A stretch of DNA of 64,000 nucleotides from Dictyophora rubrovolvata (taxonomy: Eukaryota; Basidiomycota; Agaricomycetes; Phallales; Phallaceae), in contig CP114117.1 in NCBI GenBank assembly GCA_029959195.1, forward strand, positions 1,860,001 through 1,924,000, in the 5' to 3' direction. How positions within the stretch are numbered: the first letter of the stretch is position 1; the number at the start of each line of letters is the position of its first letter. The position numbers and the translations under genes are program-made. The notes beneath the pieces are model-generated. The model was given only the letters and a program-made list of their open reading frames with translations, made no database searches and was not told where the DNA came from. Shown here in pieces: positions 1 through 64,000 of the stretch.

Positions 1-2
1 AT

Positions 3-290
3 CTTCTAGCGGTTGCCAGACGGGCACGAGAGAAGGGTGTGCCTCAAACAAGTACACCCGATTCTATGTCTGGTATAGATGAAGATTCTCAGAGATCTAG
101 TCAATCGCCGTTCAGTATTAATGCATTCAATTGGCCGGACGATACGTCGTCTTCCGCTCGTACACCAACACCCGCTTCACAAACTCAGTCACCCTCCCAA
201 CCGATACAGAGTGTCAAGCACGAGACTGATGCCTCAGAAGTCAGACAGAATTTACGTGAATGGTGGACCTCTGCCTCTCGGGAATTCTGA
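3..290 (+). CDS. 3' end of an unidentified protein gene (partial)
   Basis: An open frame enters from the left edge and stops at 288-290. The visible tail begins LLAVARRAREKG and is then rich in Ser, Thr, Pro and Gln. It ends REWWTSASREF, with an acidic-aromatic stretch (INAFNWPDD) in between. Low-complexity tails of this kind are common at the C-terminus of fungal regulatory proteins, but no domain is visible and I do not recognise the family. An AT-rich 3' region follows (about 300-540) before the next start codon. The 5' part lies outside the window, so its exon structure is unknown. Confidence 0.5.
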   Translation, partial: LLAVARRAREKGVPQTSTPDSMSGIDEDSQRSSQSPFSINAFNWPDDTSSSARTPTPASQTQSPSQPIQSVKHETDASEVRQNLREWWTSASREF

Positions 291-548
291 GTACTCTCGC
301 TTATGCAGAGCTCTACATATATGTCATTACTTCTCTTTTTTTTTGATGGGTATATATGAGGTGTATTATTTGGGAGCAGTAGTTTTATATCATCTAGTGT
401 AAAAATATATACAGCCTAATATCACTTCTTTGCCTAGGCTAGCTAATTTCGTCATAAGTTCGAATACGCAAAGCATAATTAAACTAGTAGACGCTCAGCA
501 ACGCCTCAATGTTTATAACCTGCTCAAGTCTCTCTCAGCTCCGAAAAT

Positions 549-1716
549 ATGACGGAGTCGGATAAAGAAAAAGGTATACTCATAATCTAGTCTCTGTCAA
601 CGCCTAATGACGACTTTACGCTAGCCTTAGCCGCTCTTAAAAAATTGGCCGAGATTTGTGAAACAGGGTTAGATACACTGCGAGCTACTACTGCAAATGA
701 ACAGACCAAGACCAAGCCTATAATGTCAATCCTCCGAAAGGATACAGTCTCAATTCAAAAATTGATTTATACCAATACTACTCGCTTGTCTCTCGTTTTG
801 GGAAAACCTCCCCCGTCATATAAAGCAGCTCTGGAACCGATCAAAGACTTGAGTACTGAGGTTGGCCAGCTGGTATCGTGTATCTCTCTGTTTTCGTCAG
901 GGATTCTACGCCACGAAGTCTTCTGGGCTGCAGACGGAACGATACAAGCGTTGTTCGGCCTTGCGAAACACTTTCTCGACAAGTGCAGTAAAGATATAGT
1001 AGACGAGGAATATTTGGCAAGAACCGGCGCTGTCCACGAAGCAGTAAGGAAAGCCGAAGAAGTATCCCAGAATGAATTTGCTGCATTTGTGAAATCTTGG
1101 AAGCTGAATGGCGAAGCTTTGAAAGATTCTCTAGACGAAGTCAAACAGATGCTGGAAGAAAAAAATACTGTCGACGATGAATGTGACATAAAGGATGACT
1201 GGGATGAGGTCTTAGGAGGCTCTGCGACAAATTTATCGGACAAAGAATTGGAAAGAGCCAAAAAGGTTGAAGCAGATTATTACGGTGTTCCACGTTTTCT
1301 GACGATTTTGGTAGCTGTATCCACTGTTCCGCTTTACGACTTTATTGCACGATAGGATGCTCTCTGACTATGTTCCCCACATTAAATACTCTGAAGATTC
1401 CGAAGAGACGACACCACCCCTGCGCTCACTAATAACATTTTCGAGCTCTTTGCTTGTGGCCAACGATGATTTAGCTTCAGCACTCTATGCGCCTCAGGAT
1501 TTGGAAAATATTAAAGAGTGCATTGATCTAGTAATGGGATTGGTAAACGACTTCGATGACGATTTAGGAATCACAAACACGAGCTCAGCACCAGATGAAC
1601 TGGCCGCACGGTTGAGAAGTCTATCACTTGATGATAGTAGCGAATCGACGAAGTGGTTCCGAAGGTGTTTACAGCAGATACGCAAGTTATTTGAAACACT
1701 GTCTTTAGATGACTGA
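549..1716 (+). CDS. GCIP / cyclin-D1-binding-protein-1 family protein
   Basis: I infer three exons: 549-573, 625-1265 and 1315-1716. The introns 574-624 and 1266-1314 have GT..AG ends and keep phase. The start ATG at 549 gives MTESDKEKALAALKKLAEIC. The protein is helical and acidic. Its shared features with animal GCIP (CCNDBP1/DIP1) proteins are an N-terminal region with TTRLSLVLGKPPP, a central acidic linker (DDWDEVLGG) and a C-terminal NDDLASALYAPQDLENI that resembles the conserved VDDLALSIYPP segment of the human protein. Family members bind cyclin D or helix-loop-helix factors in animals. The fungal role is not established, so the family call is firmer than any function. Confidence 0.68.
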
Positions 1717-1942
1717 TTCCCTACTTACAGTGTTGCAAAGCATCGTGTATGTATATACCAGGAATTAATCCCGAGAGCATTACACTACTTGATATATCCA
1801 TATTCCATACTCATAATTACATTGAATTGTATTCGTTTCAACTGTCTATATGAGGCACTATCGAGGCTGTGACATTCGGCCACGGTAGCAAACTCAGACT
1901 GAGCGGCTTTCAAAACTTGTACAGCTCGTAACTACAGCTGGA

Positions 1943-3019
1943 ATGTCTTCTGCACCATCCCGGTTTTTCCAATGGCTCTATGGATTGATTGTTGTACATT
2001 TCCAGCGGTTAATAATTTCAGTGTTAGCTGCAGGGCCTACGCCAAAACATATCGCTATTGTCATGGATGGAAATAGACGATATGCAGGCAAACTTGGTAA
2101 ATCGCCCATCGAAGGACACATGGAAGGCTTTTCGGCCCTGCGCCGTGTACGGGAAATATTTCCTCAATCATTAGTTCATTGACATGTGCTCAAAACATCT
2201 CAGGTACTTGAATTATCCTTTCGGCTTGGAGTTCGCTGTGTCTCTGTGTACGCATTTGCGATTGACAACTTCCGACGTTCTCCTGAAGAAGTGACTGCTT
2301 TAATGGATCTATGTGAAGAAAAGCTCTATACGCTTTGTGAACATGGGTGTGTGCGGTTGTTGTCATTCTGTGATATTACGGTAATCTTTTCGCGCAGAGA
2401 TCTCCTTGAAGAGTATGGTGTTCGTCTTAATGTTTTAGGGAGAACGAGTCTTTTACCAGAAAAAGTGCAAATGGCTGCCAAGAAAGCTCACCAAGTAACG
2501 AGACACAATAAAAGGTGCGCTTATTTATTCGTCAATAAACAATTTTCGATGTTGTTACTCAGGGCAATTTTGAATGTCATGATGCCGTATGCCTCACGAG
2601 ATGAAATGACAACAGCCATGCAGAAAGTCGGTCAGAAAGCGTTACAGGGCGAATTGTCCTTGAGGTACTTAACCATCTTGCTTTAGCATTTGTCGTTCGT
2701 TTCACTTTGTCAAGTGGTATAACAGAGGAGGATATAAGTGCTGAATTATTCACAACGCAAAGTGGCAATACTCCTGTGGACGTCTTCATCCGTACAAGTG
2801 GAGCGCGACGGTTTAGTGACTTTTTGATGTGGCAGGTGCAATTCCTATTAAATATATTCTATTTGTAATTACTCATCAGCACGTAAATAGTCTTGCGAGG
2901 ATGTTCAAATACATTTTAGTCCTGTGTATTGGCCAGATTTCGGTTTGCGGCAATTTATACCAATAATATTAGACTACCAGCGCAGAGTTTGGTCTAAAAA
3001 TCTTCTCATACCAAATTAG
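1943..3019 (+). CDS. RER2: Cis-prenyltransferase, dehydrodolichyl diphosphate synthase (Rer2/Srt1 type)
   Basis: Condenses isopentenyl diphosphate onto farnesyl diphosphate to make the polyprenyl precursor of dolichol at the ER. Six exons: 1943-2146, 2204-2346, 2398-2514, 2563-2664, 2715-2835 and 2891-3019. All introns are 48-57 bp, GT..AG and phase-consistent. Domain landmarks appear in the expected order: HIAIVMDGNRRYA (substrate-binding Asp and Asn), VSVYAFAIDNFRRS, YGVRLNVLGR, ILNVMMPYASRDEMTTA and FIRTSGARRFSDFLMWQ (the RxSG..R pyrophosphate site). The C-terminal exon reads FSPVYWPDFGLRQFI, matching the yeast Rer2 tail. A hydrophobic N-terminal segment (LYGLIVVHFQRLIISVLAAG) precedes the catalytic domain. 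The next gene starts 150 bp downstream on the same strand. Confidence 0.93.
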
Positions 3020-3169
3020 AGATACATGTTGTACAATAATATTTATTTAGAATTGCTGTTCAGTTTGTCCCAATGTTTATCATGCGACAAATTTGGCTTT
3101 TGGAATATAGACCCGGACAGTATTACTCGTGCTTGGCGCTCGCCTGTCTCTTTCTTAGCCCTCACCATC

Positions 3170-3894
3170 ATGCAGAAGAAAGGTGTTCAAATATCTTCAA
3201 CGACCCTCAACCTACGTTTTATGCAAAATGCAAAGATACGGCAAGAACAACGGGAGACGGAAGTTTCTCAAGTTAAGATTCAGAATAAGGAGCAATGGCA
3301 TCTCGACACGCCTGAGGAATGGGTAGAATCGCGTAACCGCACAGATGGCGCAAGTCAAAAGCGGGTGACTTTTGCTTCTAGTGTGCCTTGATTAAGGTAT
3401 TCATCGACTTATTTTACAGTGTTGTACATGAATCCTCATATCTACCATTTCTGCTGCTTGACACAAAACCATCGATCGGAAATGAAAAGGAGGAAGATGG
3501 TTCAAAACACAGACCAAGAGGTCGGCGGGTGTTTGGAAAGCATGGCAAGGAGGAGGAGGTTGCTGCTGTAAGGGAAGTGTCCATGTTTTTATCAGGTGCT
3601 GACTGAATCTCCAAGACAACATCAACTGAAACCGAAGAACAAAGCACTGAGGAAGCCGAGGGTACTGATTTAGTTACAGCACCTTCTAAACCTGTTTCGT
3701 CCTCTAAACAGACATCTGAATATCAAGGCAATAACAAAGACTCTTCATTACGGAAAGCAGAACCGGAGACTTTTCTCAGGCCTAATATTGAAGCACCGAA
3801 AACCAGTACTAAGCGGCGTATCTTTGAAGATACTCCGAGTGTGGAATCTGCTAGGAAGAAGAAAAAATCCAAAGTACGGTTGACAGATCTATAG
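3170..3894 (+). CDS. MPP6: MPP6-like nuclear exosome cofactor
   Basis: In yeast and human, MPP6 anchors the helicase Mtr4 to the nuclear exosome and helps process 5.8S rRNA. The ATG at 3170 gives MQKKGVQISSTTLNLRFMQ, which carries the family-defining NLxFMQ motif. It is followed by EQWHLDTPEEW, equivalent to the EHWYLDLPE of the human protein. A second exon from about 3420 (SSYLPFLLL, then GRRVFGKHGKEEE) and a third from 3616, after intron 3568-3615, give a Ser/Thr/Glu-rich tail ending in a basic stretch (ARKKKKSKVRL) that looks like a nuclear localisation signal. The junction of exons 1 and 2 is unresolved: the clear acceptor is at 3419, but no in-phase GT donor is visible (see findings). 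Confidence 0.75.
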
Positions 3895-4110
3895 TAGTAA
3901 TTAGAATATACCCGCTTTATACAACTTCTATTATACCAATGCCATCACTAGTACCAGTAGTACAAATAAACCCATCTATTACCTAAGCTCTCGAATTTAA
4001 CCAAGCTCTCCGTCCTCAACCAGATTACACAAACATTAATCGTGAGTAAAGTTTAAGTCATAAACTTATTCTTCGAGTTACGGCTAAAGTTTTCTTCACC
4101 AGGATTCAGA

Positions 4111-5206
4111 ATGGATTCAGACCGCCCCGAGCTTGTTCAATTGTCTACCCTCGTTACTGAAATCACCGAGCAACTCAGCCAGAATAAAGTCATGATAGTT
4201 AAGCTACAAGCCCATATCCAACAGCTAAAGGTGCATAAAATAATACTTCTTTCGAGAGCTCTTCAAAAATAGGCAGACTTGGTTTTACTCAAAGAGGTTT
4301 CCTTGGGATGACCATTGGGGTAGCCGCATGTCTGGCCTGTTTTGCACTTTGTGCAAAAAGACACGTATTAATGATTTTTCCTTGTGATTACATAGGAACA
4401 AGCTAGCAAGTGCTCGGAATCTAGCCCACTACGAAGATATAATACAGATATATCTAAAGGTAAAACCTAATACCTGTGATGCAAATGGTGACAGGCCCAC
4501 ATTTTGTTCTTTTATCTAGAAGCGTTTACCACTGAAATTGAACGGCTATCTGTAGCTATAGTCATGGAAAATCAAACTTTGCTACACGAAAACAAGCAAC
4601 TCAACTCTCTACTCCAGGACTATGAGTCGACGCTGGAGAATGTAATGTCAAAGTTTAGGAAGCACGCAGTAATAGTCGTTTACCTTCCTGAGAACTCAGA
4701 CATTTATTTGAATTGACCGAACACAGTATGCCGCTCAGACGCATCAAGCTACACTGATCAAACACTATGAAACGTTATTAACGCAAGAACTAGGCGCTGT
4801 CGGCCTTGGAGAAACCAGCAGTGACGGCATCGATCCTGGCCAATTCCACACTTTACGGACTTTGATTGAAGAAGCTCTGAAATGCCTGGAAGGGAAGGAT
4901 TCCACGGTAAAAGAGAACGGTAATGCATATGAAAATGAAGAAGTAGATGATGGCATGATGATGTCAAACTGGGCCGAAGAACGCGAATTCGAAATTCAAC
5001 GGCTGGAAAAAGAGAATGCGGAGTTCCGCAAAGCTTTGGGCATATCCGCAGAACAGGAAAAAAACCTTGGTCTGGATGACACTGAAACGGAATTGGTACG
5101 CCATATGCAACGGGATTCGCGGTCGTTATCATTACGCAGCCCCAATAAGAGGAATAGCAGACGTCTTAGCTCGAATGTGTCACGAAAAGAGGGTGGAATG
5201 CAATAA
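4111..5206 (+). CDS. SIKE/FGFR1OP2-family coiled-coil protein, STRIPAK component (SCI1-like)
   Basis: Predicted small coiled-coil subunit of the STRIPAK phosphatase-kinase complex. Fungal members (SCI1 in Sordaria) act in hyphal fusion and sexual development. Exon 1 is 4111-4230, followed by a micro-exon near 4273-4296, an exon at 4396-4459, one ending at 4668 and the last at 4727-5206. The diagnostic segment [20 protein letters not shown] followed by SKFRKHA matches the human FGFR1OP2 block ENKELRTSLEEHQSALELIM followed by SKYREQ. A second match is [20 protein letters not shown], close to human RIFQLEQENKGLREILQI. Heptads run through most of the protein. The tail is Ser/Arg-rich. The reading frame of the 4396-4459 exon is ambiguous (see findings). 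Confidence 0.75.
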
Positions 5207-5702
5207 GAATGCGGTATTTAATGCTATCGTGTTGGTTACTTTTTGCGCGGCCCACTCCACGCGTGTCTTAGTTTTAGGATTGGGTCATTAACGTGGAATC
5301 TCTTGCGTCTAATAATAAGCATCTTTGAACTATTTGCAAATCATACATTTGACATTCAAAAACACTGGACTGCCGCGTCCTGGCAGATTATCTAAGCTTG
5401 TAATTTTTGAAACACGTCCATTTGTGTCCATTACACACATAATACAGAACACAGGACACATAACCGGTGAAAAGTCGCGAGGTGAAGCTTTCGTCCTTGT
5501 TGAAATTTGAACTCGTGGAATCTCATTCAACATAAAGACTGCCGCTTGATACAGAGGTAACGCGCTGGCAAAAATTGAGTCCGCCGTTGCAGCCTGTAGT
5601 GTCATCTTACCGTAGGCCCGTCGGCGATACCTACACCCCCATCCCGGTCCGCTTTCTAGTAATTTTCTAGTAACCACCCACAAGATACAAGCCACGAACT
5701 TC
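5207..5702 (+). other. Intergenic spacer, nothing recognised
   Basis: About 500 bp between two plus-strand genes. I see only short frames without family features. It presumably holds the 3' end of the SIKE-like transcript and the promoter of the PWWP-like gene. No clear TATA box or repeat was noted. Confidence 0.4.
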
Positions 5703-7895
5703 ATGACCAAAGCGCTTACAAGTACTGCTGCACACTTGCAAAATCTCTTTGACGATGATTCAGACTTGACGGAACTCAGTGATTCAGACGAAACCCCTCC
5801 ATCCACTTTTGAGGATAGACTGGATACCCGGTTACCCGATCGCTCGATGAGTTTCAAAAAGAGCTCCATCCCTCATGTCACATATCGTTCCAGGAGGAAA
5901 TTCCCCAAGAAGACTCTCCAAGAGCCAGCATCGCCAACCCCATCAACCGAAATAGAGATCCCACGGCGTATTACCAAACGAACCCGACCAGAGTCAGCTT
6001 CACCAGTGTCGCCCGTCCATGTTAAACGACGAAAAGTCGAGAAAACGTCGCCCTCCACTCCTGAAGTTTACAAATATTTCGCGTCACCCACCCCCGCTAC
6101 ACTCCCTCTACAGGTGTCTTCCTCAAGTGAATTGAATGATACATTTGGTGACAAAGATGTCGTCTGGGTTAAAGTTGACTTGCAAGGTGGAGTAGTGCAG
6201 TCGGACGGGGAAGGCGACTCGTTTTATTGGTGGCCAGCTCAGGTCTGTCGATATTATACTTTGTTTCCTAAACCAAAGAAACTATGCTCATTGTGTTTGT
6301 TGGAATTAAGATCTTGGAGGATGACCCTGTCGAAACCACTGTCAAACTATTCGGGAAACCCAGACAAAATGTACAGGCACATATTAGGCTACGATCGACA
6401 TCCTCTATTATTATCTCCTTTCGCAGCGACGGTCAGTTACGATTTGATGAATCCTCCTTTTACACGATAACACATGAAGATCCGGAATGCGCAGCCATGC
6501 TACAAGAGTGTATCAGGGAGTGGAGAATCGCCTTGACGCAAGCCCTTCAAGTTGAAAAAGAGGACACATTGCCCGATGCATCCTCTTTGATATATGAAGT
6601 TACTCCTTCGAAAAAAAAGTCCAATCTTAAAAGGGAGGTTTCCTCGTCTCAGGGTTCTTTGGAGCCACACACCAGCATCTCTACTCTTCCAGTTGAGCCA
6701 CCAGATGAGAGTGTTAAAATCGGAGAAGAAGACGGTGAATTGGTCTTAGCAAGCGACCGTCGAAATCGTTTAGATCATTGGCCGGCCAGAGTCGTTGGTC
6801 GAAGTTTTGACCAAAGAACCAAAAAATGGTTGTATGAAGTATGTTACATGGATGGAGGACGGCAGAAAGTAGAGCGGTCAAGATTTTTTACCTACATGGA
6901 ACGCGGCTTTGCCAGTTGCAGGGTTGGTTTTCATGGCCCGTTACTTAGACAAAGCTGATGTCCTAGCAGATAGGCCAGTGGAAGACAATCAAACCTCCAT
7001 CAAGTGATGACTCAGATGATGAAGACGAGATGAATTCCGACCAGAGTGTTAATGATCCACCATCTCCCTCGCCGTCAAATCCTGAGCTTCCAGACATTCA
7101 GGATACAGATGAGTTTTTTGACCGTCCATTGTCATACCAAATGGAATACGTATATCCAATCTTATGTCGTGTTATCAGGCGGGAATATCCGCCCGCCGTC
7201 AAATTTCATCAGGCTTTTATCAAAGGGGGGAAAGCTAAGCAGGGACTTGTTCAATTTGCGGCGAATTATGGTCAATTCTCAGAGAATGAGGTAAAGAAGA
7301 TTGCTAATCTTCTGCGGAAAGCTATGCTCGGCAACGAACGATGGGGGGAACGAATCTTTGAAGACGAGATGAATCATCCGCAGCTGAGGGAAGGAAAGGA
7401 TGCCAGCGAAAAGGGCAAGAGTACGGAGGCCAACTTGAAACCGCTATCTAGCAAAGGCCGACCTCGAGGTTGCGAGGAGTATGAAAACCTTTCACGGGCG
7501 GATCGAGGACTGGTACGTATTTGTATTTATTAGCTTGGCCACAATTATCTAGATGTATCAACTAGTACTCCACCGACGTTTTGCTCCACGTTGCCATTCT
7601 CCAGCTTCACCTTCTTAGATCCGGCGAACGGCGCTCTTGGAAACTGAAATCAGAAGACCAGGAAAACGCACTTTACTCAAAGGGGTTGGAGCTTATGACT
7701 GTCCGCCATGACAATCATTGGATGAATGAAATTATTGCAATGCGCCAAATTGCGGAGAGTCGCTGTAAGAAGAAAGAATCGCGCAAAGCTAACGTTGAAC
7801 CTGCGCCTTCTAAAGCGGGCCATGCGGAGGGAAATCGGAACGTCGAAACTGAAGAAACAGAACGACGCTCACGAGTGTTACGCCGACCCCGGTGA
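5703..7895 (+). CDS. PWWP/Tudor-like chromatin protein, fungal, function unknown
   Basis: Four or so exons. Introns 6243-6310 and 7513-7565 are clear, and one intron ends at 6973. The N-terminal 150 residues are Ser/Pro-rich with basic clusters (HVKRRKVEK) suggesting nuclear import. A PWWP-like module follows: DVVWVKVDLQ, then SFYWWPAQ, continuing after the intron with ILEDDPVETTVKLFGKP. A second, similar module reads GELVLASDRRNRLDHWPARV then LYEVCYMDGGRQKVERSRF. The C-terminal helical region contains AFIKGGKAKQGLVQFAANYG and a spliced segment RGLYSTDVLLHVAILQLHLL. PWWP and Tudor folds read methylated histone tails or DNA, so chromatin binding is an inference from the fold. I do not recognise a named orthologue. 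Confidence 0.62.
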
Positions 7896-8498
7896 TGCGA
7901 TCTCCACGGAAGCTTTGCACGAAGGTGGCTGTTGGTGTTATTGCTGCTGTACACTATTCATTAATTTATTTTTCCCGCAATAAAATTCTACTCTAATTAC
8001 ACCCGCAATTTTGAACAAGCTGCCACTTTCTGAAAAAATGGCAGTAACGTTCGAGTCTGAATCCGTTAAGCATGAAACCAGAAAGAAAATCTTTTTGTTT
8101 CAGACAGCATTGAGACAGCACAAAAAAAACTTTAAATTACGTAAGAATCCAGCAAAGGGAAGGAAATCATTGTCCAATCAGGTGGCGGCGTTTTTGCGAT
8201 CGAACCTGGAAGGTCCTCCGTGCCGGTACATTTTTTGTGATTACGTGATACCCAGGAATCGGCATAGTTCGTTTTTTTTTTGACGGTTTTTTTGTTTGTT
8301 TTGTCTCTTGTCCTGTGGATGGTGGCAGTGTTGGACCTGGGCTTTGCAAGTGGACGTTCTAACTTTTTACTTCCTCTATCAAGTTACCTCCGACAGCCAT
8401 CGCCTTTGCGTCCACATCCCCGTATATATTACCGCCTATCTACTCGTTCTTTTTCCCGTATTAACAGCCCTTTACACCCATACTCACGCTCTCAATTC
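7896..8498 (+). other. Spacer and probable 5' region of the M16 protease gene
   Basis: About 600 bp. The left half is AT-rich with short frames and no family features. The right part contains a pyrimidine-rich run near 8270-8300 and an in-frame upstream ATG at 8319 with no stop before the main start at 8499 (see findings). It is therefore either 5' untranslated sequence or a presequence. Confidence 0.4.
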
Positions 8499-11400
8499 AT
8501 GGCTACCCTGATATCCAACAAACATACTGAAACATTGGACTCAAACGCGTGGAAGTACATTCCGGCCACGTCAGACCTTCCAGCATACCATGTCTTTCTC
8601 AAACCGATTGAGAAACCCGCTTTGGATACACGGGAATACCAACTTCTACGACTCGAGAGTGGTTTACAAGCTTTGCTCGTTCATGACAAAGATGCCGACA
8701 CCAGCGCCGCCGCTATGGATATAGCCGTCGGTCATTTAAGTGATCCCGTGAGCAGAATTTGTCTTTCGTTTCGTTTCCGACCGAATGCTGACGATTTGCT
8801 GCAGGATGATATGCCCGGACTCGTGAGTACTTGCCACTGTTCTCGTCATTTCAGTGAATTTTTATTGGCCCTCCTTAGGCTCATTTTTGCGAACACATGC
8901 TGTTCCTCGTACGTTACGTATGCGTTTAGAAAAGTTCAATAGTGCTCACACAATTCTTTTTACATCATAGGGAACGAAACAATTCCCTAAAGAAAATGGG
9001 TATAATGAGGTATATTCTTTTATACCGTGATTACTGTATTTGTGATATGAGCACTGAACAACTCTCTAGTACATTTCTGCCCACGGTGGCCATACGAATG
9101 CTTTTACGGCCGCCTCGAATACCAACTATTACTTTTGCGTCTCTTCCACCTCGACCCCGCACTCATCCGCACGAAGCACTCCGGGAAACTTAACACCCAG
9201 TACCGACGCAGCTGTAAATGCTGTTCCCCTCACCATCACGCCGACAAAAGTTCGAGCCCCCCTACCAACCGCCCTAGAAATGTTTGCTTCCTTCTTCCAT
9301 TCCCCTCTTTTCACCCCTTCTGGGACCGCACGTGAGCTCAACGCAGTAGACTCGGAACATAAGAAGAACTCGCAAAGCGATAGGTGGAGAATCTTTCAAT
9401 TGGGGAAAGGGTTGAGCCGAGACATTGCTGTTCCTACTGACAATGGGGAAATGGTTCTTAAGAAACATCCCTGGGCAAAATTTGGATCGGGAAATAAAGG
9501 CACTTTGAGTGCGTTTGGCCGGGTCATTGCGTCAGAGAACGCGATCGCGAACCGAAAGGTTAATGGGAATGCAAATGGGGACCTAGCCGTTGACCCTGCT
9601 AACCCCCTCCCTCCTCTTGCTTCAGAATCTGAACCTGATGGCGGATCTGTTGGTGCTGAGACTCGCCGACGTCTTGTCGAATGGTGGGAGAAAGAATATT
9701 GTGCTGGAAGGATGAAATTGACCATCCTCGGAAGAGGTACATGCTATTCCTACAATCTCACTTAATAGACGTTCGTTTTTTCTCACGCTTCAACATAGAA
9801 TCTTTGGACGAACTTACACAGTTAACTGTCAAACTTTTTTCTCCTATCGTGAACCGTGGCCAGGACCCGGCTCCATTGATTACAACACCGCCATTGGGAG
9901 AAAAAGAACTCGGTGTACGTGTTTTCCTGATTCACGTTTACCCTTTTAACAACTTCGTCGCACTCTAGACTCTTGTTCAAGTGAAGACAGTCATGGACTT
10001 TCGCGCATTAGACATAACATTCTGCATTCCCTGGCAATCGCCTCACTATCTTTCTAAACCTGCTAGCTTCATTGGACATTTCGTTGGGCATGAAGGGCCT
10101 GGGTCTATTCATTCCTATCTGAAAAACAAAGGATGGATTTCGGCCGTTTCAGCTGGTTCATCCACCCTTGGACGTGGGTTTGGAAGGTTTGCGGTTTATG
10201 TTCAGCTTACAAAAGAAGGAATGGGTAAGAGTGACTTGTTTAACAAAGACGTTTCGATATAGTACTCACATTTCTTTCTCTCCTTTTTTTTATCCAGATA
10301 ACTATAAATCCGTCCTCAAAGCGGTATACAAATACCTCGATATTTTGCGTGCCGCTTACGGCTTATCCTCCGCACCGTCGAACTCGGCTTCAACCTTGAT
10401 GGATAAATATCATTACTCGGAAATAAAAGCGCTCGCCGACATACATTTTCGATTTTCTGAGAAAGTGCGCGCAGAGAATTATGTCTCAGACGTTGCGGCA
10501 GCAATGAATCGACCATATGCGCGCGAACATATTTTGAGCGGTCCAGCACGCGTCTGGGAGTCGAATGAGGATGCTGTCAAGGACTTGCTTGATTTACTGA
10601 AACCGGAGAATAGTAGGGTTTTACTTATGGCAAGGGAGTTTCCTGAGGTTGTCAATGGCATTTCTGAGGGCGAGAATGGGGTTTGGCAGACTGATAAATG
10701 GTATACTACTGAGTACCGAGTTGTCAAATTGGACGACGATGTCATGCGGTGTACCACCCCAAGAGCGGATAGCTCGGAGAATATTTCCGAACTTTATTTA
10801 CCCGGACCTAATGACTTTATACCCTCTGCGTTGAGCGTAGAGAAAGTGGAGACTGCGGGGGTATGCGTTCGTGTTTATATGTCAATTTTACTCTTTTTTT
10901 CATTTCCGTTCGTTCTAGCCTGCGAAGTCTCCCGCTCGGATTCACAATTCGCCACTTTCCACGCTATGGTTCAAGAAAGATGACCAGTTCTGGGTTCCAA
11001 AGGCTAGTTTTTACGCCTATGTTGTTACGTATGTTCAATCCATGCTCTTATTTTTTTTTGGCTCTGCGGAAACTGATATCTACAAGTCCATTGGCGAATG
11101 CTACCCCTCGTCTGGCCGTCAAATCACGGTTTGTTTTCCTTTCCCTTTTTTATATTTCATAATCTAATTAATCCTTCCCCGTTTCTTCAGACTCTATACC
11201 GAACTTGTTTGTGACGCTCTAACCGAATATTCCTACTCTGCCTCTCTTGCTGGGTTAGGTTACAGCTTCTCGAGCTATGACCGTGGAATATTTTACAACA
11301 TCACGGGGTATAATGAAAAGATCGGGGTTTTTTCTCAAAAGGTTCTTGAGACCATGCGAAATTTCAAAATGGATCCTGAAAGATTTAAAGTTATAAAAGA

Positions 11401-13065
11401 TGACGTATGTGTTTAAAACCCGATTTCCTAGCCTTCCTTCGTTGATCTTCTTGCATAGCTTAAAGAAGATTGGGAAAACTTTGATTTCGTAGAGCCGTAC
11501 CGCATTGCTGATTATTGGAGTGATTATTTGGTTGCAGAAGCCATTTGGACACCAAAAGAGAGGCTGGCTGAGCTTGACAGTATGTTGTTTTAAGTTCGCT
11601 CTCTGTCTTCCTTTACTCACTCTTCGTAGGCATCACTGTTGATGATATTGAGGCTCATAAGCAACAATTATTATCTCGTGTGCATATCGAGACGCTTGCG
11701 CATGGAAATATCACGGAGTCTGTGAGTTTGATTTCTGAAGATTATAGGTTTTGGGAGTGCTGAATTATTTTTTTTTACAGGAAAGTAAGAATCTTCTTGA
11801 ATCGGCAGAAAAGACTTTGGGAAGTCGTCCGGTGACTGCTGCTGAACGACAAACGGAGCGATCGCTTGTTCTTCCTGAAGGTGATTTCCACCCTTTTTGT
11901 CCCTATCTTTTTTATTCCTTTTTCTCATACGTTATTGGCTTTCGAAGGTTCAAATTTCATTTACAAATCCGCGGTCCCTAATCCGAAAGAAGTGAATTCG
12001 TGCCTCGTTTACACTTGTCAAGTCGGTAGCATCACAGACCGCACGCTTACCGCTCTAAACGGCCTGCTTCTTCACATGATGCGAGAGCCGGCTTTTGACG
12101 AACTTCGGACGAAGCAACAATTGGGTTATGTTGTCTTTGTCACTCGCCATGAATCTCGTGGGATCATGGGTGCGAAGATACTTGTTCAGAGCGAGCGTGG
12201 ACCTGAGTACCTTGAATCCCGCGTCGATGAATTCTTGACTGAATATCGTGCCCAATTGGAAAACACTTCTCTGGAAGAGTTTCAACGACAGAAAGAGGGA
12301 CTCATTTCTGCTAAGTTGGAACGACTGACTAATTTGCATGCCGAATGTAGACGGTTCTGGGGTCGGATTGTGGATGGATACTGTGATTTCACCAGACGTA
12401 CGTAATTGATATATATCTATTCAATATCTCGTTAATCTCTCATTTGTTGTTGTTTTTTTCTAGATGAGAGTGAAGTGGAGGTCTTGCAGGAAACAACTTT
12501 GGAAAGCTTAGTCGACTTCTTTGACACTTATATTCATCCCGCATCAACAAAGCGGCGTAAACTCTCGGTTCATCTGACTTCTCAATTGATCTCAGACACT
12601 ACCGGCACCGCGCCGTCCGTAAACGGAAACGGAAAAGCTACTATTGCGCCTGCAACAGCAACCCTAAGGTTCAGCGTCCCGGCTTCTGAAGAATTCCTGA
12701 CGTTGTTGAAAAAGCATAACATCCCGACGCAGGACGAGGCACTGTATCGCAAACTCTCCAAAGCCGAACCACCCGTTCAGGCTGTAAAAGCTTTCTGGGT
12801 CGACTACCTGAAGAAATTTGACGAGTTGTCTGTGTCGAGGGAAACGAAAGAATTACTACTCAATGCTGTTGATGAACTCGCATTGGCGTATCCGCGAAAA
12901 GATGAAGACGGAGGAGAAGATTCCAAAAGGACTGCTGTTGAGGTAAAAATTGGTGTTAAACCTGTTTTAATCGAGGACATTGCTGCTTTTAAGGCTCATC
13001 TATCCCTGGGACCTGCTGCTGTGCCTATCTCTAACCTCACTAATTTGACGCGGGCGTTGGCGTAA
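8499..13065 (+). CDS. STE23: Insulin-degrading-enzyme family M16 zinc metalloprotease (Ste23-like)
   Basis: Large clam-shell peptidase that cleaves short unstructured peptides. The yeast relative Ste23 helps trim the a-factor pheromone. Roughly 14 exons. Early ones are 8499-8747, 8805-8822, 8879-8908, 8971-9009 and 9070-9736, the second being only 18 bp. The inverted zinc motif is LAHFCEHMLFLG (HxxEH), and the third zinc ligand is the Glu of ELNAVDSEHKKN about 100 residues later. The substrate-contact block YISAHGGHTNAFTAASNTNY is present. The C-terminal half has LRTKQQLGYVVF, carrying the Arg and Tyr that shape the substrate site in human IDE. A Ser/Thr/Pro-rich insertion of about 45 residues lies between TNYYF and LEMFASFF. 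Start chosen at 8499 (MATLISNKHTETL). An in-frame ATG at 8319 could add a presequence. Confidence 0.93.
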
Positions 13066-13600
13066 CAATTTCTGGGTTTTCTTATTTATCCATATTTTTC
13101 TTAATAAATACCTTTCTTTGCTGTGTAGTTTTATCATTGAAATGCTTTGAAATTGCTTACCCCCCCTCCCTTGCAACTGAATTTCACGCAATGAACCTTT
13201 TTCTTCTTCTTCCTAATAACTACCTCGATAGATCTCGGTTACTAGTTGTTTTTCGCTCATCCATATAATGACTTGTTGTTATGTATCTAACTTTGAAATA
13301 GAACCAAAGCTACGAACGTTGCATCAAATACAGCCACACTCAGGCTCTCGACGTCGAGGAGCAATCTGTCATATTTTTTGCGTAATGATCATGAAATAAA
13401 AACACATAGATGCGAGCACAGAACACAAATGTGAGGGGTAGCAAATTCAACGGAAAAACATGAGCAAAAAGGAACAGGAAAAGGAAAAACAGAAGACATC
13501 ACAAGGGTAATTAAAGACGAAAAAAAAGGACAAAAGAAAAAAAAAGGTATGATTTCATCATAACAATTTAGCATTTCCATCCATAATTCATTCCAGTTAT
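13066..13600. other. Convergent intergenic region
   Basis: About 530 bp between the 3' ends of the plus-strand protease gene and the minus-strand SKN7 gene. It is AT-rich with A-runs (about 13520-13545) and AATAAA-like motifs near 13100 (AATAAATA) and 13395 (AAATAAAA). These fit overlapping 3' untranslated regions. No gene is supported here. Confidence 0.45.
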
Positions 13601-15559
13601 TCATTCATACCGTCCCCTTTTCGCTCCACCGCCTCCCGTTCCAACAGCAACAACAACGTTCCTGATATTATTTTTTCCTTTGCCGGAAATAGTTACAGGA
13701 GAAGTTGATTCTCCTCCAAGTTCATCATCATCACTCTTACCGCCGCCGGACTTGGAAGAAGTAGAAGAGTTCAAACTCGACTCTCCTCCTTTTGCTTCTT
13801 CCATAGTCGAATTTCTCTCCACGACGTCTGGGTCCCGTTCTCGTCGTTTTCCCAACACTTGCTGCTGTTGCCCCGGTATCGATGTCGCGGCGGAAGCATA
13901 TCCGTCCGCATTTTCAATGCCAGCATGTATACCAAGATTAGACACACCACCCATATTATTATCGTCAGAATTCATCGTTGCAACGCCTTCTCCGTTCATG
14001 TTCACACCCACGCCCACATTGACCATCCCCGCCGCCAATCCCCCCCAATGCGGATGAGAACGAGAATGCGGATGTGAGACTGACGAGGACGAATTCGAGT
14101 CGGAGACCATGTTGGGTACAACACCAACGCCGACGCTTAAAGGAACAGAAACTGGTATGGGAACGGGATCGGTCGAACTATGCACGTCGTCGACACCAAT
14201 TTCGCTTATACTCGCACCAGCACCAGCACCCCCACCGGCACCGGAGCCACCACCAGCATTACCACCAGCATTACCACCAGCGCCACCAGTTCCGGAGGTA
14301 TTCCCAGTATCAAAACCGAAATCACTCGCACTAACAATATTGTGCAATATAAATGCATACTGCTCATCTGAGAGTCTGAAACCTGCCAACGGGTTAATTC
14401 TCGCATCCGTAGACGTCATAGGCGGTTGAGGGTGGAATAGTTGTAGTGGAAGAGGGGATGTGGGGGGTCCGCCTCCTCCTCCTCCTCCTCCTCCTCCTTG
14501 CTGTTGTTGTTGTTCAGCTGCGAAACTTTGGTCCTGCTGCTGGGTGTGAGGGGGCGAGGAAGAGGACGACGGGATTGAAAGCGATTGAAGAGGCAGCGGA
14601 GGTAGAGGATCAGACGGCGGTCTTGAAGCTGGCACAATTTCGTTCGGATCTTCTTCATCTTCGACGTCTTCTTCTAGCTCTTCATCTGGATCTACGTCAT
14701 CACTGTCCATGTCCACATCGCCATCAGCACCGGCTCCACCTCCACCACCACCAGCCGACGACGACGACAAGCGTGCACGCGACGATCGCGTACTAGTCCG
14801 TCTCCGCGCGGACGAAGATCTAGCAGCACCTGCAGAGGACACGCCCGAACTCGATACAAGACCATTATTATTATTACTACTACTATTACTTCTCGACTTT
14901 GATTTGGAAGCTGGAGCGGGACCGATAGTTTTGCCTGTTGATCTGTTTGCGGCGTTGCGATGGAGGTGGTACGGATATGGATCAATCAGACTTTGCGGCC
15001 TGTATACCATTTCTTGAATTGATTTAAGATGCATGAGGTGTTTCTAAAAAAAATAAGAGTTAGAAATTTATTTTTTTGTTTGTGCTTCTATTTGTGAGGA
15101 CGTACTTCAACCATCTCGAATAAACCATCTCTCGTAAAGGGCTTGGGAAGAATATCATTCATGCCATGAGAATAATACATCAAAATTTCAGACGGATTCG
15201 AATTAGACGTCATGGAAATAATAGGTGTCATAGGATCAAATTGTCTGATCAGAGACGTGGCGGAAACACCATCGAGTTTGGGCATGACAATATCCATAAG
15301 CACGAGATCGTACTTTTCCAAATTCATCTTATGAACGGCAGCAAGACCGTCAATAGCAATATCGGTTGTGCATCCGAAAACTTGGAGGAACTTTGTGGAG
15401 AGTTTGCGGGAAACGGCGTCGTCTTCGACGAGGAGAACGCGAGGGGGTACAGCCCATCCTGGAACGAAGGTTGAACGGCGGACACGAAGGCGTTGAGAAA
15501 CGACTTTGGGTTTCGTCAAAGATGTCGAGGCAGATGTCGAGGCAGAAGTAGTAGGGTGG

Positions 15560-15596
<37 letters not shown>

Positions 15597-15615
15597 GACT
15601 AGTGGGAGCAGTGTG

Positions 15616-15646
<31 letters not shown>

Positions 15647-18386
15647 ATAGCCTGGGCTGTCATGACGGTGGGAAGTACGCCCATTCCCGCAACAAAAGAA
15701 GAGTCCATAGGAGGAGGATCAATGTCGCCAACAGAATTCACATCCACATTCATGGCCATCTGTGAATGAAGTTGAATACTGCCAGGAGAACCACTGTTAG
15801 GAGTTAAACCCAAGCCATTGAAATTCATTTGCAATGAAGTAGGATCGAATGACCACGTGCCATCATCCGGTGCGTTATCTGAACGAGGAAAGAGATGACC
15901 GACCGTGAAAACTTGGAGGCCTGGGAATGATTCGCCTCTAGCTGAGGAGGATGCTGCGGCGGCATTCGAAGATGAGGGATTTAAGCGCGAGCTTGTGGTT
16001 TCGGATAGGGAGGCGATGACTGCGCTTAAATTGAGGTTGTTGTTATTGGTATTGCTGTTGTAGGAGGGATCAACAGGGTGATGGGAAAGAGGGCGAGGCG
16101 GGGAAGGGTGGTCATCCATCAAGACGGAAAGAGAAAGAGGAAGTGGGGTGGAGGTACGACTACGACTGATATTGTCAGTAGAAGGGCGTGCACGAGAGAG
16201 CTGTTCGATACGTTGAAGAGCATCCTGTTTGGAGAGGGGGAGTGACGGGGAGACAAAAGCATTTGCGAGGGATGCTGGTGATGGTGGAGAAGTCGTAGAG
16301 GCGGTGGGCAATGTGGACAAGGTGGGAGTTCCTGGAGCAGCGAATTGCATGCCTGCGGTATTGGCTCTCCTGGCCATCTCGTTCATCTGTTCGAAAGATG
16401 CGCGAGCGATGTCTGATTCAGGGTACGCGCCGTTCATTATTCTCTGCGCCTCCGAGACAGGAACAAACTGGTTCTCGAGAGTTGAAGGAATAAAGTTGAA
16501 TGATGACAAGGTCTTTGCTTCCTTCAGATTGCGTGTACTGTTGATGGTGCTGCTGTTGATGGTGCTGTCGTTGTCGTCGTTGTCGTTGTTGTTGTTGCCG
16601 TTGTTACTGGCACCTTCGCTCCTACTATCATTAATACCAGCACTTGCGCTTGTGGTCGCACTGGCACTGACACTGGGAGCACTAGCACTCCCGCTAGCAG
16701 TATTCGTAATAGCATTAGCGGTAGCATTGTCAGCTTGTTTGCCATTTTCGATTTGCAAAAAATATTGAATGAGGTTCTGCAAGAGACCGTCCTGCTGGGC
16801 CATGTTTCTCTGAAAATTGACCATTTCATTCAAGACAGACTGATAGTTCTGCTCAATGCTACGGATATGAGTTGTGAGATCCCTAACGGTACGATTAAAA
16901 AGGTCCATTTGAGATTGTATTGCTTGAATTACGGGAGAGTCTGTGAGTGACACGGTAGGATATTGAGTAGGAGGGCCTGGGGTAATAGTAGTAGCAGGGG
17001 ATGCGGGAGAAAGGGCGCCGCCGCTGTCGTTGGTTCGTGTATGCGCATGAGTTGCGGCGCCAGTGTTAGAAGTTGCGACGGGGGCGGTTGTGTCGGTTGT
17101 GGTTGTGGTTGCTGGTGCCGTTGGTGCCGGTGCCGAGGCTGATGCCGGGGTTGATGATGACTTTGCAGTAACAGCGACTTTGCGCTGAGACGGCACTTTG
17201 CGCTTGATATTCTCGAGGGCATCCCTGTTGTTAGCCTGGAAGTCTGGATGTTTGAATGTCCAAGCATGTTCTCCGTATGCAGCATGGTGAGCAGACACGG
17301 CGTCGGGATCGTTGTTCTTGACCTTGTGAAAGTCGTACTTGTTGAGCTGACGGACAAAGGAAGCGAAATTGGAATGTTTGAACATTCGAGGGAGAATCGA
17401 CTTTGTGAACTCGGTGATGTCTTTGATGACAAAACTGTCGCCGGACGATGTCCAGGAGACAATATCGTTGAATAGATTGTCCTGCAACATTCTACAGTGG
17501 GGAATGAGCAAAATCAGCTTGTTAGAATATCAGACACGTACTTGTACAATTTCTTGACAAAATCACTGGTCGGGGGCATTCCATCGTCGGTGTCTTTAGA
17601 GGTATCATTGTTGTTCAGCAACTTGGGCTGCGAAGTCGACGAGGGAGGAGGATGGGAGATGGGAAGGGGCTGCGAGAACGACGAGGACGAGGCGGAGGAA
17701 GAGCGGAGAGAGGGATGAGAGGGAGGAGGGGGGTGAAGGGGAGGAAGGGGAGGTGCAGTGGAAGTATTGTCGCGGTGGTGGTGGGAGGAGGAATGGTGGT
17801 GGTGACTATGGTGACTGTTATGACTATTATGACTGGCATAGTTGCCGCTGTTATTGCCATTGCCATTGGTATGACTGCTACCGTTGCTGCCACTGCCACT
17901 GCCACTGCCACTGCCACTGCCGCTGTAGTGGTGATGACTGTGACCATGGTGCAGAGGCGGAGGTAGAGGGGGCGGAAGAGGAGGGGGTTTCATGTCGTGT
18001 TGCAATCTGCGCAGTGGCCATGGGAGTTGGCGGGGGTGAGGGGGCGGGGATAGAGGGGGAGGTGGAGGGTGAGAGTGCGAGTGCGAGTGTGAGTGGGGAT
18101 GAGAGTGGGGATGAGAGTGATAGTTGTTGGGCGGTGGGAATCTGCCTGGGGAGAGTGGCGGTAGAGTGGAGGAAGAGCTCGGGTGGGGATGGGAATGAGA
18201 GTTGTTGGATCGGAACGACGACGGCGGAGGGAGATGGAGGGGAGGAAGCTGAGGGTAGTGTTGATGTGGGTGTGAGTGTGGATGCGAAGGATGCGAGTGC
18301 GAGTTGTTATGACTGGTATTTGGTAATGATGATGACGAAGATGATGCGGATGATGCAGTCGAAGATGATGACGGGTGTCTGTCCAT
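13601..18386 (-). CDS. SKN7: SKN7-type transcription factor: HSF DNA-binding domain plus response-regulator receiver
   Basis: Two-component output regulator for oxidative and osmotic stress. Three exons: 18386-17542, 17491-15106 and 15043-13601. Both introns are GT..AG and phase-consistent, giving 1,557 residues. The order is: a Ser/His/Pro low-complexity N-terminus of about 265 residues; the HSF domain from DFVKKLYK, spliced to MLQDNLFNDIVSWTSSGDSF, through SFVRQLNKYDFHKV; a coiled coil (IQSQMDLFNRTVRDLTTHIR); and a long Ser/Thr-rich linker. The receiver follows, with acidic pocket LLVEDDAV, phospho-acceptor Asp in LVLMDIVMPK, Thr in SMTSN and Lys in ILPKPF. A further 480-residue Gly/Ser/Gln-rich tail ends AKRGRYE. 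Many fungal SKN7 proteins are well under 1,000 residues, so this one is unusually long. All phosphorelay residues are intact. The phosphotransfer partner is not in this window. Confidence 0.95.
14466..14512. repeat. (CCT)n / (TTG)n trinucleotide run in the SKN7 tail
   Basis: A pure CCT run followed by TGT/TTG repeats. On the coding (minus) strand it encodes adjacent poly-Gln and poly-Gly tracts in the C-terminal arm, a likely site of length variation. Confidence 0.8.
15549..15647. repeat. (TAG)n and (ATG)n runs in the SKN7 linker
   Basis: Two neighbouring trinucleotide runs: TAG repeats at about 15549-15597 and GAT/ATG repeats at about 15618-15647. Read on the minus strand they encode poly-Thr and poly-Ser just upstream of the receiver domain. 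Confidence 0.8.
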
Positions 18387-18928
18387 ATCTGCTGCAGAGT
18401 ATTAGAATATTATAGATATCAGAGACCGCCCTCCCCCCTAATAATCGAACGCGTCTAGCCTTCGAAAAAAGCTGCTGCTATACAAAGTCTAGAATTGGTA
18501 TCAATGCGAAACGAGAAAGGGTCTAGACACACAGCACTTACTAGAGTCTATATGTAGATGAGGGTGTTAAGGTGGCAAAGTCTCCTGTATAGAGTGGTGG
18601 TGTGCCTTTCTTTTCTCTACAAAGTCGCCCTTTTTTCTCCACACTATGTTTTGCGTTTTTTTGCCCTTCCCTCTTCCCTTTTTCAATTCCAACTCCCAAC
18701 TCCGTCTTCGCTCTTTTTTTTCCCTATATACCGACTTTTTAGCATATTTCCCCCCAATCGATCACCGCCTTGTCCGCACACAGGCACACACAAGCACGAT
18801 GCCGACTCCACTTGGCTCCACTTTCGGTCCGATTGCTTCCGCGCCTGAAGACAAATATTATTTTATTATTATTTAATCGACCGTTGTGTCGTCTCTATAC
18901 ATCCTTCAATAAACACCCTACTATCACC
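18387..18928. other. Divergent spacer upstream of SKN7 and of the tRNA gene
   Basis: About 540 bp. Pyrimidine-rich stretches lie at about 18610-18750, with TATATA at 18723. It should contain the SKN7 promoter (minus strand). Short frames here show no family features. Confidence 0.4.
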
Positions 18929-19027
18929 AGCCCGGTAGCTCAGTTCGGTTAGAGCATTGTACTTATAGGGTAAAACTGCTTACATAATGTAATGCAAGGG
19001 TCGCGAGTTCGATTCTCGCTCGGGCTA
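18929..19027 (+). tRNA. tRNA-Ile(UAU) with a 24-nt intron
   Basis: The cloverleaf folds fully. The acceptor stem AGCCCGG (18929-18935) pairs with TCGGGCT (19020-19026) with one G-U pair. The D arm is GCTC/GAGC. The anticodon stem is TTGTA (18957-18961) with TGCAA (18993-18997). The T arm is GCGAG-TTCGATT-CTCGC, and the discriminator is A at 19027. The anticodon TAT is at 18964-18966, and an intron at 18968-18991 starts one base 3' of it, the canonical eukaryotic position. The B box (GTTCGATTC) is intact. tRNA-Ile(UAU) genes carry introns in yeast and many other eukaryotes, which supports the call. It decodes AUA. Confidence 0.93.
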
Positions 19028-19034
19028 GCTGTTC

Positions 19035-19045
19035 TTTTTTTTTTT
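19035..19045 (+). terminator. RNA polymerase III terminator (T-run)
   Basis: An uninterrupted run of eleven T residues starts seven bases after the tRNA 3' end. A second T-run follows. This is the standard Pol III stop signal. Confidence 0.85.
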
Positions 19046-19174
19046 ATTTTTTTGCTTTTTTCTTTCTTTTCGCTCACAGAGACTGCACTGGCGCTAATAA
19101 ACTGAGCCCATTCCCTTTCTCTTCGTTTTCTTGTTTGCTCTTCATTCGCCTTTAATGTTGTTGCACCTCTCCTC

Positions 19175-19915
19175 ATGCCATCTCCCTCATTTGACCCTTG
19201 GTTCGCCTCCCGTCGTTTTGGCATCATCATCGACGCAGGTTCATCTGGTTCCCGACTCCAAATTTATTCATGGCTCGACAACAATAATCACCCTCCACAA
19301 GCAATCCTTCCCGTTGTAGAGAAAGGCTCAAAGGACCCAGACAACTGGGTAATTAAAATTGAACCAGGTAATGATGCTATTGTTGTTGTTGTTGTTGTTG
19401 TTATTATTATATGAACTCAAAAAAATCAATCTCTTATTTCTAGGAATATCATTCTTCGCCGGTTCTCCAGACAAAATATCCCACCATCTCGCACCATTAC
19501 TCCAACGTGCAAGAGACTACATACCCCCTTCTTTGCATTCCCAAACTCCTCTATTTCTATACGCTACCGCAGGCATGAGGCTGTTACCCGCCAAGGACCA
19601 GATTGCCATTCTCGAGGCTGCGTGTGATTTTCTAAGATTCCATTCCGAATTTCGCGTCAGCGATAGTGACAGTTATGGCGACGATGACGATGAGCAGCAG
19701 ACATTATACGACAATGTATCCCATCCCCGCGCTTGTAAGGACCATGTCCGTGTCATCTCCGGCGAAGAAGAAGGCCTATTCGGCTGGATTGCCGTCAATT
19801 ATCTTATGGATGCTTTCCCTTCCAACTCAAACTCAGACTCAAACCCGCCATTATCATATGGTTTCCTCGACATGGGAGGCGCAAGTGCCCAAATCGCTTT
19901 CAAAGTCGATTCAAA

Positions 19916-20014
<99 letters not shown>

Positions 20015-22157
20015 TTCACTTCCACTCATGCCTGTCACACTTAATCTTCTCAATGGTCAATCCATCCATCATGATGTTTTTGTTACTACTTGGTTAGGAT
20101 ATGGCACTAACCAGGCTAGGGAGAAGTACGTTGCCAGGATCAGTGCTCAAGCTCAAGCTACTCCCGGCGATGCTATACCAGATCCTTGTCTTCCTCGTGG
20201 ACTATCAATGCCTGTTTATGATGTTGGAACTCGACAAAATCCAATCGTTATAGAAAATGATGTAGAGGACGAAAGTGATTCCCGTATGGAACCCAGCTTA
20301 TACCTCCGCGGGACGGGCTCTTTTGACGAATGTATTTCTCTATCTGCTGAACTGCTGCTTAATGTCAATACCTCCTCTTCCTCTTCCTCCAACACTCCTC
20401 CCCTTCCACTGCCCTTTCCTCTCCCGCTGGAGACAACCCCTTTTGTCGGTATCTCGGAATACTGGTACACCTCTGAGCATCTTTTCGGGCTCGGGGGCGT
20501 ATACGACGATGCCGCATTTGAAGCCACCGCCAAGAAATTTTGTGCGGTGGGCTGGAAGAATATGGAGTTTCTTTATTTAGGTTTAGGTGAAGGCGATGAA
20601 TTTGGCGATGGCGATTTATCGTCAGATTATTCAAGTTGGACTCGGCCGCATTCAAAGTATGCTTCTAAAATTGATGCTCACAGGCTCGAAATGCAGTGTT
20701 TCAAGTCCGCGTGGGTGATGAATGTTTTGCATTTGGGGCTGGGGATGCCCAGATCGCGAATACTAGAGGTTGAAAAGGGAAAAAATCGTGAAGATATCGT
20801 TTTTGTGGGCGTCGCAGGTCAAGATGACGGTGCAACGACCATGACGAAGACAAAGCCAATGTTCCAGAGTGTTGATACAATACGCGACACGAGTATTAGC
20901 TGGACACTGGGAAAGATGGTGTTGGAGGCTGGTCGAGACGTAAAAAGAGGTCTGAAAAACGAGAATAATAATAATGATCGACAAAAGCAGAAACCCAAAG
21001 TTCCGTCGCATGTTGTTGATGATACTGTTGTTATCCCCGCTGGTGCTGACTCCTCTACCCATATATATCATCTTTCGCCGCAGCACGTTTCTCCCTCGTC
21101 ATCATCAGTCTCCTCGTCGTCACCTTTCGTTCTTTATCTTTACGCAGTAACAGTTGTGGTATTGTTCTTGATTTCTTATCGAGTAGGCGTGTGGTACCAG
21201 GTTAAAGTGGCGTTGAGGAAATGGTGGCGTAAAGGATCCGGTCAAGTAGTGCTAAATGGTATTGGCAAGTTGGGAAGATACGGCGGTGATGATGGTCAGA
21301 ATGGCGGCGGTCTGGACGAGAACGGAGCCGAGCAGCTGGAAACGGGTGTCTTTGAAACGGGCAAGCAATCGAGGTTTCTTTCGGTTTTGTTATCTGTGCG
21401 GAGGAGTATCTTTACCAAATTTGCGCATCCGATGAGGTCGAAAAATTCGGAATCGTATCCTATGAATAGGCATGCGGTTATGAATGGATATAACAACAAA
21501 GAACAACCTAATAATTCGGACGACTATTATCATCATTATTATTATCACCGTAATAAGGCAACGTTGCTTGCGGAGTCAACCTCTATCATCGAGTTTAATC
21601 CAGACTCGGACTCCTATTATCATTCGAAACTGGACCGCGTCATACATCGTTCAGCGTCATTGCCTGTCTCGCTATCGTCATCACCTCAGTCGCAACCCCA
21701 GCCTCAAACTCAATCACTACACCCCTCCTTGTCGTCTTCATATTCCAACTCTCCCGCATCACTATCAACATACACTTCCTTGTCGTCGTCTTTTCCATTC
21801 CCTGTCACGTCTAGTACCACCCCAACAACAGCAGCAGTTGCAAATGGAACAGCAGGCACGGCTCTCACAACTGCTTTAACGACGCAACCTCTAAACCATT
21901 TCGCACAGTCGAGGTCTCGGAATTCATCACAGGTTAATTTGTTGGCTAATCCCAATTATCTCGGTGGTAGTACCGGCACCAGCACCAGCACCAGCACCAG
22001 CACCATTACCACTACCACTAGTAGTAGTGCTTCGACTTTTGGAGTTAGAGCTGGATCCGCTGGAGGAGGTTTGCAAGCTCGATCCGCGAATTCTTCTCAA
22101 GCTAGTTTGATATCGCTGAAAAAACGAGCGTATGAATATGCGGTGTCAAGTGGTTAG
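19175..22157 (+). CDS. YND1: GDA1/CD39-family nucleoside diphosphatase (Golgi apyrase, Ynd1-like)
   Basis: Hydrolyses luminal nucleoside di- and triphosphates, supplying GMP or UMP for nucleotide-sugar exchange in the Golgi. Two exons: 19175-19367 and 19444-22157. The apyrase regions are in order: DAGSSGSRLQIYSW (ACR1), FLYATAGMRLL (ACR2), GEEEGLFGWIAVNYL with the catalytic Glu (ACR3) and FLDMGGASAQIAF (ACR4). A single membrane segment near residue 650 (FVLYLYAVTVVVLFLISY) is followed by a long Ser-rich cytosolic tail. This matches Ynd1 topology (C-terminal anchor, luminal enzyme) rather than the N-terminally anchored Gda1. A perfect poly-Ser tract of 32 TCA codons lies right after ACR4. The start ATG at 19175 sits about 20 residues before ACR1, with no signal peptide. 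The gene begins about 150 bp after the tRNA. Confidence 0.9.
19378..19411. repeat. (GTT)n run inside the apyrase intron
   Basis: Intron 19368-19443 contains a run of GTT/TTG triplets ending in TTATTATTATA. It is a short microsatellite of no coding consequence. Confidence 0.8.
19917..20012. repeat. Perfect (TCA)32 coding microsatellite
   Basis: Ninety-six bases of uninterrupted TCA, in frame as Ser codons of the apyrase gene. It is flanked on both sides by AAT-TCA (Asn-Ser), so the duplicated edge codons bracket the tract. Confidence 0.95.
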
Positions 22158-23228
22158 TGAGAGAATTGGCACATTGGTTGTTGTTGGTCATCCCCGTTTT
22201 GCCCTTTTTCCATCATCTTTTGAATTTTTCACTGTGAACGCGGGTTTTAGATCAAATTTCCCATAGTGAATGATACATCGTGCCTTAGGCATACCGGGGC
22301 GTGGAACCACGCTCACCTCTTGTTGCCTCGGTCAACTGGACACTTTTCTCCCTCCCGACATTTCCTCGATTCCCGTTCTTCTTATCTCAACATCCCCATC
22401 TAGAATACTTGATTTTCTTCTTCCTTCTTATTGTTTACATATATGGCTTTCGGATCTCGGATTATTATATCGTTTAAACTTTCTCCGAAATCAAGCTATG
22501 CACTCACTCACCTTTGCACTGCTTTGACTTCGATTCTTTACAAATTCTCTCCGGCTTTTTCTTTTTCTTCTTAGAGCCTTTCTGGTTATCACATTTCCGG
22601 AGGTCATGTGGGCATACTTATTCTTTGATATCGCAACGACTTAACCGATTGTCAATTACTGTCATTGAAAGACGCTTCTAGATTTCCATTCTCTTCCACG
22701 ATCAACGATGACTTCATCATATTTTCCGACTCCACACTCTACTTTGCATATTTCATTCGTCTTCTCTTTTATATGATGATACAGTCAATCCCAGGAATTC
22801 CGCTTTACTCATGTTTATACTCCATTTCTTTGCGGAACGAACAAGCAGCGGCACACAAGACTTAACAGCAGTTACTCAATCCGAAGAATCATCGACATCT
22901 CTCAGGACGTCATTTGTGGCCTTCTTTAAGCTGGTTATACTTGTACATAACAACTTGAATTCCTTTATTTCTTTTCCATACGACCAGTTTACAGAAATCT
23001 CTTTATAATAGATATCAAATACGAAAAAAAGTCTGTTATTATATCAACGTCCCGATGCAAGAATAGTAAAAGTCAAAAAAAGAGGTTTTTACAAGCGGCA
23101 CCACGGAAAGAACAGAAAAAGGTGGATTAAGATGTATTCAAAGAAAGATTGTCTGCCTCGTCGTCTTATCGTTTAAACACACGCATTCATACTTTCGTTC
23201 ATCCGTTCGTGTCAATCTCTTATCATAA
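22158..23228. other. Convergent intergenic region, about 1.07 kb
   Basis: Lies between the 3' ends of the apyrase gene (plus) and the GH5-like gene (minus). Short pyrimidine-rich frames occur (for example 22270-22527) but have no family features. I see no gene, repeat or tRNA. Confidence 0.45.
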
Positions 23229-25540
23229 CTATATCGACGGAATAGTGATCTCCCCGGCAAGTTTGAAGTTAAGAGCAGCTTCTTGAATGACAGTTTGTAT
23301 TTGCGGCGAGATCCTGTTCGTTTGAAAAAAGAAAAAGAAAATCAGTCTCAACACCACACGAGTCGATAACGAAGGGGGGGGGAAACACATACGCTTGATA
23401 ACCATCATCGGGAGAAACACCCTGAGTAGCCGGTAAATCGGGACTGAACGTTCCAGAAACAGCATTCCCGAGAGCCTGTGTAGGTGTCGCGGGTTGCAGA
23501 TTATCTTGACCCCATTGCTGAAACGTGATACCGCTAAGTCCTTGTTGGATGGCTGCTGCCGACCAGGCCTGATAAATCGCTGCTTGGACGGATGCGTTCA
23601 CAGGTGCCTGGCCTTGTATAATCCCTACCTGGGGACCGTTAAGTGTCGTTGGAATGGCACTCGAATTAGGAAAGGTGAGAAAGGTATTGTTGGATGGTAT
23701 GAAAAAGGGTGCACTGCTTTGGTCTACTAGACCGATACTAGTCATTATAACCGGTTTTTTTACCCTACAAGAATCAAATTAAAAGTTGACCTGGCATAGA
23801 AAGGATAAAATAAAGAACATACATTTGACCAATGGACGCCTGTATTTCGATCCATTCTAAGCCGGCATTAATTGTATTTTCGAAAGCTGAGAGATTGGGG
23901 TCGGGGACCTCGTAGGCATTCTGATCAGTTAAAAGTTGGCTAATGAAAAAAAAAATTAAAACCCAGGGCCCAAGAGTATATAAATAATACTTACGACGTG
24001 ACGATATCAATGCTGGGCAAAAGGAAATTACGTGAGTTCTGGAACTAATAGCGCATCGGCCTGTTCTTTGTTATAAGGTATACTTACTTCTTAATGGCGC
24101 TAATATCCAGTGAATCTACACCAAAAGAACCGTCCATAGCAGACCCAACAGTCATGCCTTGTCGTTTGATATGATGGGGGGTCGATGTTGCCAAGGGATC
24201 AGCAGCAGCCTCACGTCCGAAGAGATTACGAGGACTCCATTTCGAAAATGTACCGCGCGAACGTTTTTCAGCTGCGTTATCCCGTTGCTGCTTAGCAGCT
24301 TCCGCGGTTCGCTTCCACCTAGCCTGCCGCTCTGCAATAATTGATTTTTCTGTGAGCGAACGCCTCCGTGCACCCGGACCTGGTGAAGGGACTGGAGTCG
24401 GAGTCTGGGTGAAAAAACTCTTCGGGCATTGACTCGGAATTTGACAAAGGAAACCTGGCGATCTATAATATGTTGATGATTATGTGAATGGATGGCATGA
24501 TTAGTTTAAAGAAAGGAACATACCCTGACGCGATAATATGGTTAGGATCTAGATTTCGAACCTGCTGGCTGACAATGCTATGCCACTCGGTAATCGTCTG
24601 ACGGAATAAAAGGGTTACACAAAAAGTAAGCGAAGGTGGAGGGAGGTATACTTACCGTCGTATCACACAGTATTGTGTCATTAGGGTCCTGAAGTATACC
24701 GTTACATCTAGGATCATTCACCAGCTCCCAACTGAAAACATTTGGTTCCGAAGCGAATTGGGTGATTACGTTTCCCAGACTATTCATAAAAGTATTAATA
24801 ACAGTCTGATTTGCATAGAAGTGTGGGTGGGTCGTGAGGTTGTGGAATTGAACCCAAGCATCCGCACCGCCGAAATTGTTCGGGTACGAGTTTCTTGGGT
24901 TGTTCACCTGGGTTCCGTTTTCAAGGGTGACTGTGATGTTGCTGATATTGGAGGCGCTCCAATTATTCGTTAGTACGAAATGGACCAGGAGATCATTTTT
25001 CTTTGCGGCGTTCACAACTGCCCGAAGTCTTCCAGCGCCATTGGTATCGTTGTTGAATACTATAGTACCGTTCGGCGCTAACAACTGCAGAATCGGAACG
25101 TTGGTCTAAGATGGATGTTCAATATAACATTGGTACAGAGATTTACGCACATTAATCCAAGGTCCATTCGGTGGAATTTCGGAAACATCATTGAAGGCCC
25201 ACGTACGAACCACAGTGAAATTTTTAGAGGCTATGTCTTTCATTGTGGCGTTGATGTTGGCGTCAGACATGCCTTGTAGCCAAGGCGCATTGACCGCAGC
25301 GTATTTGAAAGGCCTTTGTCAAATACGTTGAGAAGATTCATGGAGACAGGTGCTTTTTTTCACTCACTTGCCACCCCGCATAAACTGCGAACCTACGACT
25401 GAGACGAACGGGGCGGGAGCCGATGCGGCATTCGAACGAGGTTCAACGTCGTTATTTGAAACTGTACGAGTTGGAAGCCACTTCGTAGCTGCCACCGGAT
25501 TGAAGAGAGCGGCGAGGGCAGTCAAAGCAGCGAACCTCAT
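23229..25540 (-). CDS. Secreted GH5_7 mannanase-fold protein lacking catalytic residues (pseudoenzyme)
   Basis: About nine exons with clean GT..AG introns. The start at 25540 gives a signal peptide (MRFAALTALAALFNPVAA). Family landmarks of fungal endo-beta-1,4-mannanases are clear: VSVVGSQFMRGGK, VVRTWAFNDVSE, LVHFVLTNNWS, VFSWELVNDPRCNG and ITFQQWGQDN. However, the acid/base Glu of the NEP motif is Asp (NDP). The FHLYP segment, with catalytic-site His and Tyr, reads TSQLLTD. The nucleophile segment EEYG/EEFG reads MTSIG (Glu to Ser), and the WQWGD Trp is Gln. About 110 extra residues with several Lys-Arg sites sit before the NIDIVTS strand. Many Asn-X-Ser/Thr sites suggest heavy glycosylation. 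The frame is open throughout, so I read it as a functional non-catalytic carbohydrate-binding or cell-wall protein. That last step is inference. Confidence 0.85.
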
Positions 25541-25899
25541 GGCTTAGACTCTGAGTGAAAGACGCACGCTTGGGTGGAAAGTGTTAGCCTGTGCTAGCCC
25601 TAGGTAGTCCGAGCCTAAAAGGGACCGAGTTTACGGCGACCAAACAACATGGATATTTATAACTGATAAAGAAATAATTCAAACTAGATTTTGATGATGA
25701 AGAGCCGAGGAAAGATCATGGCTCAGTTACGGGCAGGAAGGGGTGAATAACATGACATAATCAACCTTGCCGTATCAAGGCACAATACAATGGGTCCCCC
25801 ACGCTATACTATGGCGTTGGGGTACATAGTTGGTACATAGATTGAAACCAAGTTTTAAAATTTTGAGAAAATAATCTTTTTTAATGTAATGAACTCAGT
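25541..25899. other. Spacer between GH5-like and TPR-like minus-strand genes
   Basis: About 360 bp, the presumed promoter of the GH5-like gene. TATTTATAAC at about 25650, some 110 bp upstream of its ATG, could act as a TATA element. Otherwise nothing was recognised. Confidence 0.4.
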
Positions 25900-27612
25900 T
25901 CAATTAGAATTTGAAGAATCTGTCGCATCTTTACACCGCTGCAAAAGAGAATCCCAAGCCTGCGCCGATAACGCCCCTGTTCCGGGTTCACCAGCCCACT
26001 GCAATGCTTGCTCAAAACATTCCGAAGCCCTTTTAGGGTCAGACTTCATGCGGTGGTATAAAATGCCTGACAGATCCCACGCCTCCGTCGCAGTTAACCT
26101 TGCGTCCCGCAGAAGGGCCTGTGCGTCTTTCTTCGTCCATGTTGACTTCTTCTTGCTGGTGAGGTTTTCCGGAGCGCTTTCTATCAATGAATTCGCCACC
26201 TTCTCTGACAGGGAAGCAGCTTTATGTAATTCCGTGAGAATCTTCGTCCCAATTTCTGCACCTGGGGAGGTCCCATCTGGCAGCAGCGCAAAGTTCACCT
26301 CGCCATGATGAACGTGTAACAGAGACAATCGATGCAATAAAAATAATCTGTGCAGTTTCTCGGCCCACGTCCCGCTCGGGGCGGAGGGGCCCATCAGATC
26401 GATTAGTGATATCGCCTTTTCCTGAATACACTTGGCTTCAGATAGCCGATTTTGCCGAGTATAATGGGAGGATAACGCGAGAATTACCGTTATGAGGACC
26501 CGTTGTCCCATGGGAGAATGTGGTGGTAAATCTGGTATTGTTATGTAGTCAGAAGAATTTGTGAAGTCATCCTTCTGCAGTTGTCCACTTTTCCCAAAAC
26601 GTTTGGAGCTAGTAGCAACGGCACTACTAGTGGAAGTCGAGATTTTGTCTTCTAGTCCCGTTTGGGCTGTTACCCCATTGATAACCGGTCCTAGCACGTT
26701 TGATTTACTTGAGGTTGAGACTTTTGTGTTCGTTGCTACTGCTTTGTTTCGAAGCGCTTCATCGGCTTGTTCAATGAGATTGAGGCTTTGTCTCCACCAG
26801 GCAAAAGCTAGTTTCCCATCCCCAATGCGCTCGTAAATGTTGCCTAATTTAACTGCATAACGCGCTCGCGGTATGCGAGCGTCATTACTATGAGCGGTGT
26901 AAATCAACGAATAGCTCTCTCCGGCTTTTACTAGTGCTGCTCGGGTGCCTATGCGCTCTAACACTGATGCATAACGTTCCAATAATTCCAACGTTACGCG
27001 GTCCAAGCGTAAGGATCCATTCGTATCCTTGTTTCTTCTTGCCAAGGCGCTTTCCAAGTAGACTCGCGCGGATTGAACATCAGAATTGATTAGCCCATAC
27101 GTATCTCCGGTTCCATTGCCTTTAGATTGCACAGCAAAATTCGCGAATGGAGAATGATAGTTGAGTGCGAACCATGCTGCCCGAACAGCATGGCGACCAT
27201 ATAACCCTAAAGATGCACTTGTACCACCCTTTTCACCTCCGGACCATCGTTCGGGTTCCCAACCCCAGGCCTCTGCGTCCTCGTCCTGGTCAAAATGCAT
27301 TTGTTGCTCGATCCATAAATGGGCTCCTTCATACACCGTAAGAGTAGCGATACCTGCAACTACTGTACCATATCCTACCCAAGCCAAAATTTTCCCCAAA
27401 TTTCGAAATGCCCAAAAAGCATTGCTACCGAATTGCTCTTCAGCGCTCCCGGAATAATATGACCCAGAGTATTCTGGTGCCGGGTCCGGTGTGGCAGGTG
27501 GACGTGATCTCACGTCAGAAAGCCTCCTCTCTAAACATATTATTGGCGTGTTTCTGACTCGTCGCAAATGTGGACGTAATAAGCTAGAGGAGATACATCG
27601 AAACAAGGTCAT
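25900..27612 (-). CDS. Mitochondrial membrane protein with TPR-like helical repeats
   Basis: A single exon of 570 codons. The N-terminus (MTLFRCISSSLLRPHLRRVR) is Arg/Ser-rich and lacks acidic residues, which is typical of a mitochondrial presequence. One membrane segment follows at about residues 75-95 (LAWVGYGTVVAGIATLTVYE). The rest is helical with TPR-like pairs, for example ARYAVKLGNIYERIGDGKLA then FAWWRQSLNLIEQADEAL, and ASECFEQALQWAG near the end. This layout resembles Mgr3, the TPR adaptor of the i-AAA protease in yeast. The similarity I can see is architectural only, so I leave the symbol blank. The alternative is another fungal inner-membrane TPR protein. Confidence 0.7.
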   Translation of the reverse strand: MTLFRCISSSLLRPHLRRVRNTPIICLERRLSDVRSRPPATPDPAPEYSGSYYSGSAEEQFGSNAFWAFRNLGKILAWVGYGTVVAGIATLTVYEGAHLWIEQQMHFDQDEDAEAWGWEPERWSGGEKGGTSASLGLYGRHAVRAAWFALNYHSPFANFAVQSKGNGTGDTYGLINSDVQSARVYLESALARRNKDTNGSLRLDRVTLELLERYASVLERIGTRAALVKAGESYSLIYTAHSNDARIPRARYAVKLGNIYERIGDGKLAFAWWRQSLNLIEQADEALRNKAVATNTKVSTSSKSNVLGPVINGVTAQTGLEDKISTSTSSAVATSSKRFGKSGQLQKDDFTNSSDYITIPDLPPHSPMGQRVLITVILALSSHYTRQNRLSEAKCIQEKAISLIDLMGPSAPSGTWAEKLHRLFLLHRLSLLHVHHGEVNFALLPDGTSPGAEIGTKILTELHKAASLSEKVANSLIESAPENLTSKKKSTWTKKDAQALLRDARLTATEAWDLSGILYHRMKSDPKRASECFEQALQWAGEPGTGALSAQAWDSLLQRCKDATDSSNSN

Positions 27613-28041
27613 AAGAGTAAGTTTACTTCCGGTGATTTTCTGATTATGTAACTATTGAAGGGACTCGAAGCGCACTTCATTCACGGACAGTATCGCACCA
27701 GATCACACCGCCTTTCGTGTGTGTTTTAATGGGTTCTTGATCCCTCTTTTAAATCATGGCAGCATGCTATATTGACACTTAGCACGTTGGCGTCGCATTT
27801 GGCTCACTGGTTATTTAGCGTATTGGCTCACCAGTCCGGTGAGCGCATCAGATGCTGCCTAATTCAGCGATAGACTTCAACCGTCGACTGGGCCAAGTTT
27901 GCCCCCTCGCCATCATCCATCATCCATTTCGCTGCGATTTCAGCACTCTTATATCTCTTCCTTTCACCTTTCAATACTTCACTGCCACGCTGATTCGATT
28001 ATTTATTGTATGCCCTACTGTATGAGCCTTTATGAAACTAT
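27613..28041. other. Spacer, nothing recognised
   Basis: About 430 bp between two minus-strand genes, holding the presumed promoter of the TPR-like gene and the 3' end of the TACO1-like gene. It contains a short tandem-like phrase (CATCATCCATCATCC, about 27910). Confidence 0.4.
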
Positions 28042-29240
28042 TTATGTGCGCCGTGGGGATACATTGATATTATGGGTGTCTGGATAGTTCTCTAATTCCG
28101 CAACGAAATCGTCCAGAGCCTTTATCGTATCCTCATCCAAATCAATATCATTTTCGAGGGGTACGTGTACTATTTCTGAGTGTAATACATCATATCCCTC
28201 GGTCTTAAGCTTTTTCATTAACTCCCCTCCTTCTTCGCGGGAAGTTATGATCTGCGTAGAATCAAGTTTTAGTGGGATTCAGTGCCAATAAACGCCGATG
28301 CTCACTTCGATATCGCGATTTGATTGTTCGTCCGGTTGATTGTCTCCCTCTCGAATATCATGAGCACCATTGTCTACAGCGTAATTCCAAAGCGTCTCGT
28401 AGGATTTGTCGGGACCTAGGGAAAGGCGGATATTCATTTTTCGGTCAAACATGAATGCCACCGATGCCATTTGTGCTCTAAGTCGATTACCTGTCAGTCG
28501 ATGCGTATTTTTTTAAATATAATTTGAGTGTCACCTACTCGTGTTTTTTACACATCGACTTCAGATCGCGTATAGTTCTTACATTATTGTCAGATAGACA
28601 TTCGCTGAAGGATACATTAGCGTCGAAATCGAAATGTGGCAAGATGGAAATTGTCACTGAACACTAATAGCCCTATTTTCCCCGCGAATAGGACCTCATA
28701 TTCGTATAAGTTTGATCCGCTTGCCTGATTTCTCTGAACCTGTATAGTACAGTAAGCTGGCCATGCAGCTTTGCTAAAGAGCGTGTGCACTCGACTTGTT
28801 CAAGAGCACTCTGAATATTAGATTTGGGGATTCCATTCTGCTTTGCTCGTAATATAGCAGTAGCCAAAGCAGTATTGATTGCGGGATCCGAAGAACTGCT
28901 GCCTATTGAAGGTTAGCTACAATTTTTATTTTTTTTATTTCAGTTGCATCACTAACCTTTTATAGCAAGAATAATTTCCTATAAGCGTAAATTTAGCACG
29001 ATATATGAAAAGGTAGTATGTGTACAAACTCTACGAGCTCTTGCATACGTTTGGGACTTGAGTTTGTCATTAATACCTTTCCCTTCTTTAATTTTGGACC
29101 ACTGTAGGGAAGCATCAAAATTTACATGTATCTCTGGAAAGTAGTTTCCTGACCTTGTTGTGGCCAGATAACGCTAATGAGGAACTGGATAACGACCGGT
29201 TTAATCCCTTTAGACGTAAATACAAGAAATTTGGTCTCAT
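28042..29240 (-). CDS. TACO1/YebC-family mitochondrial translation factor
   Basis: YebC-family proteins ease translation of difficult sequences such as proline runs. Mitochondrial members (TACO1, yeast Dpc29) act on mitoribosomes. The start at 29240 (MRPNFLYLRLKGLNRSLSSS) gives an Arg/Ser-rich presequence. An in-frame ATG at 29303 is the alternative. The first splice joins ALSGHNK to WSKIKEGKGINDKLKSQTYA, the diagnostic GHxKWxxIK motif. Further exons give EIILAIK, INTALATAILRAKQNGIPKS (matching the NPRLRLAIEKAKAANMPKDN type motif), NVRTIRDLKSMCKKHE, ASVAFMFDRK and a C-terminal GGELMKKLKTEGYDV then IKALDDFVAELENYPDTHNI. About six short introns. The gene shares a compact promoter of about 175 bp with the divergent hydrolase gene. 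Confidence 0.88.
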
Positions 29241-29414
29241 CGGTATGTGCGCTGAAGACGCATCATGCATCACGCGTGACGTGTAGTCCCGACCAAACGG
29301 CATTTGGCCATCATGATGTCCATCAGCAACGAATTAACCGCGTTCGAAAAGGAAGTTATTCAAGGCAATATCATTCGTCCTAATAGGTAGTTCCCAATCC
29401 CAGCTGCATCAATT

Positions 29415-31303
29415 ATGTGTTGGAATAGATCCACCTTACCCTCTATTCAGGTCCATACCAGTTCAACTCCATCTTCAGTGCGCATAGTCGGCCTCGACAA
29501 GAAAGAGCCTCCGACTACGTTATCTCTTAAAGAATTCGTGGACACCAGGTGTCCCAGTCTATCGAAGGGTGAGTTTAACCCTGCGTGGTGGCTTAACAAT
29601 GGGCACCTTCAAACTCTGTAGGTACCCATCATGATTGAAAGCTTGATATCTCAATTTTCCTTCCCTGTTTCGAAGGTACTCTGCAATTGGAAACTTTGAT
29701 CATGTCGACAAGATAACGTATGAAAGGTGCCGTAGATCATTTTGTGGCGTGTTGATCATAGTCATAATAAGATAAACTCAGACGATTCTTACGGCTTTCC
29801 GATGGCGGGACATTGTAAGAATCTTCTTCAAGCGGTAGATGAAAGTCGAGCTTACCTTGTTTTTTTCAAAGGGGGTTAGATTTCACGGGGCCCGATACTC
29901 AGAATCAAATTCCTGAGGACACGACCATCGTTTTGACATTACATGGCGAGTTCTTCGATCTGACTGAGATGGTGTTTGCCTCAAACATTTTTTTAGGAAT
30001 TACTGGGGGTAATTGATATTTATCTACCTCTTACGTCATTAAATCCCTTTTAAATGTATTGTGCGTAAGGTTCGAATGAGGCTTATGTACGCTCCGTTTT
30101 GCGACACATATGTGCTCCAAAATACGAAGGAGGTTTAGGGTATCGTGGGGTCGTGATGAATTTTCGTGGCTGTAAATTCTTTTCCGACTTCTACTGGCGT
30201 CCCTTCATTGATAATTCCCTTTTTCCAGGCGCAGGTGTTCCTTTGACGAGCGTTCAATTCTATTCAGCAGGTTATACCGACGATCTCAGAATTACTATAT
30301 TGTATCTTCAAATAAAGTACCCTAAAGCGAAATTATTGGGAATTGGGTTCTCATTAGGCGCGAGCGTACTGACTCGATATCTTGGAGAAGAGGGATCCGA
30401 CAGTCGCTTACTTTCAGGATGTGCTCTAGCTTGTGTATGCCCGTCTACTTTCTAGTGCAACAGGATTGATATAATTAAATTGGTTTAACAGCCTTGGGAT
30501 CTCGTGCAATTCTCGAATCAGTAGGCAATATTTCAATTCGTTATCTCTGTGATAATTAAAACGTTTTTTCTAGCATCGAGGTAGTTTCTTCAACGATTGG
30601 TTCTTCTGGTTATCAATATCCAATTAATTTTCCTTCAAATCATTAGAGCGGTTGGTTCACGAGGAATCTTTACTCGAAAGCGCTTGCCAAAAGTCTCCAA
30701 ACAAAGGTCAAAGAGAATATAGCTCTCTTACGCAAAAGATGTCCAGAATACGTCCAACCACACTTAGATGTGGTAGTAAAAGCGAGGAATCCTCAGGTAG
30801 TATTCATGGATGAACACTTAACTCGATTCTTGGGTGGTTCTTCACCACCTTTTCCGCTTGCATCCGCACAGCACTATTATCGGTGGGCATCGTGTTATAA
30901 CTACGTTTCGAATATTCGTGTACCGTTGTTGGCTGTGAATGCACTGGACGATCCTATGTCTCCAGTGTTACCTGTTCCTATCCCGGAGCAGGCCGGCTAT
31001 GCGATTCTCGCAATAACAACTCGAGGCGGTGGGCATTTAGGATGGTTTGAGGGAGGAAGAGGTGGAGGGTGGTGGAAAGTGGAAAGATGGGTCAATGATC
31101 CCATTATAGAATGGATTAGAGCCACTGCAGAGGAATTGGTTCCACATACTTCACAAGCTCATTCCGAGGTCACAACAACGAGTCAAAATGGATTCACTTG
31201 TTTGGACTCCAATCCAAAGATTGCTTTCAAAGAGATAGCAACGGAAATGGTGATGGCAACAAACAATATGTTAGAAAACTTTGGAACCCTCTTGTCTATT
31301 TAG
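29415..31303 (+). CDS. ABHD1/3-family alpha/beta hydrolase (Eht1/Eeb1/YMR210W type)
   Basis: Serine hydrolase related to yeast medium-chain ester synthases/esterases and to a monoacylglycerol lipase. The exact substrate cannot be read from sequence. The family N-terminal block FNPAWWLNNGHLQTL is followed by TLHGITGGSNEAYVRSVL (oxyanion region, assembled across introns), then GYRGVVMNFRGC. The nucleophile elbow is LGIGFSLGASVLTRYL. The Asp lies in LLAVNALDDPMSP and the His in TRGGGHLGWFEG, so the triad is complete. At least seven exons. The intron after TLTLHG, at 29946-29996, appears to start with GC instead of GT (see findings). The start ATG at 29415 (MCWNRSTLPSIQVH) is the most upstream in-frame choice I can support. 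Confidence 0.87.
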
Positions 31304-31511
31304 ATCCTTTGTCTCAATCTCAATCTTCTATGGGCTTTAATTACGGCCTAATTACGTCAGCATCAACCACTTTCCACGATCCTCTATTAATTCGCTGTTT
31401 ACGAATCTACGACACGACCCATCTATTGCATTTTAAGCCTGATTGTTACTGTCAACATACTCTTTTTTTTTTACCAAGCGCGGTGCGCTATCATTTTAGA
31501 AGTAATCATCA

Positions 31512-32780
31512 ATGTCGATAACTCGGGCAGTCCCTCTAACATGTTCGGGCCACACACGTCCAGTGGTTAGCCTCGAAGTCTTAAAAAGTCTCGTGGTTTA
31601 CAAATTAAAAGTCGTGTTGTTTTTAGGTTCACCTATCCTTTTCCAGATTGCAAAGTGACGGTACTTATCTACTCGTGTCAAGTTGCAAGGATGGTAATCC
31701 TATGTTAAGGGAGTGGACTGGGGACTGGATAGGAACGTTCATCGGGCATAAAGGAGCCGTTTGGTGCACAAAACTCTCTATTGACTCCTCAAAGGCTGCC
31801 ACTGGAAGCGCGGATTTTACAGCGTACGGTCAGGCTTTTTATGTGGCTTGATCTAGGACCTCACAGTATGCTTGTATTTCAGTAAAATCTGGGATACTTT
31901 CTCCGGTGCCGTGCTTCAATCATATCCTCATAATCATATAGTCCGAAGCGTGGCCTTTTCACCTTCTGCCTACCACCTCCTGACTGGTGGCCAGGAAAAG
32001 AAAGTGCGGATCTTTGACCTGCACAAGCCGGACGCCGAGCCAATTTTCTTAGGAGCTGCTGACACGGCCCATGATGGGACAATTAAAAGCGTAGTGTGGA
32101 TCGATGAATGGAACACCGTCACGGCAGCCGAAGATGGAAGCGTTAAGTACGTGTCTAGTCTCGGCTCTGTTTCGCCACCCATTCTCATTATTAATTTGAA
32201 TGCAGATGGTGGGATGTCAGAACCAAGTCTCCGACGTCGACATTGTCATTTTCGGCACCCATAACTTCAATGGAGTTGTCAATCCAGACGGCTACATTAG
32301 TTTTGACAGCCGGTCAGACAGTAGCATTTTTGCCATCTTTGCCGTCTTCCAAACCCTCTCACAATGTTACCCTCTCTTATTCACCTTCATCAGCCTCGTT
32401 ACATCCAACTCTCGCTGATCGATTTGTTGCCGGTAGCACCGGCGATCAATGGGTCCGTGTTCACGGATTAGACGGGCAAGAACATGAAGTCCTTAAAGGT
32501 CATCACGGGCCTGTTCACTGCGTCGAATATAGTCCAGATGGAGAAATGTATGCTAGTGGAAGCGGTAAGCCGAATCTTTATAACCTCCGGCTGGATTGAT
32601 TTTTTTTTTTCGTTTTTCGTTTTTCGTTTTTTTTTCCATATCAGAGGACGGTTAGTTTTTTGTATTCAATTTGCATGCGTGGAGGTTGCGGACTAACATG
32701 ACTTTTAAGGTACTATCCGTTTATGGCAAACTACCCCAGGAAAGTCGTATGGCCTATGGCAAGGCGCCGGCGGAATGTGA
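31512..32780 (+). CDS. STRAP-like seven-bladed WD40 protein
   Basis: In animals STRAP/unrip belongs to the SMN complex for snRNP assembly and also scaffolds TGF-beta receptor signalling. The fungal protein is more likely an RNA or actin-module scaffold. Exon 1 (MSITRAVPLTCSGHTRPV) splices to VHLSFSRLQSDGTYLLVSSC. Blade landmarks follow human STRAP closely: KDGNPMLREWTGDWIGTFIG, HKGAVW, DFTAKIWDTFSGAVL (across an intron), HLLTGGQEKKVRIFDLHKPD, DGTIKSVVW, HGPVHCVEYSPDGEMYASGS and EDGTIRLWQTTPGKSYGLWQ. It ends at GAGGM, so it lacks the acidic tail of the human protein. About six exons. Confidence 0.92.
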
Positions 32781-33307
32781 GGACAAAGGATTCCAAGTAT
32801 ATTATCTCCCTAATGAGCGGAAGGTGGCGGCATTAATGAAGTATCAATTTATATGTGATGTTGTGCTGCATATTCAAATCGGATGTAGTCATATATGTAC
32901 TTGATGTAGACCCATTCGCTACTATGTGACCATACTAGAACCAGAGTGATGCGTTTCACACGGGAATGACCTCGCCTTCACCGCTAAACCTTATTAATGT
33001 CAACTAATAGAAATACAGTAGTCAAGATAATACATAAAGGACAGAGGGGATTAAAATCCATTATGCTGGTTTTTTTCGATGTACAATATGATATCGAAGC
33101 GAATGAGATATGAGACGTAAGATCGGCTGTACATCCGTTACACAGCGTGCTATCGACATCCATCCTGGTTCGACCCCCCAATTAAAATCTCGTCTTTGGC
33201 AGAAGAGAGGGTGCCAGAGCAAGGAGGTGGCACTCAAAACAGACGGATCAGGAATATCCTGGGTAGCTTCAATGTAGAAGGAAAAAACACGACTCGATGG
33301 TGTCAAT
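32781..33307. other. Convergent intergenic region
   Basis: About 530 bp between the STRAP-like gene (plus) and the EST1/SMG6-like gene (minus). Short frames on the minus strand lack family features. Nothing else was recognised. Confidence 0.4.
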
Positions 33308-36300
33308 CTATGTCGAAAGAATAACTGCCATATCTCTTTCATCCGCAGCGCAGAGTTCTCGGGAGCGAGCTTTCAGTCGCACTATAGAAGACAATTAACA
33401 TGAAAATTTTTGAGAAAGGAATTCACATTCAAACTTACAGTTACGATCGAAACTAAGAAGAACTACTTTTGAAACGGTATCGTCCACCTTCGCTTGCTCG
33501 ACTTTCAATAACGCGGATCTATCAGTCCAGTGTTCGTCTTGCCAGATGGCTGCTCTCAGTATTAAATCATCCATGTTTCGTTCCCAAGATCGTTCATCGT
33601 CCAAGTCTACCTGTTCCCGGCGGATGACTAAGGACGACAGATAATTGCCTCGGGAGGTCTGTACTTTCATTGATAGCGAATGCGACCGAAGGTGTGATAC
33701 GAGATAATCGAGGGCGGCTCGGGCTGCAGCTCCTAGCTGGGAATCGCCGGTGGCTAAACCGTCAAGCTCAGTAACGACTGCAAGAAACATCAGTGTTGTT
33801 TATAGAACATATCGATATTACTAAACAGAGGCACCCACCTGCCAATGGCACGACAACTGTCCATTTGAGGCTTTCTACAAGCTGAGAGAAGTGGCTAAGA
33901 GAAGATAAAAGAATGTTAGTGTCGATAACCAGTATTGTATAACCGGCGACGACATTAAGGGGGACTCTAGATCTGGCGGGTAATGGTCGACGTCTCCGCT
34001 TAGAGGAGAGACGAGAACTGGTTCCGTTATGCTGCGATGCCAGTAAAGCACGGAAATGACGCCGGCGAGCCTTCAGCTCTTTGACTTGCTCAGAGTCCTC
34101 TTCATCATCACTATCCTCTTCCTGACCATCCTCTCCGTTCGCACCATCAACTTCCATCACATCCTCGTCATCAGACCATGCTATTCTCCTGGTCCGTCGA
34201 AGCTCGTCGGCTTCACGTTCTTTCCGTTCGACTTCTCTCCAATGTTCAACCTTATCTCGTAAAGGATCATCTATTGCCCAGCGTCTTTCTGTCTTATCGT
34301 AGTTGAATCCTGCAACAGCACGAACAAGATACACCCCGGAGCGCAAAGAACGCACAAAACGACTCTTATTATCATCTTGTTTGGGGGATGAGTTGTCATC
34401 CTCATCAGCCTCTATAATTCCATCGGTTTCGTCACCTCGTCTTTCCTCATTCATGTCCAACACGGCGATTTCTCCACAACTGTCTGTTTTCCAAAATCCA
34501 CGCTCGTAAGCACGACGCATCCATTCTGTACCACGAAGACACCAATCTTCTGGTAAAGCGGCACAACCATGTGTCAAGCTTTTGATAGAATGTTCAAACT
34601 CGGGGTCTACGACTGATCGGGGGATCGTATTCAAGAATTCCACGAGATCGTACCAAGGTATTGCGTGTTCCAATAATGCTATAACCCTGGAATGCTTGGT
34701 TAAAGAACTAAGACAGGTGAGGATCAGGGAGATATATGGGTTAAGCGATGGTCTCGAAAACGCATTTGCTTGGCGCCATGGGTTGCGGAGCACGTGGGAT
34801 AACATGCTAAATGTTAATTCAAGGGCGAGCTGGAACGAATGAGATGGTTCAGGGGTATCGCGGGAGGGTATTGCTCGTTCCTTTTGTTCAGTGTCTCGCT
34901 CCGGCGCCTCATCAACATCCATTTTCCTGTCTTCGTCCTCGACAATCCTAAGGTCTTCCGTCCTTGACACCACCGATGTGACATTTTTGCTCGCTTCACT
35001 GGAGGCTAACGCTGCAGAGACAGTGACTTTTCTGATCGAACCGTCATGACGGCCGTATTCAAAGATGGAGACGAAATTGATGAGACCCATCATAATCCAT
35101 TCCCGTTCTTCAGCACCGTCTAATGCCAAGCGTTCCATGAAACGGGCTTTCGTTGGCGCGAAGTCATCCAATTGGATATGTGTAAAAAGCATTCCGTGCA
35201 GAAGAAGAAATAGGTCCGAGACAAGTGTATCGGGTTGCATACGTCGAGATTGAGCCGCAGGCGTAAACATTATCAAGATAGACTCTCGCGCAGTGGGGAA
35301 GGGGTTGGACGATATCATGCTAAACCATTATATGAGTGACCAAATTCAAATCCTTCGACTTTGATTTAAAACTAACCTTTTCGAAAAGTGATATACGGCT
35401 CTTAACTCTTCATTGTCTCCTTCACGACTAACAACGCCAAGATGATGATGAAGCCGACCAGATATAGGAACGTCTTTCAAAGCTTCTGCATACCAGCATC
35501 TCGCTGTCTTGCGCCATATTTCTCGTTCAGGTTCGATATCAAGGGCACTGGCGGCAGCCGGACCAACGCTTGGATTTTGCGAATCGTTGATCCCGCTTTT
35601 TGAATCATTGGGTATAACAAGGCCTTTGTTGTTGATCGGCAATCCGGAAAGTCTCTCGCCAAAAGGGGCCGTCGCCATGTGCGCCGAGACAGCCATTCGA
35701 TAGCGAGCCAGATCACCGAGAGCTTCTAGCCAACCCAGCCGGTATTGATCCAAGATGGGATTTTCGTAAAGACTGGCATAGAAGTTATATGCATAAGATA
35801 TGAGATCGGAGAGATGTTCAAGAGCTACTGGAGATGTCAAGGAGGCGCGGCGGAGTGATTCGAGGATTCTATGGAAAGCATTCGTCCAAAGACGGGAGGG
35901 GATATTGTATGATGTTGGATATTGGTGAAACGAAACGGGTACTTGGGGCGACAATGTGAGAGTGAGGAAACTATGCATAAGCTCTGCAAGCCTAAAACGG
36001 AAGGTGTTAGCTGTCGGGGGTACCATAAAATATCGAGGTATTCTTACTCTTTATGATCTGCAATTAACCTGGCCCATGGATCAATGACTTGAGATACGGG
36101 TTGATCACGAGTTTGTAGGGCTACAACACGAGATTGTTCAGAAGTGACATCATCTTGGGCAGCGTCGAGAACCTTGCGTTCGGCTTGAGATATAACTCGA
36201 TACAGCCGCTTGAGTTGAGCAACGACGGGACTGTTGGGATCCTCTTTATTTTTATTGAAGAATGATGACGACGAAGATGCAGAGGTGAGAGTGAAAGTGG

Positions 36301-36991
36301 TAGAACCAAGGGATGGAGGGTAAGAGGAGATGGAGGTTGAGGAAGCGGATACATGGTCACCGAATGATCGGTGAGAAGAGGGAGGTTTCACTGGTTCTGC
36401 TGGAGGATTGGGAGGCTTGTTTAGAACATTAAATCGAACTGGGGGGTCACGGTTGGGATCGTATAAACGTCGGGAAGGGGGAGGTTCGGGTCTGTGTGAC
36501 GATCGGGGGAGGACGCCTCTTGGAGGAGAGTTAGAATCCATGTCGGACATTGACTCTTGGTGGTGGTGATGGTGGTGGTGGTGGTGGTGGTGGTGGTTGT
36601 GGTTGTGGTTGCTGTGATGCTGCTGCTGCTCCTGGGTACGACGAGGAAGAATAACGACAGGGTCTGTCTTTGGATCGTAAAGACGAGGGGTTGTGGTTAC
36701 AGGTATATTGCGAGAAAACTCGTCCTTTTTGGTATCACGCATGAATTCGTCTTTCGGCGGGAGTCTCTCTTTGTGGAGTTCTGGAGATTTGGGAGAGGAA
36801 AGCAACTGTGGTCGATCAGCTCTTGAACGAGGTTTTGTTTCCCTGGACGAGGACAATGTGAGTGATGGACTGATGGACTAAAGGAAAACAACATACGCAG
36901 CAGTCCTCCGTTGTAGTTGTACAAGACGAGCTGCAAGATCTGTCAGCTCTGGCTCTTTCCGTGACCTTGTCTTTGAAGGCGCATCCGCCAT
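33308..36991 (-). CDS. EST1/SMG6-type protein: 14-3-3-like TPR region plus C-terminal PIN nuclease
   Basis: SMG6 cleaves mRNA near premature stops in nonsense-mediated decay. Est1 relatives act at telomeres. The start at 36991 gives MADAPSKTRSRKEPEL. The N-terminal third is disordered, with two DPK/DPNRDP-type motifs (RLYDPKTDPVVILPR and RLYDPNRDPPVRFNV) and a His-rich tract. Then come the helical EST1 region (SRLWTNAFHRILESLRRASL, RCWYAEALKDVPISGRLHHH, LGVVSREGDNELRAVYHFSK with one residue omitted here) and the C-terminal PIN domain. PIN acidic residues are present: LVIDTNILLSS, VVTELDGLATG, NMDDLILRAA and LLSFDRN spliced to LRLKARSREL. Because all four acidic positions remain, an active nuclease is expected, unlike SMG5. 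About eight exons. The short repeated RLYDP motifs may be partner-binding peptides, which is inference. Confidence 0.88.
36558..36606. repeat. (GTG)n run encoding a poly-His tract
   Basis: GGT/GTG triplets on the plus strand encode NHNHNHHHHHH-type sequence on the minus strand, in the disordered N-terminus of the EST1/SMG6-like protein. Confidence 0.85.
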
Positions 36992-39506
36992 GGAAATACG
37001 CTTGTCGAGCTGGGTGTGGGAGGAGAACGAACTGTGCTTTCCTCGTCCTCCAATTAATCTGGCTGACTAAGCCGCAGTCGGCAGCCGCAGTATACCGAAA
37101 ACGCTACTTCTTAGCTGGAAGATCACGTGCCTTCATTATCCGCAGTTTAAAACTTTACGGCGTACGCTGCGCTTAGCGCTACGTAGTGAGCTTGAACGTC
37201 GAACGTTGAACTTTGAGGGACCTTATAACCATGGCATTGATGCATGGCGTCCACTGCTGCTATGACCGGAATTTTACAGAAATACTGTTACGTAATAAGG
37301 ACTCAAATCAGACTCTGGCCTCCTCAGAAAGCTGCGGTCTCCAACATCTCCGACGGCGACAAGACATGCTGCGGTGCCCCCATCAATTCATTCAGGGAAC
37401 CAGTGAGTCGACATGGCGCATTTCCTGCGGCCAAGCATCGCAACATCGCCACCAGTAACAACAGCACCATTCATTGTACTGAGAGCATATCCAACCCATG
37501 CCCTTGCACAGTAATTCCACCCAGTCATTAATGTCCAATTTACGTTGACCTTGCTGACGGGTCAGTTAGGGTATTTTAAGGAGGGCGCAGCAATAGCAAT
37601 CATCATGCATCATGTGCCGGCTGCTTTCTACGGGGCGCTTCAATATTCATATCCCCTATAGATGAGATATAATAACGTGTAATGACGACATTACAGCGGT
37701 AGGCAGTTGACAATGTACGCACCTTCATAAATTTCGCTATTCTGAAACTTGTCACATGTTGATAATTTGCAATGGTGGAAGATTAGGGCATTACAACCGG
37801 AACTGGCAATCTCAGAGTCAGAGTGTATTTGTGTAGCCTCTTATGTGACGCTGCAGTGTGGTAATCACTTTAGACATCCAGTGGTCTCCTAAACACAAAG
37901 TCCCGGCTAGATGTCTAGTTAAACACATCTGGCTGTTCACATGAGTCTGGATCGGCGGCGTTCGACGCAACGGTTCAAGTCATAGCCTGTTCACGAGTCC
38001 CTACGGCCATAATCATGCCAAATTCTCTTAAAGATCACGGAATCCAGTATGCATTTAAGTTGAGAACAATTTCTTGGTCAGTAGGTCATACTTTTCTCAT
38101 GCTAACTTAGGTTTGACACAAGTTGCCTTACCAGTGAGAAAGCCCCTTTTTTTCTACTTAGAACATGAAAACTCCATATTTACGTGTCATTCTCATGTCA
38201 TTCTAGCTTAAGTATTCTCTTATGCTTCAAATATACATGTCGTAATAGCCCTTTCAAACCATATGATAGGCTGGATTCAACAATAACTTGGTTAGGCTAG
38301 GATAACATCACGGTGATACGACTCAGTGCACGACCTCGATTTAGGACCGAAACTAATTGGCATGCAGAGGGCGATTTCAGCCACCGATGAATACTCGTGA
38401 AAACCAAATATGAAATTAATTCCCTATCCTTCTATCTAAAAATCTCAGAAAATAAGTTGTCTTCCGATAATCTATTTTAGGCAGCAGTTTGCAATTCCCT
38501 GAGGTGCGTTGACTGACCTGGAATTTACGTATCGATCGGGGAGGAAAAGGAAATGCTGTTTAAACAAGCGACTTGGGGGACACCGATCAGGCATGTTTTT
38601 GCCTTCATTGTCTTGGTGTTTGCGCATGAGATCTCGCCCGTCATGACTTGCATCTGGTGGTGCGTCCCTTCCTCGTCATTCGTCGCTAAGAAAACTTTTC
38701 AAGCTCTCGTCAAGAAAAGTGTATTTCATTCCCGAACGGCTATCGCATTTTCAGACGTAAATGCCCAAGTGGGTTTTACAGGGTTAGAGTTCAACAGATC
38801 CTTTTGCTGTCCTGGTGACCACGATCTCATTGCTTTAAATTCTACCTCGAGCTGGATTTCTCAGGTGCCCAACATTATTCCAAAATCTGTTTCGTCTAAC
38901 TTGTTCTTTCTTTTGATGTGTCGAAACGTAAGTCTATGACCCTCAAGTTCTGCTACAAATGACGAAATTTCATTTGACAAAAGATTATCGATGGACGATT
39001 TCACGTCCCTTGTGGACACTTCGTCGCAATTTCGACCCGATTACAAGATTGCATGCAGTCTAACTGCCTATTCAGCCAAAGGCATGGTCATGTAACTGGT
39101 ACGATCCATCTTTAGTTTTCTCTCATTAGAAGACAAAGGTCTCATCCCATATTCACATATGGATGAACGGATGCCCTAGTCTTTTCACTGAATTTCTGTT
39201 ACCTCGAGCTATCATTTTGATTCGATAGTATGATAGGTTGCAAATCTGCAAACTGCCTCCGGGTAATGAATTTACCGCTCAAAAATCCAATTCGAATCAG
39301 TCCGACACATTGTGCGTCATGCAGACAATGACAAGGGGAGTGCGCTGGTCGTACTAGTTCGGATACGTTGAAGACGTATAAATCGACGGCTATTCAGTTG
39401 TTTTTTTCTTTCTGTTTGTTGATCGGTACTATATTATTATAAACACCTGCACAAAGTATTCAGCTGAAGATGATGAACATTCTGAGGACAAAGGATACAA
39501 ACATTC
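36992..39506. other. Gene-poor island, about 2.5 kb
   Basis: The longest stretch without a supported gene. It contains the EST1/SMG6-like promoter at its left edge and the bS21m 3' end at its right. Frames at 37244-37531 (plus, with several Cys) and 38553-38939 (plus) are open, but they have no recognisable motif and no convincing splice partners. The composition is ordinary and I saw no terminal repeats or transposase motifs. A TATA-like GTATAAATC lies near 39377. Possible contents are non-coding transcripts, an unrecognised small gene or decayed sequence. Confidence 0.4.
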
Positions 39507-40190
39507 TTAATGCTTTGCCCCCCACAGGCGATCGCGATTTCTCATCTCCATAACAAGTTTAACTTTCAATCGTACCTGACAAAAATGTTAGATAAATACA
39601 ACAGGAAAAGAGTGAAAACACGAACTTCGTGAGCGAAACGCCTCCTCCATCGTTCTCTATGCAGCCGACGACGTTTTTCTCCCTTTTGTTCATGTCTGGC
39701 TGCCAGCCGCAACTCATACCTCACTTTGTTCTTTCGTAGAATGGAGTTCAAAATATTCCATGCCCCTGTTAAATTGATGTCATGTCTGATATGCACAGTA
39801 CGTCCTAATTATAATATAACTGAGGCAACCTTATAAAATAACTGTAACAAGCAATCTAAACTGACCATCATATGGACCAGATGCTCTTAAATCCAATGCA
39901 GTTTGCCTAGTCTTCGTTTGTACTGATGGGTATTTATTTTTTCCTACGTCTCTCTCTGCTATTAGGCCGTCAAACACAGCACTGGAAAAAGACGTGAGCC
40001 CGTCCATTACTTCAGGATTAAGATGAGGTGACGAAGTTTGAGGAAGAGTATTCCGTGTTTTGTCTGCGTGGGTCGGGAAAGAACCACTGGGATAGAAAAT
40101 ACCCCGATTGCCCAAAGACCGCAACGAAATTCCAGGATGTAGGCAACAAAATCGTGATCCGCCGCGAAATATGGCGTAGCTGAGTAGCAT
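39507..40190 (-). CDS. MRP21: Mitochondrial small-subunit ribosomal protein bS21m (Mrp21)
   Basis: Three exons, 40190-39866, 39804-39626 and 39575-39507, with GT..AG introns of 61 and 50 bp and exact phase, give 190 residues. The N-terminus (MLLSYAIFRGGSRFCC) is a plausible mitochondrial presequence, followed by a poorly conserved linker. The conserved C-terminal block runs from SGPYDGRTVHIRHDINLTGA through AWNILNSILRKNKVRYELRL to HEQKGEKRRRLHRERWRRRF, and splices from FAHE to VRLKVKLVMEMRNRDRLWG. The KRRRL-ERWRRRF signature is typical of fungal bS21m. The protein binds the 3' domain of mitochondrial 15S rRNA near the mRNA exit. This gene would be missed by single-frame reading because its last exon is only 69 bp. 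Confidence 0.9.
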
Positions 40191-40771
40191 TTCGTCCGTT
40201 GTAGAGACGATATAGCGTGATGCGTGACTCGCATTGAGGTCACAAGGGCTCAGCTGGATTTCTGAATTCTCTGTTTGTTTGGTTCTCCGTCTTCAACTAA
40301 AAAATGAGATATCAATCACAACCCACATCCTTAAGCACCTCTACCATGTCCTCAGAATCAGAAGACTCACCATTCACGATCTAGTGGAGCTCGTTGTGTT
40401 TAGAGATCGTGTAATTCGTATATCGCGCTTGTCTCTCACTGAAACTGTTGGCGTGTCAGGCATATTGTCTGGTTAGGGAGCATTCGACTTACAAGCCATT
40501 CCTTCAAGTTTTTCTTTCCCTGTTTAACACGGTGAGCCAAACTTTGAACTCGGCCTTTTCACAGTACTCAACAAATTTTCAGTTCATGGTAAGAGAATGG
40601 CAGTGCTATAAACCTGGATCAAATGTCATAGGATTATGGTGGATGTTAATCAATACTATGGTAGTATGTTGTACAACGAAGAACGGATGCAATGCAGCAG
40701 ATAAGAATACATATGTTTGAGGAAACAAAACCATAACAAAACATTGAATTGAAAGAATCTTGATGCTATTA
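40191..40771. other. Spacer between bS21m and the chTOG-like gene
   Basis: About 580 bp. Two plus-strand frames (40234-40476 and 40448-40720) overlap here, but they look random in composition and have no motif. The region presumably holds the bS21m promoter and the 3' end of the chTOG-like gene. Confidence 0.4.
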
Positions 40772-43700
40772 TTACGTATGCTTCAATGTGCCGTCTGCAT
40801 CGACACTTCCGCTAAATCTCTGATTAGTCGCCGGGCTTGAGCTAGCTGATCCCGCAGAGGATCTCGTAGCACGTCCGTGATATCCGAAAAGATCATGAAG
40901 GCGACTCAGCTTGGTGTCGTCAACATCCGACACAACACTAAGCCGTCTTGGTGATGACGATCCTGTACTCATAGGAGATCGTGGAGCATCCTGACGGACA
41001 GATTCGAGTCCTGACATGACAAATGACATCTGCTGGAGCGTAAAAAAATAGAGAAAAGTATACTAACGAGATAAAGTGTCCGCAACAGCAATCTCCCGCT
41101 CATCATCCTCTGCAGCTCGAGAAGCCAACGCCCGGGCAATATATTTACGAAAGGCGGGACCCGTGGAATCCAAGAGTTTATCCACACGAGGTTTTTTATG
41201 CGGATAAGCTTTCAAAAATTTGTGTAACTGAGTAATTCCCTCTTTGTGCAGCGCGCCGGTCGTTTCACTGGAGATATGACTAATGATCTTGATCAGTTGG
41301 GCATCAGGGTCGTCATCATCCATCGAAATAGTTGGCCTCTCCGCTCGCTGTGGGGAACCACCTAATGAGCGGTGGTTGTCAGATTCGACAGAATACTGGG
41401 AAGATCTTGCTGATCGCTTTCCGGTCGATATCTGCACTGTGGCGATAGGAGCAGAATGTCGAATAGTTTCAGAGTGCTGATGGGTCGTTGTTTCTGAAGC
41501 AATTGTGGCAGACCTTAGACGAGGGGCTTCTTCTACTGGTCGAACTGTTGGATTAGAATTCAGGATCCGATATACGTAAGGATACACTATTGTTGCAGAC
41601 GGATCTTCAAACGCAGCCGAAAGTTTTTCATATACCTCGTCACCGTATTGTGCTAGAACGAATGTAAGTTAAACGACAAAATGTTGTTGGGTGCATCTGG
41701 CAGCGTACCGACAATGTGCTGCACGATGACCTTAATCGTGCGAAGCGGCATGTCACCGGCGGGAATTTTGTTTGTGGCTCTTGCACGCCATTCATTGGGT
41801 GGAACGGATTGTAGGAAGTACTCAATTGCGGGGAATAATTCAATGGGATCCAATAGCTGTTTACTCAAGTCGCTTGGAATGTTTCTTGCCAATTTCCATA
41901 CGCATTTGAGCACTAGTTCAGCCACCTTTGCCTCTTGAGAATTGGCTTGTGTGTTATTTGAGGGAAACGGCCTGACGATCTGCAATAGCAAACGGAACAA
42001 TGCCCTATTTTAGAGTGTCAAAAAGAAATAGTGAATCAGCAACCCTAGATACAAACCGGAATATGACAATTCGGCGACAAGTAGCGAATAACCGCAAAAT
42101 GATCATATTGATGAATCTGGATAAATCTTTGACCTTAGAATCGTTGCTGTCATCCGTTTGGAGTAATCGTAATGTCAGCTCATCAAGTAGTCCTGTGACA
42201 GTATCAACAGATAAAGCTTCTGCTAACAACGGGTGGTCGCAAAATGCATTTAAAGTTTGGTTCAAATGTTTCGCCAGACGAAAGCTTTCGGGTTCATAAA
42301 CTGTTTCTGGGTTTTCAAAGACGTGTCCCATTTGAAGGGCGATAGTTTCAATTAGCCCTTCAACATGTTCAGATAGTTCAATATATAATTTTGAAAGATG
42401 CGCCTCCTCGGGAGATACTTCCAAAATCTTTTGTATCTTTTTCAACGCATCGACGCTTCGCGAGGGATCGTGACTCAAAATGCTCGAGATAACGACAGTA
42501 ACACCGTTATCAACACTTGGCGCGGGGATCTCACTAATCTCCGGTGCTTTTATCGTGTTTTCAGTAGGCAAAGTACTTGAAGTTCCATTAAGAGGTTGAA
42601 GCGCACGACGATCTGTTGGAGCGGTGCTTTGATCATCTGGTACGGTAGTCGCAGTATTTGGTCGAGAGCGATGGGGACCTAAGCGAGAGGGTAACATACT
42701 TTTAGGTCGTGTCGATGTAGAAGGAAGTTTAGAGGAGTTGTCATTATGAAGGGTGGATGGAGAGGCGGGTCGAACATTCAATCCTTTGACACGCGGCAGA
42801 CTCGAGGGGGACATGGATCGCGGAGGTTCAGTTGCCGCAGACGGGGCAGGGGGATTTGATGACTGGGGGTTATTAATTGAGGTAGGAGGTTTAATCGCAG
42901 AAGGTTTCGTGGTATCTTTGGGTTCTGGAAGAGGTATCCGACGTAGCCTTTCTTCTAATTGTGTTTTGTCTTTAGGCGAGAGCGTGCCGACCATTGTCCA
43001 AATTTTGTCGCCAACCAAAATATATGCTTCGCTATAGACGACGAACAGGTCAAATAGTTATACAAAAGATAGTAAAAAAAAAAGTCCAACCTTAAAGTCG
43101 AAAGAGCTGCCTTGCGTACATACGGGTCTTTATCAGATATCATAGAAGCTATAATAGGCATCGATTTAGATGGATCGCAGACTCCAATTCCGGCTCGTTT
43201 CAGTATATTCTCCAGTTCTTCCAGAGTGCCCTGCCTTGTTTTAGATACTTTCGATCTCAAACCGTGTTCCAGCAGTAACTGAAACAGGCGGCTGTATGCG
43301 TAAACCTTAGGAAGTGTTTGAATTATCTGATCAACACGAGTCCGAATGACTTCGCGTGAATCACCGAGCTAGTGTCGAGTGTCAGTTTTCATGCAGAAAT
43401 CGTATTAATACGTTGAACTTACTTTATGAATTAAGGTAGGAATAAAGCATAATGCTTCAGCGTCGCTCACTTGATGATTTGTGGCACGCAATAGAGACAG
43501 CACGTTATCGACCGCATCCAAACATTTAGAAATCAAATTCGGTTGCGGCTCGTGAACCTTCATTGAAATATACTTGAGCGGCAAATCCGAATTGGCTAAT
43601 AAGATACTCTGCATCTCAGAAACAGGGATACCAAATTTTTCTTCGCCTGCTACAGCAGAAGCGTAACAATCCACTATAAGATTAAGGCCTGATATATTAT

Positions 43701-46700
43701 CGGCCAGAGTATTATGGGATGTGCTGAAAAGGAGAGATATCAAGTCGCGAGACACATGACTCTCCATTTGATGTTGTAAGAGCTCAGAGGCATCCTTTCG
43801 TACGGTATTCGAGTCAAAGACCCATCTCGATGAATCCTTTGATAGTCGTGACTTTTTAGACTCCAGGTTAGACCCATTGAAATAGAAAGAGGCTGATGGG
43901 CTCGAGACAGCGACAGTAGGCTTAGAAGACGCCGCCCCTGCAGGCCGCTTTAAACCACCTACTCCGGGCTTTGCGGAAACTGGTTCTTCTTCTCGAGTTG
44001 AAAGCTGTGAATCCGGACGGACTATATTTGGCAAAATTTTCTTGCTTCGTACTCCAGTCAAACGGCCATTGCCGTATGTCGCAGGAGCGGCCGGCTGAGG
44101 AGAAGGGGATTGACGGGCAGCTTCAACGGGTTCTGATTTTGGATTAGCGGGTTCCGCGGGAGCTGCTAAAGTCGCCGCTGGTGTAGTTAATGAGGAACTG
44201 ACCGGAGGATTGTCAGCTACTAAAGCCTTGGCCGCTTGGATAAGTGGAATCACGGTAGACCTTGAGGCAGGCTTAAGAGAAGAGGTTTCTTTCATAACTT
44301 TATCAAAACCTATACTCTTGATAATGATGGGCAAAACTGCCTGCGCCCCTTTCCGGACATCGCCATTTCGATCTTCTAAACAAGACACGACATGTGACGC
44401 CCAAGGTAGAAGATCATAATCCGACGCTGAGGCATTATCCTTATACCATCCAGTTATCCAGGTCAGGATTGATGCACGTTGAAGTGGATTTGGGGATTCT
44501 AGACCTGTACCCAATCCAGCGATCATTGTGTCGATACCTTCACAAGCGGTAGCTATAGCAGTCAAAGTTTGCAAGGCAGCCGCGCGTATGTTGGCTTTCT
44601 GATCAGCCAAGGCGGCAGTTAACGGAACAATAAACAACCGAGCGTGCTTCTCGAAAGGTTTATTCATACCCGCCGCAATTCGACCGACTATATCAAGGGC
44701 AAGCAGTTGGACAGCTTTGTTGGTATCTGTCAGTCTTGCTTTCAACACTTGACCAATGTCTCCTAAGGCGACAATCAGTATTTCAAAGTAAAAATATAAA
44801 ACTGTCATACCTATTGTAGGTTTCAGTCGTTTATTTGCCCCGATATCTAAAAGCCCCTGTAGTGCTTCCAGACCTTCTTTTCGAGATTTCCAGGCATCGC
44901 TCTTGGCATCCGGAAGAATTGTTGTTCCAACCAAAAGTTTATCCAGATCGACACGAGGGAAGAGATCGTCTAGCGGATCCCCAACCTTACTTTTACGGCT
45001 ATCATTGGTTTGCGGCAGTAAGGCAACATCAGTGGAGGTGCGAATTGGATCCGGAGGATTCTGTCCTTCTACTTTGTCAAACTCCGCGTGAATTGTGGTC
45101 AACAATTGGGGGTTGAGGTCCTCTAAAAGATCTTTGATGCCTAGAGGATTTTTTTAAAAAAAAAGAAAGTCTATGTGGACAACAGCATTTCCCACCTGAT
45201 CCTGCAAATAGCTTGACTGTTATAAGTGTGTTAGTTGCACTGGATCGAACTGCCGCATTCGAATTCTTGAGCGCTGTTTTCAAGAATTCGATCAAGTTGC
45301 GTAAGGATAATCCACCAATGCCGAATTCGGTCAAAGCTTGATTAATCCAGGCAATCGAGTCCGCTAGGACTTTTGGGGCCTTTTGTTTCCCCAATGGCTC
45401 ATAAGCTTTTGAAAAAGTGTCGGTTTGAAAAAATCAATACTGTAATTTTTAAAAGACGACGGTACCTTGATTGAGAACAAAAGATAACGAGGTCTTTTCA
45501 GCTAATAAGAATAGTGTATCTCCAGCAGGCTTTTTCAGCTTCAAATCACCTAGTTTCTCACTAAGGTGACCAACGCAGAGTGCCGCTGACGGTCTTCCAA
45601 ACGAAGGACACTTTTCGGCCAGCATACACACCATTCCATATAATTTGGCAGAAACCTGGATCGACATTATTATAATGATGATAGGACTGATTACAAAAAA
45701 AAGACACATACTTGAAAATTCTTTTCGTTCCAACCCTTTTTGGCAATAAAACGAACAATCACTTCGCTATCGACATCGGCAGTAATTCCTTCTAACCATG
45801 TACCCATTTCTTCAACGGCAGCCAATCTAGCTTTCCAATTAGCGTCTGAAAAACCAGCTGTAATACCTTCGGGGACTAAGGATGAAGCGAGAACTTCAGC
45901 ATCTTCGCTAGTATACTTGTACTTGAATGTATCTAACGCTCCTGGCGGAGCCGGTGGAGGCGGTTTGGCCGATTTACTAGCAGCAGCCGTCGCACTTGCC
46001 GCTGGAGGTTTCTTGGCTGGGCCCCCTGCGGGAGCAGACTCCGCCGAAGGCCCAGACGCTGCTGAGGCTGCGGTTTTCTTTGCCTGTTTATGTCATGTGT
46101 GTAAAATTGCACCTACGTGAATAAAAGCGTTATACACTCACCAGAAGACGGGCAGGTGGTTTAGCAAGCGGTTTTGCTGGTGGATCTTCTTCAAGAACAA
46201 CTGGGGAAGCGGTAGACGATGATGTATCTACTTCGACTGTACCTTTCCCTTTTTTCTCTTCTGCTGGCTTTTTAGGGGCAGTCTGTGGCTTCTTCTTGGC
46301 TGCTGAGGGAGGGGGTTCTTTGACGGCGACAGGAGGTGGTTTCGGAGCGGAACCGGCTTTACATCGAACGGTTGCTTGTTCAAACGCCTCCTTAACCTTG
46401 GATTTTCGATTAGCGTCTAATGGCTCAAGGACTGGATTTAATGGTCTTTCGCCAACAATTTTCATGAGAGTCCCTAACGCAAGAGCGGCATCGTCTCTCA
46501 CGCCTGCAACAGAGTCTCCTAAAAGCGCGGCGAGCGACTCGGAAAGCGGCTTAATTTGGGCAGAGGATGGGGGTGTTGTTGTCTTCTGCAACGATCGGTG
46601 CAGGAATTCTAATGTACCTTCTTTGATCTGAGGATTCTTATCCGCTAAAAAGGGCTCAACATCGCCGAGTATGTCCGGCAAACTCGTCTGAATGAAAATC

Positions 46701-48083
46701 AACTTTTTAGTCATTCTCTTAATTTATATGAAAATTACGTACCGTGATGAAAACAGCATCAAGGGCAAGTCCCAAAGCATCCGTCACGTTCTGTTTGCGT
46801 TCTTTCAATCTACCCAATAATGGCGGGACAACTACTTCTCTATGTCGAGCGAAGGCTTGCATGAGACCCTTGGCAAGAGTTTCAATACAATTAGCAGCCA
46901 CTATGACACAATTGATGTTGGCATCACCCATCCTTCCTGCGAGAGCTTTGGCCAAGTCTGTCAGTTCAGGGGCATCTTTAATCCTTAAGGTATCCAAAGC
47001 CGTAAAAATTCCGTCCAATGCCTCTTTGCGCTCCTTCCACTTGGACGAATTCAATAATGTCGAATAACCAGACGGTAACTTGGGAACGATGTCGACCTCT
47101 TCAGAAAGCATGCGAGGATCTGGCTCAGGCTCCTCCTCCACGGCTACCGATGCAACAGAAGGATCCTCGCCTGCTAGTGCCGCTTGCTCCATATCTCGAG
47201 CTTGCTGTCGGGTGAATCTCTCAGGCTTCAAAGACCCCTTGCCTTTTCCTTCTTTATCCAATGCATCAAAAGCTTCGTGAAGTTCCTTGACTTGAACGGG
47301 TTTGAGCTCGCTCAAAAATGGCTCTATGGCAACACCAATGGCTTGATAGAGGCATTGTACAAGAGAAGTACCTTCGGCGCGTACGGTCTTGTCACTGTGT
47401 CCGAATATCTTTGGTAGCGTTTTGAGAATTTTTTGCGGCTGAACGACCTGTGTGCCGAAGGCACTTTGTGGAGATAATAATAATGATGAGTTGAGAGACG
47501 CTGAGCGAAAGAGTAAGGAAGATATTCACCGGATAAGCTCCTTGAGAACTAGGACCGTATTAGACACAGTCTTCGGCTGTTTGGCAGCTAATCCGGACAA
47601 AACGTCTGCCTAAAAAGGACGAATGCTTAGTGTACCCCCGTACTACGGTTAAAAACTATTCATGTATATATTGCTCACGGTAACGCCAGCACCCGTATTT
47701 TCAACCTCAGTATATTGCAAAATCAGCTCAATACTGTTGTTTCTCGTTCCAGCTCGCGCGGACCCCAAACATTTTTCCACCAATGCGGGGACCACCACTT
47801 CCCTCGTCTTCACGGCGGTTTCGCCCGCGTATTTCACGAAGGACACTACGCATTCGACGCCCTTTTCTTGTGCGACTGCATTACTATCTGTCACCATGTT
47901 CTTCAAAATATCGGGATCTGAAAGGTAGGGCTTGAAGACCGGATCTGTATCTGACCCAGTGGCTTGGAAAGCCTTAGGCAACTGTTCATACGCTGAAAGC
48001 CTTGCTTTCCAATTTTTATGCTTCAGCCGTTCCAGTATGGGGATTTGACTGAAATCCTCCTCCACCGGAGGTGGACCGTCCAT
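40772..48083 (-). CDS. STU2: XMAP215/chTOG/Stu2-family microtubule polymerase with five TOG domains
   Basis: Binds tubulin dimers and speeds plus-end growth at spindle poles and kinetochores. The start at 48083 gives MDGPPPVEEDFSQIPILERL. There are many short introns and roughly 2,100 residues. Each TOG opens with the family W-x-x-R type helix: KHKNWKARLSAYEQL (TOG1), NSSKWKERKEALDGI (TOG2), SDANWKARLAAVEEM (TOG3), KSDAWKSRKEGLEAL (TOG4) and SSRWVFDSN (TOG5). Linkers are Ala/Pro/Lys-rich, and one contains KSAKPPPPAPPGALDTFKYK, which matches the TOG2-TOG3 linker pattern. TOG5 continues with VRKAALSTL and a Ser/Pro linker. The C-terminal helical domain (LFRLLLQIVRPF, then HKFLKAYPHKKPRVDKLL) resembles the chTOG C-terminus. 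Ascomycete Stu2 and Alp14 have two TOGs, so this layout is closer to the animal form. Confidence 0.93.
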
Positions 48084-49112
48084 ACTGAGCGTTGAGAAAA
48101 GAAAGTGAGATACGGAGAGGTTCCTCGCGTTCGAGAAGTGCAGACGATGAACTTGTCACGAGTCACGCTCAGTCACCCACGAACATTATTGTCATTATTA
48201 TTCAGCAAAGTTGATGTAGTACGTCACGACCAGTTTTACTTACGTTTTAGACACAGAAATCTACATACGCATGGTGTAGTACGCGTTCGAAGCGAGTTTG
48301 CATTGAGATTGGTGTTTGGGAGAATTTTTTCCAGAAAAAGCTCGCACTTGGTTAACGTCGTTCTCTGATCGCTGTCAAATAACTTTTGCACAGTATGCCA
48401 CAAGCTATAAACAGTTTCCTGAAATGAACGAGTAATGTATATATCTACATGTACGATGTACGTACATACATACATATTTAAACTATCTCAATGAATGGGC
48501 GTGATCTGCGCAGGGCTACCAACGTCCTAAGCGGACGGATACTAAGTGACGACACGCGAATTAATTGGCGAGTGATAGAAGGAAGCCGGCTTTTAAACCC
48601 GAGAAATACTAGGCATATGAATGACAGAAGCACGGGAAATCATGTGATATAATGAACTTGACGATACATACGACGATAAAAGCGAAACATATGCCGGGAG
48701 GTTTAAAAAGTCGAAGATAAGCGATGATCATTAGAGGGCGGGAGCTACAGTATCTTTAAAAGAAATGCGAATGAGACAATAGGAACGAAGGGAAGAATTA
48801 GAAGGCAGATAGCGTAAAACAACGGTAAAAAGAAAGAAGGCCAAAGGGAGAGAGAAAAAAGAAGAGAAAAAAACGAGTAGATACATATACAATTTAGTGT
48901 CTAGGAATTGTGCGTGAATTAGGGAATACTTTTGCTCATTGATAATGGAATGCGAATAAGATAATGAAATATGACATTGCGTGAGATGTTGAGTATTATT
49001 GTTGTTGTTGTATTGTATTATATTGAATTGTATTAATGAGACTATATGCATAGGTTAAAAACCGCCGATATGGGTAGAGAGAGAAAAGATGAATGAACTT
49101 GCATTATAAATT
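48084..49112. other. Spacer of about 1 kb upstream of the chTOG-like gene
   Basis: AT-rich, with TACATACATACATA near 48465 and a purine-rich stretch at 48780-48870. It contains the chTOG-like promoter (minus strand) on its left. No gene is supported. Short minus-strand frames lack family features. Confidence 0.4.
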
Positions 49113-49703
49113 TTATAGCTCTGGAGCGGTCACGAAAGCGAGTTTTGGATCGGAAGCGGCCTTGTAGAGACGAGGATAGTGGTCGGAGCCAAAAATTTCG
49201 ACGAGCATAGACTTGTTAATGTTAATCCAGTCCGGAGGAGGCAAACCTCTGGCGGTACGCCAACCGCCTTCTACCTGGACGAGAAGGAGGAGACCAGGCA
49301 TAAGACATTGAAGAAGGTAAAGGATATCGTCGACTGGCTGGACGACATGGCGTAGACTGGGCCAAAGAGCGCTGTGAAAGACCATTTGCCATTGGACACG
49401 GCGCTCTGGAGAAAAGAAGGAAGAAGCATGAACGGGGAGCTCCAATTTCATGGTGGGACTGCGGGGGAGACCGTTTGATGAGCGGTGAGGAGTTTGGCAT
49501 TCGATGGAGAATAGAAGACGAGGGTCGAGAGGGGAAAGTTCACGAAAGCCATGGTTTTCGACCAGCGCCTTCTTCTGACGGCAAAGATGGCGGTGGGCGC
49601 GAGCATAGGGGGTTCCGAGGCTGTCTACACTGAGAGCGACGCCGACACGCCGGGACCATTCGTCAAGTTGTCTGATATCCGTTGAGAATTCGACAAGAAG
49701 CAT
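49113..49703 (-). CDS. Uncharacterised 196-residue fungal protein
   Basis: A single uninterrupted frame from ATG at 49703 to the stop at 49113. The sequence is balanced and globular, with no membrane segment or low complexity. Recognisable segments include LVEFSTDIRQLDEWSRRVGV, KKALVENHGFRELSPLDPRL and a Trp-containing RRVQWQMVFHSALWPSLRHV. It ends YPRLYKAASDPKLAFVTAPE then L. I do not recognise a family. Its length, composition and position in front of an AT/TC-rich promoter support a real gene. It is divergent from the eIF2B-alpha gene, about 670 bp away. Confidence 0.65.
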   Translation of the reverse strand: MLLVEFSTDIRQLDEWSRRVGVALSVDSLGTPYARAHRHLCRQKKALVENHGFRELSPLDPRLLFSIECQTPHRSSNGLPRSPTMKLELPVHASSFFSPERRVQWQMVFHSALWPSLRHVVQPVDDILYLLQCLMPGLLLLVQVEGGWRTARGLPPPDWININKSMLVEIFGSDHYPRLYKAASDPKLAFVTAPEL

Positions 49704-50372
49704 TTAAAGAGAATGATTAGGTAGTGACAGTGATGGTGATGGCTGGGAGTAGCTCGGGGCTTTCTCTCTCTCTCTTGGAGGGATGCGAGTATACGAGGAG
49801 AGAGAGGGGTGACAGAAACAGACGGGAGAGTGGAAAGTAGTGTTTTTATAGGTTGTGGGTAAGGTAAGGACACAATGGCGGGTAGTGATAGTTATGGGCG
49901 CGAGTTGCGCGGGTGAAAAAAAAAATTTCATTAGACTGTCCGGCTCGTTGGCACCGAAAAACGTTTCACGATCCCGCCGTGGCCTCCCTTTCCGGCCAGA
50001 TTCCCACGCCCATCACCTTGCTCATATTGATAATATCATAATGATTCAGCCTCTATTGAGTGGAAGTAGTGTAGTGGAATATAGAGAATATAGAATAGAG
50101 ACTATACCTGCGTCTGTGGACAATGTTGATAACAGTCGAGCTTGAATGGACATATAGATGGCTAGATAGATATCGATAGGCCCTTGTCCTCTTTATGTAC
50201 GTGACTCGCCCTAACGCCATTGTCCTGCCAACAGCCCTCTCCCCTTTCTTGCCGATCATCCGCGTCTGAAGATCTGCCCAATTCTGCCAGGATACATCCG
50301 ATATTACGTAAAAAACAAATTCATTCACGTGCTTTACCGCCCTCTCCTCCGAGTCCTGCCCCCCTCGACAAA
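49704..50372. other. Bidirectional promoter region
   Basis: About 670 bp between the orphan gene (minus) and the eIF2B-alpha gene (plus). A CT-rich tract is visible on the minus strand near 49760-49800. No gene is supported. Confidence 0.4.
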
Positions 50373-51851
50373 ATGTCCACAGCTTCACCACAAGTCTTCG
50401 ACGTTGTATCCGCTTATGAACAAGCTTTGCACAATGACTCATCTGTAAGGACACCGTTCCTCACGCACCCCGCCTTTCATCTATGTATAATCTGTCCATG
50501 TTTCATCCCCTGACGCTAAAATTTTCAGATCTCAATGCCTATCGCCGCCATCCTCGCCCTCACGGAACTGATCTCCCACTCAAAAGCCGATACCATGTTT
50601 GAACTCGTCAGCGCTCTTAACTCTGGTGCTCAATTGCTCAAACAACACACTCCAAATCCCATCAGTCTCAGTGCAGGCTGCGATCTTTTCGTCGCCTTCG
50701 TTACCACCTTTCCGCAGGAATCAGACGTGTGTATTTATACCTTTTTTCAATAGTCCACTCACTATATATATATAATATATAATATGATATGTATACACCC
50801 TCCTTTCACAGAATTTTTTTGATCTCAAACGCCAACTTGTTCGTCAAGGTCAACTCTACGCCAAACAGGCGTCTCAATCCCGCTCTAAAATCGCTACTCT
50901 ATTATTGGACTTCATACCTGACGATTCCGTGGTATATCATTCTTCATTCTCTTTCGCTCCACCCCTTCTATTAGTCTTTCTTACTCTCCTTAATCCAACA
51001 GATACTTACCCATGCTCACTCTCGTGTTGTAGTACACGCCTTGCTCCACGCCCATCAACATGGAAACAAACGGTTCAGTGTCTACGTTACTGAAGCCCGT
51101 CCACTTGGTTTGGGGTTAGCATTCAAAAATAATAAAAAATAAAAAAACAAATCATGCCTACTAAATGGTTTTTTTTTTTTTAGTCTGAGAACTCACCAAA
51201 CTCTAACTGCCGCCGGTATTCCTTGCACCGTCATCCTTGATTCCGCTGTTGCATATGCCATGGGCAAAGTGGACTTGGTTATTGTTGGCTCGGAGGCAGT
51301 TGTAGAAAGCGGGGGCATCATCAATGCAGTGGGCAGTTATCAAATCGCCCTAATTGCTAAAGCTGCAAATGTGCCTGTTTATGCCTTAGCGGAAAGGTCA
51401 TTCGCCCTCTCTCTTTCCCTCTCTCCCTCTCTCCCTCATCTTATCCTTCACCTGATAGTTACAAATTTCTTCGGATGTTCCCACTATCACAAGACGAATT
51501 GCCCACGTACAACAATAAAATCCTTTCATTCAATACTCCGTCGAGCTCCACTCGCAAGTCAACCGATGCCATTCCGGTGAATAGTCACATATATATTTAT
51601 ATATATATTTGGAATCTCTCAACAATAATGATTATTTTTGTCACATAGTTATCCATGAACGATGATCAACTGAAACAGAATCCAGGTGTGGATTATACCA
51701 AGTATGTATTGCACTAAAACTTGCTTCCTTTTGGGAATTTCAAGTTGTTTTTAATGACAGGCCTGACTTGATAACTCTGGTCTTTTCCGACGTCGGTATA
51801 TTAACGCCCGATGGTGTCAGCCAGTATCTGGTTGGCATGTTTGCAGGCTAA
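50373..51851 (+). CDS. GCN3: Translation initiation factor eIF2B subunit alpha
   Basis: Regulatory subunit of eIF2B, the exchange factor for eIF2. In yeast it senses phosphorylated eIF2-alpha and is needed for GCN4 induction. About eight exons. Exon 1 MSTASPQVFDVVSAYEQALH is followed by ISMPIAAILALTELI, NSGAQLLKQHTPNPISLSAG, RQLVRQGQLYAKQAS, ILTHAHSRVVVHALLHA, VYVTEARPLGLG, LTAAGIPCTVILDSAVAYAM then GKVDLVIVGSEAVVESGGII, and NAVGSYQIALIAKAANVPVY. The C-terminus is DLITLVFSDVGILTPDGVSQ then YLVGMFAG. These are the conserved blocks of the alpha/beta/delta family, and the TGxA/VGSEAVVESGGI type pocket and length fit alpha. Splice sites are ordinary. Confidence 0.93.
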
Positions 51852-52792
51852 GACTGATGCTCTCTTCGGTCGCGTGTGCGGATCGCGTCTTTCTCGAAGG
51901 TAATTACTTCCTTTTTGGATGCTATGTACCTATATTGACTTCATTTCTTTCCTAAGGGTCGGGTCGGGTCCTCGATGCAAAAATGCTTACCACGTCGGGC
52001 GGGTTCCTATATATGCCGTAAACAGCGCCGGGTGTGTTTATAAAAATTGTATTCTTGGCCTGACGCCATAGCATATCATATCTAGATATCTGACCTGAGT
52101 AAATAGTTTCATGATAGCGCGTGTACAACAAATCTAGTTTTTCCTCAAGAAATCTACGTATATCCCTACTATCGGAGTACATTGTTTATATTTATATTTG
52201 TAGCTTATTGAACAAAAGCATTATGCTATTCAGACATACATAGATATATTCATTTTTAGCGAGCGGCCCATGTGCCGCATCCTGTCAAAGAAATCGTTGG
52301 TTGTACATATGTCGGGAAAAATTATACGCGCTTGGCGAATCTCAATATATACATATCTACTTTAGTAATTTATCTAGCTAGTCAGCCTAACTAGTTTTCG
52401 CTAGACTGAGGGAATGCTCAATCATTAATCAATTAATTAAGACTCGGAAATATATAAACTTTCAAGTCTAGCGTCTACATATTTGATGCATACATAGCTA
52501 AAGGACCACCAGGTCGCCTAAACTTTGTCAAGCGACGAGAACACATGTATGTATATATGTATGTATCATGGTGTAGCTGCGTTCCGGATTGCATTTGTGA
52601 ATGCCCACGAATCAAGCTAATACGAAAGGATAAAAGCGATCTCGATAGAAATCGGGTCAACCGAAATGGTCCTCTCTCCCTACTGAGATGAATTCCTAGC
52701 GTCGTCAAGATAGATTTTGTGTATTTTTACTTCTCCTTGGATCAAAAAAAAAAAAACCAATATGTAAAGCCCGGAACAATCGTGAAAAGGCT
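51852..52792. other. Convergent intergenic region, about 0.94 kb
   Basis: AT-rich with TA-rich stretches. No frame with family features. Holds the 3' ends of the eIF2B-alpha gene (plus) and of a small basic gene (minus). Confidence 0.4.
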
Positions 52793-53445
52793 TCAGGCAA
52801 AGGCAACACGCTTGGTTGTTGGTGGTTTTTTCAAAGTCATACCGTTTGGAGACAACGTGTTGTTATATTTCTGCCCGTCACCGGTGGAACCGGGATTAAT
52901 GCGAACGATTTGTCGACCATCAATGAGTTTACGCGCCCTGGTTTTGTCTCGTTTTTGTTTGGCTTTCCGACCAGCAACAAGCTCTTTTGCGGCGCGCTGA
53001 GGGGGAGATAAAAAAAAACGATTGTTGAGCAATCATGAAAACCCAGATCGAGGGAGCCATATCGGGTTTTTCAAACACGGAGATATGAAATATATATATA
53101 TAAATTTGAGAGTTGGCATGAAATTTCGTAAAGAATGGAAATGATTGAGTTTTAAAAAAAAGAGAGACATACGTACAAGTCTGTCGGACGAAGAGATGAT
53201 ATGACTTCCCGAAGCATTAAAGCCGGAATCCTTCTTCTTTCTCAATGACGCAATGGTCTTTGTTTTGTTGACTTTGTCTTGCACAGCACGCTCTTTTCTA
53301 TTCGCAACGTCATTTGCCAGTTGTAGCAAGGATGCCTACAGAAATGTAAAGTGGTGGGGGTTTGTTAATCATTTCTACATCAGCCAAAAAAATTGCGGCG
53401 GGACTAACCAACCTTGTCATTTACCAGCGATTTGCCTGTTGTCAT
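52793..53445 (-). CDS. Small basic protein of unknown function, possibly nucleolar
   Basis: Three exons on the minus strand: MTTGKSLVNDK, then ASLLQLANDVANRKERAVQD through SGFNASGSHIISSSDRL, then RAAKELVAGRKAKQKRDKTR through a tail ending PTTKRVAFA. The introns have GT..AG ends (a donor follows VNDK; a GTACGT donor follows SDRL) and keep phase. The result is about 130 residues, strongly basic (many Lys and Arg), with predicted helices and no signal peptide. The composition suits a ribosome-biogenesis or RNA-associated protein, but I do not recognise a family. An upstream start cannot be ruled out. Confidence 0.62.
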
Positions 53446-54479
53446 CAAGGAACTACTCACAAAAAGTGAATAGCTTGGGTTTTCGGAAAGAACGGACTGG
53501 AGTGAGAATGCGAAATAAAAATATAGCCAATATGGTGATATCTAGGAGACGAAATTCCAACAATGCCTATAGGAAAGCGGAAGATACAATCAAAGATAAT
53601 TGTGCCTGGTGGTGAGCTCGGTGCTCGGTGCTTTTTGGCTATTATTGCAAAAGGCCAGTGCAATGCTGTAATTACGTTATACGCAAGGAACGCGGAACCA
53701 AAAATCATTTTTCGCTCTTACTACCACACACACAGCTCGAAACCAAAAAAACCCACAGATGCTAATTTTGACTTTGACATGGCGTACACGAACAAAAGTT
53801 AATCATAGCGCCTGTCTTGTCTTCCTTTTTTGATCCCAAGTCTATCGCAATCTGAGGCTATGTATGTATGTTGGGAGCCGTCCCGACGAACAACGACCAT
53901 CTATATCCTGGCTCATTCGCGCTTGGGTTATTGTCACGTTAATCTATTCATCAGCCCCGCAGATCGTCTTTTTTTTTCAAAACCGAACCTTAGACTTTTC
54001 TTTTATCTATATCTTGGCGAGGTTATCCGAATGGCAAAACAAGGGTTAAATCCCCCCGATCTGGTGACCTCATTGGGCTGCGCTCTTACTTGTCTCTATC
54101 GCCTTCCGTATCTTAATCACCTAAATGCCTAAATGCCTCATAAAATTCCTGCTCATCTCCGAGTCTATTTCTCACGCCAACTTAGTCAACCGGAATAGTA
54201 TTGCCCAACAGTGTACCGTCCCTGGACTCTATGGCAGAACCTATTCAGAATGCGGAGCATCCCGCACTTTTTGGAATTGTAAAGCTCTGACTTTTTTTAT
54301 TTTATTAGTTTTCCGAAAAGTATATAATCTCTCCTACTATATAATCTCACCACCCACCCTAGCTGATCCTCCATTGCGAGACTCTTCTTCCTTTTTCTTC
54401 TTGGACTTACTGCCCTCAAATACTTGCAGTCTCTCTAAACTCTCCCTCCCTCATCTCACTCTTAATCGTTGCTATTACA
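53446..54479. other. Intergenic region of about 1 kb, nothing recognised
   Basis: Divergent spacer before the Cys-rich mini-gene. Several frames run on both strands (for example 53708-53457 minus and 53830-54132 plus), but none has motifs or a convincing splice structure. A CT-rich stretch at 54380-54470 precedes the mini-gene start, typical of a fungal core promoter. Confidence 0.4.
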
Positions 54480-55046
54480 ATGTGCTGCTGGCGTAGGCAA
54501 GTACTAGGTTTATACTGCTTATTGCTCTATCGGCTTAATTTTGGTCAAACAGAGTTTGCAACCTTTACACCATCTGTGGGCATACACTTGCACTGGTCGG
54601 TTTTTTCCTTTTTTTTTTCTTTTCTTTTTGTCATTTCTCTCATAGCTGACCTTTGATTTAGCCTGAGGAATTGGTTTGTTCATATACTACATAAGATGCA
54701 AAAATGTATATATAAAAATTTTTGACTCAGGTCGAGTGCGACAGTCGCTGGTGCAAATTTTCTCGAAACCATTCTCCAAATTGTTCCGATTGCAAGAATA
54801 CTTGCTGGCAGTAGTGAGTTATTTATTCGTTTTTTTTTTTTTGTAATTTGTCTTTGTGCCTCTTAATTCTCACCGATGAACCCAATTAGCCGTCAGTATC
54901 CTCAACATTACGGTATGGGCTGCTGCTGAGTTACACGGGATATCCCTAATTTGATGTATATTTATTTTCTTTTTACAGCACCGCACATCAATGGCAAATG
55001 TCAGGAGTGCCTCAAAGCCGAGGCCAAAGCCCGTTACCATTACTAA
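54480..55046 (+). CDS. Cys-rich mini-protein, basidiomycete family of unknown function
   Basis: Four introns assemble five exons into about 77 residues: MCCWRR, then VCNLYTICGHTLAL, VECDSRWCKFSRNHSPNCSD then CKNTCWQ, YRQYPQHY and APHINGKCQECLKAEAKARY then HY. There are eleven Cys and several His, spaced like a zinc-binding knuckle rather than a secreted disulfide protein, and there is no signal peptide. Related small proteins with a CN-Y-CGH start and a C-x5-C-TCWQYRQYP core occur, from memory, in mushroom genomes. I know of no function. The first intron (54497-54552) begins with GCAAGT, a GC-AG type donor, and only this splice joins CGT-AG to A-GTT in frame. The remaining introns are GT..AG. 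Confidence 0.78.
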
Positions 55047-55757
55047 GAATTAGCATTGCTAGGTTTTTTTTTCACTTGGCTTTCAGTTTAAGCTTTCTTT
55101 AGATTACATACATTACAACACTTGTAATTGGTATTTCACAACGTACCACCAATGAATTTAATTCTTCATATACTTTCTCTTCTGGAAAAAGGTGCCACAA
55201 GTTTTTCATTGAGACAGACAAAGGGGCTCAAAAGGGTCATAAGTAGCTCGTCCATTAACTCGGGGTCATTACTGTAAGGAGACGAGGCCAATCGGCGAAT
55301 GTAACCCAGTTATTTCCCAAGATCCCTAGTGCCCTGTATAAAGAAGGAATGATGCCTGAGAATTGAGTGTTGTGCGCAAGTGATTACCTTTTTTTTTCCT
55401 CGAATTTCTCTCGATAATCATGAGGAAGCTGATTCGCGAAACCGAATTTTGACTTGTTGTTTTTATTATGATTTCATCAATCTTGATACCCTTTCATGCC
55501 CTATTTTAAGGAAGGGAAGGACGAACCCTCTGCACTATTCGGGCTCTGGAATCTCTCGAGATCGCAGCTTACAGATCCGAGGCTGAAATTTAAAACGGCT
55601 TCCCTAGGAAATATTGACACACGACACGCAAAGCATCTCCTTTTTTGCGCAACGGCCCGCCATTTCCTGTAGTACGCGGAAGGCGCCGTATACCCGGCAG
55701 CCGTTCTCGTTAGACAGTTTCACCTATGCTGGCTTAGCAAATAATGTTCACTGGGAC
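55047..55757. other. Spacer upstream of the cyclin gene
   Basis: About 710 bp between two plus-strand genes. An open stretch continues upstream of the chosen cyclin start to about 55614, but it lacks conserved residues. No other gene was recognised. Confidence 0.4.
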
Positions 55758-57187
55758 ATGGACACACAGTGGCTGTTTCCTTTCGCTGCATTGTCGCATA
55801 CGCCGAGCAAAGTGACATCTGGAATTTCACTGTACAATGAGTTATTTGAACGTGCAAAAGGCGTCGAGTTCATTTATAGGGTTGCGGCTCATCTACAACT
55901 GTAAGTATGGTACTCATAATTGTCTAACTAATACCTTATTTCAGCTAACTATATCACAAGAACGACCGTTGTACTGTCTGCGGCCGCTCAATATTTTCAT
56001 CGATTTTACATGCGCTACTCTTTTGAAGACTATCCTCGACAAGTATGTTTCCTCTCCCCCCCCCCATTATTCTTGCTGTTACGAACGCGGCTTTTCCAGG
56101 AAGTTGCAGCGGCTAGCTTGTTTCTCGCAACTAAGACAGAAGAGAATTCAAGAAAGTTGAGAGACGTTTCCTATTTTTGTTTTAACAAAGCAACTGGCCA
56201 GCGCGACGAGAAGTCTCCGGTGAGTGCGTTTTAATACCCGTAAGGCTCTTAAAAGGGAGCTGAAAAGAAGTAATAGGAGATACAACGCTGGCAGAAGAAT
56301 ATTCTGGCTACCGAAGAGATTCTACTTGACGCTTTGTGTTTTGATTTTACCGTTGATCATCCACAGGCCCACCTAATTAAACTACTGGAAGTCGTCGAAG
56401 CCAATGAAACTCTTCATCAGTATGCATGGACTTCGATTAATGATTCGTAAGTCTTCTTTCTTGCTTTAAGGTACTAGCATCACTAAAGGTCTAATCTAGT
56501 TTCAGAACTCCTCTTTGTATTCTTTATTCATCCCGAGTTATTGCGGCTGCATGCTTTGTTCTTGCTCAAAGACTGGTGGAAGGTCCAAATACGGCTTCTC
56601 TTGATGAAAGAATTTTTGCGAGATCTTCAGCATCACTGCCGACTCCACCTCATATGTATCCACATTCACCTCAGTCGAGAAGTTTTATTCAGGACTTTTT
56701 TCATTTCTCCGATTCGGAAATGGAGGATGTCGCAAGTATATAGTTCATGAATGTTGTTGAGGTCACTGTGGTCACTTACTGGAAGTTTCAGTTGCCGCTA
56801 GTATAATATTGGATTTCTATTCGGCATTCACGTCAGCCGAAGAAAGATACTCATACATTCATCCCTTAAATAACGTGCGTATTAGATGTTCTTCACTTTT
56901 GGTTTTGTTATAACCGGCTGACGTGCTTCCATGTTTGCAATTATGCTAAGGTTCCTCGCCCGACCTTGCCTCCCTATTATCGAGCACTATACGCGGGCAA
57001 CGCACAAGGGAATGGTAATGAAGATCATCCCAATGAAATGAATGACGGTGGATACACCCCTGCCTCAATGGGCCGTAGTGCCCATCATTCCGAACAGGCT
57101 TCTCCTTCGACGCATACAATACCGGACCAAAGTACGGCAGTAGGGACAACGTCCCCAAATAGTTATGATACCTCATCCATCCGCTAA
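55758..57187 (+). CDS. Cyclin K/CTK2-type cyclin
   Basis: Probable partner of a transcriptional CDK (Ctk1/CDK12 type) that phosphorylates the RNA polymerase II tail. The start at 55758 gives MDTQWLFPFAALSHTPS, matching the WLF start of this class. The cyclin box spans several exons: ELFERAKGVEFIYRVAAHLQ, ITRTTVVLSAAAQYFHRFYM, then EVAAASLFLATKTEENSRKL, RDVSYFC and EEILLDALCFDFTVDHPQAH. The second box has FRTPLCILYSSRVIAAACFV and ends with a Ser/Pro/Asn-rich tail. The LFLATKTEE motif holds the Lys and Glu that contact the kinase. The assignment to CTK2 over Bur2 or cyclin L is by overall resemblance only. Confidence 0.82.
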
Positions 57188-57302
57188 TGGATATCTTTTG
57201 CAAGTTGTATAACATATCCACCATGTGGTCTGTCTTATATTAATTACAATCTGTCTTTCAATACAAAGCAACCTTTCAACCGTGATATTCCGAAAATCGG
57301 TT

Positions 57303-58327
57303 TCATTCACTGTCACTAAACTGCAGTCCTACTTCCTCCTCTGTTTCTTCGACCAACGTATCTATACGCTCATATTGCGAAATATCAATTGATACCGCCC
57401 CTTCTTCCGCTAAAGTTGCATCAGAAGTGGCCAAACTCTTGTCTCTTTCGAACAGTTGACGACCTGTTTTCAAAACATTACATTTATTTCTTGCAAAAGA
57501 CTTGGAGAAAAGAGACCATGTACCTGTGAGTCTGATAGATATCTTGCGAGTTTCTTCTCGTTCTTTCGGAGGCAAGGCTCTTAGACGTTCCTCTTGCTCA
57601 GCTGCCCGCCGAATTGCCATGTCCTTATCAAATCTTTTTTTCCATGCCAAAAAAGATTCTTTCGTTACTGGAGTTCCACGTGTGCGGGCTTCTTCTATCT
57701 TTTAATCCAATGTTGAAAAAGAGAATCAGGCTGTCAGAAGTATGAAAGTATGAAAGAGAGTACCTCTAATTCCAAGCTCTCCTTTTTGAGGACTGCTTGT
57801 TTAAGTTTCTCAGCACGAATCTGTAATACTTGTAGTAATCTTTCTCGTAAGCGTGATATCAACGTAAATGTCATTGCAATCCCCAAATTTTCTGTCGCGG
57901 TTGTTTCGAGGTCCTCCAGGAGAAGACTCGCGTCATTATTTTCCAAGCTACCTTCAACGGCGTGCAAAGACAACGTGGGAAGTTCATCTGGATAAGAATC
58001 TGAATATCTGACTTCCAGCAGGATCTTCACTAGGGAGTTATTCAATATCGCACAACGTAGAACGCCGGGAGAACGAACGGACGCTGATCCACGCCAGCTA
58101 CTTTTTCTTCTGGTTCGACGGCAATGCTAATTTCATTTTCGGACAACTCTTTGTGACCAGTTAAGGAGATGTGTGATGAAATCGAGAAACTGAGTATCGC
58201 AGTACTGACTAGTGAGCTCAGCTGGATATATCGATTCAAGGACCTGGAGGCAGTTCAGCACCTAGTGCCAGTGAAGATTTCGACTGATCTTCACCTCGAA
58301 TTCTTCCTGTAGTACGTCAGCGACCAT
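57303..58327 (-). CDS. GIR2: RWD-domain protein, Gir2/RWDD1-like
   Basis: Gir2/DFRP2-type proteins bind and stabilise DRG GTPases and contact Gcn1, damping amino-acid-starvation signalling. Exon 1 at 58327 reads MVADVLQEEFE and splices to VLESIYPAEL, the RWD opening ExEvLexIYP. It is followed by LSENEISIAVEPEE, LVKILLEVRYSDSYPDELP (the YP-x-x-x-P core) then TLSL, and MTFTLISRLRERLLQVLQIR. Downstream exons give the charged helix RTKGTPVT-type segment (ARTRGTPVTKESFLAWKKRF), EEERLRALPPKEREE-like sequence, RKISIRLTG, RQLFERDKSL, and an acidic tail ending GLQFSDSE. Convergent with the cyclin gene, separated by only about 115 bp. Confidence 0.87.
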
Positions 58328-59211
58328 ACTCTTGGTCTGCTATGGCAATCAATTTTGCATATAACAAATGACTCCCTCTTCCTAAATGGACGTTCGTGGA
58401 TTGAAGATTAATAACGCGAGAAAATCCAAAGGCCTACGGACGCGAAGGGCGTTCCAGTTTTCCCACACATCTAAACACTTGCGTGTAACCAGATGCGGCC
58501 CAGTATCATACCCACTGCTGTTGCAAACAGCTGACAACGTTTCTAAAGTCAGACCAGTCGAGCTAGCCAACAATCTCTTCGAGTATTTCTCACAGTCCGG
58601 TGCCTTTCCTATTATCTCATCTCATCTCATCTCTTCTGATCCCCTTCCCCCGTATATTTTAGCTGCTTCACCCGATACCCACACCCTCAAGCTGTTCAAC
58701 GCCCTCCCACGCAGTTTGTTCATGTAATCTCAAAATCACAACTCCAGGCACTTTATCCATCGGGCTCAGGCCCTTTCTTAACGGAACTAGCTTGAAACCG
58801 CTTGACCATTTGACCACACTTGCCACAGATTCGTGCAACGTTCTATAGCCATGTTTCTTATTCGCACGTTAACAACAGAACCTAAGAGCAATTCTCCTCA
58901 AGCACCTGATACAATACATGTGTATTACATACCCCAGGATACTCACAACAGCCCACAAGTTGGGATTCAACAATATATGATGCAAACACAATTGATTACA
59001 TCGGTACTGCTCTATGTGCGACTTTGTTTGCTTTAAGACAAGTATAATCTTTCTTTTGACAATATATTGTCTATAAAGAATGTATACAGAATGGTAAGAT
59101 TTTCTTGGTATTATTTCCTCGTCCAAGTGAGAAGCGAACGCACCTGGGCGTGACCGCGTCCTTTCACTCTTGTCCGATTGTCATGTCACATAGCACATCG
59201 CCTCAAGCAAC
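58328..59211. other. Divergent spacer, about 0.88 kb
   Basis: Between the Gir2-like gene (minus) and NAT3 (plus). It contains a short tandem TCTCATCTCATCTCATCTC near 58615. Frames on both strands lack motifs. It holds both promoters. Confidence 0.45.
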
Positions 59212-59973
59212 ATGAGCATCCTACGGCCGTTCAAAGCTACAGATTTATTCAAATTCAATAACATGTAAGTAAATAATAACTCCCCTCAAATTTTAAAAAA
59301 AAAACTTGAGGATTTTAGTAACCTAGATGTCTGGACCGAGACTGTGAGTCGATCCGACACAATCTTTCTCGGAACTCTGAAAGTTTTTTCCAGTTCAGCA
59401 TATCATTTTATTTAAATTATTTGTCACGATGGCCTGATCTATGTTGTTTGCAACAAGCTGCAAGTGGTCCGTTAATGGGTTATGGTCTGTTATTCAACAA
59501 TCCCATGCACAGAGGTCTAACTACTCCCCTCTCCAAAAAGTAATAGGCAAAGTTGAAGGCGTTGGCCACGAGTGGCATGGCCATGTAACAGCAATAACCG
59601 TTGCTCCAGAGTATCGGCGACTACATCTGGGGAAAAACATGATGGATCTTTTAGAGCGAATTTCTGATGAAGTATATCACGGATTCTTTGTCGACTTATA
59701 CGTCCGGCTTTCCAATGATAAGGCTATTGATATGTACGAGAGACTAGGCTACAGCGTCTATCGAAGGGTGCGTCAATATTATAGTGGAAGTACGGGTCCT
59801 GGAAATACTGAAGATGAAGACGCGTATGGTACGTATGGCTTTCGGATTGAATTGCCACAATCACAATTAATTCTTTTCCAGATATGCGAAAGCCTCTATC
59901 TCGTGATGTGAATAAGCGTTCCATACAACCGAATGGGAGGAACATCTATGTCAAAGCGTCTGAAGTATCTTGA
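59212..59973 (+). CDS. NAT3: NatB catalytic subunit, N-alpha-acetyltransferase 20 (Nat3)
   Basis: Acetylates nascent proteins starting Met-Asp, Met-Glu, Met-Asn or Met-Gln at the ribosome, with Mdm20 as partner. Five exons joined by GT..AG introns. The start MSILRPFKATDLFKFNN splices to INLDVWTET, then FSISFYLNYLSRWPDLCCLQ, then VIGKVEGVGHEWHGHVTAIT. The acetyl-CoA loop is VAPEYRRLHLGKNMM (the Q/RxxGxG/A position reads RRLHLGK). GFFVDLYVRLSNDKAIDMYE then RLGYSVYRRVRQYYSG follow, with the C-terminal DEDAYDMRKPLSRDVNKRSI. These track human NAA20 block by block. Naa20 proteins are about 170-200 residues, and this one fits. Confidence 0.95.
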
Positions 59974-60036
59974 GTTCCAAAGTAGTCATGTCTCCCGGTC
60001 GGCGATTTATGTATTGAATAGTTACCCTCATCATCA

Positions 60037-63000
60037 TTATAACGTCAAGGGCTCCACGTCGTCCTCCTGTATTGTTGCAATTATTTTGTTATAGAATGCC
60101 ATCAGCTTAATGGGATCAGAGCAGAATTCGGTCAAACGTTCTCGGATGCCATCTGCAATTTGAGAAGGCGCTTTGTCATTGATATTCCTTGAACTACCGA
60201 GACGTCCAGGCGCGAGTAGCCGGTTTGTCAAAAATCTGTACCCATCTTCACCACCAATTATCTGAACAAACGCTGCACCTGAGCGATGAACACATTGAGT
60301 GTGCTTGTAAGGTCGACGATACATGTATATCACATCGACTTGCTCAGAATATCGGTCTTGAGCTTCGACGTCAATAACAAAACCAAAATCAAGCAATATC
60401 ATTGTCTCGATGTAATTCACCGGCGAGAAATTAGAATTATCGGGAACCTTCTTCAGAACAGGAGGCGGCACGACAAGACGGATGGGAAAACATGACTGAA
60501 ATGAATTTTTGGAACGAATGTCCATGATCGGGTCCACGTAACCTATGGGAGTTCGTTTGCTGCTCTGTGTTGAATTACAAAAAGTTTTTTTACCTTCAAC
60601 GAGCCTTAACCCATATTTTTCAACAGATCGACCCCAATGTCGAATAAGCTCGTCCAGGCAACGAGCACTGGTCGAAATCCAATTGAGCTCAAAGTGAAAC
60701 GCGGTTGCCGGGTTGTGAATAATATCATGATGTAACGTACTGGAATTTGTCAGAGAATGAAATAAATAATTAAAAACATGTTTCGTTACACTCACGCTAT
60801 CTCGGAAAAGTTACTTCGTTTGTTGCCGTCAAAGTCAATAATGATAGTTTGACTTAGCACCAGACGTCGCCGATGCTTTCGTGACGCAAGCATAGACCTG
60901 TGCAATACAGGCGAGCTCGGAAAATTTATAGGCTTATCCTGTATTTTATCCTCGTATTGCCAAGACCGGCCACGAAAATTCCAGATGGACCCTTTCGGAG
61001 TTCGTGGAATGGGGGTCGCCCATTCAGGTTTGAAACGATAATAGTAATGACTAGAAATTTCCTTAGCTTGCAGCCAAGGACATTTTTAAAACAAACTTCT
61101 CACCCATCTAAAAAACCATGAAGTTTTCGACAATGCTCAATCAGCCCATCAGCATGTAATTTTGAACCAGCTTCCACAGCTTGTTCTCTTGTAGAAATAT
61201 CTCTGAATTCGCGAATTAACCAAGACACTAACTCAGCGCCCGTAAAGCTATCTTGATATGAAGCACCGTGCCATCTATGGTCTTTAATCGAAAAACCGTC
61301 AGCCTCCTTCATAGCTTTCGATATCATCTGCAGAGAATGCTCTTCAAAGACTTTGTCACTATTTTTCTTTTTCTTAAGAGGGCCGGACGCGTGTATCTCA
61401 TCCAACTGCGATAAAAGTTCTTCGTCTACGACACATGCTGCTGGACCCAAATAAGTCGGTAGAAATCGAAGCGCAGTAGAAGGGCCGTCGATCTTCTCGC
61501 CTGGCGCGATCCAGCGCGCTTTGTTAAACATGTCGGCCAGCTTATCCATTCCAGCTAAACGGATTTCTTCTTCACTAAGTAGCTCGCCGGAAGTCCCAAG
61601 GGTTGGCTGAGGAGGCTCTTCCGTGGGTATTACAAGGAACCTCGTTCTCCAAAACCTCGATGATGAACCAAACTGTTGTTCATAGCCAGCAACAACCATA
61701 TCAATACTATAATTATTGAGAGACCCCATTCAATCAATAGAGGGGTTTTTCACAGACAATTTAAAACCTTACCTATTCCACCCCAACTTTTCAGGCGTAC
61801 GGAAGGATGTGGACACTTCGGTATACCCGTCACCCAGCTTTGGCCAAACCAGACATTGATAATCGAAAGGTTTTGTTGTAGGAATTCCTCTACGAACGTA
61901 TAATTCAACCTTGACGATCTCGCCATTGTAGGAAAGTCTATGAATCTCGTTTGACATACTGAGGAAAATTGGAACAAAAGGGGATCGAAGTATGTCTGAC
62001 GTTGCGAACAAAGGTTCTTCGTCCATCATAAGTACTCGCGATCGTCGGGATAGCTGACGGCCCTCGTGTGAACGTGTGTTCACGGATTGTTTGGAACTCA
62101 AAACAAATTGGAACCCTTGTGAAAGTCTAATTGCTGCTTGGCTTTTCATGACCGCCAGGGCAAAGCTATCTTTCGCTTCCTGCGGGGATAGCGACTTCCA
62201 ATCTCCGGTTATTTTGATGCAAAACGATCCACTCATCGACGGAGGATCCACGACAATGTCGTACCAAAAGTATTCAAAAGCAGTATCAAGTTCCTTTTGC
62301 GTAGGTAGATGCTCCACAGTGAGAGGTAGACATCCTGAAGTGATAAGGGACTTCCATTTAATCTGGTGATCGAAGCTAGGAGTTGCAAAGATATGCTGCC
62401 ACCGCCGAGCTAGGGATGCTTGATTATATGAAACAAAGGTGATGGGACGGCTTGGGTTGGAGGGTGGCCTCGGAGGAGATGATGGAGCCAACATCATATT
62501 CAAGTTCGACAATGTAGGCCGCCTTGGTGCCGGTAGAGAATCATGTTCTCTAGGTGAGTTCGCAAGTGGGGATACGCGGTGAAAGGGGGAACGGTTTATG
62601 TTTAATAGACTAGTATCTTCAGAATTCCTGCTGGTACCTTTTCTCTGCTTGATGGTAACCGGTTTAGGGGGTACAGATACTTGTGTTGGCGGTGCAATTA
62701 AAGGTTCGTAGGGAGGCTTTGCTTGGACAGTTTCTTTGGGTTCAGAAGGTTTACTTCTAGACATTGTCAATGAATGTGCTGGATTGGAAGATCTGAAGGG
62801 ATTGAAGAGCCAGCCACTGGTAAACATCGAAACAATTGAGTTATTGTTTTCTATGCTTTTTGATTGAGTGGACATATTCGAATGTAAAGATGTGTGGGAA
62901 GGTGAAATGTTGAGCGTTTTCAATTGTACTTCATCATGGTTATTTTTAATAGTTAATGACAATGCATCAGCCTCTTCTTGCAGTGCTGACGGCTTTGCTG

Positions 63001-64000
63001 AATTTTGACTTGCATCTTCTACAATTGGAGCAATTCGTGTAGATGCACTAGACGATAATGAATGGGGAAGACGTTCTCGGTTGAACCCAGCTTGAGTGAC
63101 AGTGGACGGAACTATTGTACCTGCGCTGCCTGAAGACGCACCGACAGAGCTACGAGCATCGGTGAAGTACAAACTATTCCTGCCGGAAGAAAATACATCC
63201 ATATCAAACAGATCAGCATCCATCTTCCGAGAATTTTGTACGTTCAAACCACCATGTTGCGCTGGACTAGTATCATCCAGGAAAGGTATTTCAATGGTGG
63301 AAAGAAGATCATGTTCTAATAGCCCTAGCATCTGGATTTCCTGCATCCTTGCTCGGGCAACGAATCTATCAGTTCTGAATGGTAAATCCATCTGATGATC
63401 CCAAAATGTTGTCGAGATCCAAAAAGGTTCCCACCAAAATTGGGTTTTCAAAATGCCCTCCTCATCCCCACCACCCCAAAGAGGATCCAAATCTCTACTC
63501 CCATTACTTCCTACCCTGCTATCCTTCTCACTTAAATGAGGTCGAAGCTCCGGGTGCTCTCCCTTGAAGCTGAAGATCGGTGTTCTGTGGAGAGGTTTCT
63601 TAGATAGACAAACAAGATCTATACCAAATCCTTGATCTAAGAGACGTAGTGTGGTGTACCGTAAAAGACGTTTAGAAACCGCAAAATGACCTGTTCCTGG
63701 GGTTATTATAATCGTCGACACGCCCGTTAACGAAAAAGAGCGATCGATATAATTTGTTTCACTGGGATTCAAAGAGAGATTAATGGCTTCCAGAATAGGG
63801 CCATCGTGTGCATAAGACAGCGAGCCAACGAGTCGAATTTCATTGGGCAAAGCATCAGCAGACTGAGGAGACCGAAGAGAGATCTTTGCCATTTGAAATG
63901 CACGGTGATAATGATGTGTTAGGAGGATGTCACGTTGAAATGCAAAGAACGAATCCTTTAAGCTAACAAGAGTCGGTCTCCAGTCTTGGATTGCTTCTAG
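60037..64000 (-). CDS. IML1: Iml1/DEPDC5, GTPase-activating subunit of SEACIT/GATOR1 (5' part outside the window)
   Basis: Subunit of the complex that stimulates GTP hydrolysis by Gtr1 (RagA) and so inhibits TORC1 when amino acids are scarce. The frame stays open to the right edge, reading LEAIQDWRPTLVSLKDSFFA then FQRDILLTHHYHRAFQ upstream of an internal Met at 63892, so the true start is beyond 64000. Landmarks are STIIITPGTGHFAVSKRLL, LRLLDQGFGIDLVCLSKKPL, a long Ser/Pro-rich linker, the DEP domain (YQDSFTGAELVSWLIREFRD then ISTREQAVEAGSKLHADGLI) and a C-terminal region with DFGFVIDVEAQDRY and CVHRSGAAFVQIIG. Introns lie at about 61733-61772, 61050-61105 and 60780-60990. The C-terminus is complete (stop 60037). 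Confidence 0.93.

Follow-up and report, generated by a model that had tools for sequence, protein, structure and literature searches.

Within the 64,000-nt stretch of DNA analyzed here (the window), one gene on the minus strand resembles those of fungal GH5 endo-mannanases, yet has other residues where these enzymes carry their two catalytic glutamates. Is such a gene decaying, or has it been kept for something other than ordinary hydrolysis, and what could that be? We address these questions through the structure of the gene, the residues and loops of the former active site, the signs of selection and the known proteins it most resembles.

Gene structure and homology

The gene runs from an ATG at 25540 to a stop codon at 23231-23229 on the minus strand. 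It has nine exons (173, 163, 450, 74, 375, 18, 117, 372 and 85 nt) and eight introns of 45-79 nt, all GT-AG, and yields an unbroken protein of 608 residues (Table 1). The predicted splice model was drawn from the sequence with guidance from homology; under it all 608 codons are open and the coordinates are exact, as the initial annotation had held in describing an intact, fully open spliced frame. The hydrophobic N-terminus is a probable signal peptide, and the C-terminal 40 residues contain no stretch as hydrophobic. Automatic gene finders may miss the 18-nt micro-exon that carries beta-6, and so misplace the active-site region.

A phmmer search of the PDB sequences (E up to 1) listed 15 matches for the protein, 13 of them at E 1e-6 or better. 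All 13 belong to GH5; 12 carry the name mannanase or mannan endo-mannosidase, and 1uuq is called Man5A. The best match was 4qp0 (3e-26), with 3ziz and 1qno at 1.5e-19. The matched fungal endo-mannanases (1qno/1qnr of Trichoderma, 3ziz of Podospora, 3wfl, 3wh9 and 4qp0) are presumably all GH5_7. All significant stretches sit within residues 28-304, and the last 321 residues (288-608), searched alone, had no mannanase match among the PDB sequences, so the alignment of the second half rests on its joint alignment with canonical sequences. One match of the long insertion described below, to LSm11 in the PDB (E = 0.63), was taken as chance. In Pfam, the protein gave no match up to E 10 and stayed below the gathering cut-off of PF00150 (Cellulase), unlike its paralogue, which scores 86.6 bits; NCBIfam gave no match for it.

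This paralogue, a canonical CBM1 GH5 mannanase of 450 residues (G000:C1:838991-840762; contig C1, locus L018 992-2763), is the only other relative among the matches listed in the search of the 28.2-Mb genome; against mannanase structures it reaches E values down to 5.9e-96. The two proteins have a homologous barrel, with 130 of 390 aligned residues identical; unlike the window protein, the paralogue has canonical catalytic residues, an N-terminal CBM1 and a long loop only after beta-4. None of the eight window introns shares an alignment column with any of the seven paralogue introns, the nearest pair being six columns apart in a poorly aligned beta-6 stretch, so the introns give no dating. 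A motif scan of the PF00150 loci (L001-L008) was too crude for a count, with readable motifs only in the paralogue and a few others. The paralogue is suitable as an active control for assays.

For comparison of individual positions, we aligned the window protein in three ways with the paralogue and four PDB mannanase chains, using Trichoderma numbering. In one alignment, 51 of the 99 columns invariant in the five canonical sequences are kept and 48 are changed, and identity to the canonical sequences over aligned positions is 28-33%. Given these values and the empty Pfam and NCBIfam results, the earlier description of the fold landmarks as well conserved was too strong. The columns of Cys172 and Cys175 are retained as C246 and C259.

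Active-site residues and loops of the catalytic face

A GH5_7 mannanase should show homology over the (beta/alpha)8 domain, a catalytic Glu after beta-4 and another after beta-7, and in the cleft a His and a Tyr (beta-6) and a Trp (beta-8). The homology was found by phmmer among the PDB sequences, with matches limited to the first half of the protein. The glutamates are replaced by D243 and S466, and the cleft residues are absent from columns that we verified in the five canonical sequences. D243 stands at Glu169 and S466 at Glu276 in all three alignments; the GAT codon of the former is one base from a Glu codon, while the AGT codon of the latter matches a Glu codon at none of its three positions. 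In the third alignment (localpair), the beta-6 columns are shifted so that E428 and P430 take the places of His241 and Tyr243, and His and Tyr are still absent. The initial annotation had named the same five replacements, which recur in all three alignments for D243, S466 and Q539 and in two for Q419 and L421. It had gone further in stating that all visible catalytic residues are replaced; this holds for both Glu and for the His, Tyr and Trp, and fails for Arg54 (R94) and Asn168 (N242), which are kept, and for the columns of Trp114 (W161) and Arg171 (R245), kept in one alignment. In the Trichoderma structure, His241 and Trp306 line the cleft. For the Arg of NDPR, PMC3928506 mentions a +2 role in relatives.

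The catalytic loss is complete, yet statistically no sharper than the general divergence: two of seven active-site columns are kept compared with 49 of the 92 other columns (one-sided Fisher test, p = 0.19, one alignment), so no concentration of losses at the active site was detected. This counts against the picture of a well-conserved protein in which only the active site is lost. Nor do the data show several independent losses, as had been proposed; the losses may be old and common to a whole lineage.

As a control, profile searches provided 87 loci related to the N-terminal half, comprising 80 kept of 125 from genome_contigs (bacteria and archaea only) and seven of seven from viral_contigs. 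The search patterns contain neither Glu, and they do contain the Asn that precedes the acid/base Glu, whose conservation is partly forced. The acid/base Glu is present in all 87 relatives, and the nucleophile Glu in all 78 aligned there (nine of the 87 are unaligned at the position). Of the cleft residues, His241 recurs in 80 of the 87 relatives and Trp306 in 33 of the 35 that align at its position. At Tyr243, 82 relatives align, 41 of them with Tyr and 36 with Trp; since this Tyr is not strict, its loss in the window protein says little. As Glu occupies the acid/base position in all and the nucleophile position in all 78 aligned, none of these 87 bacterial, archaeal and viral-contig relatives is an orthologue of the kind with Asp and Ser, and a search of viral_contigs with the window protein itself found nothing. 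GH5-like genes in which a GNELR motif is present occur on viral-classed contigs (L102, L103 and L105-L107); L105-L107 match identically, look like copies of one sequence and are not independent.

The window protein differs from canonical mannanases in loop length as well. In comparison with the median of the five canonical sequences, the segments after beta strands 2 to 8 are longer by 7, 26, 10, 94, 12, 44 and 24 residues, while the six spacers change by -1, 0, +1, 0, 0 and -1 (total -1). The net loop excess is 217 residues within segment borders that were chosen after viewing the alignment and that cover 231 residues of 1qno; 10 of the 217, the beta-4 excess, are common to the paralogue. Loop and spacer totals are identical in the three alignments, although one alignment divides the excess of the beta-5 and beta-6 loops as 103 and 3. 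In GH5, the catalytic residues sit at strand ends (reportedly Jenkins et al. 1995, cited in PMC3928506), so the extra residues would surround the old cleft. An expansion confined to loops agrees with a protein that has been kept and remodelled rather than with a gene in decay.

The loop after beta-5 is long, basic and Pro-rich. Every one of the five overlapping KR/RR pairs in the protein lies there, compared with 1.9 expected by composition (p = 0.022); the other 487 residues have none, with 0.4 expected. An AlphaFold2 model of exon 5 alone, made with no alignment, contains one longer helix, which spans residues 325-356, and few other confident parts. The 10-residue blocks of this predicted helix have mean pLDDT of 74-94, while the whole model has a mean of 63.7 and a pTM of 0.28.

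Table 1. Features of the gene in window coordinates
Feature	Position	Strand	Description
TATA-box-like sequence TATAAATA	25654..25661	-	about 120 nt upstream of ATG; consensus match only
Exon 1	25368..25540	-	hydrophobic N-terminus (probable signal peptide), barrel start
Exon 2	25151..25313	-	beta-1/beta-2; R94 (= Arg54) kept
Exon 3	24656..25105	-	beta-3 to beta-4; motifs NNW, NDPRC
Post-beta-3 loop	24872..24958	-	residues 162-190, +26 vs canonical median
D243, codon GAT	24713..24715	-	acid/base position, Glu169 of Trichoderma Man5A
Exon 4	24524..24597	-	helix 4, beta-5
Exon 5	24088..24462	-	long insertion after beta-5
Post-beta-5 loop	24009..24452	-	residues 291-413, +94-103; intron 5 inside range
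Predicted basic helix	24255..24350	-	residues 325-356, in post-beta-5 loop; AlphaFold2, exon 5 alone, no alignment
Exon 6	23995..24012	-	18-nt micro-exon, beta-6 (IDIVT); both ends are split codons
Exon 7	23823..23939	-	Q419, L421, helix 6
Q419, codon CAA	23936..23938	-	His241 position in two of three alignments
L421, codon TTA	23930..23932	-	Tyr243 position in two of three alignments
Exon 8	23393..23764	-	beta-7 (MTSIG), beta-8 (FQQWG) with their loops
S466, codon AGT	23737..23739	-	nucleophile position, Glu276
Post-beta-7 loop	23566..23730	-	residues 469-523, +44
Q539, codon CAG	23518..23520	-	Trp306 position in all three alignments
Post-beta-8 loop	23407..23508	-	residues 543-576, +24
Exon 9	23229..23313	-	C-terminus, stop

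Subfamily, selection and possible function

A subfamily of this description already exists. According to Aspeborg et al. 2012 (PMC3526467), GH5_30 is fungal, had five sequences at the time and stood alone among the subfamilies in that none of its sequences has the essential amino acids; it was placed among the mannan-related subfamilies, and several members had been misannotated as mannanases. It was still uncharacterised in December 2025 according to PMC12751061, and a GH5_30 gene of Phlebopus portentosus is reported in PMC8511702 to be lower in primordia than in mycelium. We found little in print on GH5_30 beyond these three papers in the literature searched. The window protein resembles GH5_30 as so described in being a GH5 protein close to mannan-acting subfamilies and in lacking the essential catalytic residues. 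A fungal origin, too, is indicated by the 28.2-Mb size of the genome, the short GT-AG introns, the CBM1 mannanase, and the GH7 and AA9 matches. The protein is thus probably a member of GH5_30, with which we compared it by description, and not a new kind.

Its likeness to other known proteins is looser. With fungal GH5 endo-mannanases, including CcMan5C (PMC10056200), it has in common the sequence match and the conserved strand-helix spacing, and it differs from them by the replacement of both Glu and three cleft residues and by the net 217 extra loop residues. Catalysis has been lost too in Rsi24C-GH5, a Xanthomonas GH5_1 subgroup and the GH18 xylanase inhibitors (PMC3526467), some of which keep binding, and PMC8960721 presents MpChi as another non-catalytic glycosidase relative; their families or subfamilies, architectures and organisms differ from those of the window protein. 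Dead GH5 genes like this one call for caution against scoring them as mannan-degrading capacity.

Several features bear on whether the gene is maintained. When the paralogue coding sequence was drifted neutrally to 33% identity, each of 100 runs acquired at least six stops (mean 14.6); after drift to 90% identity, the frame was still open in 4.5% of 200 runs. The protein has 15 N-glycosylation sequons compared with 7.9 in shuffles (p = 0.006), none of them between residues 254 and 433. The open frame, the loop-confined length change, the sequon excess and the retained C246 and C259 argue for selection through most of the history of the gene, as far as sequence can indicate; a recent relaxation is possible. 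We consider it very improbable that the gene is a pseudogene, left to decay after an old duplication of a mannanase gene. The absence of a Pfam match and the 48 altered columns of 99 would suit such decay, but the splice sites of eight introns and the 608 codons are all intact, the length change is limited to loops with the spacers conserved, and the neutral simulation predicts many stops. The open frame, the loop expansion and the sequons likewise favor the retained non-catalytic role that the initial annotation had suggested; both its GH5_7 label and the surprise it implied are weaker than proposed because GH5_30 had already been described.

Taken together, we regard it as probable that the gene encodes a secreted, N-glycosylated, non-hydrolytic GH5 protein, most likely of GH5_30. 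Sequence signals suggest that it is secreted and glycosylated; the barrel would fold as a scaffold, ordinary retaining hydrolysis should be impossible and the enlarged loops may form a new binding face. The partner could be a mannan-type or fungal-wall polysaccharide or, alternatively, a protein. Of these we favor a glycan because part of the plus-subsite side is kept (the Trp of NNW, the Asn and the Arg of NDPR). The KR/RR sites of the long basic loop are possible places of nicking by kexin, a guess from sequence. For GH5_30, the confinement of the expansion to loops offers a concrete hypothesis, namely that a barrel without catalysis has gained a new face for binding. In a fuller version, unlikely as a whole, the GH5 barrel serves as a secreted recognition protein: catalysis would be abolished, the substrate face rebuilt by expansion of all loops after strands 2-8 and the basic helix nicked or set free by kexin, and the protein would bind a glycan of the fungal wall or of plants, with a role in organisation or signalling instead of digestion.

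Other readings account for parts of the same evidence. The protein could be an active enzyme of altered chemistry, in which the carboxylate of Asp243 still acts and the nucleophile is replaced by a second acid, contributed by one of the inserted loops or by a group on the substrate, to cleave or transfer a different glycan. The carboxylate still at the acid/base position and the retained equivalents of Arg54, Asn168 and Arg171 agree with this, as does the Ser at the nucleophile position, which resembles engineered glycosynthases; PMC3526467 leaves open 'alternate mechanisms'. The loss of the cleft-lining His241 and Trp306 speaks against it, no acid could be assigned as a substitute nucleophile, and we judge it decidedly unlikely. 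A binding protein in which function resides in the basic loop, released or nicked by kexin, instead of in the barrel would fit the clustering of the KR/RR pairs in the insertion and the lack of sequons in residues 254-433. The excess of pairs, however, is modest and was noticed post hoc in a stretch that is simply Lys/Arg-rich, and two of the sites fall within the predicted helix; we judge this reading quite improbable. Least probable, in our view hardly credible, is a decoy that keeps an inhibitor away from the active mannanase, in the way that PsXLP1 protects PsXEG1 of Phytophthora, a precedent described in PMC8960721. A canonical CBM1 mannanase is indeed present in the genome as a candidate for protection, but the 130 identical residues of 390 compare with the 67% given there for PsXLP1 and its partner, and the surface that an inhibitor of the active site would contact has been rebuilt. 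In addition, the genome contains four GH7 matches at two loci, nine PF00141 peroxidase matches at eight places (a family that includes non-lignin types) and 13 AA9 matches at about seven places, which suggest the genome of a wood decayer, and for such a fungus we would expect no host inhibitor. The inhibitor decoy of the initial annotation thus finds no support, and we retain the reading of a secreted, non-hydrolytic GH5 protein.

Neighboring genes

The window has 31 open reading frames of at least 170 amino acids, eight of which were scanned against Pfam. No carbohydrate-enzyme cluster was found among these eight. Matches above the cut-offs identify a GDA1/CD39 phosphatase and HSF/response-regulator, M16 peptidase, TOG-domain, EST1-like and DEP proteins; the adjoining gene has a TPR match below the cut-off, and one frame has no match. 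In the frame of the GDA1/CD39-family phosphatase (19353-22157, plus strand), a run of dozens of serines lies between stretches of the domain. The protein with HSF DNA-binding and response-regulator domains (15088-18401, minus strand), which we take to be Skn7-like, has long low-complexity His/Ser/Pro stretches, as does the adjoining frame.
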